IMG/VR virus record: IMGVR_UViG_3300023112_000039
Coordinates: 1 to 40,390 of that record
Source: a virus
Direction: 5' to 3' (one strand)
DNA length: 40,390 bases
Shown: positions 1 through 40,390 of the stretch, piece after piece
How the letters are laid out: each line of letters begins with the position of its first letter
Position numbering within the stretch: the first letter of the stretch is position 1
Position numbers and translations under genes: made by a program
The notes under the pieces: model-generated
The model's input: the letters and a program-made list of their open reading frames with translations, nothing else
The model's database searches: none
Told to the model about the DNA's origin: nothing

Positions 1-69
1 ATCCGAGGGGGTGGCCCCGTTTGCAAATGGTTGAGCTAACGCCTGCGGAATATTGAATGATGTTGCCAT
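1..69 (-). CDS. Tail fibre/appendage protein, N-terminal part (continues across the window end)
   Basis: The start codon is the ATG at 69..67, with a strong AAGGAG ribosome site 6 bases upstream. It gives 23 residues (MATSFNIPQALAQPFANGAT followed by PSD) and is still open at base 1. This resembles the N-terminus of phage appendage proteins that begin with an IPQ-LAQPFA-type motif. The coding length is exactly 23 codons, and the frame continues without a stop into 40390..39680, so the two pieces are probably one 259-residue gene cut by linearisation of a circular genome. It lies directly downstream of the DUF2612-like baseplate gene, where fibre genes are expected. The product would be a virion surface protein; its receptor is unknown. 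Confidence 0.7.
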   Translation of the reverse strand, partial: MATSFNIPQALAQPFANGATPSD

Positions 70-78
70 AATGTCTCC

Positions 79-1218
79 TTATTCTGAGATAAACGTCGAA
101 TTGTCAAAATTATTTAATTGAGTTAACGGGTCGGCGGCTTCCCTGTATTGACCCTCAAAACCGAAGTTTGTTTCGCCGGAAGCTATGACCTGAATCGATT
201 TCACGCCCGCCGGTCTTGGCAAAACTCCGTCCACCGAAAGAACGGCCTGTTCCTCGGTGGTCAGCTCCTTTAAAAACCGGTATGAAATAGTCATATTTAA
301 CCCGTCTTCAACTTGAACAATGTTGTCAGGGAACAGAAACTCAACGTATCGGTTGATGTTTGGAATCGTCGCCTTCATTCGCATAAGCATCAGTCGCGAT
401 TTTAGAAGCTGGCGATACATATCGTCAGTAAATGCCTCTATCAAAGTGTAGTCAAGCGTGGGGGCTGGCGCGTCTCCCTCGTTTACAAGCCAACCGGTTT
501 TGGGCGGTATTTCGTCAGAAACGGGGTTGTAATACGCGGTTATGTTTGGGTCAAGGTTTATAAACCACGATGTAATAACATGCGTCGGGGGGGTCACTAA
601 AACAACCGGCAACAGCGTTGATGATGCGATGTTCCTATAGTAAGGATATTGAAACTCATCGAGACCAGCGAGACTATACTCTCCGTCTGCGGTGGCAGAT
701 CCAGAACCCGACACAATAACGGTTCGCGGATAATCCCGAGTGTAAGAGGGCCGGTCAACACCAAGCAAAATGCCCCAGACGCGCAACCCGAAAGAGTCGG
801 CAGTGTCGAGGTTGAACGTGTCATCGCGGTGCGAGTCCCAGAAATCAGTCACGGCTTCGTCGAAAAAATCCTGTTGATACTGAATAATCGCCTTCAGTCG
901 CTCGGCCTTTTCGTATTGCCACAGAATCACCCGATTAAGGTTTGCCGTGTTTGCTGGCGTGTAATTATCCATTTCATGCTCTCCCGTTGCTTGAACCCTG
1001 TAAAGCTCGGATTTGTCGGTCGGAACCTCCCATCTCACTGGCTCCCCGGCGTTTTTCCATATTCCGTCAATTAAATTCGTGGTTGTTTGAAGCTGGAGGC
1101 TTATAACTGCCGTGCCGTCTGGCGTGGCATGGATCGAAAGCTCTCCCGCCGAAACGTCAACGGATCCGGCAAATGCCATTGCCCGCAGCAACACCAACGC
1201 TGTGAGTATTTTTTTCAT
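79..1218 (-). CDS. DUF2612-like baseplate protein with an N-terminal signal-peptide domain
   Basis: The C-terminal part, from about residue 83, carries NLNRVILWQYEKAERLKAII and later FWDSHRDDTFNL, features I associate with DUF2612 phage baseplate proteins encoded just after baseplate J. The first 82 residues are different. They hold a Sec-type signal (KKILTALVLL, cleavage likely after AFA), then a small beta-rich segment ending ELYRVQA. This is reminiscent of secreted proteins of Verrucomicrobiota-like bacteria. The ATG (1218, or GTG at 1221) overlaps the TGA of baseplate J but has a poor ribosome site. An in-frame ATG at 972 has a good GGGAGAG site. Either the ORF makes two products, or a small secreted-protein gene has fused in frame to the baseplate gene. 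Confidence 0.75.
   Translation of the reverse strand: MKKILTALVLLRAMAFAGSVDVSAGELSIHATPDGTAVISLQLQTTTNLIDGIWKNAGEPVRWEVPTDKSELYRVQATGEHEMDNYTPANTANLNRVILWQYEKAERLKAIIQYQQDFFDEAVTDFWDSHRDDTFNLDTADSFGLRVWGILLGVDRPSYTRDYPRTVIVSGSGSATADGEYSLAGLDEFQYPYYRNIASSTLLPVVLVTPPTHVITSWFINLDPNITAYYNPVSDEIPPKTGWLVNEGDAPAPTLDYTLIEAFTDDMYRQLLKSRLMLMRMKATIPNINRYVEFLFPDNIVQVEDGLNMTISYRFLKELTTEEQAVLSVDGVLPRPAGVKSIQVIASGETNFGFEGQYREAADPLTQLNNFDNSTFISE
970..985 (-). promoter_or_regulatory. Internal ribosome binding site and ATG for a shorter DUF2612-like protein
   Basis: GGGAGAG at 985..979 lies 6 bases upstream of an in-frame ATG at 972..970. Starting here gives a product of about 297 residues (MDNYTPANTANLNRVILWQY...) without the signal-peptide segment, which matches the natural start of a cytoplasmically assembled baseplate protein. 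The spacing and purine content are better than at the upstream start, so this may be the main start for the structural protein. Confidence 0.6.
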
Positions 1219-2750
1219 CACTCAACTGTTACCGTGATATTTGCCTCCTCTACGCGCCCGACCTCTGAGCTGATTATTTCAAGTTCAGCCGGCGCGGGCG
1301 ATCCTCCCAAAAATGCAATTTCACAAAGCTTTACATAGATTGACGGGATCTGGTCAGATACCGCGGCACCAATTTCAAAAGGCGACGCATCAAAGCCTAT
1401 TTTCAGACCGTCAATGCCATCAATCGCGCCGACCGACCAGAGCAGGATTGCGTCTTTTACCTCCTGTTCCAAATCCTCGCCGGAGTACGCCTGATTCTTA
1501 ACCGTTATCTCGATTTCGACATGCTTCTCTTCGGGCCGGTTGAATGTGACAGGGTATGACGCTCCATAAGCCCCATCGATTACGTTTTGCGTCACGCTCT
1601 GCGGAATATCGTTTATAACAGCCGAGGCCTCTGTGCTGTCTGTTTCAACTAAGGTCTGACCGTAGATTCCTCCCTCAATGGTGACTTCTCCGGATCCGGT
1701 CACGGAAGACGTGGCGCGGGGGTTTATCTCCGTCCCTGCGTAGTAATCAGTACCGGGCGTTCCGGTCAGGTTTATGGCGTGGGAAAGCGAAGTCGCAGTT
1801 GCATTCGCTGAACCGCCGATCTGAACGTCATAAGCCGCGCCCATCGTGGCTTTGAGCGTATAAACCACACCCGCAACAGTAACAGTTTCGCCGTCGTTGC
1901 CAACGTCTGAGAAGGTTAGAACGGCCTCTCCATCAATCGCCGTGTATCCGCATCCAGCGTCTTTTTCTTCAAAAATTGCCTGCGCAACATCGGCGTTCGT
2001 TCCTCCGTCAACAACAGCAACAATGGAGTTCCCGTCGATTGTGATTCCGTCATAAACGACCGGCGTAGATTCGCCGTTATCGTAAACAAATGAGCTGAGA
2101 AGATCCTCAACGCTTTCGAGGCCCGTTTTAATGTCTTCAAGAAATCCCCGCCCGCTGTATCGGCTATTTTTAATTCTGGCGCGATAAATCACGTCAAGTT
2201 CTGAGTTTCTTCCGATGGTAGCGGGCGCGGGGTTAGAAATTGAGTCCCACCCGGCAGTAGCCGAAACGATTGTAGTCAGCGTTCCGGTGTCGCATGGGAT
2301 CGGGCCATCTTCTACGCTTAGAAAATATCCAGTGATAGACCCCCCAGACGGGATAGTGATGTCGTTCTCGGCATAAAACTTATCTCCGTCGTCTGTTTTC
2401 GCTAAAGAATTGGCTGTAATAACAGTGCCGGAAATTCCGGTAACGGTTGCCAAGACGCGGGTAGAGCTTGCGCCGATTCGCGTTACACTGAAGAACGCCC
2501 CCATTGCGTCGAGGAATAGCCCTGTGCAGTAGTCGAGATTGATCTGATTGGCGTTCGCAGCGTTGATGCCGAGAACGGCAGAGCGTTCTGTGGTAATCAG
2601 CGCAACGTGTCGGCCCTGCGGGGTTTCCGGAGACAAGTCAATGTCGGCTCCGTAAACAATCCGAAACTCTTCCTCAACCTGAGCTTGAATTGTTGATGTA
2701 TCTGGAAGAATTATTCCCCGAGCATTTAGTTTTTCGTAAAAATCAGACAT
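1218..2750 (-). CDS. Baseplate J-like protein with an inserted repeat module
   Basis: A 510-residue protein with baseplate J architecture. The N-terminus (MSDFYEKLNARGIILPDTST) and the LSPETPQGRHVALI segment are typical of phage J/gp47 wedge proteins, and the central part has VIYRARIKNSRYSGRGFLEDIKTG-like sequence. Roughly residues 275-375 hold a beta-rich module (GETVTVAGVVYTL ... YDVQIGGSANATATSL ... GTDYYAG). The same module recurs in the head cement protein at 12591..13460. The gene sits between the gp25-like and DUF2612-like genes, overlapping the former by 8 bases and the latter by the stop/start. It acts in the baseplate wedge at the tail tip. Confidence 0.88.
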   Translation of the reverse strand: MSDFYEKLNARGIILPDTSTIQAQVEEEFRIVYGADIDLSPETPQGRHVALITTERSAVLGINAANANQINLDYCTGLFLDAMGAFFSVTRIGASSTRVLATVTGISGTVITANSLAKTDDGDKFYAENDITIPSGGSITGYFLSVEDGPIPCDTGTLTTIVSATAGWDSISNPAPATIGRNSELDVIYRARIKNSRYSGRGFLEDIKTGLESVEDLLSSFVYDNGESTPVVYDGITIDGNSIVAVVDGGTNADVAQAIFEEKDAGCGYTAIDGEAVLTFSDVGNDGETVTVAGVVYTLKATMGAAYDVQIGGSANATATSLSHAINLTGTPGTDYYAGTEINPRATSSVTGSGEVTIEGGIYGQTLVETDSTEASAVINDIPQSVTQNVIDGAYGASYPVTFNRPEEKHVEIEITVKNQAYSGEDLEQEVKDAILLWSVGAIDGIDGLKIGFDASPFEIGAAVSDQIPSIYVKLCEIAFLGGSPAPAELEIISSEVGRVEEANITVTVE

Positions 2751-3084
2751 TTATCTCAGTCTCCCCGTAAATCGTTTTTATTTTTGCTACGTACTCGACC
2801 AAGGATCCGGATAGCTGATAGTCAAAGCTTACCAATCCCGTGACGCCCTGAACCTTTTTAATTGCGATCACCATTTGCGCCGACCATGCGGGAAGGTTGC
2901 GAATGCTACTAAACACGGTTTCAAACCAAGGGATTCCGCGTGTTACGTCAAACTGAAGCTCTCCGCGATGGGTTCGCAAAACATTCTCCGCAACTGCGGC
3001 GACCGCCTCTTTGCCTTCCAAAAACGTATACCCGTTATTCGTCAGGTAAATGTCGTTATTTTCGTCTGTGGCTAAAGTTTTCAT
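2743..3084 (-). CDS. gp25/GpW/gp46-type baseplate wedge protein
   Basis: A 113-residue protein containing TFLEGKEAVAAVAENVL followed by TRGIPWFETVF, the pattern of gp25-like baseplate wedge proteins (Mu gp46, P2 W and relatives). Its place between the spike and baseplate J is the conserved order in contractile-tail phages. The ATG at 3084 touches the stop of the spike gene, consistent with translational coupling. The exact subfamily is uncertain. Confidence 0.75.
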   Translation of the reverse strand: MKTLATDENNDIYLTNNGYTFLEGKEAVAAVAENVLRTHRGELQFDVTRGIPWFETVFSSIRNLPAWSAQMVIAIKKVQGVTGLVSFDYQLSGSLVEYVAKIKTIYGETEINV

Positions 3085-3716
3085 TATGGTAATGGTGCGC
3101 TAGTTGGGCTTCCTGTCGTCGTCGTGGTGTGCTTATGGCCCAAGAAACTGATTCCGCCGATTGTCGCATCCCCTGTAAATATCGTGTTTGGGCAGTCGAT
3201 AGTCAATGCCGCGCTTGTCAACTTCGAGCCAGCAGCGCCGATGCTTATTTTTTCAGTTCCGGCGGCATTCTGAAAAACCATGTTCCCGGCGTCCTCTTCA
3301 GCAAGAGAGATCGCGCCGAACTTATCCGGAATAAAGAACCCGTTTGAATACTTATGCGTTTCAAACGTGCCGGGCTGTTGCGGAACTCCAGTTCTCTTCA
3401 TGTTCGAGGACTCGCGGTCTGAGGCAATCAGCCATCCCGTGTCACCCACAATAATCGGAAGGTCGACGAGGAAGCCCCCGCACATAAAGCGCCAAACAGT
3501 AGCGGCGACCGGCGCTCTTTCTACCTGCTCCCCTGTTGTTAAAATCATATTGATCGCCGGTTTTACCACTGCCGTATGGGTCAGACGCTCGTAGCTTACG
3601 ACAACTGCCGGAATGCAACATTCAAAATTTCGGGAAAACTCCTTCAAAACCTCCTGGAAGGCTCCTTGTTCGCTTTCGAGATTCGCGGGATTTATGCTAG
3701 GTAAGGTTTGATCCAT
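3084..3716 (-). CDS. Gp138/gpV-like membrane-piercing tail spike
   Basis: A 210-residue protein. The first half is an OB-fold-like region with HTAVVKPAINMIL and VDLPIIVGDTGWLIASDRE, as in Gp138 N-terminal-domain spikes of phi92-type phages. The second half is a short beta-helix-like stretch (SIGAAGSKLTSAALTIDC ... ATIGGISFLGHKH). The HKH motif near the C-terminus is the usual iron-binding tip of trimeric spikes. It would sit at the end of the tail tube and puncture the outer membrane, which suggests a diderm host. The start overlaps the upstream hub gene by 20 bases. Confidence 0.82.
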   Translation of the reverse strand: MDQTLPSINPANLESEQGAFQEVLKEFSRNFECCIPAVVVSYERLTHTAVVKPAINMILTTGEQVERAPVAATVWRFMCGGFLVDLPIIVGDTGWLIASDRESSNMKRTGVPQQPGTFETHKYSNGFFIPDKFGAISLAEEDAGNMVFQNAAGTEKISIGAAGSKLTSAALTIDCPNTIFTGDATIGGISFLGHKHTTTTTGSPTSAPLP

Positions 3717-4542
3717 AAGTATCGATCCTTCTGGCTTTGATAGTTGTATGGAACTTACTTCCCCGAAGTCGTCCCTGGTGGTGCAGATTGTAGGCGTAAT
3801 AAAGCCCGTTTGCAGCGGGGATGCGCTTAGACACTAGATTAATCGTGTCACCCCTCTTGATGCGCGTATCGAGGAAGACAGACGCGGTTACGCCTATGTA
3901 ATCGGGATCTGGGACAAGAACCATCCCGCTTTCCTCTGAAATCTCCCTTATAACCCCGTCACGAACTGGATTATCGCGGTCAACCACAACGAGCGCGCCG
4001 TCCTCCTCAAATGCAATAATTTTATCCAACTCTGAGACGGTCTCGATCAGGCGGGTTCGGCTTCCGGTAAAATCAAACTTTTCGATTGTTTTATTGGACG
4101 TCGACCGCCATTCAAACTCAAGCCCCATCCATTCGGCTGCGGAGGCGCAAACAGTTTCAATGCTATTTGGAACAAGAATGGACCTGCTGAACATTTGGGT
4201 TGACCCATAGTTTCCGCTCTGAGCCTCGCAGTTAAGCCATATATCCGGAGGCTGAGACGGGATTGCTTCTAAAATGTCGCCGTCAAATATCAAAGACACC
4301 TGCGTGTCATCGTACCCCGCAAACACCCGCAGTCTTTTTCGCTGAGTAAACGCAGACCATCGGCTGGTGTATGTCGTCAGATACTCGATGTCCTCACGGG
4401 TAAGATTCAGAATTCCAACTTTTGCCGTTGTCATGATAGCCGACATTGGGAGGTTTATGTCAAATTTGACATCCACTCCGTCCAGTCTCTTGACACCCTG
4501 CGGGGTGACAAATTCAACTATCACTTTTCGGTTATATGACAT
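3697..4542 (-). CDS. Baseplate hub protein (gp44/gpD-like)
   Basis: A 281-residue protein placed directly upstream of the spike, the normal location of the hub. Visible features are an N-terminal beta domain (VDVKFDINLPMSAIMTTAKV, GILNLTREDIEYL), then FAGYDDTQVSLIFDGDIL, which is typical of phage hub proteins with LysM/T4 gp27-like folds, and a C-terminal YYAYNLHHQGRLRGSKFHTT segment. It should form the trimeric base on which the spike docks. The start overlaps the stop of the small plug gene by 11 bases. Confidence 0.72.
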   Translation of the reverse strand: MSYNRKVIVEFVTPQGVKRLDGVDVKFDINLPMSAIMTTAKVGILNLTREDIEYLTTYTSRWSAFTQRKRLRVFAGYDDTQVSLIFDGDILEAIPSQPPDIWLNCEAQSGNYGSTQMFSRSILVPNSIETVCASAAEWMGLEFEWRSTSNKTIEKFDFTGSRTRLIETVSELDKIIAFEEDGALVVVDRDNPVRDGVIREISEESGMVLVPDPDYIGVTASVFLDTRIKRGDTINLVSKRIPAANGLYYAYNLHHQGRLRGSKFHTTIKARRIDTYGSNLT

Positions 4543-4843
4543 TCGCGGCTATCTCCTCGTCTGTGAGGTACAGAAGCTTGTGCTGATCGTTAAATTTTTC
4601 CCAGTTCGGATATTCTCCGTCGTCGCATACCCAGAGGAAGTTTCCGCCCTTTGTCAGATATTCGTAGGGAATAATGAACTCTCTCGGGACGCAACGAACC
4701 GCCGAGCATAAAACAACATTATCAGCCGAGACGGTCGCGTATTCTATTCCGTCTGCCAGCTTTAGTTCTATATCGTAATTGACGCCAGACACGCTGAAGG
4801 CAAAAGACTGGTTCGGGGTGATGTTTAAATCGATTTGAATCAT
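4532..4843 (-). CDS. Baseplate plug-like protein (DUF6983 type)
   Basis: A 103-residue protein beginning with a hydrophobic beta strand pair (NQSFAFSVSGVNYDIELKLADG), followed by VPREFIIPYEYLTKGGNFLWV and an LLYLTDEE ending. This pattern matches small phage proteins annotated as baseplate plug, which lie between the Dit-like and hub genes. The position fits. Start and stop overlap both neighbours by a few bases. Confidence 0.65.
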   Translation of the reverse strand: MIQIDLNITPNQSFAFSVSGVNYDIELKLADGIEYATVSADNVVLCSAVRCVPREFIIPYEYLTKGGNFLWVCDDGEYPNWEKFNDQHKLLYLTDEEIAANVI

Positions 4844-5403
4844 TACTCGGCCCCCGGTATTGTTCCCGTGAATTCGGAACCCTGCTTTTTACCCGCATCG
4901 ATATTGCTTGCATTCTCTGGGTTTTCAACTACATCAAGAGGCATTGCAATATACTCCGGCTTGACAAATAGAATGCTTCTAAATCTCAGCTCAAAGAACA
5001 GCCTGGATACAGTATCTGACGTTTCCTTGTGAGGAATCGCGATCAGTTGCATATCCTCATAGACATCGGCTTTTGTCTGAACGGTAAGGAATTCAGTGTC
5101 GTTTCGCTCGTACCAGCCCTTCATTTCGTCGTAACTTTCTTTCCAGTCCTCAAAGGGAAGGGTGCAGTTTACGACTATTTCTTTCGGGTTCAGTATGCGG
5201 TGGTCTGATATTAAAATTCCACTCTCGACAGGGGAATCCATTATTTTGGAATCCTCCATCACGTCAACATCGATGATAGTAACATTTGTCAGAACCTCAT
5301 CGGCCCCGCTCAAGAAAAGGCAGTACTTTTGCTGATTTGCAAATGACTGATCCGGCCCGCGCCGGGTCGTGAACTGGTCTAAAATTATGTTTGCAAGGGC
5401 CAT
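4843..5403 (-). CDS. Dit-like distal tail/baseplate protein
   Basis: A 186-residue protein lying immediately after the tape measure gene. The beta-rich N-terminal part and the segments ISDHRILNPKEIVVNCTLPF and FLTVQTKADVYEDMQLIAI resemble Dit-like N-terminal domains of myophage tails, which join the tube to the baseplate hub. The C-terminus is polar and probably flexible. No enzyme motif is visible. Confidence 0.65.
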   Translation of the reverse strand: MALANIILDQFTTRRGPDQSFANQQKYCLFLSGADEVLTNVTIIDVDVMEDSKIMDSPVESGILISDHRILNPKEIVVNCTLPFEDWKESYDEMKGWYERNDTEFLTVQTKADVYEDMQLIAIPHKETSDTVSRLFFELRFRSILFVKPEYIAMPLDVVENPENASNIDAGKKQGSEFTGTIPGAE

Positions 5404-6740
5404 TAGGCTAACGCTCCACTATAGTTTTGATTCACGACCGACTGAAGGCGCTTTTCGAGGTTTACGCCTATGTCGTCAGCGATTCCCTTTGCGTCTGTTG
5501 CCGCGGTGTTAATTGTCATTCCCTGAATCGTTATGCCGCCGCCACTTCCCCCACCGCTGGCGGGTTGCCCGTAGTTTGTTGAAGAAAGGGGCGTCGACGT
5601 TGACTTCAAAGCATCTCCCGCCTTTTCGATAAGTTTGGAGGCCGGAATCATCATCATTAAGAAATCTTTCAGGGATGAGTTTTTAAGGTCTCCTTCTTTG
5701 AGCTTGTCAATTTCAGACGCCGCGCCGGATACCCAGTCGGTGACGAGAGGCATGTAGAACCTTCCGTAAACGGCCTTCAACTTCTCAAGGCTCGCGGTTA
5801 GCTCAACCATTTCTTCTTTGAATCGCCGTGAGTTCTCAATGTCTTCGTCGCTGAAAACGGTTCGTCTCTCGGCAGACGCCAAAGCTGAGTCAAGGCCCGA
5901 AGCGCCTTCCTGTAAAAGCATGATGGTAGAGGCATCGAGTCCAAGCTGTCGCCCAAAATCAAGCTGTTGCTGGGTGTTTAGCGTCTCCATTCGCTTGGCG
6001 ATCTTTTCCAGCAACTCGTCAGCAGTAGCTAATCCCTGAGCGCCAGACCCTGAAAAATCCATCCCGTAGCGGCGTGCGGCCTCCCATAATCGGCTTGTAC
6101 CAGTCATTCGAAGCTCTTGAAGCTCTTGATTCAGGTTGCCAATCATGGCGGAAGCGGAGACCGCATCACCACCGTAGGATTTCAAAGCGTTTCCCCATAG
6201 CTGTATTCGCTGGGGGTCTGATCCGGCAAAGGCTCCGAGGAGTCGAAGCTGTTGCCCTTCTCGACCGAATTCAAGCGTCGTATCGAGGAGTTTTTTAAAT
6301 ACCGCGAGAGGTGCGGCGACCGTAACGGCCTTTGATGCTACCGCGGCAAAGCTCCCCGCCAGCTTCTGGTTTTTGTCCGTTAAAACCTTGGCTGCCCGGT
6401 CTGCTTCTTTTTGCTTTTTCGCGGCAATGGTGAATTGTGACTTTGCAACCTGCGCGCTCTTTTTTGCAATCGCCTCGTCCGCCTTCGTAGCGTTCAGCTT
6501 TTTCTTTAGAGATATAAGGCTTTTATTATTGGCAACGTTTTCTTTGCCGGTCGCCGATTCCATCTCTTTGGACAGGTCGCGAATGCTTTTCTGAAGATCA
6601 AGCGACGTTTCGGAAAGCTCGACATACGCCTGTGCTGCTTCGTCGGCGTTCTTCTCGGTCGCCTCAAGCTCTTTGTTTACCTTATCGGCTCCCTGAGTCT
6701 CGTAAAGCAGTATCAGCTTGTCTATGACGGTTTCAGACAT
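5403..6740 (-). CDS. Tail tape measure protein
   Basis: A 445-residue protein. Long heptad-rich helices (KELEATEKNADEAAQ, SLISLKKKLNATKADEA, AAKKQKEADRAAK) are followed by a hydrophobic central segment (VASKAVTVAAPLAVFKKLL), a helical middle, and a glycine-rich linker (ASGGGSGGG) near the C-terminus. This is tape-measure architecture, and the gene lies directly after the tail chaperone. It is short for this role. If tail length scales at about 0.15 nm per residue, as is commonly assumed, the tail would be near 65 nm. The ATG overlaps the stop of the frameshifted chaperone extension (TAATG). Confidence 0.85.
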   Translation of the reverse strand: MSETVIDKLILLYETQGADKVNKELEATEKNADEAAQAYVELSETSLDLQKSIRDLSKEMESATGKENVANNKSLISLKKKLNATKADEAIAKKSAQVAKSQFTIAAKKQKEADRAAKVLTDKNQKLAGSFAAVASKAVTVAAPLAVFKKLLDTTLEFGREGQQLRLLGAFAGSDPQRIQLWGNALKSYGGDAVSASAMIGNLNQELQELRMTGTSRLWEAARRYGMDFSGSGAQGLATADELLEKIAKRMETLNTQQQLDFGRQLGLDASTIMLLQEGASGLDSALASAERRTVFSDEDIENSRRFKEEMVELTASLEKLKAVYGRFYMPLVTDWVSGAASEIDKLKEGDLKNSSLKDFLMMMIPASKLIEKAGDALKSTSTPLSSTNYGQPASGGGSGGGITIQGMTINTAATDAKGIADDIGVNLEKRLQSVVNQNYSGALA

Positions 6741-6967
6741 TATTCATTCGCCCTCTTTGCTGCGATGTATTCATTATATTTGGGAATTATTACTGACTCC
6801 CACATTATGAACGCATCCTCCAGTGTATAAATCGTTCTCAACTCATGAAGACTGGCCTTGCCACTTCCGATAATCTGACCAATCAAACTATCTACGTTCC
6901 TGAACTCCCTCGCGCCCGCATCTTCTTCTACCGCATTGAGGAAGTTCAGCTCTTTGCGGTGGCGGAA
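6740..6967 (-). CDS. Tail assembly chaperone C-terminal extension, reached by -1 frameshift
   Basis: In the -1 frame relative to the 110-residue chaperone, reading is open from 7036 to a TAA at 6742..6740. From 6967 it gives 75 residues (FRHRKELNFLNAVEEDAGAR ... LRTIYTLEDAFIMWESVIIP ... EYIAAKRANE). The frame has no ATG or GTG start before a late internal ATG, so it is best explained as a G-GT-style fusion made by ribosomal frameshifting before the zero-frame stop at 6946. The YTLEDAFIMWE segment resembles C-terminal domains of phage tail chaperones that contact the tape measure, whose ATG overlaps this stop. The slip site is uncertain. TTT at 6969..6967, inside a run of five T, is a candidate, but it is not a canonical heptamer. 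Confidence 0.72.
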   Translation of the reverse strand, partial: FRHRKELNFLNAVEEDAGAREFRNVDSLIGQIIGSGKASLHELRTIYTLEDAFIMWESVIIPKYNEYIAAKRANE

Positions 6968-7278
6968 AAATCCATAGAATGCCCCAGCATAGCGGTTTCG
7001 AGAGCTACGTAGTCCATAACGTTCGAAATGTGCGCGTCAATAACGGCCTTTGTTTCAAGGCGCAACCAGCTTTCGCCAACCTTCACACTCGCATAAGACA
7101 AAAGTCGGATGCTTTTTTCGACCGGCACTTTGTCGAAATCAAGCTTCTTCCCGCTTACGCCGTCGATGTAAGACAAAAGAACCTCTCGCCCGACCGTAGC
7201 CGGGAGTTTGGACAAAAGAATTTTTTTGCCCCCGATAGTTGTCTCTTTCGGCTCTAATAATGTTGGATCAATTTGCAT
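6946..7278 (-). CDS. Tail assembly chaperone (short form)
   Basis: A 110-residue, mostly helical protein (IDPTLLEPKETTIGGKKILL ... GREVLLSYIDGV ... MDYVALETAMLGHSMDF) between the tube and tape measure genes, exactly where tail chaperones lie. It would hold the tape measure during tail assembly and is normally absent from the mature virion. The zero-frame stop falls 205 bases before the tape measure ATG. That gap is filled by the -1 frame extension, giving the usual short/long pair. Confidence 0.75.
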   Translation of the reverse strand: MQIDPTLLEPKETTIGGKKILLSKLPATVGREVLLSYIDGVSGKKLDFDKVPVEKSIRLLSYASVKVGESWLRLETKAVIDAHISNVMDYVALETAMLGHSMDFSATAKS

Positions 7279-7315
7279 CTGTAGCTCCCGTTTACAGTTT
7301 TATTGCTCAGTTAAA

Positions 7316-7765
7316 TTACACGACGTTTTCGAAAACAAAGGTGTATACCTTCGATTTCTTACGCCCAGACGCTGCCGCGCCGGTTGCGGGCACATACGCC
7401 TTGCATCGACCGGCAGGCATGACAACTTTTCGCGTCCGAATTCCCGCTGTGCTGGCGTAGATGAAAGTCAAAACAACGATGTCGTTCGTCGATGGCTTGA
7501 GCTTTCCCGCTCGGTTCAGACTGAAAAGAATGTTTAAATTCTTGTCGTCTGTTGATCCCGGGATTACTCCGATTTTAACCTCGATTGGCTTCGGGGTGTT
7601 CCATGTGATCAGGTCTCCGTTAACCCCCATGCCTGCGTCATTGATTTCGATCTCCGGAATGTCCAGAGGGTCGGTGTCGTCAGCGAACTGCGTTAAGACG
7701 AGATTCGGGAACGACGGCAAAGCTTTTACAATTACCGTTAAGCCGTTGGCGCTAATGTTTTCCAT
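7316..7765 (-). CDS. Tail tube protein (DUF3277-like)
   Basis: A 149-residue beta-rich protein. It contains GLTVIVKALPSFPNLVLTQF, a DPLDIPEIEINDAGMGVNGD segment and a C-terminal SKVYTFVFENVV strand. The size and pattern fit myophage tail tube proteins, and the gene directly follows the sheath, as in most contractile-tail phages. It would polymerise inside the sheath as the DNA conduit. Confidence 0.75.
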   Translation of the reverse strand: MENISANGLTVIVKALPSFPNLVLTQFADDTDPLDIPEIEINDAGMGVNGDLITWNTPKPIEVKIGVIPGSTDDKNLNILFSLNRAGKLKPSTNDIVVLTFIYASTAGIRTRKVVMPAGRCKAYVPATGAAASGRKKSKVYTFVFENVV

Positions 7766-7780
7766 AATGCTTTCCTTTTT

Positions 7781-9271
7781 TTAGATGAGAATGTCGGAAC
7801 CTTCGACTTTGCGAACAGAGTCGCCCTTGCTGTAAATAAGAACATAGTTCAGGGTGTAAACTGTTACTTCGTCAACGAGTGCGGAGGTAATGTTCACGTC
7901 GAGCCAGTAGCCGATGCTTTGAACATCGATATACGCATCCGGATCACCGCTTACCTGCCCAATGTAGGACTTCTGAGTGCTGGTAAGAGTTTTACCGCCC
8001 TGAATAGTTCCGTTGTCCTGAGCCTCCGTGATAACTGGTTGCATCTGGTTGATTGCAAGGCTTTCTCCGGTTTCATTCGCGGGGAGCTGTTCGAGCGCAA
8101 GCAGAAGATTCAGATACGAAGTGCTGATCGCATCTTTCAACCATACCTCGTTGGTATAAGGCCCGATGTCTCCCGCGTCCATCATCACGCCGTCTTGGTA
8201 GAACTCGATGATTTTACCGGCCTGCTGGGTCGCCCCAATGTAGTTGATGTGCAAGGCGTCGTATGTGTCGGAGTCTGCGTCGGTTGTCACGCTGGCGCTC
8301 TCCGAGTCAAACTGCTGATACATGTAATTCTTAACCGAGTTCGGGCGGTTGTAGTTGGTCGAGGCAAAAAGAGCCATCGGCATAAACTCGGCGTAATCGT
8401 CAAAAGCGTCGAGGGTAACAACGGTTCCCGTGCTTCCGTCGATAAGAGCCTCAAGAGTCGCGGCATTTGCTGCGGTGACGCTGACCGAATACATGTACTT
8501 GTAATTTTTAGCCACAACCCACGCCGCGTTTTCGGTGATTTCATCGTTTGTGAGAGTTTCAATAAACGAGAAGGATCCGAAGTTGTCGCTAATTGCGTCG
8601 ACGCGAGCCAGAGCTTCGACCGGCGTTTCAGCGTCCATTCCAACGCTTAGGATCGGGGCGTTGCCGACATCCAAACGCATCAGGGCGCTGAAGTCTGTTC
8701 CGGAGGTATAGGCGCTCAAATATCCGATGTCACCCGCACCCGTGTCTCCTCCCGTGATAGTGAACACGCCGGAAACATGAGTAACGGTTGCGGCAGTCCA
8801 CATTGTTCCGCCGCCCGTATTCGCCTGAATTGCTGTCTCAAGGGAGTCCGCAATGTAGTCGTAGGTGGTTGCTCCGCTGTAGTTCTCGCCGGTTACAGCC
8901 AGCGTTTCACCGCCGAGGTTAACCACGCAAGACCCGCCAGTAACAGCTGTAAACTCCGAGAGAGCCGCGAGCGTTTTTGTGCTTTGCAGAACTGGAGCAA
9001 CCGCCGAAGGAGTGTACCGGGCAATGCTGATTTTATCCGCCTGTGTAATAGACTTCGAGATGAACCCGAAATATTTCACCGCGAATTTGTACTCGTCCGA
9101 ATCGGATCCAAAATAAGACAGGACGCCAGAAAGGTTCATTTCAAGAACGCTGTCGGTCGGGGCCAGCACGTTTGTGGTCATTAAGCGACCAATGAGTTCG
9201 CGCCGAGACGCTGAAGCTTCTCCGCCAACTCCGGAAACGATATCGATATATTTTTTCTGGTCAATAGCCAT
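7781..9271 (-). CDS. Contractile tail sheath protein (DUF3383-like)
   Basis: A 496-residue protein. The N-terminal segment (IDIVSGVGGEASASRRELIG), the LSYFGSDSDEYKFAVKYFGF motif and ISIARYTPSAVAP are typical of DUF3383 sheath proteins. The C-terminal domain (WLDVNITSALVDEVTVYTLN) is the conserved core that forms the handshake strands. A beta-rich insertion around residues 110-180 resembles the immunoglobulin-like surface domains common in sheaths. This gene is the main evidence for a myovirus. Confidence 0.87.
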   Translation of the reverse strand: MAIDQKKYIDIVSGVGGEASASRRELIGRLMTTNVLAPTDSVLEMNLSGVLSYFGSDSDEYKFAVKYFGFISKSITQADKISIARYTPSAVAPVLQSTKTLAALSEFTAVTGGSCVVNLGGETLAVTGENYSGATTYDYIADSLETAIQANTGGGTMWTAATVTHVSGVFTITGGDTGAGDIGYLSAYTSGTDFSALMRLDVGNAPILSVGMDAETPVEALARVDAISDNFGSFSFIETLTNDEITENAAWVVAKNYKYMYSVSVTAANAATLEALIDGSTGTVVTLDAFDDYAEFMPMALFASTNYNRPNSVKNYMYQQFDSESASVTTDADSDTYDALHINYIGATQQAGKIIEFYQDGVMMDAGDIGPYTNEVWLKDAISTSYLNLLLALEQLPANETGESLAINQMQPVITEAQDNGTIQGGKTLTSTQKSYIGQVSGDPDAYIDVQSIGYWLDVNITSALVDEVTVYTLNYVLIYSKGDSVRKVEGSDILI

Positions 9272-9285
9272 GAGTTTTTCCTTTT

Positions 9286-9834
9286 TTATACTTGTTCTAT
9301 TGTGACGGTCTTTTCTGTGACCACGGGCAGGGTTCTGGTGTTCGACTGAATGAGGGTTATTGTCAAATCAAAGCTGGGGTCTTTTGAGTAAAGATCACTA
9401 TCTGACATCCCGACAGGCGTCCGCACCTCTGTAACGTTAATGCAACTCATTTCGAATGTCTTGAGCTTGTCGATCCCCTCCTGTCCGTTGAAATAGTCAA
9501 CGAGAAGATTCAGTACATCCGTCGAGGTTTGGGTGCTTATGGTATCGGCGGGCAGTCGAGATTTACGGCCCGTAACCTGAAACATGATCTCCTGATAGGA
9601 AGATTTATTCTCGATCAAAACGTCATCCTCAACGCTTGGCGTTCGGCTCTGTTTGCCGTATCGCTTGGAGCTTACTTTATCGATCCAGATTGTAGGGGAT
9701 GCTGTTCCGCCTGGAATGGTTGACTTTGACGGCTGTCCGGACTGAATAACCTCAAAATCGGCAATGCTGTTTTCAGCAAGACCGGCTTCAACCGCATCAA
9801 TCACGTTCGACCAGATTGTATTTTCGTTTTTCAA
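9286..9834 (-). CDS. Neck/tail terminator-like protein
   Basis: A 182-residue protein with no motif I can assign firmly. It starts with a helical segment (TIWSNVIDAVEAGLAENS), followed by beta strands with TIWIDKVSSKRYGKQ and SYQEIMFQVTGRKSRLPADT, and ends in strand-rich VTEKTVTIEQV. This layout and its place between the collar-like gene and the sheath match phage tail terminator/neck proteins, sometimes annotated LIC_12616-like. The ATG overlaps the upstream stop by 4 bases. Confidence 0.55.
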   Translation of the reverse strand: MKNENTIWSNVIDAVEAGLAENSIADFEVIQSGQPSKSTIPGGTASPTIWIDKVSSKRYGKQSRTPSVEDDVLIENKSSYQEIMFQVTGRKSRLPADTISTQTSTDVLNLLVDYFNGQEGIDKLKTFEMSCINVTEVRTPVGMSDSDLYSKDPSFDLTITLIQSNTRTLPVVTEKTVTIEQV

Positions 9835-10199
9835 GCCTTTTTATCCTCTACGGCGATGACTGATCCCCACTCGTTGTAAGTCACCCAATCCGTGCTTTTT
9901 TCTACATTATAAACCATTCCATTGTAAATGATCTGGTCTGCAACTTCCTGCCGATCGAGTCCCAGCATTCCAACGCTCGACCATGCTTGTATATAGTTTT
10001 TCCCGAATTCTAGTCCCAGATTGCGATATGCAGCGTTCTCCACCGCCTCAACAATTCCTTTTTCCACATCAACCGGCGCGTTAAAAATTGGGATCTTAAA
10101 CCCGATCTCGCTTACCGTGTTCGTCCCGGAGTATTTCTGAACCTGAAACGTTGATGTCGGAATGATGGAGTGAGCCAAATTTAATAGATTACCCAGCAT
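9831..10199 (-). CDS. Neck/collar-type protein
   Basis: A 122-residue protein between the virion morphogenesis-like gene and the terminator-like gene. It starts LLNLAHSIIPTSTFQVQKY and has a central FGKNYIQAWSSVGMLGLDR and YNGMVYNVEKSTDWVTYNEW. Similar-sized proteins in this slot of DUF4054/DUF3383 phages are called collar or head-completion proteins. No domain is recognisable beyond that, so the call rests mostly on gene order. Confidence 0.5.
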   Translation of the reverse strand: MLGNLLNLAHSIIPTSTFQVQKYSGTNTVSEIGFKIPIFNAPVDVEKGIVEAVENAAYRNLGLEFGKNYIQAWSSVGMLGLDRQEVADQIIYNGMVYNVEKSTDWVTYNEWGSVIAVEDKKA

Positions 10200-10632
10200 T
10201 TGCGCCTCCCGTTTTAAATGAAATTGACCTCAGCATGGTCTTCGTGTCGATAAGCGGGTCGTTGAACCCTTTCCTGGCGATTGTTTCCTGAGAGTTTGGC
10301 GGGCTTGATATTGAAACGATTTTGTTCTGAACGTCGCCCCGTATCACCGCCCCCATTTGATTCATGACCTGTTCTACGCTCAGTCCCGAGGCAAACAGTT
10401 TTGCCGTTAGATCAACCCACGCTGTTTCTTTTTCGTGAATCGTGGTACGCATGAAAGACCGTATCGGAATGTTTAGCCACCGGTTGCCGTATTCGTGCTT
10501 TTCTGCGACAGACGCGACCGGCTTTCCATCTTCGTATGTGGCCTCTGGGAACCATCCAACGGCAACGCGCCCGTTACTTAAAGCGTTAAGGTTCCGGAAA
10601 ATGTCGGCATTTTTCTGCCGCACAACCCTCAC
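10189..10632 (-). CDS. Virion morphogenesis / gp10-like neck protein
   Basis: Starts at GTG 10632, which overlaps the TGA of the upstream connector gene (GTGA), giving 147 residues. A longer frame reaching 10851 exists, but it lies inside the connector gene. The sequence has RVAVGWFPEATYEDGKPVAS, AEKHEYG and NIPIRSFMRTT, a pattern typical of phage virion morphogenesis and HK97 gp10-like neck proteins. It probably helps join head and tail. The C-terminus overlaps the next gene by 11 bases. Confidence 0.68.
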   Translation of the reverse strand: MRVVRQKNADIFRNLNALSNGRVAVGWFPEATYEDGKPVASVAEKHEYGNRWLNIPIRSFMRTTIHEKETAWVDLTAKLFASGLSVEQVMNQMGAVIRGDVQNKIVSISSPPNSQETIARKGFNDPLIDTKTMLRSISFKTGGANAG

Positions 10633-11057
10633 CGCAAAACCCTTGTGAAAGAGCCTCCGCAGTATAGACCAGCCGGGGCTTTGGTTTGCAAAAGCGCAAG
10701 ATATGCCTGCCCGTAGCAGGTTTGGTTTATCCAGTAAGTGAAAGAAGAGCTTCCGGGAGGCGGGACCATTGAGACAGATACGCTCCCGATTGATGACGAG
10801 CCAACAAGCCCGCCCTGAGAGCCTCCGTTGCCTCCTGAAGCGCCTCCGCACACCTTAAGGAGATGCGCGGCCATGTACTCAATCGCCAACAGTCGACATT
10901 CGTCTTTTAACGGGCCGGAGTTGGTTTTAGATATAAAACAGGCAGATCGGTCGATCGCAGCCTGAACAATAGCGTCCGTGTATGGCGGATCGGTAAATTC
11001 GGGAAAATCAGCACGGAACTGCTCAACGGTCAATGTGATTTCAGATTCCGCGCTCAT
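10629..11057 (-). CDS. Head-tail connector protein (DUF4054-like)
   Basis: A 142-residue protein. The opening VEQFRADFPEFTDPPYTDAI with following helices, the glycine/serine-rich centre (GGASGGNGGSQGGLVGSSS) and the C-terminal GQAYLALLQTKAPAGLYCGG are the DUF4054 pattern found after major capsid genes. It should bind under the portal as a connector ring. An ATG with a nearby upstream purine stretch (CAAAGGAGTAG) supports the start. Confidence 0.8.
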   Translation of the reverse strand: MSAESEITLTVEQFRADFPEFTDPPYTDAIVQAAIDRSACFISKTNSGPLKDECRLLAIEYMAAHLLKVCGGASGGNGGSQGGLVGSSSIGSVSVSMVPPPGSSSFTYWINQTCYGQAYLALLQTKAPAGLYCGGSFTRVLR

Positions 11058-11062
11058 TTACT

Positions 11063-11416
11063 CTACTCCTTTGAAGTTGTCGGAGCCTCTTTGCCCGCGT
11101 CCTGATAATCCTTTGGAACGAGCGGGGCAGACTGGTCTTTGGCTTCCATGTCCTTGGTGCTTTTCTTCGAGGTTTTATGAACCTTTACGAACCCGGACTC
11201 AAGGTGTTGCTTGAAAATTCCGTTGTTCAGAAGCAACTGGAGTTGCTTTTCTGTGACCTTTGTCACAACACCGTCTTCAGTTAAGAAGTGTTTGCTGGCG
11301 ACATTCGCGCCTCCAGCGATAACAACCGAGTCAGTAACGATAGTTTCTTTCCCGGGTGTCTTTGAATAAAGAGCGTATCGCACGCTCGCAGTCATTGTTG
11401 ATGTAATATTAGGCAT
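11063..11416 (-). CDS. Small protein of unknown function in the head module
   Basis: A 117-residue protein with a beta-strand N-terminal half (STMTASVRYALYSKTPGKET), a VVTKVTEKQLQLLLNNGIFK segment and a charged, low-complexity C-terminal tail rich in Lys, Ser and Thr. It lies between the capsid and connector genes, so a structural or assembly role is likely, but I do not recognise the family. The ribosome site AGAAGGGAAGCGGA precedes the ATG. Confidence 0.6.
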   Translation of the reverse strand: MPNITSTMTASVRYALYSKTPGKETIVTDSVVIAGGANVASKHFLTEDGVVTKVTEKQLQLLLNNGIFKQHLESGFVKVHKTSKKSTKDMEAKDQSAPLVPKDYQDAGKEAPTTSKE

Positions 11417-11457
11417 TCCGCTTCCCTTCTATTATGGTTTTTGTTTGTTAAATACGA

Positions 11458-11477
11458 GGCGGGTTTTTACGCCCGCC
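11458..11477 (-). terminator. Hairpin after the capsid gene (weak terminator or mRNA 3' end stabiliser)
   Basis: GGCGGG (11458-11463) pairs with CCCGCC (11472-11477), leaving a 8-base loop. It lies between the capsid stop and the next start. On the minus strand there is no uridine run after it, so full termination is unlikely. A partial stop or RNase barrier raising capsid mRNA relative to downstream genes would fit. Confidence 0.45.
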
Positions 11478-11490
11478 CGCATCTGGATGA

Positions 11491-12573
11491 TTAGATTCCG
11501 GTGTAGCGAACAACCCCGATAGGTTGAGCAAACAGGGCGCCGGCAGTCGCGCATGAATACGCTTCCAAGAACCCTTTAGCCTGCTTTTCTACCCCGAGCA
11601 TCCGGAACACGTCTTGAACGTACTGGTTCGCAACCTTGCGCCCGCCGATGGTCTCAGCGATCAGGTAGAAAACGTTCGATCCACCGTTTGCACCGGTGTA
11701 CTGAGGAGCGTTTTCGATGCGACACTTAGGATACGTCTGCGCAATCCACTCACGAACAGAGGTAGTACCCAGCTCGTTAACGGTTGCCAGCATATCGATA
11801 GACACGTCAGCAATTGACAGGCAGCACTCGTCCTTGTAGGGATCGAAGTTCGAACCAGACCGACGACGAAGAGCGGACATTGCCGTCTTGATGTCGTTAA
11901 CGATCTCAAGGAATGTCTTCTCGGCCCATGTGAACCCGCCCGTTCCCGTTGCAACGGTCGTGTAGGCTGGCAAATTCGGATCATTCAAGATTCCGTAAGT
12001 GCGGTTAGCGCCGTCGTTGTAGCCGTAGAAGGCAACCTTGTTCAGCTCTACAGCGAACGAGGTTCCGACAGACATACGCTTTTCGGAAGCGGAATTCACA
12101 CGCATTGAGGAAGCGCGAGCTTCTTCGAGGGCGTGAACTTCAACAGCTTCTTCGAAACGAACGATTGTCCGACGCTCGAAGTTCGGGTTCCAGTCAGCGA
12201 GAACCGGATTCGTTTTGTCGCCGTATGGCTTCGCCTGTCCGGTGTGTTCCAGGACAGTCGCAACAACTTCTTCGTCCGCCCAGTTGCCTGCAATATCACG
12301 ACCGATAATATTATCGGCGGTACGAGCCTGCGTGATTGTGCGGATAACATCCGGCAGGAAGTGCTGCAGGAATTGAACCGGAGTGGATGTTGATGCGGAG
12401 GTAATCAGGTCAGGCGCGGCGTCCTGAGCCATTGCCATAAACTCGCGCATTGCGCGGGGAGTGGCGTTGATACCAAGGCTCTCAAGAGTAGACAGTTGCG
12501 TCTGCTCGTCCATTGCGTAAGCGCGAACCTGATCGGGTCGCAATGACAGTTTTACTTGTGTGTTGTTCGGCAT
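11491..12573 (-). CDS. Major capsid protein (DUF2184-like, HK97 fold)
   Basis: A 360-residue protein. Segments DLITSASTSTPVQFLQHFLP, RTADNIIGRDIAGNWADEEV, FERRTIVRFEEAVEVHALEE and AFYGYNDGANRTYGILND are typical of DUF2184 major capsid proteins. The size and position after the cement gene support this. The ATG has an AAAGG site 8 bases upstream. It forms the icosahedral shell. There is no separate propeptide, and the N-terminal 40 residues look ordered rather than scaffold-like. Confidence 0.87.
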   Translation of the reverse strand: MPNNTQVKLSLRPDQVRAYAMDEQTQLSTLESLGINATPRAMREFMAMAQDAAPDLITSASTSTPVQFLQHFLPDVIRTITQARTADNIIGRDIAGNWADEEVVATVLEHTGQAKPYGDKTNPVLADWNPNFERRTIVRFEEAVEVHALEEARASSMRVNSASEKRMSVGTSFAVELNKVAFYGYNDGANRTYGILNDPNLPAYTTVATGTGGFTWAEKTFLEIVNDIKTAMSALRRRSGSNFDPYKDECCLSIADVSIDMLATVNELGTTSVREWIAQTYPKCRIENAPQYTGANGGSNVFYLIAETIGGRKVANQYVQDVFRMLGVEKQAKGFLEAYSCATAGALFAQPIGVVRYTGI

Positions 12574-12590
12574 TGTTTTGACCTTTCAGG

Positions 12591-13460
12591 TTATGCGTTA
12601 GTGAGTGACAGAACAGCCAGTCCATTCGGGGCCGTTGAGTCAACGAAGATGAATCGAGCGTTCGGGATAAGGGTCTTCCCGGACTGTGCTCCGGCTGAAC
12701 TGTATCCGTAGATGTCGCCGGTCGCGGTTTCGTAGAAGGCGTAGTAGCCGACTTCAACCGTGATTTTTGGCTTAACAACGATGTGACCCATTGTGGCAAG
12801 CTCGCCGGTTTTTCCGTTTTCAACGACAAGCGTTGCGTCAAGACCGGAGTGGCTGTAGCTCTTCGGATTGACGAGGATACCAACAAACATTGTTGATCCA
12901 CCCTGTACCGCTTGCAGGCGGTTGGATGAGTCGGTCGTGAATGCGTTACCAACTACGGCGCTGTTTGCGAATGCGTCAACTCCGCCGGTGAAGAACCCGG
13001 TAGTCGGAACAATCGTGGTGTTGTCCATGCTTTCCGTGAATACAACGATGTTTCCAACAACTCCGCCGTAGATCGCCGTAAAGGTGACTTCTGCGGTGTC
13101 GGTCAGTGCTGCCGTTGCTGCAAGGTTGGCGGTTGTTCCAGCAAAATAATCGGTTCCGGCGATTCCGGTTGCTCCGATTGCTTTTGCGATTGAGTCTGCG
13201 GTTGCTGCGGCGGTTGCTCCGATTTGAACATCGAAGGCCTGTGCGAGCGTGTCGCGCATCCGGTACGCCTGAGTCCCGATAACAAAAGTATCGTCCTCGG
13301 TGGGTACGTCGGTGAGCGTCATAACGCCAGTTGCGTTTACTTCCGCGATGGGGGTTCCGCCGGTTACGACGTAAGGGGCGACTCGGCGGGGGCTGTCATC
13401 ATAGAATGATCCCTGTACGCCAAATCCCTGGTCAACATTTACTGTGCTTTGCAGTGACAT
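12591..13460 (-). CDS. Head structural cement/decoration protein (Gp24-like) with inserted module
   Basis: A 289-residue protein. The ends (MSLQSTVNVDQGFGVQGSFY ... TGDIYGYSSAGAQSGKT) match the cement proteins that stabilise DUF2184-type capsids. Between roughly residues 50 and 150 it carries DDTFVIGTQAYRM ... FDVQIGATAAATADSIAKAI ... GTDYFAG. This is clearly related to the insertion in the baseplate J protein at 1218..2750. The gene lies between protease-scaffold and capsid. Confidence 0.75.
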   Translation of the reverse strand: MSLQSTVNVDQGFGVQGSFYDDSPRRVAPYVVTGGTPIAEVNATGVMTLTDVPTEDDTFVIGTQAYRMRDTLAQAFDVQIGATAAATADSIAKAIGATGIAGTDYFAGTTANLAATAALTDTAEVTFTAIYGGVVGNIVVFTESMDNTTIVPTTGFFTGGVDAFANSAVVGNAFTTDSSNRLQAVQGGSTMFVGILVNPKSYSHSGLDATLVVENGKTGELATMGHIVVKPKITVEVGYYAFYETATGDIYGYSSAGAQSGKTLIPNARFIFVDSTAPNGLAVLSLTNA

Positions 13461-13462
13461 AA

Positions 13463-14008
13463 TTATTTTCCTTCCAAGTAATTTTCAAGTGATGTGTCTT
13501 TCCCCGGCACAACTGCCGAGTCGAGAGCGAATTGCGCGGGCTTGCTATCTGCGTTCATCAGATAACCTTTGAGAAGCGGGAGGGCTTCGTCTTCCGTGCA
13601 TTGAAGTTCAAGTTTTTTGCAGGCGTAAACGGCAACGTCTTTAGCTGTCATTACTGCGCTGTCAAAAGCCCCGACAAACGGCGTAACCTGCTCAACAAGA
13701 GCGTCGCGGGCAGCGATGATTGGAGCGATTGCGGCGAAGGTATCTTCGGCAGAAGCGGGTTTTTCTTCCTCTTCGTCTTCAGTTTTTGCCTCATCGTCTT
13801 CGTTTTCATCTTCGGTTTTGGCTTCTTCGTCTTTTTCGGCATCCTCTGCCGTTTCGACTTCAGCCTTTTCCTCGGTTTCATCCTCGGTTTTTTCAACTTC
13901 AGGGTCGCACATATCCTGCACGGCCTGAATTTCCTCTTCGGAGCAGACGCCATCCAGAGCCTCTCCAATTGCTTTCCGCTTGGCAGCGGATTTTTCTTTA
14001 TCGGTCAT
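13463..14008 (-). CDS. Nested scaffold protein (in-frame start inside the protease gene)
   Basis: An ATG at 14008..14006 is preceded by a near-perfect ribosome site (AAAGGAG, then 8 bases). It gives a 181-residue protein, in frame with the protease, that contains only the acidic scaffold region (MTDKEKSAAKRKAIGEALDG...). This copies the known lambda C/Nu3 arrangement. It would supply scaffold in excess over the protease. The start is inferred from sequence alone. Confidence 0.65.
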   Translation of the reverse strand: MTDKEKSAAKRKAIGEALDGVCSEEEIQAVQDMCDPEVEKTEDETEEKAEVETAEDAEKDEEAKTEDENEDDEAKTEDEEEEKPASAEDTFAAIAPIIAARDALVEQVTPFVGAFDSAVMTAKDVAVYACKKLELQCTEDEALPLLKGYLMNADSKPAQFALDSAVVPGKDTSLENYLEGK

Positions 14009-14590
14009 GGTATCTTCTCCTTTTTGGATTGCGTTGATCTCCTCGATAGAATCAAAAACTGTAGCTTTAGAGTCGTAGACCCTTACATCCGATCCCATTC
14101 TGCCCTTGTCAACAAGAGCAATGTGGTTTCCGGCAATACAGGTCTGTTTAAAATCGTATGTTTTCCCCTCGAACACCCCGCGCTGTGGTTCGTATTTGCA
14201 ACGATAGCCAAGGGAGAGTTCTTTTTTTCCGCTCTCGATGTTTTCTTTCAGCGACTCAGAATAGATTTTGAAGTCGGCAACAATCATTCCGGGGGTGTCG
14301 CCTTTGCGAACGTTGAACATGGAGCCACCAGCGGGTCGGTCGTCGTAGTTCGTGCATCCGTCTCCCAGCATCTCATGGTTATCGATGAAGGGGTCGCCGT
14401 TGAAAGACTCGATCGTGTCGGGTTTCTCAAGCTCGGAGGCTGGACGGTAGACGTTGTATATCTTATTCGGCTCAAGACCCAGCGACCCAGAAAAGTCAAT
14501 CTGAGATCCAAGGTAAGGAAAAACGCCCTCTTTCGTGACGGGGTTTCCCTTGATTAACCAAAAGCCGTTTATATCTACTTCTTTACCCAT
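13463..14590 (-). CDS. Prohead protease-scaffold fusion (DUF2213-like)
   Basis: A 375-residue protein in two parts. Residues 1 to about 185 form a DUF2213/S78-like protease domain. His72 in FIDNHEMLGDG and Ser126 in KKELSLGYRC are the likely catalytic pair, and AGNHIALVDKGRMGSDVRV follows as in related proteases. The rest is a very acidic helical scaffold (runs of Glu/Asp between about residues 225 and 285) ending in a small folded tail. It guides procapsid assembly and is then cleaved. A nested start for the scaffold alone is present at 14008. Confidence 0.83.
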   Translation of the reverse strand: MGKEVDINGFWLIKGNPVTKEGVFPYLGSQIDFSGSLGLEPNKIYNVYRPASELEKPDTIESFNGDPFIDNHEMLGDGCTNYDDRPAGGSMFNVRKGDTPGMIVADFKIYSESLKENIESGKKELSLGYRCKYEPQRGVFEGKTYDFKQTCIAGNHIALVDKGRMGSDVRVYDSKATVFDSIEEINAIQKGEDTMTDKEKSAAKRKAIGEALDGVCSEEEIQAVQDMCDPEVEKTEDETEEKAEVETAEDAEKDEEAKTEDENEDDEAKTEDEEEEKPASAEDTFAAIAPIIAARDALVEQVTPFVGAFDSAVMTAKDVAVYACKKLELQCTEDEALPLLKGYLMNADSKPAQFALDSAVVPGKDTSLENYLEGK

Positions 14591-14619
14591 ATGGTGCTCG
14601 CGTCCTGTTCTGGAAACAA

Positions 14620-14648
14620 GATTTATGCGAGAAGGGCGAATTTGTCAA
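14620..14648 (-). promoter_or_regulatory. Sigma70-like promoter for the head/tail genes
   Basis: On the minus strand, TTGACA (14648..14643, a perfect -35) is followed by a 15-17 base spacer and an AT-rich -10 region, CATAAA/TAAATC. It lies just downstream of a terminator and about 30 bases before the protease ATG. It probably restarts transcription for the capsid and tail genes. The -10 match is only moderate. Confidence 0.5.
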
Positions 14649-14683
14649 CGGGGTGTTTTGCAACTTTGTGCATGTTTTGTGCA

Positions 14684-14715
14684 AAAGAAAAAGCCCCTCC
14701 ATAACGGAGAGGCTT
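14684..14715 (-). terminator. Rho-independent terminator upstream of the protease gene
   Basis: On the minus strand, AAGCCTCTCC, loop GTTAT and GGAGGGGCTT form a 10-bp stem with one G-U pair, followed by TTTTTCTTTT. It ends the accessory gene block that starts after the tmRNA. The mirrored strand has a weaker tract. Confidence 0.75.
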
Positions 14716-14770
14716 GGTTGATCTCATCACGCGGCGCGATCAAAGACGTTGTTGTTTTGGCATTTGCCTA

Positions 14771-14842
14771 TTATTCGGGCCAGCCGGTTTTTAGAGGCCA
14801 CTCTTTAAAGCCTGCCTCTTTCCACGGCCATTCCCTACTCAT
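14771..14842 (-). CDS. Tiny ORF with repeated EWP motifs (23 residues)
   Basis: ATG at 14842 reads MSREWPWKEAGFKEWPLKTG followed by WPE and a stop. The REWP, KEWP and GWPE repeats are striking, and the preceding tiny ORF also has REWP. The ATG overlaps the stop region of that ORF, so coupling is possible. No family is recognised. It is short enough to be chance, but the repeated motif argues otherwise. With the neighbouring ORF it explains part of the 340-base gap before the protease gene; the rest holds the terminator and promoter. Confidence 0.35.
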   Translation of the reverse strand: MSREWPWKEAGFKEWPLKTGWPE

Positions 14843-14870
14843 CAGGCCACTCTCGGTAATGCGTTCTCAT
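14835..14870 (-). CDS. Tiny ORF MRTHYREWPDE
   Basis: An 11-codon ORF with a consensus ribosome site (AGGAGGAACT directly before ATG at 14870). It ends REWPDE and overlaps the 23-residue EWP ORF by 8 bases in another frame. The excellent ribosome site suggests real translation, perhaps as a leader peptide coupled to the next ORF, or one product joined by a frameshift. Function unknown. Confidence 0.35.
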   Translation of the reverse strand: MRTHYREWPDE

Positions 14871-14930
14871 AGTTCCTCCTGATTAATTTCGTCTAACAAG
14901 GCCCCTATCATGCACGTTTCCGCGCCGGGG

Positions 14931-15443
14931 TCAATCCTTCAACGACTCAACGTGATCCAGAATCTTTCCCTTGATCGTGTCGGGCTTCTTAACGGTTCCG
15001 CTGATCTCAAGGTTGTATTCAGACTTTGCAAACGCCTTCAGAGCGTCGGCGTCTTCTGAGTTTTCCCAGTCGAAGGGGGTGTCATCTTTGGATTCATCAG
15101 CCTCCGGCTCGTCATCTTCGCTTGGCGGTTTGTCATCTGCTGGCGGAGCAGGCTCTTTCTGCGGGGCTTCTGGCGCGGCGTCGTTTCTCAAGTACTCGCT
15201 GACGTCGCAGGCCCGCACAATCTTCGCCTCCCCGTCTTCGCAAGCAATGAAGTCGCCCTTCTTAGGGTTGTGTTCGAGCAAAAAGGCGTTATTCACCTTG
15301 ACCGGATCACAAGCGCCGTCTTTGACGTGCAGCAACGCGGTTCCGTCACTCTCGCGGTTTTCTTCTTTGGCAATGTATACGTCTCGCGCAATCTCTACAA
15401 CTTCAAGCGCGCTTACCCCTTCTGGCATCTCTACTGTATTCAT
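14931..15443 (-). CDS. Acidic protein with C-terminal HeH/SAP-like motif
   Basis: A 170-residue protein. The N-terminal about 90 residues look folded (HVKDGACDPVKVNNAFLLEH, KKGDFIACEDGEAKIVRACD). A Pro/Glu/Asp-rich linker follows, and the last 40 residues (DALKAFAKSEYNLEISGTVK ... IKGKILDHV) resemble the HeH/LEM-like helix-extended-helix motif found at the ends of phage structural and packaging proteins. Role unknown; nucleic acid or protein binding is possible. Confidence 0.6.
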   Translation of the reverse strand: MNTVEMPEGVSALEVVEIARDVYIAKEENRESDGTALLHVKDGACDPVKVNNAFLLEHNPKKGDFIACEDGEAKIVRACDVSEYLRNDAAPEAPQKEPAPPADDKPPSEDDEPEADESKDDTPFDWENSEDADALKAFAKSEYNLEISGTVKKPDTIKGKILDHVESLKD

Positions 15444-15469
15444 GGTTTTCCCTTTCTGTTTTTGATTAA

Positions 15470-15628
15470 TTACTTCCCTGCTCCGAGGCGGTACTCCTCA
15501 ACCTCTCGCACCAGAGCCGTGATGCTTCCGGTCTTGGTTTTAAACTTTACAGTCGTTTCGTTCCGGCTGATTTCTTGAAGACCATACCACGCCGGTCGCT
15601 TTTCGAAAATCCTGGGTTCTGCTTTCAT
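15470..15628 (-). CDS. Small protein of unknown function (52 residues)
   Basis: ATG at 15628 with an AAGGAAA site, stop TAA at 15472..15470. It reads MKAEPRIFEKRPAWYGLQEI ... NETTVKFKTKTGSITALVRE, a compact beta-type sequence. It fills the gap before the acidic HeH-like gene in the same direction, 26 bases from that gene. No family recognised. Confidence 0.6.
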   Translation of the reverse strand: MKAEPRIFEKRPAWYGLQEISRNETTVKFKTKTGSITALVREVEEYRLGAGK

Positions 15629-15773
15629 GGCTTAATTTTTCCTTTTTTTTGTGTATCGCCCATGTACATCAACCACCTTTGTGTATCGTATTTGGCGGTT
15701 TATGAGCGACAACATATAACCGCCAGTTGATGACGACCGGATTACCGGCGGTATAACATGGTGTTGAGTTTAA
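15629..15773 (-). promoter_or_regulatory. Intergenic region with direct and inverted repeats
   Basis: Holds two copies of TTTGTGTATCG (15648-15658 and 15678-15688, 30 bases apart, about three helical turns). A perfect inverted repeat GGCGGTT/AACCGCC (15694-15700, 15718-15724) and a further GGCGGT at 15746 follow. No clear sigma70 promoter was found. The spacing suggests a protein-binding site for regulating the small genes downstream on the minus strand. Confidence 0.35.
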
Positions 15774-16019
15774 TCAAGCAGATGGCGCTCTGACATCACT
15801 ACCTTCAAGTAGATCCTGAATAGCATCGGCTAAGGCATTGATCGTTTCACCTTCCTCAAGCTCGTAGTTTGCCAAAACTGTACCGCGAGGAATCAACACA
15901 AGATCAATGCTCTCGTCGTCCTTTGGTGCAAGGGCAATCTTTAAACCTTCCGTGTTTTTAATCCCGTTCAATCTCAGTGCCATTTGGATGTATTTTTTAT
16001 CGCCGTTATCTAATGTCAT
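15774..16019 (-). CDS. Small protein of unknown function (81 residues)
   Basis: Reads MTLDNGDKKYIQMALRLNGI ... DESIDLVLIPRGTVLANYEL and ends in an acidic helix (INALADAIQDLLEG). A GGAGAAATAAGAA site precedes the ATG. It overlaps the zinc-ribbon gene upstream by 14 bases, so the two are probably translated together. Family not recognised. Confidence 0.6.
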   Translation of the reverse strand: MTLDNGDKKYIQMALRLNGIKNTEGLKIALAPKDDESIDLVLIPRGTVLANYELEEGETINALADAIQDLLEGSDVRAPSA

Positions 16020-16173
16020 TTCTTATTTCTCCGTTTTTAGTTGTTAGTTTTGTCCCGCAAAACGGGCAATATTCTGGCTCAACAATTCGAGAGCCTTCTA
16101 GTTCTGGAATATATCGCGTGTAAAATATGTTTTTGCAAATCTCACACGATGATTCCACTAAATCAAAATCCAT
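16006..16173 (-). CDS. Small zinc-ribbon protein (55 residues)
   Basis: ATG at 16173 follows a strong GGAGGAGG site. The protein has CEIC near residue 10 and CPFC near residue 36, the two halves of a CxxC...CxxC zinc ribbon, in MDFDLVESSCEICKNIFYTR ... EPEYCPFCGTKLTTKN. It is one of about nine small Cys-pair proteins in the genome. It may bind nucleic acid or protein. The gene overlaps the next ORF. Confidence 0.7.
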   Translation of the reverse strand: MDFDLVESSCEICKNIFYTRYIPELEGSRIVEPEYCPFCGTKLTTKNGEIRNDIR

Positions 16174-16192
16174 TCAGACCTCCTCCTTTTAT

Positions 16193-16792
16193 TTAAACCA
16201 CTGGGACAAAACAAATAGCCTCGCCCCTATCAAACAACAGCTTCAGGTCAGCATCACTTATCATACACCGCCCGACACTCGCCCTCGTATCCATGAGGAA
16301 GGAGTAGTGTCCGCCACCTCTCCACCATCCACGCTTGCCGACATGACCTGTGGCACAGACGGCGTGCTTGGCCGGCGAGCAATCAGGGTTACGCACCTTG
16401 CTGTTCGACATGCTGATCCAGTTGTCGATGCTTCTGGTCATCCCCTCGTATTGGTGCAGACCGAGGACGACAGGTTGTCGGCTCACCGCCTTCAAGTACG
16501 AAGGCCAGTAGGACGTGCTTATACGTCCCTTGATATACCTCAACCGCACACACGCCTCAAGGTTGTCGCCTATGGAGGTGGGGTTGCCTTCAAACTTTTC
16601 AAGCTCCAAATGTATCGGCCAGTTATCAACGTCTATTCCCATAGCAATCAAGCATTGCCTGACAGCGTATGTAGCACAGTCTCGTTCGATATCATTCTCT
16701 CCCTGATCCAACAGCTCGCACTTAGCCATGCCCCATTTAGGTATGAGTGCGGGGCGTGATCTTTCGTCCCATATTTTATTGTCTCTTGGCAT
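16193..16792 (-). CDS. Papain-like (C1-type) cysteine peptidase domain protein
   Basis: A 199-residue protein. LLDQGENDIERDCATYAVRQ places a cysteine (about 39) in the context of the C1 active-site helix, after the LLDQG strand. HAVCATGHVGKRG (His143) and HYSFLMDTRASVG match the His/Asn half of a papain-like domain. No signal peptide is seen. It is encoded among accessory genes downstream of the tmRNA. It may process virion or host proteins or be a structural relic. It is distinct from the endolysin at 36520..37161. Confidence 0.55.
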   Translation of the reverse strand: MPRDNKIWDERSRPALIPKWGMAKCELLDQGENDIERDCATYAVRQCLIAMGIDVDNWPIHLELEKFEGNPTSIGDNLEACVRLRYIKGRISTSYWPSYLKAVSRQPVVLGLHQYEGMTRSIDNWISMSNSKVRNPDCSPAKHAVCATGHVGKRGWWRGGGHYSFLMDTRASVGRCMISDADLKLLFDRGEAICFVPVV

Positions 16793-17175
16793 TATGAGTC
16801 CTCTTTCTTCCCGCCAGCTTCAGCCGACACATGCCCGTTCTCGTACAGCCAGAGAAGCATGAGGCCCATTGCCTCTGCTAAAACAACGTGCTCACCAAAG
16901 AAATCAAAAGCAGACTTAGCGCTTTCGACAACCCAGCCTTCCTGAGTTTTTATAATGGCTGTGTCTTCCGGCAACCGCTTCCCCAGCTCGCAGGCTGTGA
17001 AGGCGGGGGCAATGTAGCACCAATCAGCCGTTGAGCACGTACCACGTTTGACGCGCTTCTCAATCCCGCTACACAGGCTCTTTACCCACACGAGATATGC
17101 GTCAGGCACCACGCCAGCCTCAGTGAGCGTAGCGAATAGCTTCTTGCTCAGTTCTAAACTTGTTGTTTCGATCAT
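16792..17175 (-). CDS. Protein of unknown function (127 residues)
   Basis: A mostly helical protein (SLELSKKLFATLTEAGVVPD ... DWCYIAPAFTACELGKRLPE ... GEHVVLAEAMGLMLLWLYEN). The WCYIAPAFTACELGKRLPE motif is reminiscent of short conserved phage proteins of unknown role, but I can name no family. ATG overlaps the stop of the upstream gene by 4 bases and its own stop abuts the peptidase start. Confidence 0.6.
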   Translation of the reverse strand: MIETTSLELSKKLFATLTEAGVVPDAYLVWVKSLCSGIEKRVKRGTCSTADWCYIAPAFTACELGKRLPEDTAIIKTQEGWVVESAKSAFDFFGEHVVLAEAMGLMLLWLYENGHVSAEAGGKKEDS

Positions 17176-17438
17176 CGCTCCACCTCCTTCCTCTTCTCTC
17201 CCTTGGTGGTCAGACCCAGCAACGCAAACCGGCGCCGGCGCTTTGCTGCGTGAAGTCGCTTGGCCTTTTTAACGGACGCCTCTGCCTCTGGATTGACGAC
17301 ATGAGGTAGTTTTTTCTTTGCGTACTTCTTGAAGTCGAAGCAGCAAACGCCAACACCGCCAGGGTAAACGGCAAAGATTCGCTTTGCGCATTTCGAGCAG
17401 TAGTGGTTGTTCGGGTTTCTCTGGTTCATTTTTTTCAT
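17172..17438 (-). CDS. Small basic Cys-motif protein (88 residues)
   Basis: The N-terminal half has YCSKCAKRIFAVYPGGVGVC C, an apparent zinc knuckle (CxxC plus CC). The C-terminal half is strongly basic (KKAKRLHAAKRRRRFALL). This pattern suggests nucleic-acid binding. The start could be M1 or M4. No family recognised. Confidence 0.55.
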   Translation of the reverse strand: MKKMNQRNPNNHYCSKCAKRIFAVYPGGVGVCCFDFKKYAKKKLPHVVNPEAEASVKKAKRLHAAKRRRRFALLGLTTKGEKRKEVER

Positions 17439-17497
17439 GTTAGCGCCCTCCGCGTGCGCGTTTGTGTTACGTATTTTGTTTTCTCGAAAGCGTAACG

Positions 17498-17938
17498 CTA
17501 CTTGCTTTTGCTTAACTCACGCTTGCGCTCCGTTAACTCCTTGCGCTTGGCCTCGATCTCTGCCATCTCCTGCGTTTTTTTCAGCTCTTGGTGTTCGTTT
17601 CTATCGATTCTGACCTCGCGCCCGCACAGCTTGCAGGTTTTGCAAAGTGCGGTAGCTTGTCCAATGTAGTGATCGGTTCCCCGAATTGCTATGGTTGCGG
17701 GAACATCTATGCCCCCCGCCTCCCACTCCTCATGAGGGCAAAGCTTTTCAACGATACTCTCAAGGATCTCGATATCGGTCTCGGCATCTGCAATGTCTTC
17801 GGCAAAACCTACGTAATCGTCGATCTGTTTTTGTTGCCGCCTCTGCCGTTTAGCGACTCCGATGTATAGGGTCACGTCCGCGGCCGATATTGCGATCAGT
17901 CCCGCGACGAATATGATTCCTGCTAATGCTTCACTCAT
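17498..17938 (-). CDS. Membrane-anchored protein with coiled coil and zinc-ribbon motif
   Basis: The start is ATG 17938, with an AAAGGAGGAGAAATC site. The longer frame to 18247 would run through the tmRNA and is rejected. The 146-residue product has one N-terminal transmembrane helix (ALAGIIFVAGLIAISAADVT), a basic stop-transfer segment and a helical stretch. A CPHEEW / CKTCKLCG zinc-ribbon-like pair follows, then a charged C-terminal coiled coil. It is the first gene after the tmRNA. Role unknown. Confidence 0.65.
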   Translation of the reverse strand: MSEALAGIIFVAGLIAISAADVTLYIGVAKRQRRQQKQIDDYVGFAEDIADAETDIEILESIVEKLCPHEEWEAGGIDVPATIAIRGTDHYIGQATALCKTCKLCGREVRIDRNEHQELKKTQEMAEIEAKRKELTERKRELSKSK

Positions 17939-17950
17939 GATTTCTCCTCC

Positions 17951-17984
17951 TTTTTTTATTAAAAGCGTAACGCTTTGTTTTAAT
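17951..17984 (-). terminator. Hairpin after the tmRNA, possible weak terminator
   Basis: On the minus strand AAAGCG, TTA, CGCTTTT form a short stem with a few flanking A-T pairs. It lies between the tmRNA 3' end and the ribosome site of the membrane-protein gene. GC content is low and the U run short, so some readthrough into the small-gene cluster is likely. The AGCGTTACGCT core recurs elsewhere in the genome. Confidence 0.35.
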
Positions 17985-18000
17985 GTTTCTAACAAGGTAC

Positions 18001-18420
18001 TGGAGGTGGGGGGAATCGAACCCCCGTGTTGTAACCCTTCCGACCCAACGTTTACGACAATCAGCACGTTATTCATGCGTGCAACTATCCGGTTATGACA
18101 TACCGACAAACAGGGACAACCGGCGACCCTCACGGGACGGAGTTGAATTCCACCAGTCTGTTTTTTTGCCTCGTCAGACCGAGGGTTCTTTTCACGAGTC
18201 GTGATTTGTTGGCGTCCGGATTCCTCTCGCATCCTTCCGGGCCTCACCTCGCGGGAGCTTCATTGACGAATCAACGATTAAGCAGCGATTGCAGACAGTG
18301 CCTGCGGGAACTGGATTACTTTCGTAGCAGTTGTGTTTTGATTGATTATTAAGGAGGCCAACAATCATCCTCCTGTCGTAGTTGAGAATTCAATGGCACA
18401 GTCGAAACCATATCACCCCC
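18001..18420 (-). ncRNA. ssrA: tmRNA (transfer-messenger RNA), phage-encoded
   Basis: The 5' end GGGGGTGATATGGTTTCGAC (18420..18401) and the 3' end with T-arm GGGGG-TTCGATT-CCCCC and CACCTCCA (18008..18001) are the two halves of a tmRNA tRNA-like domain. The 7-bp acceptor pairs GGGGGTG with CACCTCC and has the G3-U70 wobble needed for alanine charging. The 3' CCA is not encoded. PK1 is visible: AGGAGG (18374..18369) pairs with CCTCCT (18357..18352), and loop bases pair with AATCA downstream. The resume codon GCT at 18328 starts the tag ATKVIQFPQALSAIAA, with TAA at 18280..18278. It would rescue stalled ribosomes and mark proteins for proteolysis. Phage structural genes lie on both sides, so it is part of the phage genome. 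Confidence 0.93.
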
Positions 18421-18465
18421 GATGTAAAAGAACAGTGAGCTTTGGAACCCCTTAGCTCGATTCCA

Positions 18466-18493
18466 ACTATAGGGAAGTGCCGCCGGTTTGCAA
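18466..18493 (-). promoter_or_regulatory. Sigma70-like promoter for the tmRNA
   Basis: On the minus strand TTGCAA (18493..18488), a 16-base spacer and TATAGT (18471..18466, five of six consensus) lie about 46 bases before the mature tmRNA 5' end. The short leader would be trimmed by RNase P/E-type processing. It would allow tmRNA expression apart from the late operon. Confidence 0.5.
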
Positions 18494-18518
18494 CGGTAAA
18501 GATAATTTATTTTAGAGC

Positions 18519-19844
18519 CTAAACGTCCAGAACGGGCGTGGCATAACATCCGCAGTTAATCAGAACACCAGGAGGCGCTTTTTCTCCGGTTCTCAGGTCT
18601 GCAACTGGGGGATTGTTGAGGTCATAGATATAACCGTTCAACCCGTTCGGTGGCTCTGACCGTCCGTCCCAGCGGGTTTTATGATATGACCGAGGCTCTT
18701 TGCTTCTACCACCGTGATTCCACTTGGCTTTCGTAATGCCAGCGTTCCTCATGGCTTCCTCAGCAAGCTGATTATAAATCTTGTCGGTCTGATCCTTGGC
18801 GATGAGTTTCGCCCGACGCTCTGTTATTCCGCCGATCTTCTGAATTTCCTTTATCAGCCTCGGACGGTTGCCTCCGGTTTTCAGCGAGTCAAGCACGGCC
18901 TTCTCAATGCGGTCAAAGTACTGCTCTCCGATTGACTTGATCAGATCGACGTTTGTTTTTACCGCCTCTTGCGCGAAAGAAATATTTTCAGTCGTGAGGA
19001 TTTGACCGGGAAGCAACAACGAACTCTGCTGGCTCTCCACCATCGGCTTGATTGAGTTGATAAAAGACGCGCTGGCGTGCTTTGCCTGCTTCTGAAGGAA
19101 TCTCACGGCAGTGATGCGACCGGCCCGCGTTAGGATGCGCTCAAACTCCACCTTTAACTCTTCGGTTTTCGCCTGAAGAGATGCGGGGTCTATGTCCAAA
19201 TCCTCGGCAATGCTTCCCCGGCAGTACGTTTTGAACTCGTCAAAGCTCATTTCTCGGATGTCTCCAAAGCCCTTCCATCCTTCCTCGTAATTCTTGAAGT
19301 ATGCCGCTTTTGCGGATTTGGCAGACCCGAAGCCCAGCATACACTTTTCTTCGTCGAACTCTCCATCACTGTGGTTCACCTGCCGAATCACAAACACCTT
19401 GTCCGAGAAAGGGCGGGCGTCGTTGATAAATACGTCGATGTGGTCGCCGTCGAACCCTAGAGTTCCAAGCACGCGCCCGTAGGTGTGGCGCATCTTCTGA
19501 GACCACTCTTTGCCGTCCTGATCCTTTCCGCTGCGAACTGAGCCGGCAGGGTTTTCGATCGACAGGCGCAACCCGCAATAGTTTAGCTTTCCGGTTTTGT
19601 AGTTCTCGGCTTTGATCTGCGCTTCGGTTGGGGTCGTGTTGGTCTGCCTGCATGCCTCGATCACGTCTTCGCGTGTCGGCTCCGTCATGGCGTCAGAGGT
19701 AAAGGCTGTGTCTCGCCTTGGCTGAGGAGACGCTTTTACGGCTCTTACCATAGCTTTTTCCATAGCCAGAACCATGACGCGCAACTCGCGGGCGTACCAG
19801 TTTTTAATCAGCACGCTGGGTTTTAATGGATTTCCTTGGATCAT
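18519..19844 (-). CDS. Minor head protein (Mu F/SPP1 gp7-like) with inserted pyrophosphatase-like domain
   Basis: A 441-residue protein. Residues about 330-441 (RPRLIKEIQKIGGITERRAK ... WNHGGRSKEPRSYHKTRWDG ... PGVLINCGCYATP) are the phage Mu F/SPP1 gp7 minor head domain. Residues about 70-208 form another domain: LRLSIENPAGSVRSGKD, MRHTYGRVLGTLGFDGDHID, VFVIRQVNHSDGEFDEEKCM. This matches the InPase-type domain described in phage polyvalent proteins. DGDHIDVF resembles the acidic pyrophosphatase signature. The gene follows the portal, the usual position. The added domain might hydrolyse pyrophosphate or be structural. Confidence 0.82.
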   Translation of the reverse strand: MIQGNPLKPSVLIKNWYARELRVMVLAMEKAMVRAVKASPQPRRDTAFTSDAMTEPTREDVIEACRQTNTTPTEAQIKAENYKTGKLNYCGLRLSIENPAGSVRSGKDQDGKEWSQKMRHTYGRVLGTLGFDGDHIDVFINDARPFSDKVFVIRQVNHSDGEFDEEKCMLGFGSAKSAKAAYFKNYEEGWKGFGDIREMSFDEFKTYCRGSIAEDLDIDPASLQAKTEELKVEFERILTRAGRITAVRFLQKQAKHASASFINSIKPMVESQQSSLLLPGQILTTENISFAQEAVKTNVDLIKSIGEQYFDRIEKAVLDSLKTGGNRPRLIKEIQKIGGITERRAKLIAKDQTDKIYNQLAEEAMRNAGITKAKWNHGGRSKEPRSYHKTRWDGRSEPPNGLNGYIYDLNNPPVADLRTGEKAPPGVLINCGCYATPVLDV

Positions 19845-19850
19845 AAATGT

Positions 19851-21506
19851 TTAATCCAAATAGTTCCGACCACCGCTTGTCGTTTCCCGGTACTGCCTGC
19901 CGGATTCCGTGGTCTTAACCGGCCCCAGATCCTTCTTGCCGCCCTTTTCCTCGTCTCCCTTCAAAAGCTCTCCTGCAAGCTTCTCGGCGTCGTCGTCTAA
20001 ATCCTCCTGAGACTCTGAGACGTCGGAAAGGGTGCTGTATCTCGACCCCTCTTCCGTCCGGATGATGTCGCGAATCTCTTCTGGGTCAACGATCCCGCCC
20101 ATGACATAAGTGGAGTCGACCTGCGCTCTGATGTTCTCGACCTCTGCCAGCTCTTTGTCTGTCGGCGCGTCAACGGGGTTGAACGTGACGACCAGAGGGA
20201 TATCTTCCCCGTACTTCGATTTCGTGTAAAGCGCGTTGTGCATCTTAATCAGTGGCGTGAAGTCGTGCTTCTGGATCTCTTGAAGCGTCTGGGAGTAATC
20301 CTTGAACTCATACTCTCCGGTAGCGTTGAAGCCCTTCGGCGTGGTCTTGAGGAGCTTTGTTGCGGGCATCTCCGCAATGCTGGCTACAAGCTGATACTGA
20401 GTCATGATAACCTCGTCGAGATTTCCGAGGCTGGTGTCGATCTGTGAAACCTGGTCGCCCTGTCGCTTAAACCACACTGCGAAGTTGTCGCGCATGTATG
20501 AGATTGCTTTTACGATAGCGTTCGCCTCGTCTGGATTAGCGATAAGGTTCTCAACGTCGGCGTCGGCAATCAGCATACGCTTTGACATTGCCAGCAAAGG
20601 AACCTCGTTCGCGGTCTTCTCCGCAGCATACACTCGCTCATAAATCATTTGCGTGAGCGGAACCCCGCCATAATAGTAAGTGGGCTTCAGAATGTCCGGA
20701 ACAACGGTGTTTACGACCTTAATACACCACGACCGATGAACGAGCTTCCCGCCCCCGATCTTCCACCATGTCGGCTCGTAAAAGTGCAGGCTGGCGGGGT
20801 TACTGGCTGAGTCGGCATCGAGCTGAGGCGAAACCCAGTAAGGCTCAACAATCGTGAAGCCTTTGTATGTTCCCTTTTTGATTCCGTCGATGTTGAACGG
20901 CTTTGACATATCCGCGCCGTCGACCACTGGGATTGCAATCGCGATTCCGAACGTCTTTTTGTTGATCGTCAGGCGCTGGCAGATTCCCGGTATGCCGAAC
21001 TTGTCTTCGGATACCTCTTTGATTTCAACGAGCTTCTCCTCGTCGACTTCCTTTTCTTCGCCCTCGGATCCCTTTTTGTTGTTCTCGGCATAGGTCAGAA
21101 CGTAGTCGGGGGCCATCGCGTCTTCTGCCGGGATCGAGCAAGCGGCATCAATCATGTGGTTTTGCCGGAGTAATGAGCAGGCCTGCCAGCCGATGAAGCC
21201 ATGCGCGGCGTAGAACTCCAGAATCTTGCCTGGCACGTCGTTCGGGTAAAGCGTGGTCGTGTCAAAGCTCGAATCCATTACGGCGGCCATTGCGTCCTCA
21301 TCCATTGCGACGCCCTCGGCGGTGACGGGCTTGAGGCTGTCGTGTTTGCGCTGGAAGTGCTTTGCCAGAATAGCCGCCTTGTCGAGCTTCGGAGGATCCC
21401 AGTTGGCGGCGGCTCGCTCGGCTGCCTTTTGGGCGAGCGTCTTTTTCTTAGGCTTCTCGGCTTCTGTTGCGGGGGTCTTTTTTTTGCGTCTGGTGAAAAT
21501 ACTCAT
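19851..21506 (-). CDS. Portal protein (DUF1073-like)
   Basis: A 551-residue protein. After a basic N-terminus, the segments GKILEFYAAHGFIGWQACSL, MIDAACSIPAEDAMAPDYVL, HFYEPTWWKIGGGKLVHRSW and MTQYQLVASIAEMPATKLLK match DUF1073-type portals. The C-terminus (QYRETTSGGRNYLD) is short and lacks the fused Acb1-type anti-CBASS domain seen in some relatives. It forms the dodecameric DNA gateway. Start and stop abut the terminase and minor head genes. Confidence 0.85.
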   Translation of the reverse strand: MSIFTRRKKKTPATEAEKPKKKTLAQKAAERAAANWDPPKLDKAAILAKHFQRKHDSLKPVTAEGVAMDEDAMAAVMDSSFDTTTLYPNDVPGKILEFYAAHGFIGWQACSLLRQNHMIDAACSIPAEDAMAPDYVLTYAENNKKGSEGEEKEVDEEKLVEIKEVSEDKFGIPGICQRLTINKKTFGIAIAIPVVDGADMSKPFNIDGIKKGTYKGFTIVEPYWVSPQLDADSASNPASLHFYEPTWWKIGGGKLVHRSWCIKVVNTVVPDILKPTYYYGGVPLTQMIYERVYAAEKTANEVPLLAMSKRMLIADADVENLIANPDEANAIVKAISYMRDNFAVWFKRQGDQVSQIDTSLGNLDEVIMTQYQLVASIAEMPATKLLKTTPKGFNATGEYEFKDYSQTLQEIQKHDFTPLIKMHNALYTKSKYGEDIPLVVTFNPVDAPTDKELAEVENIRAQVDSTYVMGGIVDPEEIRDIIRTEEGSRYSTLSDVSESQEDLDDDAEKLAGELLKGDEEKGGKKDLGPVKTTESGRQYRETTSGGRNYLD

Positions 21507-22747
21507 TAGAACATTCCTCGTTTTTCCATGTCGTTTTCAAAGGCATATCTGCAATCGTCGATACCGTGGTTGTTCTTGTCCGGATAATCGCTCTTGAACT
21601 CGCCATTCTTTAATCGTTCATGCTCGTACATGCTAAATTCCCGCCAAGCATTCGGGCACCTCTTCTGATCTATAACAATTGCATGCAGTTTTTGCAACCA
21701 TTTGATTCCATACCGCACGCTGTCCTTGCCCTTGATCGCGCCTCTGATGTTGATCCCGGCCTGCCGGAATTCTGCGATCGACTTCGGCTCTGCGCTGTCT
21801 CCGGTGATCAACTCTCGCCCGATGTCCTTCTCTTTAATCTTCTCGATTGCCTCATCGTTCAGCATCCCTACCTTAAAAATCTCGTCGTAAACGTAGATGG
21901 TTCGGCGCGTTTTGTCATATTCGTAGTGGTGATACGAGAACGGATCAACAGCAAAGCCCCAGTCGAGACCTTTTCGGAGGTTCGAGAAGCCTTTGATTTC
22001 CTCGTCGGTAATGGTCCGGCTGGTGAGGTTGCCGAAGATCGCGCCACCGGTTCCCGTGATTTCCCCCAGGTATTCGTGATTGTATGCGCGCTCGTCCTGC
22101 TCTTTAAGCAATAAGGCCTCGATAAAAAAGGCCTCCCCAAGCCATTCTTTTGGGACGCTGAGGTAGTCGGACGTGTGAACGTGGCGGTTTGCGACCTCTT
22201 TGCCGGCCTCAAAGTTTACCCAGTTCGCAGCGGTTTGGGGCGGGTTATAGCTGTAAAAATACGTGAACTTATCACCGCCCCGCATATATGATTGAACAAC
22301 GGATCGGATTTCGGCTATTCCGTCGTACTGCTCTAGCTCCTCGAACCAGCCGAACATGAAATATCCGAAGGGCATCTTCTGTGATTTGCTCTTGCGGGGG
22401 TCGTCCAGTCCCTTAAACACGATCTTCTGACCGGTCGGGATGTACGTTATTTCGAGCGGAGAGACGGTTGCTCTAAAGTATTTCGACACACCCAGAACGT
22501 CAATCGCCCATAAAACCTGGTTGTAAACACTGCTTCTGAGGTCGCAGGCATACTTTCGAAAGCAGACCGCGTGAGCGTCTGGGTTCTTCATTATTCCCAA
22601 AACGACCTGCAGGGAGATGAACGACGATTTCGTTGACCCCCTGCCGCCACGAAACCACCAGTGAACGAATCCAGACCCAGCCTTTATCATCCGGTGGACT
22701 TTGCTGAAGCTGGGGGCGATTAGGTCGCTTAGTCTGACCTCCGACAT
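21506..22747 (-). CDS. terL: Terminase large subunit (PBSX/SPP1-type)
   Basis: A 413-residue protein with both enzyme halves. Walker A is WWFRGGRGSTKSS (residues about 30-42), and Walker B is FMFGWFEELEQ. The RNase H-like nuclease has GLDWGFAVDPF, ELITGDSAEPKSIAEFRQAG and NNHGIDDCRYA carrying the metal-binding acidic residues. This is the packaging motor. The SPP1-like type would suit headful packaging, which agrees with a circularly permuted genome. The ATG lies 2 bases from the small-subunit stop. Confidence 0.93.
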   Translation of the reverse strand: MSEVRLSDLIAPSFSKVHRMIKAGSGFVHWWFRGGRGSTKSSFISLQVVLGIMKNPDAHAVCFRKYACDLRSSVYNQVLWAIDVLGVSKYFRATVSPLEITYIPTGQKIVFKGLDDPRKSKSQKMPFGYFMFGWFEELEQYDGIAEIRSVVQSYMRGGDKFTYFYSYNPPQTAANWVNFEAGKEVANRHVHTSDYLSVPKEWLGEAFFIEALLLKEQDERAYNHEYLGEITGTGGAIFGNLTSRTITDEEIKGFSNLRKGLDWGFAVDPFSYHHYEYDKTRRTIYVYDEIFKVGMLNDEAIEKIKEKDIGRELITGDSAEPKSIAEFRQAGINIRGAIKGKDSVRYGIKWLQKLHAIVIDQKRCPNAWREFSMYEHERLKNGEFKSDYPDKNNHGIDDCRYAFENDMEKRGMF

Positions 22748-22748
22748 T

Positions 22749-23159
22749 TTACTCCTCTACGTCGTCAAGGATTTGCGGGGCTTTATCGACCTTCATATCG
22801 ATTTCTTGCTTGTCTTTCCATCCGAAGTTTTTAAGGGCGAAAATTGCTCCGGAAGGGTTGCCAAACCTTAGCATTTCCTCGTACTCTCGCTCGATAAAAG
22901 TGCGAGCCTTTTTTAATGTGCAAGAAAACTTTTCCCGCTTTTCGTAATCATAAAAGCTTTGCCGGTCGCAAAAACCTAAGAATAAACAAAGGTCTGTCAT
23001 GGTGGGGCAGGGAACCTCTACTACATCCCCGAGCTTCGTTGTAATCTGCTTTGAGCGCATTCCTCCGTCATTAAAATACGCCTCAATCTTCGCGTCGAGT
23101 TCTTCAACGGTTGCAAATTTTGGAGGCCGTCCCCCCGGATGCTTTTCTTTCTCACTCAT
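22749..23159 (-). CDS. terS: Terminase small subunit
   Basis: About 136 residues from ATG 23159, which has an AGGGGG site 6 bases upstream. The ATG at 23165 has none. HPGGRPPKFATVEELDAKIE, YFNDGG and PTMTDLCLFLGFCDRQSFYD form a helix-turn-helix-type DNA-recognition unit typical of phage small terminases. A helical oligomerisation region and GAIFALKNFGWKDKQEID follow. It selects phage DNA for packaging and hands it to the large subunit encoded next. Confidence 0.87.
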   Translation of the reverse strand: MSEKEKHPGGRPPKFATVEELDAKIEAYFNDGGMRSKQITTKLGDVVEVPCPTMTDLCLFLGFCDRQSFYDYEKREKFSCTLKKARTFIEREYEEMLRFGNPSGAIFALKNFGWKDKQEIDMKVDKAPQILDDVEE

Positions 23160-23565
23160 CCACATCCCCCTCTTCTAAACCCTGCCGCCACAAAAGCCCC
23201 TTGCACTTCATCAAGTGTTCCGAAATCTCGCCCAAAAGATTCAACTCTCCCTGCATCAAAGGAATTGCCCGTTTATCGGCATCCGAACAAAGCGACTCGA
23301 TATGATAAATAGCCCGGTCAACTGAGTTGGTAATAGTCGCGGGCAAAATACCGATAAGATCGCCATTGATCTCCTTCGAGGTCGGTGCGGGTTTCTCGCT
23401 CCCCAAAAAACAAACCTCATTGATCCGATCAATAAAACCACCAATAGGCTCTGAAATAACGTCAGCCAAAAGATGCTGCCCGTAAAAACACGGCCCCGCT
23501 GCCCGGTAATGACAATCCCTGGCGGTCTGACGGACACACTCCAATAAAACAATTAACTCTTTCAC
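23152..23565 (-). CDS. Dps/ferritin-like phage protein
   Basis: A 137-residue all-helical protein. ECVRQTARDCHYRAAGPCFY, GQHLLADVISEPIGGFIDRI and a late LNLLGEISEHLMKCKGLLWR resemble the Dps pattern: a helix with H near a W/Y-x-x-x-GP-x-F motif, a following H, and a late helix with acidic residues. His and Asp/Glu are present at several expected positions, but full ferroxidase ligation is not proven. It is co-transcribed with the terminase. It might protect or bind DNA. This is an inference from pattern, not a database hit. Confidence 0.5.
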   Translation of the reverse strand: MKELIVLLECVRQTARDCHYRAAGPCFYGQHLLADVISEPIGGFIDRINEVCFLGSEKPAPTSKEINGDLIGILPATITNSVDRAIYHIESLCSDADKRAIPLMQGELNLLGEISEHLMKCKGLLWRQGLEEGDVDE

Positions 23566-23900
23566 TGCAATACCTCCTTTTTTGAAACAGGGCCGAGAAC
23601 AATTACCGCGCCCCCAATCTCATCTGCTAATTTCTGAGCCGATCTCTTCCACGCAAAAACCGTCGCCTCATCTTCGGGAACAAGCTCTTTCTTTTTGCTG
23701 GAATAATGACCTGAATCGTTTGCGACAATGAAATGACCGCGCACGTCTCCCTTGCCTTTACAAAATGGGGTAGCGCGCTTCTTCTTGGCGTCAGGCTCTG
23801 GGTTGTCTCGATGATCCCACTTTTGCCAGCATTCCTCGCACCGCCCGTATTTCAGGTACAGCGCGTTTTTCCGGCACTCTGGGACTATACATATCGGCAC
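23562..23900 (-). CDS. Small protein with N-terminal zinc-finger-like motif
   Basis: A 112-residue protein, first in the late block. Its N-terminus CIVPECRKNALYLKYGRCEE plus CW gives four cysteines spaced like a zinc knuckle. The rest (KGKGDVRGHFIVANDSGHYS, AQKLADEIGGAVIVLGPVSK) is a small alpha/beta unit. An AAAGGAGAAGACACAGTGCCGATATG context precedes the reading frame. Start could be ATG 23900. Function unknown. Confidence 0.55.
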   Translation of the reverse strand: MPICIVPECRKNALYLKYGRCEECWQKWDHRDNPEPDAKKKRATPFCKGKGDVRGHFIVANDSGHYSSKKKELVPEDEATVFAWKRSAQKLADEIGGAVIVLGPVSKKEVLQ

Positions 23901-23962
23901 TGTGTCTTCTCCTTTATTTCCGCAAATAAATCTGACGTGTTAACTCGCCTCAGTTCGATAAG

Positions 23963-23991
23963 GATAAAGCATATTGCGTTGACTATGTAAA
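23963..23991 (-). promoter_or_regulatory. Possible late promoter
   Basis: On the minus strand TTTACA (23991..23986), a 17-base spacer and TTTATC (23968..23963) lie about 65 bases before the first late gene. The -35 matches five of six bases; the -10 matches three of six. One arm of the inverted repeat overlaps the -35, so it may be regulated. Confidence 0.4.
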
Positions 23992-24140
23992 GTCGAAACG
24001 GTGCACTCAGCGCCTCGTCCGCTACTCGGCACTATTAAACATAGTCGGCCTAAAAGTCAATACCGGTGTCTGCAACCAGAGTCTTTGAGCAATGTTTACG
24101 GGGGTTCTGTAAATAACGAGAGAATAAAAGATAAATGCCG

Positions 24141-24169
24141 TTGACGTGTGGGAAGGGATAGATTATCTT
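24141..24169 (+). promoter_or_regulatory. Early plus-strand promoter
   Basis: TTGACG (24141-24146), a 17-base spacer and TATCTT (24164-24169), about 30 bases before the first ATG. It is flanked by AAAGATAA (24127-24134) and TTATCTTT (24163-24170), an inverted pair also found at the second early promoter. Confidence 0.6.
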
Positions 24170-24200
24170 TCTTGCATCGAAACAAACAAGGAACCACTAA

Positions 24201-24320
24201 ATGCCATGCGATTTTGACAAAACACACTGCGACGCTTGCGGATACTGCGAGACGGTAGTGCAGAACGAGAACGGAAACATTGACTTGAAGGAAATTAACC
24301 AGAAGGAAACAAGATCATGA
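24201..24320 (+). CDS. Tiny cysteine-rich protein (39 residues)
   Basis: First gene after the early promoter. MPCDFDKTHCDACGYCETVV carries CxxCxxC, so it may bind zinc. An AGGA site lies 8 bases upstream of the ATG. Its TGA overlaps the next ATG (ATGA). No family recognised; too short for standard calling but well placed in a tight operon. Confidence 0.55.
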   Translation: MPCDFDKTHCDACGYCETVVQNENGNIDLKEINQKETRS

Positions 24321-24457
24321 CCGGAAAAGAACAAAACGAGGCCTCTCGCATCGATGAGCGCAAAACCAGAGTCTATGCCGCATGGGGCTTCATAACGGCA
24401 ATTACGGCGACAATGTGCCTGATTATGGGCTATGTAATCGAAAGGGGTATGCAATGA
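24317..24457 (+). CDS. Small single-pass membrane protein (46 residues)
   Basis: MTGKEQNEASRIDERKTRVY is followed by a hydrophobic helix (AAWGFITAITATMCLIMGYV) and a short IERGMQ tail. It is probably inserted with the N-terminus in the cytoplasm. Start and stop overlap both neighbours (ATGA), typical of a phage operon. Function unknown; a host-takeover or exclusion role is possible but not shown. Confidence 0.55.
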   Translation: MTGKEQNEASRIDERKTRVYAAWGFITAITATMCLIMGYVIERGMQ

Positions 24458-24747
24458 CAGAGTATGAATGCACTAGCTGTAACGGTTCAATAAGCCCTCA
24501 CGATTCGGTTTTCGAAACTGTTAAGGGCGAAATCCTCTGCGTTGATTGCGCCGTGAATAAGCCGAAGTTTTCCACTTTGCTGCATAACTGCAAGTGGTAC
24601 GTCGAAGCAAGCGACGGGAAGACGTTCAACGATTCCGAGTCTTTCAGCACCGGGATGTACGAAAAAAAGGATGACGCCGTAAAGCGCGCCCTTGAAGTTA
24701 TTAAAACGCTATGGGCCGAAGAAGACCCGATTGAGGAGGTGGAGTGA
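24454..24747 (+). CDS. Zinc-ribbon protein (97 residues)
   Basis: Start ATG 24454 with an AAAGGGG site; an upstream in-frame ATG at 24382 lies inside the membrane-protein gene and is rejected. CTSC (residues 6-9) and CVDC (about 29-32) form a CxxC...CxxC ribbon. A small domain follows with FSTLLHNCKWYVEASDGKTF and a helix DDAVKRALEVIKTLWAEED. Function unknown. Confidence 0.62.
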   Translation: MTEYECTSCNGSISPHDSVFETVKGEILCVDCAVNKPKFSTLLHNCKWYVEASDGKTFNDSESFSTGMYEKKDDAVKRALEVIKTLWAEEDPIEEVE

Positions 24748-24983
24748 TGCACCACGTTTTGAAAATAAAAAAAGAATATATGATGGCAAAGGCATTTGGC
24801 GACAAACCGTTTGAGATCAGATTCAACGACAGAGGGTTTCAGAAAGGAGACACTGTTTCGTACACAGGTGACAGAGCGCCCTACCTTGATTATGAGGGAA
24901 AATACGAGATAACGTACGTCACCGGATTTTCTCAAAAAGAAGACTGGGTTGTTTTTGGCGATAGAAAAATAAAGGGAAAATAA
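24747..24983 (+). CDS. DUF3850 (ASCH/PUA-like) protein
   Basis: From ATG 24747 (TGATG overlap with the upstream stop) it reads MHHVLKIKKEYMMAKAFGDK, PFEIRFNDRGFQKGDTVSY and YEITYVTGF. HxLKI...KPFEIRxNDRxFQxGD is the DUF3850 signature, an ASCH-like RNA-binding fold common in phages. It probably binds RNA or modified nucleotides. The usual long loop between strands is short here. Confidence 0.8.
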   Translation: MHHVLKIKKEYMMAKAFGDKPFEIRFNDRGFQKGDTVSYTGDRAPYLDYEGKYEITYVTGFSQKEDWVVFGDRKIKGK

Positions 24984-25060
24984 TGAATTACGAAGAACTA
25001 AAACAGAAGGCGAGCAAGGGTCCGTTTGAGGCGCTGGGTAAATGGGCGGTCACAGAATGA
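24983..25060 (+). CDS. Tiny ORF (25 residues)
   Basis: ATG 24983 overlaps the preceding TAA (TAATG), and its TGA overlaps the next ATG. It reads MNYEELKQKASKGPFEALGK then WAVTE. The AAAGGGAAA stretch upstream can serve as a ribosome site. The neat overlaps favour a real gene. The sequence resembles the start of longer phage proteins, so it may be a truncated remnant. Confidence 0.4.
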   Translation: MNYEELKQKASKGPFEALGKWAVTE

Positions 25061-25215
25061 AAACTATCGACGGCAAATCATATGACCAGTCTCTCGAAGT
25101 CTGCCGGAACACATGCGTCGGCTGCGTTGCTGAAAAGTGTGGGTCTGAGATGTGCGATAGGCTCGAATGCGATCGCGGCAATCATATATTTATTGAGGTG
25201 GAGCGTTGCGAATAA
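25057..25215 (+). CDS. Small cysteine-rich protein (52 residues)
   Basis: ATG 25057 overlaps the previous stop (ATGA). It has eight cysteines in 52 residues (CRNTCVGCVAEKCGSEMC, CDRG, and C near the end), suggesting one or two metal sites. It is the last gene of the first early operon, followed by a bidirectional terminator. No family recognised. Confidence 0.55.
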   Translation: MKTIDGKSYDQSLEVCRNTCVGCVAEKCGSEMCDRLECDRGNHIFIEVERCE

Positions 25216-25230
25216 GCAAACCATCCAGCA

Positions 25231-25270
25231 AAAAAAAAGAAGCCCGCTCCTAAATGGTGCGGGTTTTTTT
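25231..25270. terminator. Bidirectional rho-independent terminator
   Basis: CCCGC (25243-25247) pairs with GCGGG (25259-25263), extended by an A-rich stretch on the left and a run of seven T on the right. It lies between the end of the plus-strand early genes and the end of the minus-strand replication block, so it serves both. Confidence 0.82.
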
Positions 25271-25280
25271 GTGATACTCC

Positions 25281-25700
25281 CTAAAGCTCCTCGATCTCTA
25301 TTCCAATGCCCGGCCTGTCGCCCCAGCCTTTCCTGAACCGCAAGTCCGCGATTAAGCTGTCGTCCGCCCAATAACCGAGACGAGTCATGCAATCAAACAG
25401 GATCTTGCAGAGATTATCAACGTCCGGCCTCGTCGTGCATGGTTTGTATCCGGTTGCCCTGTTTTTCTTAGTCTCTTGCTTTCGCCAAGGGTATGTCCAC
25501 TCTACACTAACCCTCAGAGCCTTCTCATGCGGCACAGGCGGGCAGAACTCTCTCAGGAGTATCATTAGCTCGTTTTGAGTCCTATTGCCCTTAGAGCTGG
25601 AACTCTTGCCGACGAAACGGGTTCCATTGTTTCGCTTCATTATCATCATTGACGACTGGGCCGTTGTTTTCGGCGGTATGCAGTTTATGAAAAATTTCAT
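25281..25700 (-). CDS. rusA: RusA-like Holliday junction resolvase
   Basis: A 139-residue protein, the usual length for RusA. TRPDVDNLCKILFDCMTRLG (Asp93, Asp95) and WADDSLIADL (Asp113/114) supply the acidic metal-binding residues of the family, and a basic loop (RKQETKKNRATGYKP) precedes them. It resolves branched DNA during phage recombination and replication or before packaging. It is the last gene of the replication block. Confidence 0.87.
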   Translation of the reverse strand: MKFFINCIPPKTTAQSSMMIMKRNNGTRFVGKSSSSKGNRTQNELMILLREFCPPVPHEKALRVSVEWTYPWRKQETKKNRATGYKPCTTRPDVDNLCKILFDCMTRLGYWADDSLIADLRFRKGWGDRPGIGIEIEEL

Positions 25701-25709
25701 TTCATCTCC

Positions 25710-26348
25710 TTACGGGTTCATCTTCTTAAACTCACGCGCAAACCCCTGACTGCACAGTGAGCGAAAAGCGTTATCAGAGTCAACCCGATCAATGAATGGA
25801 GCAAACTCTGGAATATTATGAATAGCCGACTTGTGCAGGAACGCAAGCGACGGCTTAGGGCGACCGGGCCGGATATAAAGCTTATCATTTTTTGGAACCT
25901 GCCCCCATTTTGTATAAGCCGGGAACGGCTTGTTAAACTTTCCCCAAAGTGCAGTTCGTTTCGTCCACGGGCTTCCGAACATCCACGGCTCGTATGAAAG
26001 CTCCGGCGCTCCAAGATGCTCCTTTAAAAGCCCTGTCGCCGGATTCTCAATCACCCACCACTCCGGAGATGCTTCACTGATAATACGCTGGCACTCTTTG
26101 ACTAAAAACAACCCCGACTCAACATCGCGAGTCTGCCGCTCTTTTGTCCCGAACTTAAAACCCTCTCTAGCAAAGCTGAACTCAGTGCAAACTGGATTTG
26201 CTATCACGCCATGAATCGGACGATCCGGACTATAATTCTCAACCCCTATTTCTTTACCGATCAAAATCACGTCGTAATCCGGATCATGCTGGTACGGGTA
26301 GCTGTCGCTCCCGATGTCAGCGCATAGGTGTAGTATTGTTTTTTTCAT
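25710..26348 (-). CDS. Dcm-like phage protein (atypical cytosine methyltransferase)
   Basis: Start ATG 26348 with a GGGGAGATGAT context; longer frames run into the small membrane gene. The 212-residue protein has GVIANPVCTEFSFAREGFKF, a PC-type motif IV, and EWWVIENPATGLLKEHLGAP, an ENP variant of the ENV motif. YEPWMFGSPWTKRTALWGKF follows. The glycine-rich AdoMet motif and the target-recognition domain are not obvious. It pairs with the similar gene at 26485..27069. Catalytic activity is uncertain. Confidence 0.65.
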   Translation of the reverse strand: MKKTILHLCADIGSDSYPYQHDPDYDVILIGKEIGVENYSPDRPIHGVIANPVCTEFSFAREGFKFGTKERQTRDVESGLFLVKECQRIISEASPEWWVIENPATGLLKEHLGAPELSYEPWMFGSPWTKRTALWGKFNKPFPAYTKWGQVPKNDKLYIRPGRPKPSLAFLHKSAIHNIPEFAPFIDRVDSDNAFRSLCSQGFAREFKKMNP

Positions 26349-26488
26349 ATCATCTCCCCAACCACGCACAAAGCCCAGCCCACGCAGGCCACAATCGCAG
26401 CAATGCTCATCCAGAATCTTATCCGGTGATGGTTGCACAGGCCGGGTTCGATCTCAGTCAGTAGGTAGGTCTTTAGTTTATGTTTCAT
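26345..26488 (-). CDS. Small membrane protein (47 residues)
   Basis: ATG 26488, stop TGA overlapping the next ATG (ATGA). MKHKLKTYLLTEIEPGLCNH is followed by a hydrophobic segment (FWMSIAAIVACVGWALCVVG). It lies between the two Dcm-like genes and overlaps the stop of the upstream one. It is probably a single-pass membrane protein of unknown function. Confidence 0.55.
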   Translation of the reverse strand: MKHKLKTYLLTEIEPGLCNHHRIRFWMSIAAIVACVGWALCVVGEMI

Positions 26489-27069
26489 TTTTTACCCCAT
26501 TGCTCCGCCATAGCCTTAGCTATCCCATGGTATGTTTTTGACCGTAGCCTGGATCGATCAGGCGAGGGCGGCATTTTCCAAACTCTCTGCTCGCGACCTT
26601 CGACTATATTTGTTGGCTTTAGATGCGGCAAATTATGCAACCACAAGCCAGTTTTTTTCGTCTCACCGTGACCAAACTGCCATGGCTGTATGTACTGAGG
26701 CTTCCCAAAATCATGGTGCCTTGACAGAACCCCTACCGGATTCTCTAGCGCTACCCCAACGCTCGCGCTTTTTTTAGCAAGACTCCACAGATTGGCTGTC
26801 CACTCCAAATCCTTAGCCCTTTCATTATGGCGCGGCGTCCCGTATCCGTACCATCGATTACCAGATACGGCTAACTTTGTACAGGGCGGGTGAAGGATAA
26901 TAATATCCCAATCCATTAATAATATTGCTGATTCAACGTCCATCCTAAGATGCCATTCCGGATGTCCTCCGGAGCATTCATCTAAGTCGCAACTGTAGGC
27001 CTCGTGGCCCAATGAACGAAGCTCAATGCAAACTACCTGGCTTTCTTCGCATCCTACCAAAGCCTTCAT
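26485..27069 (-). CDS. Dcm-like phage protein (atypical cytosine methyltransferase)
   Basis: About 194 residues. MKALVGCEESQVVCIELRSL, HEAYSCDLDECSGGHPEWHL, IIILHPPCTKLAVSGNRWYG and VGVALENPVGVLSRH are familiar from many phages as a DNA cytosine methyltransferase-like protein: PPC motif IV, ENP for ENV. QPWQFGHGETKKTGLWLHN closes it. The usual AdoMet motif I is degenerate. The downstream ATG of an ATGATG pair is preferred because GAAGGGG is better spaced to it. It is a paralogue of the gene at 25710..26348. Confidence 0.72.
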   Translation of the reverse strand: MKALVGCEESQVVCIELRSLGHEAYSCDLDECSGGHPEWHLRMDVESAILLMDWDIIILHPPCTKLAVSGNRWYGYGTPRHNERAKDLEWTANLWSLAKKSASVGVALENPVGVLSRHHDFGKPQYIQPWQFGHGETKKTGLWLHNLPHLKPTNIVEGREQRVWKMPPSPDRSRLRSKTYHGIAKAMAEQWGKK

Positions 27070-27105
27070 CATCTAACCCCTTCCTTTACCTTCTCAATAA
27101 TGCCC

Positions 27106-28437
27106 TTAATTTCGGCGACTCCCATTTGAAATAAACCTCTGCCTGTTTTTCTCAAACATAACCGGTACTTCCCCAGTACCGCCATTTCTATTTTTTGCAA
27201 TATTTGCGAAATCCTGACCGTCCGACTCGTACAAAATAATAGTTCCCTCACTTGTTGCGTCAATTATACGTCCGCCGTAAAGATCATCCTGAACGGGCTT
27301 TCGCTTCTTGCCGTCTCGCATATCAAGCTTTGTTATCTGGGACAAAACTAGTGTTATAACGCCTGTTTCCTTGCTGAAGTTCTGTAATTTCTGGCAGACG
27401 TACTTTAACGCTTCCAGACCCTGAAGCCTTAGATTATCAGGAGGATTGACTAATTGCATATAGTCGATCCCAAGAGCTTTTATTCCGTGCTTTGTCTTCA
27501 TTGCTAATCCCCACGCGCATATTTCATCAACGTTCATTGGCATGTCCGAAATATGGAGCGGCATTTTATCAACGCTCTCCGATGCTTTTCTGGCGCTTGA
27601 TAAAACATCATTCGCAAAATCAGTCCCGCCGTATTCGTTATTATCCATCGCCCATGATGAAAAGTTTCCAATGTCTCCAAGAACGCGAGACACAAGCTTG
27701 CGTCGCGTCATTTCGAGAGACGCGATAGCGCATGGCAGTCCCTGAATCATGCTCCAGTAAGTCATTTGATTCTGAACAAAGACCGACTTTCCTCCCCCTG
27801 GCTCTGCCGCAATGAAGTACGGGTTCCCTTCAACGAAGTTTCCCAGCGCTTCTCTAATCTCTGGCAGAAATGGCGTTAACCCGAATGATTCTGTCCCGTT
27901 TATAATTCCCTCCCAGCGGTCACAAACAGCAACGGCAGCCTCGCCGGTTGACTCCGCGACCTCGAAACGCGCCGAGCTACTCAGAGAAAAAAGATTCGAC
28001 TGCGTTCTGGCTAGAATAGACTCGGCCCCGTCTCCGTCTTCTGCATAGCATTTGTCGATAGTTGATGTTGCCTCGCTAATGATTTCACGCAGAACCTCCT
28101 TCTCGCGAGCAAATCCGATGTAATACTCTGCGTGTGCTGAGGTGGGCGTGTCATCAATGAGCTTTTCAAGGAATGAGTATCCGCCAATTTGATCTAGCCG
28201 CCCGGCGTCTTCAAGATGTTTTCCAACAGTCAATAAATCAATCGCAATGAGTTTTGACGACATCTCAAGAATCTGAGCGTAAAGATGCCCGTGAGCCGGA
28301 GTGTAAAATGTTCTCTCTGAAACTCCGCGCTCTGTGCATAAACCCAAAACCTTCTCTGAGTCGATCATTATGGATCCGAGAACCCCTCGTTCTGATTCCT
28401 CGCTGTATGGTGGAATTCTGTGATTAACATCGCTCAC
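27106..28437 (-). CDS. dnaB: Replicative DNA helicase DnaB
   Basis: A 443-residue protein. The N-terminal domain begins IPPYSEESERGVLGSIMIDS, typical of DnaB. The RecA-like domain has Walker A AAEPGGGKS (about residues 211-219), Walker B KALGIDYMQLV, and a DDLYGGRIIDATSEGTIIL switch region. It unwinds DNA at the phage replication fork. It overlaps the initiator-like gene by one base. The Walker A glycine run is slightly unusual (PGGGKS instead of PGMGKT). Confidence 0.9.
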   Translation of the reverse strand: MSDVNHRIPPYSEESERGVLGSIMIDSEKVLGLCTERGVSERTFYTPAHGHLYAQILEMSSKLIAIDLLTVGKHLEDAGRLDQIGGYSFLEKLIDDTPTSAHAEYYIGFAREKEVLREIISEATSTIDKCYAEDGDGAESILARTQSNLFSLSSSARFEVAESTGEAAVAVCDRWEGIINGTESFGLTPFLPEIREALGNFVEGNPYFIAAEPGGGKSVFVQNQMTYWSMIQGLPCAIASLEMTRRKLVSRVLGDIGNFSSWAMDNNEYGGTDFANDVLSSARKASESVDKMPLHISDMPMNVDEICAWGLAMKTKHGIKALGIDYMQLVNPPDNLRLQGLEALKYVCQKLQNFSKETGVITLVLSQITKLDMRDGKKRKPVQDDLYGGRIIDATSEGTIILYESDGQDFANIAKNRNGGTGEVPVMFEKNRQRFISNGSRRN

Positions 28438-29231
28438 TATATCACCGACTTTCTAAACGCCTGATAATCTGCGTCATTTCTTGACCCGTCATCATTCATG
28501 CGGATTTTTTTACCGCCTAATGCATACGGTATATCTATCGGGTCGGCGTCTGGCGCATATTGAAACTGCGACCTGAGAAAGCCGTCCGCGCTTTTTATAA
28601 CGGTTTCTGGCGACCCAGCTTTTAAGCAGGCAAGAAATACGGCCTGCCGTGCGTTGACTTTTGGGAACGAGTGTTTGATCTCGGCGTATCTCTCAATGGT
28701 GATTTTTGACAACGGCTTACAATTTTTGATTTCTTCGTGTTCCGGATGAGTCGACTTTAGATTTTCAGCCACATCTTCTGTAGGTGTTGTATTGTCTGTT
28801 CTGTACTGTACTGTACTGTGTGGTTTTTTGGTAGGAGCGTTTCCGGTTTCGCTCGGAGTCTTTTCGGTTTCGCTCGGAGCGCGCTCGGAGTCGTGGCGAA
28901 TAAGCCACTTTATTTTACCGCTGGAGAAGAATTTCAGGGCATTATCGAACATTGAAACAGGGAACCCGGTCTTGATTGCTAGGTCTTCCGCATCGAGTGG
29001 CACTCCGTCTGTATCGGCAAGTACTCCGCGTGTTTTGCATTTCGCTCCTACCTGAACAATCAAGCACCAAGCTGCGAAAAGCTCGGAAGAGTTCGGTTGA
29101 ATGGTAATTCTGCGATAACCCGACCCGTCATGCTTGCACGGCATAGCCACCCAGTGATGAGTCTTTGCTCGCTTGCTTTGAGATTTCTCGTAATGCTCAT
29201 CCCATCCTGATATAGAATAAAGCTGATTCAC
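28437..29231 (-). CDS. Replication initiator/helicase loader-like protein
   Basis: A 264-residue protein directly upstream of dnaB, the usual place for an O-like initiator or loader. The N-terminal about 110 residues form a winged-helix-like region (HHWVAMPCKHDGSGYRRITI, ELFAAWCLIVQVG, LAIKTGFPVSMFDNALKFF). A variable, repeat-bearing linker follows (SERAPSETEKTPSETGNAP, then STVQYRTDNT), and a C-terminal helical domain may contact DnaB. The linker DNA holds tandem repeats at 28801-28820 and 28841-28892. The family is not fixed. Confidence 0.65.
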   Translation of the reverse strand: MNQLYSISGWDEHYEKSQSKRAKTHHWVAMPCKHDGSGYRRITIQPNSSELFAAWCLIVQVGAKCKTRGVLADTDGVPLDAEDLAIKTGFPVSMFDNALKFFSSGKIKWLIRHDSERAPSETEKTPSETGNAPTKKPHSTVQYRTDNTTPTEDVAENLKSTHPEHEEIKNCKPLSKITIERYAEIKHSFPKVNARQAVFLACLKAGSPETVIKSADGFLRSQFQYAPDADPIDIPYALGGKKIRMNDDGSRNDADYQAFRKSVI

Positions 29232-29437
29232 TGCACACCTCCATCAGATAGCTTTTTTAGGTAGCGGGAAGTCTTCTTGTGCCTTAGATCCTCATCAATC
29301 TTTGATAACCCAACATCCAGCGCCAGATTAAGCGTCTTTACTGGAGACAAATCAAACTCCTCTGAAAGCCTGAAAATTTTTGATGTGTGGCGTTTTTTTA
29401 CGTGTATGCTAACGCCATCATAGTCTAGAGATGTCAT
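29228..29437 (-). CDS. Small DNA-binding-type protein (69 residues)
   Basis: Start ATG 29437, preceded by GGAAAGGAAAAAC; the frame also opens 15 bases upstream without a proper site. It reads MTSLDYDGVSIHVKKRHTSK, IFRLSEEFDLSPVKTLNLAL and DVGLSKIDEDLR. A strand followed by helices suggests a ribbon-helix-helix or small regulator fold. It overlaps the next gene by 4 bases. Confidence 0.5.
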   Translation of the reverse strand: MTSLDYDGVSIHVKKRHTSKIFRLSEEFDLSPVKTLNLALDVGLSKIDEDLRHKKTSRYLKKLSDGGVQ

Positions 29438-29498
29438 GTTTTTCCTTTCCATTGTCCATTAAAAAAGATTACCGGATCACCTCGGACTATGAGGGGTT

Positions 29499-29515
29499 CG
29501 GATATTTCCTATCCG
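29499..29515 (-). other. Perfect hairpin in a short intergenic region
   Basis: CGGATA (29499-29504) pairs with TATCCG (29510-29515), leaving a 5-base loop. It sits between two small minus-strand genes. No U run follows, so it may stabilise mRNA rather than terminate. A nearby CCGGAT could form an alternative pairing. Confidence 0.35.
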
Positions 29516-29552
29516 GCTCTTGCACTATACCAAACCACTCCACCGCATCAAA

Positions 29553-29732
29553 TCATTCCCCGTAAAACTTTCTAAGCGCGTTCTGAACGTCCGACCTCAT
29601 CCAGTCGTAGGCCGAAATGACCGCGTCTTTTATGATCTTCGGGCAAGCTATCTCATTCAAGTTGCTTAAGAACCTTGCCTTGTGACGGTTAATTATTCGC
29701 GTGATTTCTATGTATTCCTCTGATTCTTGCAT
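29553..29732 (-). CDS. Small helical protein (59 residues)
   Basis: ATG 29732 with an AAGGGAATAAAAA site, stop TGA at 29555..29553. MQESEEYIEITRIINRHKAR ... VISAYDWMRSDVQNALRKFY looks like a small folded helical protein. It lies just after the terminator of the helicase-methyltransferase gene. No family recognised. Confidence 0.6.
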   Translation of the reverse strand: MQESEEYIEITRIINRHKARFLSNLNEIACPKIIKDAVISAYDWMRSDVQNALRKFYGE

Positions 29733-29750
29733 TTTTTATTCCCTTCATCT

Positions 29751-29803
29751 AAAAAGTCGCCCGCGCCACGATTTATATTTGGTCAACATGACCGACGCGG
29801 GCG
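29751..29803 (-). terminator. Rho-independent terminator after the helicase-methyltransferase gene
   Basis: On the minus strand CGCCCGCG (29803..29796) pairs perfectly with CGCGGGCG (29765..29758), followed by ACTTTTT. The 30-base loop contains its own stem, GGTCA-TGT-TGACC. It lies 13 bases after the preceding stop codon. Downstream genes may need readthrough or another promoter; none was found with confidence. Confidence 0.7.
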
Positions 29804-29815
29804 TTTTAGCACCTG

Positions 29816-32056
29816 CTAAAATAGCTCCATATTCTCAGACTCTGCGTTACTCAAATTCTTACAAGCCTGTTTATAATAAGATTCTTTAAGCTCAAATCCG
29901 ACGAATTTACGTTTTAGCTTCAAAGCCACATATCCCTCAGATCCAATCCCCATAAACGGGCTGAGAACAGTATCTCCTTCATTAGACCACAACTGCAGAC
30001 CTCTTTCAATCACATCAAGCTGAAGCGGGCATATATGTCGCTCATCATTATGCTCTCGCGCCGAACGTTTCTGAAGCGTTTTTGAAGGGTTGATATCCAT
30101 CCAAACCGGAGAAGCGTAACGCTGCCAGATATCGATTGAAAGATTTCCGGTATTCTGGAATGTGTTCTCATCACCAGCAAACCACTCGAACTCACCAGCC
30201 ACTGGATTGTCATTAACGCCGTCTTTACGCATTGTGACTAAGTAGTCAGGGATGCCTTGCCGTGACATACACGAGTCTTTTTTAACCTGCTTATGAAGCA
30301 ATCCGAGAGCTTTTGTCCGCTGCATAGCAGTAACTGGATCTTTCCAGATACAAACCTCTGAGTGAAAGATGAATCCCTCGTTTTCAAATATCTTGATCAT
30401 CTCGCCACGAAAATCTCGGATTCCAATAACGCCATCACGCGCTTTTGATGTTGGCAGGTTCATGCAGTGAAAGCTCATCAGTCTGCCTGGCTTTGTCACG
30501 CGGAAAAGCTCATGCGCTAAAAATTTAAAGTGTTCTGAGAACTCCTCATTGCTTTTGCAGTTGCCCATGTCGCGGTCGCTGTTGCTGTACGTATACAGCG
30601 ACGCAAATGGTGGACTGTAAATTGTATAGCCGATTGAGTTATCTGGCAAACTTGCAACACCTTCGACGCAATCCCCTAAGTTAGCTTCCCATCCTTTTCC
30701 TGTCGTTTCTTTCACTTTATATTCCCCTTTGTCTTTTGATGTTCCCTTGATGTTTTCTTCATTGTAAACGTGCATATTTGCTACCATCTCATTCGCCATT
30801 GCCATAGCATCACTCTCTTTTCGTTCGATATTCTTAACAACCGCGCCCTCTGTTTCTGCGGTGATGATATAAGCGTCAACCGTTTTCTTTTGCCCGAACC
30901 GCCAACACCGACGAACGGCTTGGTAATACTGCTCGTAAGAATCAGACAATCCGACAAACGCCATATTATGACAGTTCTGCCAGTTCATGCCGAAACCGGC
31001 AATCTTTGGCTTCGTAATCAATACGCGATATTTGCCTGCTGAAAATCCAAGCATCCGATCTTCTTTAACCTCATGCTTATCAGATCCGCTCACTTCGATT
31101 GCGTCTGGAATAAGCCGTTTAATTTCCGCAGCCTCATCATTAAGATTGCACCATATAAGCCATTGCTCGTCGTTTCCGTTCGCCATCCTCGCCGCCTCCT
31201 GTGCGCGGTCGCTGATTGTTAGTTTGCGCTCCTTTTGGCGTTCCTGCAAAGTGCTGGCCTGCATCCTGAAAAGCATACCGTCTGCGGATTCATGCTCGGC
31301 AACGGAAACCTGGATGTTATTTACATTTAGCTTTGGAAGATCAAATCCGTCATCGCAGTATCCAAGGTCTGAAGGTTTACGAATCATCACCGCCCAGTTA
31401 CATACCCACTTCCAAAACTCTGATTGTGCATGGCCCTTCAGTCTCCATTTCTGAGTTTCCCCGCCATCATGGACAAAGAACATCGAAAGCATCTCTGTGC
31501 GACTCATAGCACCAACGAACTCTGCATGATTACCAAGCTCCATAAAATCGTTTGGCGCTGGTGTAGCAGTGCACGCAAGACGAAACGGGATGGACTGGCA
31601 ACCTTCAATGATTTGATTGCGGATCTTTCCTGTATAGGCTTTTAATATTGAGCTTTCATCAAGTACGATACCGCCGAACTGATCAAGGTTGACATTATGG
31701 AGCTGTTCATAATTAGTAATGTAAATGTGTGGCCCGAAAACATCAGACTGCAATGAATCGATATGAATCCCGAACTTTTTTCCCTCGTTAATTGTCTGCT
31801 TCGATACAGCCAATGGAGCCAGAATCAAAACCGGCATATCTGTTTTTTCAGATACACGATACGCCCATTCAAGTTGCATCAATGTTTTTCCCATTCCGCA
31901 ATCTGCAAAAATACAAGCGCGACCGCGACTCAATGCCCAGTGAACGATATCCCTTTGAAAATCAAATAGGTTTTCATTCAGGTTTTCTTTTGCAAACTCA
32001 AACCCAGTATCCGGGTCAATCATCTCTTTGTTTTTTATAAACTCATTATATTTCAT
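29816..32056 (-). CDS. SNF2-type helicase fused to a beta-class DNA methyltransferase
   Basis: About 746 residues. The helicase half has Walker A ADCGMGKT (residues about 51-58), LDESSILK as the DExx motif and QAVRRCWRFGQ, a SNF2-like motif VI. From about residue 465 a methyltransferase follows: ANLGDCVEGVASLPDNSIGY, then TIYSPPFASLY, where SPPF is the catalytic motif of N4-cytosine/N6-adenine enzymes, and DTVLSPFMGIGSEGYVALKL as the AdoMet-binding motif. The order of motifs is beta-class. It would modify phage DNA against restriction, with the motor aiding movement. Start chosen at the second ATG because GGTGGA is spaced 6 bases from it. Confidence 0.82.
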   Translation of the reverse strand: MKYNEFIKNKEMIDPDTGFEFAKENLNENLFDFQRDIVHWALSRGRACIFADCGMGKTLMQLEWAYRVSEKTDMPVLILAPLAVSKQTINEGKKFGIHIDSLQSDVFGPHIYITNYEQLHNVNLDQFGGIVLDESSILKAYTGKIRNQIIEGCQSIPFRLACTATPAPNDFMELGNHAEFVGAMSRTEMLSMFFVHDGGETQKWRLKGHAQSEFWKWVCNWAVMIRKPSDLGYCDDGFDLPKLNVNNIQVSVAEHESADGMLFRMQASTLQERQKERKLTISDRAQEAARMANGNDEQWLIWCNLNDEAAEIKRLIPDAIEVSGSDKHEVKEDRMLGFSAGKYRVLITKPKIAGFGMNWQNCHNMAFVGLSDSYEQYYQAVRRCWRFGQKKTVDAYIITAETEGAVVKNIERKESDAMAMANEMVANMHVYNEENIKGTSKDKGEYKVKETTGKGWEANLGDCVEGVASLPDNSIGYTIYSPPFASLYTYSNSDRDMGNCKSNEEFSEHFKFLAHELFRVTKPGRLMSFHCMNLPTSKARDGVIGIRDFRGEMIKIFENEGFIFHSEVCIWKDPVTAMQRTKALGLLHKQVKKDSCMSRQGIPDYLVTMRKDGVNDNPVAGEFEWFAGDENTFQNTGNLSIDIWQRYASPVWMDINPSKTLQKRSAREHNDERHICPLQLDVIERGLQLWSNEGDTVLSPFMGIGSEGYVALKLKRKFVGFELKESYYKQACKNLSNAESENMELF

Positions 32057-32079
32057 ATACATTCCACCAATTCCGACCG

Positions 32080-32334
32080 TTACATTTTATCAAACTTCAA
32101 TTCCGTAACACCATGTTCCCCGGCAACCCGCTCGGTCAACTTTGGCGCTTTCTCGTAAATCATCTCAATATGACGCCACACGTCACGACCGGCAGCGATC
32201 TGTTCAAAATAGAACTTCAGGGCCATCTCACGCTTATCGTGACGCCGTTTCCGGACACAACCAGACTTCTGGGCCTTGTTGCGTCCGGCCTCAACTGCTG
32301 AGTTCAGGCGTTGTACTAATTCCGCGTCTTTCAT
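32080..32334 (-). CDS. Small basic protein of unknown function (84 residues)
   Basis: MKDAELVQRLNSAVEAGRNK, a basic segment GCVRKRRHDKREMALKFYFE, and a C-terminal helix KAPKLTERVAGEHGVTELKF. It is mostly helical and basic, so nucleic-acid binding is possible. It lies 10 bases after the upstream gene and 23 bases before the helicase-methyltransferase start. No family recognised. Confidence 0.55.
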   Translation of the reverse strand: MKDAELVQRLNSAVEAGRNKAQKSGCVRKRRHDKREMALKFYFEQIAAGRDVWRHIEMIYEKAPKLTERVAGEHGVTELKFDKM

Positions 32335-32344
32335 AATTTACCCC

Positions 32345-32707
32345 TCACAGCATAACCGTCTGCTCGTCCTCAACCGGATCAACACGCACAACAACCGAAG
32401 CGCAGCGATTAAGAAGCTTCGACGCCATAACCGAGTCAGACATCTTCCATGTAAACATGACGTGACCCTTTGAGCTTTTAGTCGATCCGTAAACAATATC
32501 GCCCTTCTCGGCAATCCCCATGCGCCGGAGCTGTCTCATAACAGCGCCTCGAACGTTCGGGTTCTTTACAGGGATGTGGTGGATGTTTTCTGCGGTCATC
32601 GATCCCTGACGAAGCAGTATTCGTATTGACTCAAGAACAAGCACGGCGATCTCGTCGGCTCTGTGTTCGTGGAACCAGCACTCCCATTTTTCTAGGTTTG
32701 TTTTCAT
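32345..32707 (-). CDS. Possible winged-helix protein (120 residues)
   Basis: First gene of the minus-strand replication block. VLVLESIRILLRQGSMTAEN, VKNPNVRGAVMRQLRRMGIA and DIVYGSTKSSKGHVMFTW follow the helix-turn-helix plus wing pattern. It could be a regulator of the block, but no family can be named. An AAAGGAAG site lies 8 bases before the ATG. Confidence 0.5.
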   Translation of the reverse strand: MKTNLEKWECWFHEHRADEIAVLVLESIRILLRQGSMTAENIHHIPVKNPNVRGAVMRQLRRMGIAEKGDIVYGSTKSSKGHVMFTWKMSDSVMASKLLNRCASVVVRVDPVEDEQTVML

Positions 32708-32754
32708 GATTGGGCTTCCTTTATTTCGTTAATTTCCGTCCTTAAAACCTCTCG

Positions 32755-32782
32755 ACAGTATCACCGTTTCGGCACCGATCAA
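32755..32782 (-). promoter_or_regulatory. Possible promoter for the minus-strand replication block
   Basis: On the minus strand TTGATC (32782..32777), 16 bases, TACTGT (32760..32755), about 48 bases before the ATG at 32707. Matches are moderate (four and three of six). The -35 overlaps the AAGATAAA repeats of the divergent early promoter, so the two may share control. Confidence 0.38.
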
Positions 32783-32809
32783 GATAAAAGATAAAGTTTT
32801 CTTTTTCCC

Positions 32810-32838
32810 TTGCCGTCAGGTAGTCAATCGATTATCTT
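32810..32838 (+). promoter_or_regulatory. Second early plus-strand promoter
   Basis: TTGCCG (32810-32815), 17 bases, TATCTT (32833-32838), about 33 bases before the ATG at 32871. AAAGATAA (32787-32794, next to a second AAGATAAA at 32781) and TTATCTTT (32832-32839) flank it as at the first early promoter. Confidence 0.55.
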
Positions 32839-32870
32839 TTAACAATCAAATCAAAAACAAGGAGATCAAT

Positions 32871-33050
32871 ATGGCGAAGAAAACACCGAATATTAAAATG
32901 AAGAACCTGAAGATTAGTCCGGCCTGTGACAGCAGACTGACGCGATACGTTAAAAAGAAATGCGGTCGCGTTTATGGCAACAAGGCAGCAGAGGCCGAGC
33001 GTTTAATCAACGAGGGAATCAAGAATGAATCAAAAGAAGGCCGGGGTTAA
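32871..33050 (+). CDS. Small basic DNA-binding-type protein (59 residues)
   Basis: First gene after the second early promoter, with an AAGGAG site 7 bases upstream. MAKKTPNIKMKNLKISPACD is followed by SRLTRYVKKKCGRVYGNKAA and EAERLINEGIKNE. One strand and two helices suggest a ribbon-helix-helix (Arc-like) fold, though I cannot place it in a family. It could bind the AAAGATAA repeats in its own promoter, which is speculation. Confidence 0.55.
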   Translation: MAKKTPNIKMKNLKISPACDSRLTRYVKKKCGRVYGNKAAEAERLINEGIKNESKEGRG

Positions 33051-33192
33051 TTACGCACGCAATCCGGCACCGTCTTACTGTTGCCCTGTGTGTAGTGCAA
33101 GGCATGGAAGGCACATAGGAAATACAAGCGATTGCGGGCATTCGCAGGAAGAAAAAGAAAAGTATAGAGAACTGGAAAAGGGGAAGTTATGA
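33025..33192 (+). CDS. Small zinc-knuckle-like protein (55 residues)
   Basis: ATG 33025, overlapping the previous gene by 26 bases in another frame; its TGA overlaps the ATG of the next gene. YCCPVCSARHGRHIGNTSDC plus GH carries Cys and His pairs that could bind zinc. A GAGGGAATC ribosome-like site lies upstream. A charged helix (EEKEKYRELEKGK) ends it. Confidence 0.5.
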   Translation: MNQKKAGVNYARNPAPSYCCPVCSARHGRHIGNTSDCGHSQEEKEKYRELEKGKL

Positions 33193-34100
33193 GTGAAGAA
33201 AAAAAACATGAATTAGCACAGCGCCGAGTAGAGGCTATAACACTGGCGTCAACACTTGACGAGCTTGTCGCACAAGGGGCGCAGGCATATATCGCGTCTA
33301 CGGCAGGAAGCATGGCAGAAACGATGGCTCTTGCCGTTGCTACCGCCGAGATCCAGAAGGCGCTAACGCCAGACATCATGAAGCCTATTATGAGCCTTCA
33401 GGGTACATCCATCGGATTTAAGACCGATAAAACGTACAGCGAAAAGGATGTGAAGCTCGCAATGGTCGAGTCGCTTATTAAAGGCGTACCAATGGCGGGG
33501 AACTGCACAAACATTATTGCCGGTCGCCAGTATACAACCAAGGAGGGGTTCACGTTCCTTATCAACGGACTGATTAAGTCCGGGGCTGTTCATGACTTTG
33601 ATTATGCGCTTGAGGTTCCGCAAAAAGACGGCAACCGCACCACGGTTAAAGGTAAAGCGACGTGGAAGCAGAACAACGAGGAGCAATCTGTAGAAAGCAC
33701 CTTCCCAATCCGTACGAACGGCGGCAGTACGGATGACAACACCCTGGGCAAGGCCGAGCGGAAGCTCAAGGCGCGGTGCTATGAACGCATGACTGGCTTG
33801 AATCTTGCGGACGGCGACACGGACGGGATGGTAACGGTTCAGGGAGAGTCTTGTAGCCCCCTCGATCGAGACCAAGACAGACGGCAGGATGCACTGAACT
33901 CCAGAATCCCAGAGGCCAGAAAGGTTCTCGTTGATTGTAATCCAGAGATCGTTCGCAAATGCTTCGAGGATCAAGGATATGAGTCTTCGTGCGGATCGTT
34001 TGATGAGTGGCTTGACGAGGTAATGGATCAGGTGGTTAGCGCCTATATCCTCGACTCAATCGTCGCGCAAATTGAAAAAGAAACAAAGGAGTCAGAATAA
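33189..34100 (+). CDS. Putative RecT-like single-strand annealing protein
   Basis: A 303-residue protein. GTSIGFKTDKTYSEKDVKLA, MVESLIKGVPMAGNCTNIIA, GRQYTTKEGFTFLINGLIKS and DNTLGKAERKLKARCYERMT form a pattern that resembles phage recombination proteins of the RecT type (GN..NIIAG..Y.TKEG). It may anneal DNA in phage recombination. The genes around it are early, and a coiled-coil partner follows. The identification is by pattern only and could be wrong. Confidence 0.45.
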   Translation: MSEEKKHELAQRRVEAITLASTLDELVAQGAQAYIASTAGSMAETMALAVATAEIQKALTPDIMKPIMSLQGTSIGFKTDKTYSEKDVKLAMVESLIKGVPMAGNCTNIIAGRQYTTKEGFTFLINGLIKSGAVHDFDYALEVPQKDGNRTTVKGKATWKQNNEEQSVESTFPIRTNGGSTDDNTLGKAERKLKARCYERMTGLNLADGDTDGMVTVQGESCSPLDRDQDRRQDALNSRIPEARKVLVDCNPEIVRKCFEDQGYESSCGSFDEWLDEVMDQVVSAYILDSIVAQIEKETKESE

Positions 34101-34101
34101 A

Positions 34102-35283
34102 ATGAGTGAAGAAGCAAAAGCGGAATTGGTTGCTATTGATCCAGAGAAATACAATCTCGAAACGGCAAGCGCGGAAAAGGTCGGGGAGGCCCTGTTGCCT
34201 ATGGTTGTGAAACGTGAGGGATTACGGGAAGAGTTTATCGCAGTGTCCGCTGCGGGAGTTGCGGAGGATAACATTGACCGCGCAAAAACTCTGCTAAAGG
34301 CGCTGGTTAAAACCAGAACCGGAATAGAGACTATCCGAAAAACCCAGAAGGATTTCTCTCTCCAGTACGGTCGGTTTGTTGACGCAGCGGCAAAGGCTGA
34401 AACTGCGCCCGTCGTGCAAATGGAAGATGAGGTCAAGAAAATCACTAAACATCACGAAAACCTCGAAAAAGAGCGCAAGCTCAAGGTGCATAACGAGCGC
34501 AAGGCAATGGCCCTCCGTCTCGATCCGGATGACGCAGAACTCGACTACAGCCGGATGACGGATGAGACGTGGGAAAAGACCTATGAAAACCTTGTTTGGC
34601 TGAAAGAGAAACGTGATTCCGAGGCGAAAAAAGCCGAAGAGGAGCGCATTGCCAAGGAAAAAGAAGAAGCGGAGCGGATCGAGGCAGAACGTGTTGAGCG
34701 CGAACGCATCGAGGCAGAAAACGCCAAACTGAAAGCCGAGGCTGAGGAGCGGGAGGCAAAGGAAGCCGCCGCGCAAGCCGAACGTGATAAGGTGGAGAAA
34801 GCCCGCGTAGAAAAGGAAGCTGAAGAGCAAAAGAAACGTGATGCTGAGGCCGCCAAGATCGAAGCGGAGCGCGAGAAAGAACGCAAAGCCGCCGCTGATA
34901 AGCTGGCTGAAGAAAAGGCAGAGCGCGAGAAGGTGGAAGCCGCCGCGCAAAAGATCCGCGAAGCAGAGCAAAAAAAGCGTGATGACGAGCATAAGGCGAA
35001 GGAGAAGGAACAAAACGCAAAGATCGCAGCGAATCAGAAAAAGCTTGCCGAAGAGAAAGCAAAACGCGAGGCAATCGAAGCGGAAGCCAAGGCGAAAGCG
35101 GAGGCTGAGGCAAAGGCGAAAGCAGATGCTGAGGCACGCGAGGCGGACACAAAGCACCGGAAGAAGATCAATAACGGCGCGCTTGAGGCTTTCGTTGCTC
35201 TGGGGGCATCAAAGGACGCTGCGAAGGCTATCGTCACCGCAATCGCAAAGGGCGAGGTTCCTGCGGTTCGTATTGATTATTAA
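34102..35283 (+). CDS. Long coiled-coil protein of the recombination region
   Basis: Starts at ATG 34102 with an AAAGGAG site; the frame extends 30 bases upstream into the previous gene. The 393-residue product has a helical N-terminal domain (VGEALLPMVVKREGLREEFI, ALVKTRTGIETIRKTQKDFS). About 200 residues of Glu/Lys/Ala-rich coiled coil follow, and the protein ends in a small C-terminal domain (GALEAFVALGASKDAAKAIV, TAIAKGEVPAVRIDY). This last motif is common in phage coiled-coil (DUF1351-like) proteins beside RecT. The antisense strand is also open because of codon bias, not a gene. Confidence 0.65.
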   Translation: MSEEAKAELVAIDPEKYNLETASAEKVGEALLPMVVKREGLREEFIAVSAAGVAEDNIDRAKTLLKALVKTRTGIETIRKTQKDFSLQYGRFVDAAAKAETAPVVQMEDEVKKITKHHENLEKERKLKVHNERKAMALRLDPDDAELDYSRMTDETWEKTYENLVWLKEKRDSEAKKAEEERIAKEKEEAERIEAERVERERIEAENAKLKAEAEEREAKEAAAQAERDKVEKARVEKEAEEQKKRDAEAAKIEAEREKERKAAADKLAEEKAEREKVEAAAQKIREAEQKKRDDEHKAKEKEQNAKIAANQKKLAEEKAKREAIEAEAKAKAEAEAKAKADAEAREADTKHRKKINNGALEAFVALGASKDAAKAIVTAIAKGEVPAVRIDY

Positions 35284-35307
35284 TTTCGCACTAACGCGGG
35301 ACAAACG

Positions 35308-35359
35308 CCACCCGGTCGAGCATATCGCTCAGTAAATCGTAGGCCGGGTGGTACTTTTT
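35308..35359 (+). terminator. Rho-independent terminator
   Basis: CCACCCGG (35308-35315) pairs perfectly with CCGGGTGG (35344-35351), followed by TACTTTTT. It lies 24 bases after the coiled-coil gene. Genes beyond it are likely expressed at lower level or by readthrough. Confidence 0.75.
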
Positions 35360-35396
35360 AGTAACGCTACCAGTGAGACTGAGGAAAGGAGCGAAG

Positions 35397-35633
35397 ATGA
35401 AACCAATTACAAAGTGCAACCATGACGCGAACAAAGAGCTATGCAACGACTGCATTGCGAAAAACGAGCGAGTTTCCGGTAGCTCTCCAGTGGCTGGTTC
35501 TGCTTCGGAATGTTGCGGGAGTTGCAGAAATTTCACGAGCGAGGATGTTGCCGGAAGAGGGTTTTGTGAAATCAACCAGCATCCGGCAACCTGTGACGAT
35601 TACTGCGGGGCTTATGAAAAGCCGAACGCCTGA
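35397..35633 (+). CDS. Small cysteine-rich protein (78 residues)
   Basis: Starts at ATG 35397 with an AAAGGAG site; an in-frame ATG at 35373 lacks one. Cysteines occur in CNHDANKELCNDC, CCGSC and CEINQHPATCDDYC, two likely zinc sites. Its stop is followed within 3 bases by the first of two twin hairpins. No family recognised. Confidence 0.6.
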   Translation: MKPITKCNHDANKELCNDCIAKNERVSGSSPVAGSASECCGSCRNFTSEDVAGRGFCEINQHPATCDDYCGAYEKPNA

Positions 35634-35636
35634 TTT

Positions 35637-35661
35637 GAGCCTCGTGGTATCCCGTAGGTTC
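35637..35661 (+). promoter_or_regulatory. Twin hairpin leader, copy 1
   Basis: GAGCCT (35637-35642) pairs with AGGTTC (35656-35661), and CG/GG inner bases pair across a TAT loop with bulged T on each side. It starts 3 bases after a stop codon and ends 43 bases before the next ATG (35705). The second copy has identical 43-base spacing. Confidence 0.6.
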
Positions 35662-35704
35662 TAAACACTGGTTATGATTCAAGCATTAAACGAAGGAGAC
35701 AGAG

Positions 35705-35842
35705 ATGGTCAGATTATACACATGGAGCGACGGAGCTGGGTGCTGGATGCACCACAACAACTACAACACAAAGGAAGAGGCGGAGACGACGATTGAAGAA
35801 CGTCGCTACGACCCTCGGTATTGCAAAATTGAAGAAGCATAA
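35705..35842 (+). CDS. Small protein of unknown function (45 residues)
   Basis: ATG 35705 with a GAAGGAGACAGAG site. MVRLYTWSDGAGCWMHHNNY is followed by NTKEEAETTIEERRYDPRYC and KIEEA, a small alpha/beta-looking protein. It sits between the two twin hairpin leaders. No family recognised. Confidence 0.55.
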   Translation: MVRLYTWSDGAGCWMHHNNYNTKEEAETTIEERRYDPRYCKIEEA

Positions 35843-35851
35843 CGCCGATTT

Positions 35852-35876
35852 GAGCCTCGGGTAATCCCGTAGGTTC
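35852..35876 (+). promoter_or_regulatory. Twin hairpin leader, copy 2
   Basis: GAGCCTCGGG (35852-35861) pairs with CCCG-T-AGGTTC (35866-35876) with loop TAAT and one bulged T. It follows a stop codon by 9 bases and lies 43 bases before the ATG at 35920. The inner stem differs from copy 1 in detail but keeps the fold. Confidence 0.6.
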
Positions 35877-35919
35877 AAAATCTTGGTTAGCTGAATATTA
35901 ACATTAACGGAGGAAGCAA

Positions 35920-36153
35920 ATGAACACGGCAGAAATGAACGGAAAACAAATCGCAGAAGTCTGGTGGCCTGATACTGAAACAGAACAGGGTCGCATCATG
36001 AAATCAAGTGATCACGTTTTGCTTGAGATGAGCGCAACTTATCATGGCGACCACGACGAATTCTGGATTGTGGAACACAACAAAATCGAAGGAGAGTTTG
36101 TGGAAACAGCGCGGCACAACCTGAAATTCATCGAAGGATTCAAATGGGCATGA
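35920..36153 (+). CDS. Small protein of unknown function (77 residues)
   Basis: ATG 35920 with a GGAGGAAGCA site. It reads MNTAEMNGKQIAEVWWPDTE, YHGDHDEFWIVEHNKIEGEF and VETARHNLKFIEGF, a beta-rich small protein. It is preceded by the second twin hairpin. No family recognised. Confidence 0.6.
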   Translation: MNTAEMNGKQIAEVWWPDTETEQGRIMKSSDHVLLEMSATYHGDHDEFWIVEHNKIEGEFVETARHNLKFIEGFKWA

Positions 36154-36196
36154 CAGCTAACAAGTGATTAAGGCTCCTTTTGGGGTTACGAATATT

Positions 36197-36523
36197 ATGC
36201 GACGTTCGCGAGAGCTAATAAACAAGGCCAGAAAAAACGGAAGAAGACGCGGGTTGCGTAGTGCAGAAGCGCAGCGAAACAAGCGCCTGTCCTCCGCTCT
36301 GGAGGCATACAGGCCAAGAGACTATCTTGTGTACGAGATCGCAACATTTAACGCAAGAGAGGGGCATACAAACTACCTAGAAATCTGGCATGAGGCCTAT
36401 GGCGGAAACAACAGATACGCCGTCTATTTAAACGGCGAAAAGTGGCGAAACGGATGGAGCAGAACGCGGTTTTGCCAGTTTCTTTTCGAGCAGATAGACA
36501 GCGTAATAAGGATGCAGAACTAA
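36197..36523 (+). CDS. Basic protein of unknown function (about 108 residues)
   Basis: Start uncertain: ATG 36197 is used; a GTG at 36164 is also open but neither has a clear ribosome site. The N-terminus is very basic (MRRSRELINKARKNGRRRGL), then YEIATFNAREGHTNYLEIWH and YGGNNRYAVYLNGEKWRNGW, possibly a small beta sheet. It ends the plus-strand early unit and overlaps the converging endolysin stop by 4 bases. Confidence 0.5.
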   Translation: MRRSRELINKARKNGRRRGLRSAEAQRNKRLSSALEAYRPRDYLVYEIATFNAREGHTNYLEIWHEAYGGNNRYAVYLNGEKWRNGWSRTRFCQFLFEQIDSVIRMQN

Positions 36524-37161
36524 CGACCCCTGCAAATCATATCCCAGAACTCAACAGACCCGGCCCCGCGAACAACGCGACCCTGACGCACCATGTTTTC
36601 GTAATGAATAGGGGCTGGATACTCGCCTCGCATAGCATCGGGATTCCACGAAACAGGAGGCTCTGGATATGGCGCATGAGTGCCTTCTGTACAGTAAACG
36701 TTTTCTTTTGAGTTCGGCTTCGTCTTTTTGCCGATCTTCAGATACATCTTCAAAATCTGCCAAATACTTTTCTTGTCGTACGCGGTTCCTTCAACCGTCA
36801 GCCAGAAGTCAACCAAGTGCCTCATTTGCGCTGGCGAAGGGCTTGTGCTTTTAAACAGATCAGGGCGCGCAACAGCGACCCTCCCGCCTTCCTCATACAC
36901 ATCTTCAAGGTATTGACGCAGCGTGACGACTTTTGCCACTGGTGGCCCGATTTGGAGCGTTACCAGCACGCCCGACTCGTAATCTTCCCAAATTGGGAAA
37001 TTGTGGCTGGTAAGCGCCATGAACTGACCCCGCGAGGTCATTACGCGAATCGCAAGCCCGAAAAATGTTCCGGTTCGAGCCATTCCTATATCCCCAGGCA
37101 TCGCATTTGAGCAGATTTGGTAAATCTCGGATTTAATTTGGCGCGGTGTTAGTTTTTTCAC
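36520..37161 (-). CDS. Endolysin-like permuted papain (NlpC/P60, YiiX-type) protein
   Basis: Start GTG 37161 overlaps the TGA of the upstream small gene (GTGA). The 213-residue protein has MPGDIGMARTGTFFGLAIRV, then ALTSHNFPIWED with a candidate catalytic His (about 53) and a late NVYCTEGTHAPY with the nucleophile Cys (about 157). His before Cys is the circularly permuted NlpC/P60 order seen in YiiX-like amidases. No signal peptide. Placed beside two small membrane proteins at the end of the late block, it is the best endolysin candidate. Confidence 0.6.
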   Translation of the reverse strand: MKKLTPRQIKSEIYQICSNAMPGDIGMARTGTFFGLAIRVMTSRGQFMALTSHNFPIWEDYESGVLVTLQIGPPVAKVVTLRQYLEDVYEEGGRVAVARPDLFKSTSPSPAQMRHLVDFWLTVEGTAYDKKSIWQILKMYLKIGKKTKPNSKENVYCTEGTHAPYPEPPVSWNPDAMRGEYPAPIHYENMVRQGRVVRGAGSVEFWDMICRGR

Positions 37162-37358
37162 GGGCAATTCTCCGGTTTGCTACAATCAACGCAAGAGCAA
37201 TTAAGGCTCTCGCATTCCTCGTCTGGGTGCTGAAATTCTCGGCTGCCAATTCTAATTCGGATTTTTTGATCATGCTCAATGGAAACTCCGTCGTTTAACT
37301 TCAGGCAAATCAGAAGCATAACAAGCGAGGCGAGAACCCACATGATTAAGGCTTTCAT
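37158..37358 (-). CDS. Small membrane protein with Cys-rich tail, lysis-cassette candidate
   Basis: Starts at ATG 37358, 1 base after the upstream TAA. The 66-residue product has an N-terminal membrane helix (MKALIMWVLASLVMLLICLK) and a polar outside part ending CESLNCSCVDCSKPENCP. LLIC is not a proper lipobox. It could be a spanin-like or antiholin partner, inferred from its place between holin-like and endolysin-like genes. Confidence 0.5.
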   Translation of the reverse strand: MKALIMWVLASLVMLLICLKLNDGVSIEHDQKIRIRIGSREFQHPDEECESLNCSCVDCSKPENCP

Positions 37359-37359
37359 T

Positions 37360-37593
37360 TTACGACTCGCTGGAATCGCCCGGGCAATGGGTGTCCACTT
37401 CCGCAACATCACCGCGCAAGATCATCAGAATCATATCGATTTTTGACTCCATCGCAGAGACCTTGTTGACCTCGCCGTTAAGCCATGGAAGGTATAGACC
37501 GAGCGTGAAGACGACGACCGTCCCCGCCCATGCGATGCTTTTTGCGACGGGGCAGGCTTCTCGAAGTTTGCAGCCGATTGTTTTTTTACTCAT
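37360..37593 (-). CDS. Small membrane protein, holin candidate
   Basis: A 77-residue protein with one clear membrane segment (SIAWAGTVVVFTLGLYLPWL) after a short basic N-terminus, followed by a helical, polar C-terminal part (NKVSAMESKIDMILMILRGD). The size and place upstream of the endolysin fit a holin or related lysis protein. Single-pass holins exist but are less common. No family recognised. Confidence 0.5.
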   Translation of the reverse strand: MSKKTIGCKLREACPVAKSIAWAGTVVVFTLGLYLPWLNGEVNKVSAMESKIDMILMILRGDVAEVDTHCPGDSSES

Positions 37594-37596
37594 TTG

Positions 37597-38040
37597 CTAT
37601 ATGCTTTCCGGTTGGGGTCTATAATCTTTAAGTTGTGAAGAGTCGATGGCGTTCTCCGGAGTGACTCCGAAGGCTTCCGTAAATCCAAACCATTGAACCC
37701 CATCTCCGAGTCCTGTGTATCTATCCCGGCTAGGAGACAGAGGAGACACGTTGTAGTTGGCTGAGAGGCTGAATAAAACTTTGCCCTCTTCTCTGGCTGG
37801 TTCGTGGCTAAGGCAGAAGTTCCGAAGGGTTAGTTCTGTGACAACACCTTCGCCGTACACCTGATCCAAAGCCGATTGTGGGATCGGGGTGTCGAGGAGG
37901 GCTTCATCAACCAAGCCCCAAGCGTAAAACACAGGGGTCGGTTGATTCCGTACATTACACTCTTTTAAGAAACGTAATATAGGCTCCTCTTCAGGTGTTG
38001 GGATATGCGCTTCTAATGCTGTGTATTGTTCTGAGGTCAT
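37597..38040 (-). CDS. Protein of unknown function after the tail fibre (possible fibre chaperone)
   Basis: A 147-residue protein. MTSEQYTALEAHIPTPEEEP, FYAWGLVDEALLDTPIPQSA and SSQLKDYRPQPESI show no family I can name. It follows the large fibre gene with start/stop overlap, where tail fibre assembly proteins are often found, so that role is an inference only. Confidence 0.5.
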   Translation of the reverse strand: MTSEQYTALEAHIPTPEEEPILRFLKECNVRNQPTPVFYAWGLVDEALLDTPIPQSALDQVYGEGVVTELTLRNFCLSHEPAREEGKVLFSLSANYNVSPLSPSRDRYTGLGDGVQWFGFTEAFGVTPENAIDSSQLKDYRPQPESI

Positions 38041-39152
38041 TATTCAAATCTCCCGTTAGGAGTTCCCCATCTATGGTCGATCCAGATTTCGCCGTTTGCA
38101 CCCGACTCGATCTGTCCGGTGGTACGGTTGTGGACAATCATGCTTCCGATTGGGTTAAGCTCAGGGGATGGAAGGCCATCCGTCTGGATTTTATGAACCA
38201 CAGAATCAAGCTGATCCCTTGCATCGTTTCTTGATGCAAAATAGACCTGAGAAACGGTTTTAACAATCGGCGCAAGAACGTTATTTGAAGCCCAGAACGT
38301 CGTCACCATGTAATCGTTATCGCTGGTTGCATCCGTAAGCCCCCACACGCCAGCGCCTCCGTCATCCTCGTTATTCCAGACGAGCGTTCCGGCCGGTATT
38401 AAGCCGAGAGCATTTGATGGTGTGCTATACCTCCACTGACCGCCAGACCCCTCTCGCCAGATAAACGGTGCCGATCCGAGTACGGCAATAATGTGCTCTA
38501 AATCTTCATCAGCCCAGACGCCGGTCTCTACAGTGGTAAACGTTGTGCCGTTATTGACCAAGCCGGTGATGTCAGATCCCATCTTTCCCCATGCAAGCCC
38601 GTGAGTGGAGTGGGCGTAAAGATGCGTTACAGGATTCATGCTGATTCCGTGTCGCTCGTCTGCAAAGTAATTAAGTTCGTTCTCTGTCGTGTTCCAGCCA
38701 GCGTAGGCAATCAGCGTCTCTTTAACGATGTACGTGAATGCAGACCCTCCATTGTAGGTGAGATTGCCAGCCGAGTTGAAGTAGATATACCCACCTCCGT
38801 CGTCAGTCATCTGAACAGTCTTGATGCCAGTCACTTCTACCTCTGTTCCCTGATACCAATATTTAAAAGAGGTCTCGCCGGACACATGGTAGATTGCAAT
38901 GGTTCGATCCGCGATTGCCGTGCTCCCGTCCGCAAAGGTGGTCTGGGTCTCAAGAAGCGTGTAGGCTCCGTCCTCGTCGATCTGGTGCACCTCTTGAGAG
39001 GAAGCGTCGTAGCAAAACTGAATAATGCCACGGATCTTCGTGTTGGCATCAAGGCGGTCAAAGCCGGATAGCCCGGTTGGGGCCATTGCTTGGGCCTGTG
39101 TGATGCCTCCATCTGCTGTGGTCTGAGAATGTTGTCCTGCTGGTGCGCTCAT
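38040..39152 (-). CDS. Tail fibre-like protein
   Basis: A 370-residue protein rich in Gly, Thr, Asp and aromatic residues, with repeated beta segments (GYIYFNSAGNLTYNGGSAFT, NYFADERHGISMNPVTHLYA). The opening MSAPAGQHSQTTADGGITQ is closely similar to that of the next upstream gene, suggesting a shared attachment segment. A virion surface role, perhaps receptor binding, is likely. No enzymatic motif is visible. Confidence 0.65.
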   Translation of the reverse strand: MSAPAGQHSQTTADGGITQAQAMAPTGLSGFDRLDANTKIRGIIQFCYDASSQEVHQIDEDGAYTLLETQTTFADGSTAIADRTIAIYHVSGETSFKYWYQGTEVEVTGIKTVQMTDDGGGYIYFNSAGNLTYNGGSAFTYIVKETLIAYAGWNTTENELNYFADERHGISMNPVTHLYAHSTHGLAWGKMGSDITGLVNNGTTFTTVETGVWADEDLEHIIAVLGSAPFIWREGSGGQWRYSTPSNALGLIPAGTLVWNNEDDGGAGVWGLTDATSDNDYMVTTFWASNNVLAPIVKTVSQVYFASRNDARDQLDSVVHKIQTDGLPSPELNPIGSMIVHNRTTGQIESGANGEIWIDHRWGTPNGRFE

Positions 39153-39161
39153 AATAAATCC

Positions 39162-39680
39162 TTAAATTACTTGGTGAAGGGTCGCCGCGCCCGCATGAGG
39201 AAGGAAGCTGTTTGCAATATCAGCGCATTTAATGACCAGTGCGATTTCGTCTCCGTCTTCTAGATCACCTGCCCACATCGAATGGCTCGATCCGAATCCG
39301 TTTGTGGCCGCTACGGTATCCGACTCGTAGGCACCTTGAGATCCCTCTAAAACAGTACCGGCCGTCAGTTCGCCTGATACAAATGTCGGGTTCTTCACGA
39401 TGGCGGTCACAATCTCCCCCGCTACACTAGCCACACCATGCACCTCGAACTCGATCTCTAATCGACAATCTAGGTCGATCTGAATCCCTGACGTTCCGGC
39501 TGATATATTGCTGGCAATCGTGTTGGTGAATGTACTTTCTAAAAAGTAGTAGGTATCCGCTTTTGCGATCGTCGTAGCCGCTGGCGTGCTAATGTACGCG
39601 AAAGCGGTAACTTGGTTTACGAGCTGACTGATTGCTCCGTCCGCTTGAGTCTGTGACCATTTGCCTGCTGGTGCTGTCAT
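39162..39680 (-). CDS. Tail fibre-like protein with TNF/C1q-like C-terminal domain
   Basis: A 172-residue protein. It opens MTAPAGKWSQTQADGAISQ, similar to the neighbouring fibre. The rest is a compact beta domain (TYYFLESTFTNTIASNISAG, CRLEIEFEVHGVASVAGEIV, GDEIALVIKCADIANSFLPH) with the look of a C1q/TNF-type jelly roll used in phage fibres. It probably trimerises. The start overlaps the stop of the partial fibre gene (TAATG). Confidence 0.6.
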   Translation of the reverse strand: MTAPAGKWSQTQADGAISQLVNQVTAFAYISTPAATTIAKADTYYFLESTFTNTIASNISAGTSGIQIDLDCRLEIEFEVHGVASVAGEIVTAIVKNPTFVSGELTAGTVLEGSQGAYESDTVAATNGFGSSHSMWAGDLEDGDEIALVIKCADIANSFLPHAGAATLHQVI

Positions 39681-40390
39681 TATTCATCCCTCACTAATAA
39701 AACTTTTCCATCTACATCAACCCAAGGAGTCTGCCCCAGCATCATCCAAGGTACGAGGTGTCCCGCTCCACAAGATCCCTGTCTGGCTATCATTCCAAGA
39801 GCCTGCTCAGGGGTTAAGTCGGTCGTGGTGATTAAATTCTTAAACGCGCAGAGTCCGGATTCCGTTAAGAAATATTCCGGCCAAATGTTCTCGGTTCCAG
39901 CGACCCAAGCATACATCTCTGAATAGCTGAACACCCTGTAAACCAACCCGTCGTCAGAGAATAGCGATTTGGTCAAGAGCGTGGCGTCTACGTCATCAAG
40001 AATAAAGTCGTTGATTCCGTTGTTTCCAAAGAAATCTTCGCTTGCTGGTGGATTCAAAATCCCCAGTCCGGCTGTGTCGTCTGATCCGTCGGCTAAAGTA
40101 TTGAACTGGATATAAGCCCCGCCAGAAATCTCTGCATTCGTCCAGCCTGAAGCCGCCTCAGCGACCGCGACAGTCCCGTAGGCTTTGTGTAGCCGGTAAG
40201 AGAGTGTTCCGTCGATATAAATATCCGATACGTACCCGCCTGAGACGGTAATCTTTCCTGCTGAGGCTGTGAGCGTTGCCGTGCCTGTGCTTCCCGTTGT
40301 GACGTCTTCGGTTCCGACCAGACCATCGATTAGGATTTCTGTCGTTCCTCTTGCGTCGAGGGCTTTCGTTCCTCCGTTGAAGGGGAAGAG
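39680..40390 (-). CDS. Tail fibre/appendage protein, C-terminal part (joins 69..1)
   Basis: The frame is open from 40390 to a TAA at 39682..39680: 236 residues with no start inside the window. It begins LFPFNGGTKALDARGTTEIL and continues with beta-rich GTATLTASAGKITVSGGYVS and DIYIDGTLSYRLHKAYGTVA. It ends with a second domain (NPPASEDFFGNNGINDFILD ... LGMIARQGSCGAGHLVPWMM). It continues the frame of the ATG at 69, giving a 259-residue protein. The TTG at 40057 is only a chance internal start. Confidence 0.7.
   Translation of the reverse strand, partial: LFPFNGGTKALDARGTTEILIDGLVGTEDVTTGSTGTATLTASAGKITVSGGYVSDIYIDGTLSYRLHKAYGTVAVAEAASGWTNAEISGGAYIQFNTLADGSDDTAGLGILNPPASEDFFGNNGINDFILDDVDATLLTKSLFSDDGLVYRVFSYSEMYAWVAGTENIWPEYFLTESGLCAFKNLITTTDLTPEQALGMIARQGSCGAGHLVPWMMLGQTPWVDVDGKVLLVRDE

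Follow-up and report, generated by a model that had tools for sequence, protein, structure and literature searches.

A hairpin-bearing leader occurs twice, its hairpin in near-identical form, before two small genes in a 40,390-base virus record, the whole of which was analyzed and is called the window here. Our leading explanation, which we consider quite possible though short of probable, is that this is a duplicated intercistronic stem-loop leader that may act on the mRNA, by blocking exonucleases or by pausing, like the galE hairpin; by this analogy, we infer a regulatory role for the leader hairpins. The module would consist of a stop codon, a hairpin and a 43-nt linker with a Shine-Dalgarno sequence (SD), set in a rightward phage operon whose genes are small orphans. 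In the polycistronic message, the hairpins at the gene junctions would stop 3'-to-5' exonucleases and would perhaps also act as pause hairpins. Segments of the message would thereby gain separate stability, and the SD some 30 nt downstream would remain accessible. A single local duplication would have produced the second leader, and the gene that lies between the copies or follows them would later have been swapped or have diverged past recognition. The repeated leader possibly also aids gene-cassette exchange.

The window carries a contractile-tail gene set (tail sheath, major head protein, terminase and DnaB-like helicase). The majority of its genes are on the minus strand, and the repeat pair lies near the end of a rightward operon that extends from about 32871 to 36523. 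The features of this region are as follows.

35307 to 35359, plus strand: hairpin with a U5 run, intrinsic-terminator-like, before P0003, in contrast to the two U-less hairpins
35397 to 35633, plus strand: P0003, 78-aa cysteine-rich orphan gene, upstream of copy 1
35632 to 35661, plus strand: hairpin copy 1; outer stem GAGCCU/AGGUUC, bulged U, inner stem CG-GG/CC-CG with a U bulge, UAU loop
35662 to 35704, plus strand: linker of leader 1, 43 nt, with SD AAGGAG and the shared GGTTA and CATTAA-ACG boxes
35705 to 35842, plus strand: P0001, 45-aa orphan gene, after leader 1 and between the two copies
35847 to 35876, plus strand: hairpin copy 2; outer stem GAGCCU/AGGUUC, bulged U, inner stem CGGG/CCCG, UAAU loop
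35877 to 35919, plus strand: linker of leader 2, 43 nt, with SD GGAGGA
35920 to 36153, plus strand: P0002, 77-aa orphan gene, after leader 2, unrelated to P0001

The repeat covers 43 nt (35632-35674 and 35847-35889) and is 84% identical without gaps through GGTTA. The two copies are 215 bp apart and enclose one small orphan gene, P0001. Within the repeat, the hairpins GATTTGAGCCTCGTGGTATCCCGTAGGTTC (35632-35661) and GATTTGAGCCTCGGGTAATCCCGTAGGTTC (35847-35876) differ at only 3 of 30 positions, all of them near the apex, and the hairpin pattern, for which shuffling the window gave an expected count of 0, was found twice. The presence of a near-identical element in two copies, as the sequence-only reading had it, is thus borne out, and so is the claim that each copy ends exactly 43 nt before an ATG (35705 and 35920). 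The accompanying statement that each copy directly follows a stop codon needs adjustment, since copy 1 overlaps the upstream TGA (35631-35633) and copy 2 is separated by 4 nt from the upstream TAA (35840-35842). The downstream products are indeed unrelated: no homology between the 45-aa and 77-aa proteins was detected and neither has known relatives. Protein queries with the neighboring 303-aa, 78-aa and 77-aa products also found no relatives. The description of the two small genes as early is plausible from their position only.

Both copies keep the same fold despite differing inner bases, as claimed, and they do so because the inner stem shifts its register; no compensating pairs are involved. 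The bulged U is on the 3' side of the stem, the loop has 3 or 4 bases, and the stem of copy 2 can be extended by GAUUU/AAAAUC. As 30-mers, copy 1 had a minimum free energy of -9.3 kcal/mol (z -2.9) and copy 2 one of -14.5 kcal/mol (z -4.1); in the extended 40-nt form copy 2 reached a z of -6.7, and copy 1 was modest with a z of -2.0. Because of a G-U pair in the outer stem, the plus strand folds better than the minus strand (-9.3/-14.5 versus -6.7/-11.4), which favors an RNA over a DNA palindrome; this argument is a single observation common to both copies. When the leaders were folded alone, the hairpin formed with a probability of 0.96-1.0, and the SD, which sits some 30 nt beyond it, was unpaired at 96% in leader 1 and 46% in leader 2. 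With the upstream coding sequence included, the prediction for copy 1 changed from the hairpin to pairing with the last part of the 78-aa gene, and for copy 2 there was no rival pairing with the preceding gene end. The alternative is a long helix that the 3' end of this gene can make with copy 1 (35587-35650, plus strand; 81-nt fold, z -3.0). Because of this predicted rival pairing, the copy 1 hairpin may form only while ribosomes occupy the end of the 78-aa gene.

Each hairpin lies between a stop codon and the next SD, has no U-run and is stable, copy 1 only moderately so. The 3' flanks are TAAACACTGG and AAAATCTTGG, and a terminator scan listed neither hairpin, in agreement with the earlier view that these are not intrinsic terminators. 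A second stem-loop before the SD (GUUA/UAAC) and sequestration of the SD by a hairpin arm were considered and rejected, the energies being weak or no better than those of shuffles, and the strand bias of CGTAGG was dropped as a functional sign since it is ordinary among hexamers.

The similarity is not confined to the hairpin. With gaps, it extends over about 79 nt, beginning with AACGCC, at or just before the upstream stop codon, and reaching the SD, with a local score of 82.5 versus 20.2 ± 4.4 for shuffles. The region after the hairpin was by itself more alike in the two copies than shuffles (p 0.002), and the same was found for the 15 nt preceding the hairpin (p 0.0035). The first 60 nt of the downstream genes, in contrast, were no more alike than shuffles (p 0.40). 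The leaders end in CGAAGGAGACAGAGATG and CGGAGGAAGCAAATG. Because the similarity spans the leader yet not the downstream genes, the duplicated unit is the whole leader and not the hairpin alone, and the equal 43-nt spacing to the start codons may just have been inherited with the duplication. The leader of the 78-aa gene was considered as a possible third copy and rejected, as 73% and 9% of shuffles aligned as well with leaders 1 and 2, respectively.

Within the duplicated leader, is the hairpin under constraint? A recent or relict intergenic duplication without regulatory function, in which the direct repeats are the scar of a gene-cassette gain or substrates for recombination, is the strongest competitor, and we regard it as possible but rather doubtful. 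It would account for exactly two copies, 215 bp apart, around one small orphan gene and none elsewhere, and for a leader that is homologous throughout. It fits less well with the distribution of the differences. Identical columns amount to 27 of 30 in the hairpin and to 31 of 48 in the alignment of the 43-nt linker (3 versus 17 differences; Fisher p 0.016), which hints that the hairpin is constrained; outside the five apical bases, all 25 of 25 hairpin bases are identical (p 0.0003, for a split chosen after the data had been seen). Such conservation could alternatively come from gene conversion or chance. That both copies keep the fold also speaks against a functionless duplication, but retained structure is weak evidence for selection, because, of the 27 triplets possible where the copies differ, 9 would leave the hairpin as stable as copy 1; likewise, among triple mutants of copy 2 made at random, 32% were equally stable. 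The covariation term was 0, every shared pair being identical in both copies, in a comparison of two sequences only.

A search for further copies bears on all of these readings. A covariance model run without filters found no other copy in the rest of the window; its weak minus-strand hits fell at the same places and reflect the palindrome. Three patterns were run against IMG/VR and one against the GTDB representative genomes, and hits occurred only at chance number; those inspected were within or antisense to coding sequence. One of 32 such chance-level hits (L088) has a hairpin of similar look, GAGCCTCGGGTATCCGTAGGTTC, but lies antisense inside a coding gene, and four further pattern hits (L003-L006) were taken as chance given the numbers searched, the L005/L006 site reading antisense to an apparent reading frame. 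There was no match in 17 virus records that share the helicase-methyltransferase or the terminase or that had pattern hits. In a sample of 369 genomes from the class of Pseudomonas, two weak matches to the model (L092 and L093; E 0.0017 and 0.03 per genome) were obtained, which is about the chance expectation for this many genomes, and they were rejected. Blastn of the repeat region returned nothing from phage records or plasmids. With Rfam 15 covariance models, only a tmRNA elsewhere in the window passed the gathering score, and nothing meaningful was seen over the leaders at E values up to 10.

The phage is an orphan within the collections searched. One candidate relative (G001) was found by its terminase and was rejected, as the terminase is the only thing shared. 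The DNA helicase with a C-terminal DNA-methyltransferase-type region (29816-32062, minus strand) has 48 IMG/VR relatives with 45-68% identity. For the 303-aa protein (33189-34100, plus strand), a single-sequence model gave a confident core of a helix, three strands and a helix; a fold search returned nothing below an E of 0.001, and a recombinase is only a candidate identity. The tmRNA gene (18001-18420, minus strand) looks complete (Rfam, 75 bits; tag peptide ATKVIQFPQALSAIAA) and lies among the head and packaging genes of this 40-kb phage; blastn of phage records gave no match to it. The small gene next to the tmRNA is flanked by another hairpin-bearing repeat, AGCGTTACGCTTT (24 nt, 83%; 17476-17499 and 17951-17974, minus strand), which is thus a further repeat pair around one small gene.

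The sequence-only reading had called the element a repeated RNA control element. Its RNA-like character, the better folding of the plus strand and the position before two unrelated genes are in line with this, but covariation in the stems and further copies, both of which had been proposed as checks, were absent, and the reading is weakened because of this. It is plausible but unproven, and a regulatory switch or a protein-binding site is possible, judging from sequence. The missing copies and covariation lean toward a local duplication with a hairpin that is maybe constrained. Against our preferred reading stand the same facts: there are two copies only, no relative carries the element, and copy 1 is modest alone and has a rival pairing.

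A binding site for a phage or host RNA-binding protein or for a small RNA, which would coregulate translation of both small genes, is unlikely. The recognition features would be the conserved outer stem, the bulged U and the 43-nt spacing; outer stem and bulge are indeed invariant, the distance to both ATGs is the same, and the GGTTA box behind the hairpin is shared. However, the SD is not sequestered by the hairpin, the duplex energies of the CCUC arm with the SD were no better than those of shuffles, the equal spacing has the simpler explanation of inheritance given above, no third target gene is present in the genome, and the variation falls in the loop and the inner stem, where such contacts are often made. 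A DNA-level promoter or operator repeated before each gene, like the extended start-associated sequences (ESAS) of cluster K mycobacteriophages, is improbable. The imperfect inverted repeat upstream of a conserved ribosome-binding site at constant spacing would suit it, as would a TATGAT at 35673-35678 in copy 1, but the best sigma-70 scores (5.2 and 6.5) compare with a median of 4.8 and a 90th percentile of 7.4 for equal windows, the best sites are at different places in the two copies, and the symmetry includes a G-U pair and so is not a perfect DNA palindrome. Least probable of all is a phage-specific RNA regulon in which a phage factor would recognize the hairpin leader, with its outer stem, bulged U and fixed 43-nt spacing, as a portable cassette that places whichever small orphan gene is inserted after it under common posttranscriptional control.

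For the preferred intercistronic stem-loop leader, the closest working analogy is the hairpin at the galE-galT junction of E. coli, which has an 8-bp stem and a 4-base loop, blocks a 3'-to-5' exonuclease and is proposed to prolong pausing (PMC9239205, where it is the E-hairpin of galE); an intercistronic stem-loop of Rhodobacter puf that stops 3' exonuclease is cited in the same paper. Like the galE hairpin, the phage hairpins are short and GC rich, lie at a gene junction upstream of the next SD and have no U-run, and their stems of 8-10 bp and loops of 3-4 nt are of similar size. Unlike it, the phage element occurs as a homologous pair, in front of unrelated genes.

Start-associated sequences (SAS) and ESAS are repeated leaders before unrelated nonstructural genes of cluster K mycobacteriophages (PMC3203893), and ESAS were later reported to include SigA-like promoter sequences (PMC11373665). 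The phage leaders resemble ESAS in having an imperfect inverted repeat and a conserved ribosome-binding region before nonstructural genes of different families, in larger intergenic gaps. In ESAS, however, the arms are 17 bp long, a genome carries several copies, SigA-like promoters are included, and a 13-bp SAS directly adjoining the start goes with them. The phage leaders have two copies and arms of 10-11 nt; the 13-bp SAS GGGATAGGAGCCC was absent 3-9 nt before the start in both leaders, and promoter scores for a SigA-like promoter within the inverted repeat were at background in both. PeSL cassettes of T4-type phages (Arbiol 2010, Comeau 2014) join an early promoter to a terminator stem-loop, as cited in PMC4503421. 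They too are intergenic cassettes with a stem-loop that recur on either side of small orphan genes, and they could promote shuffling; the phage leaders differ from them in having neither an early promoter above background nor a U-run terminator. Because the defining features of both fail, the element is not filed as SAS/ESAS or PeSL. All three may share a logic in which several small genes make use of the same leader. On present evidence the effect is confined to one phage either way. If the hairpin is not functional, the repeat would record how a leader was duplicated on both sides of an orphan gene and one way in which small genes are gained; if it is functional, this phage would reuse a leader for different orphan genes, as SAS/ESAS and PeSL do, but without a promoter or terminator.
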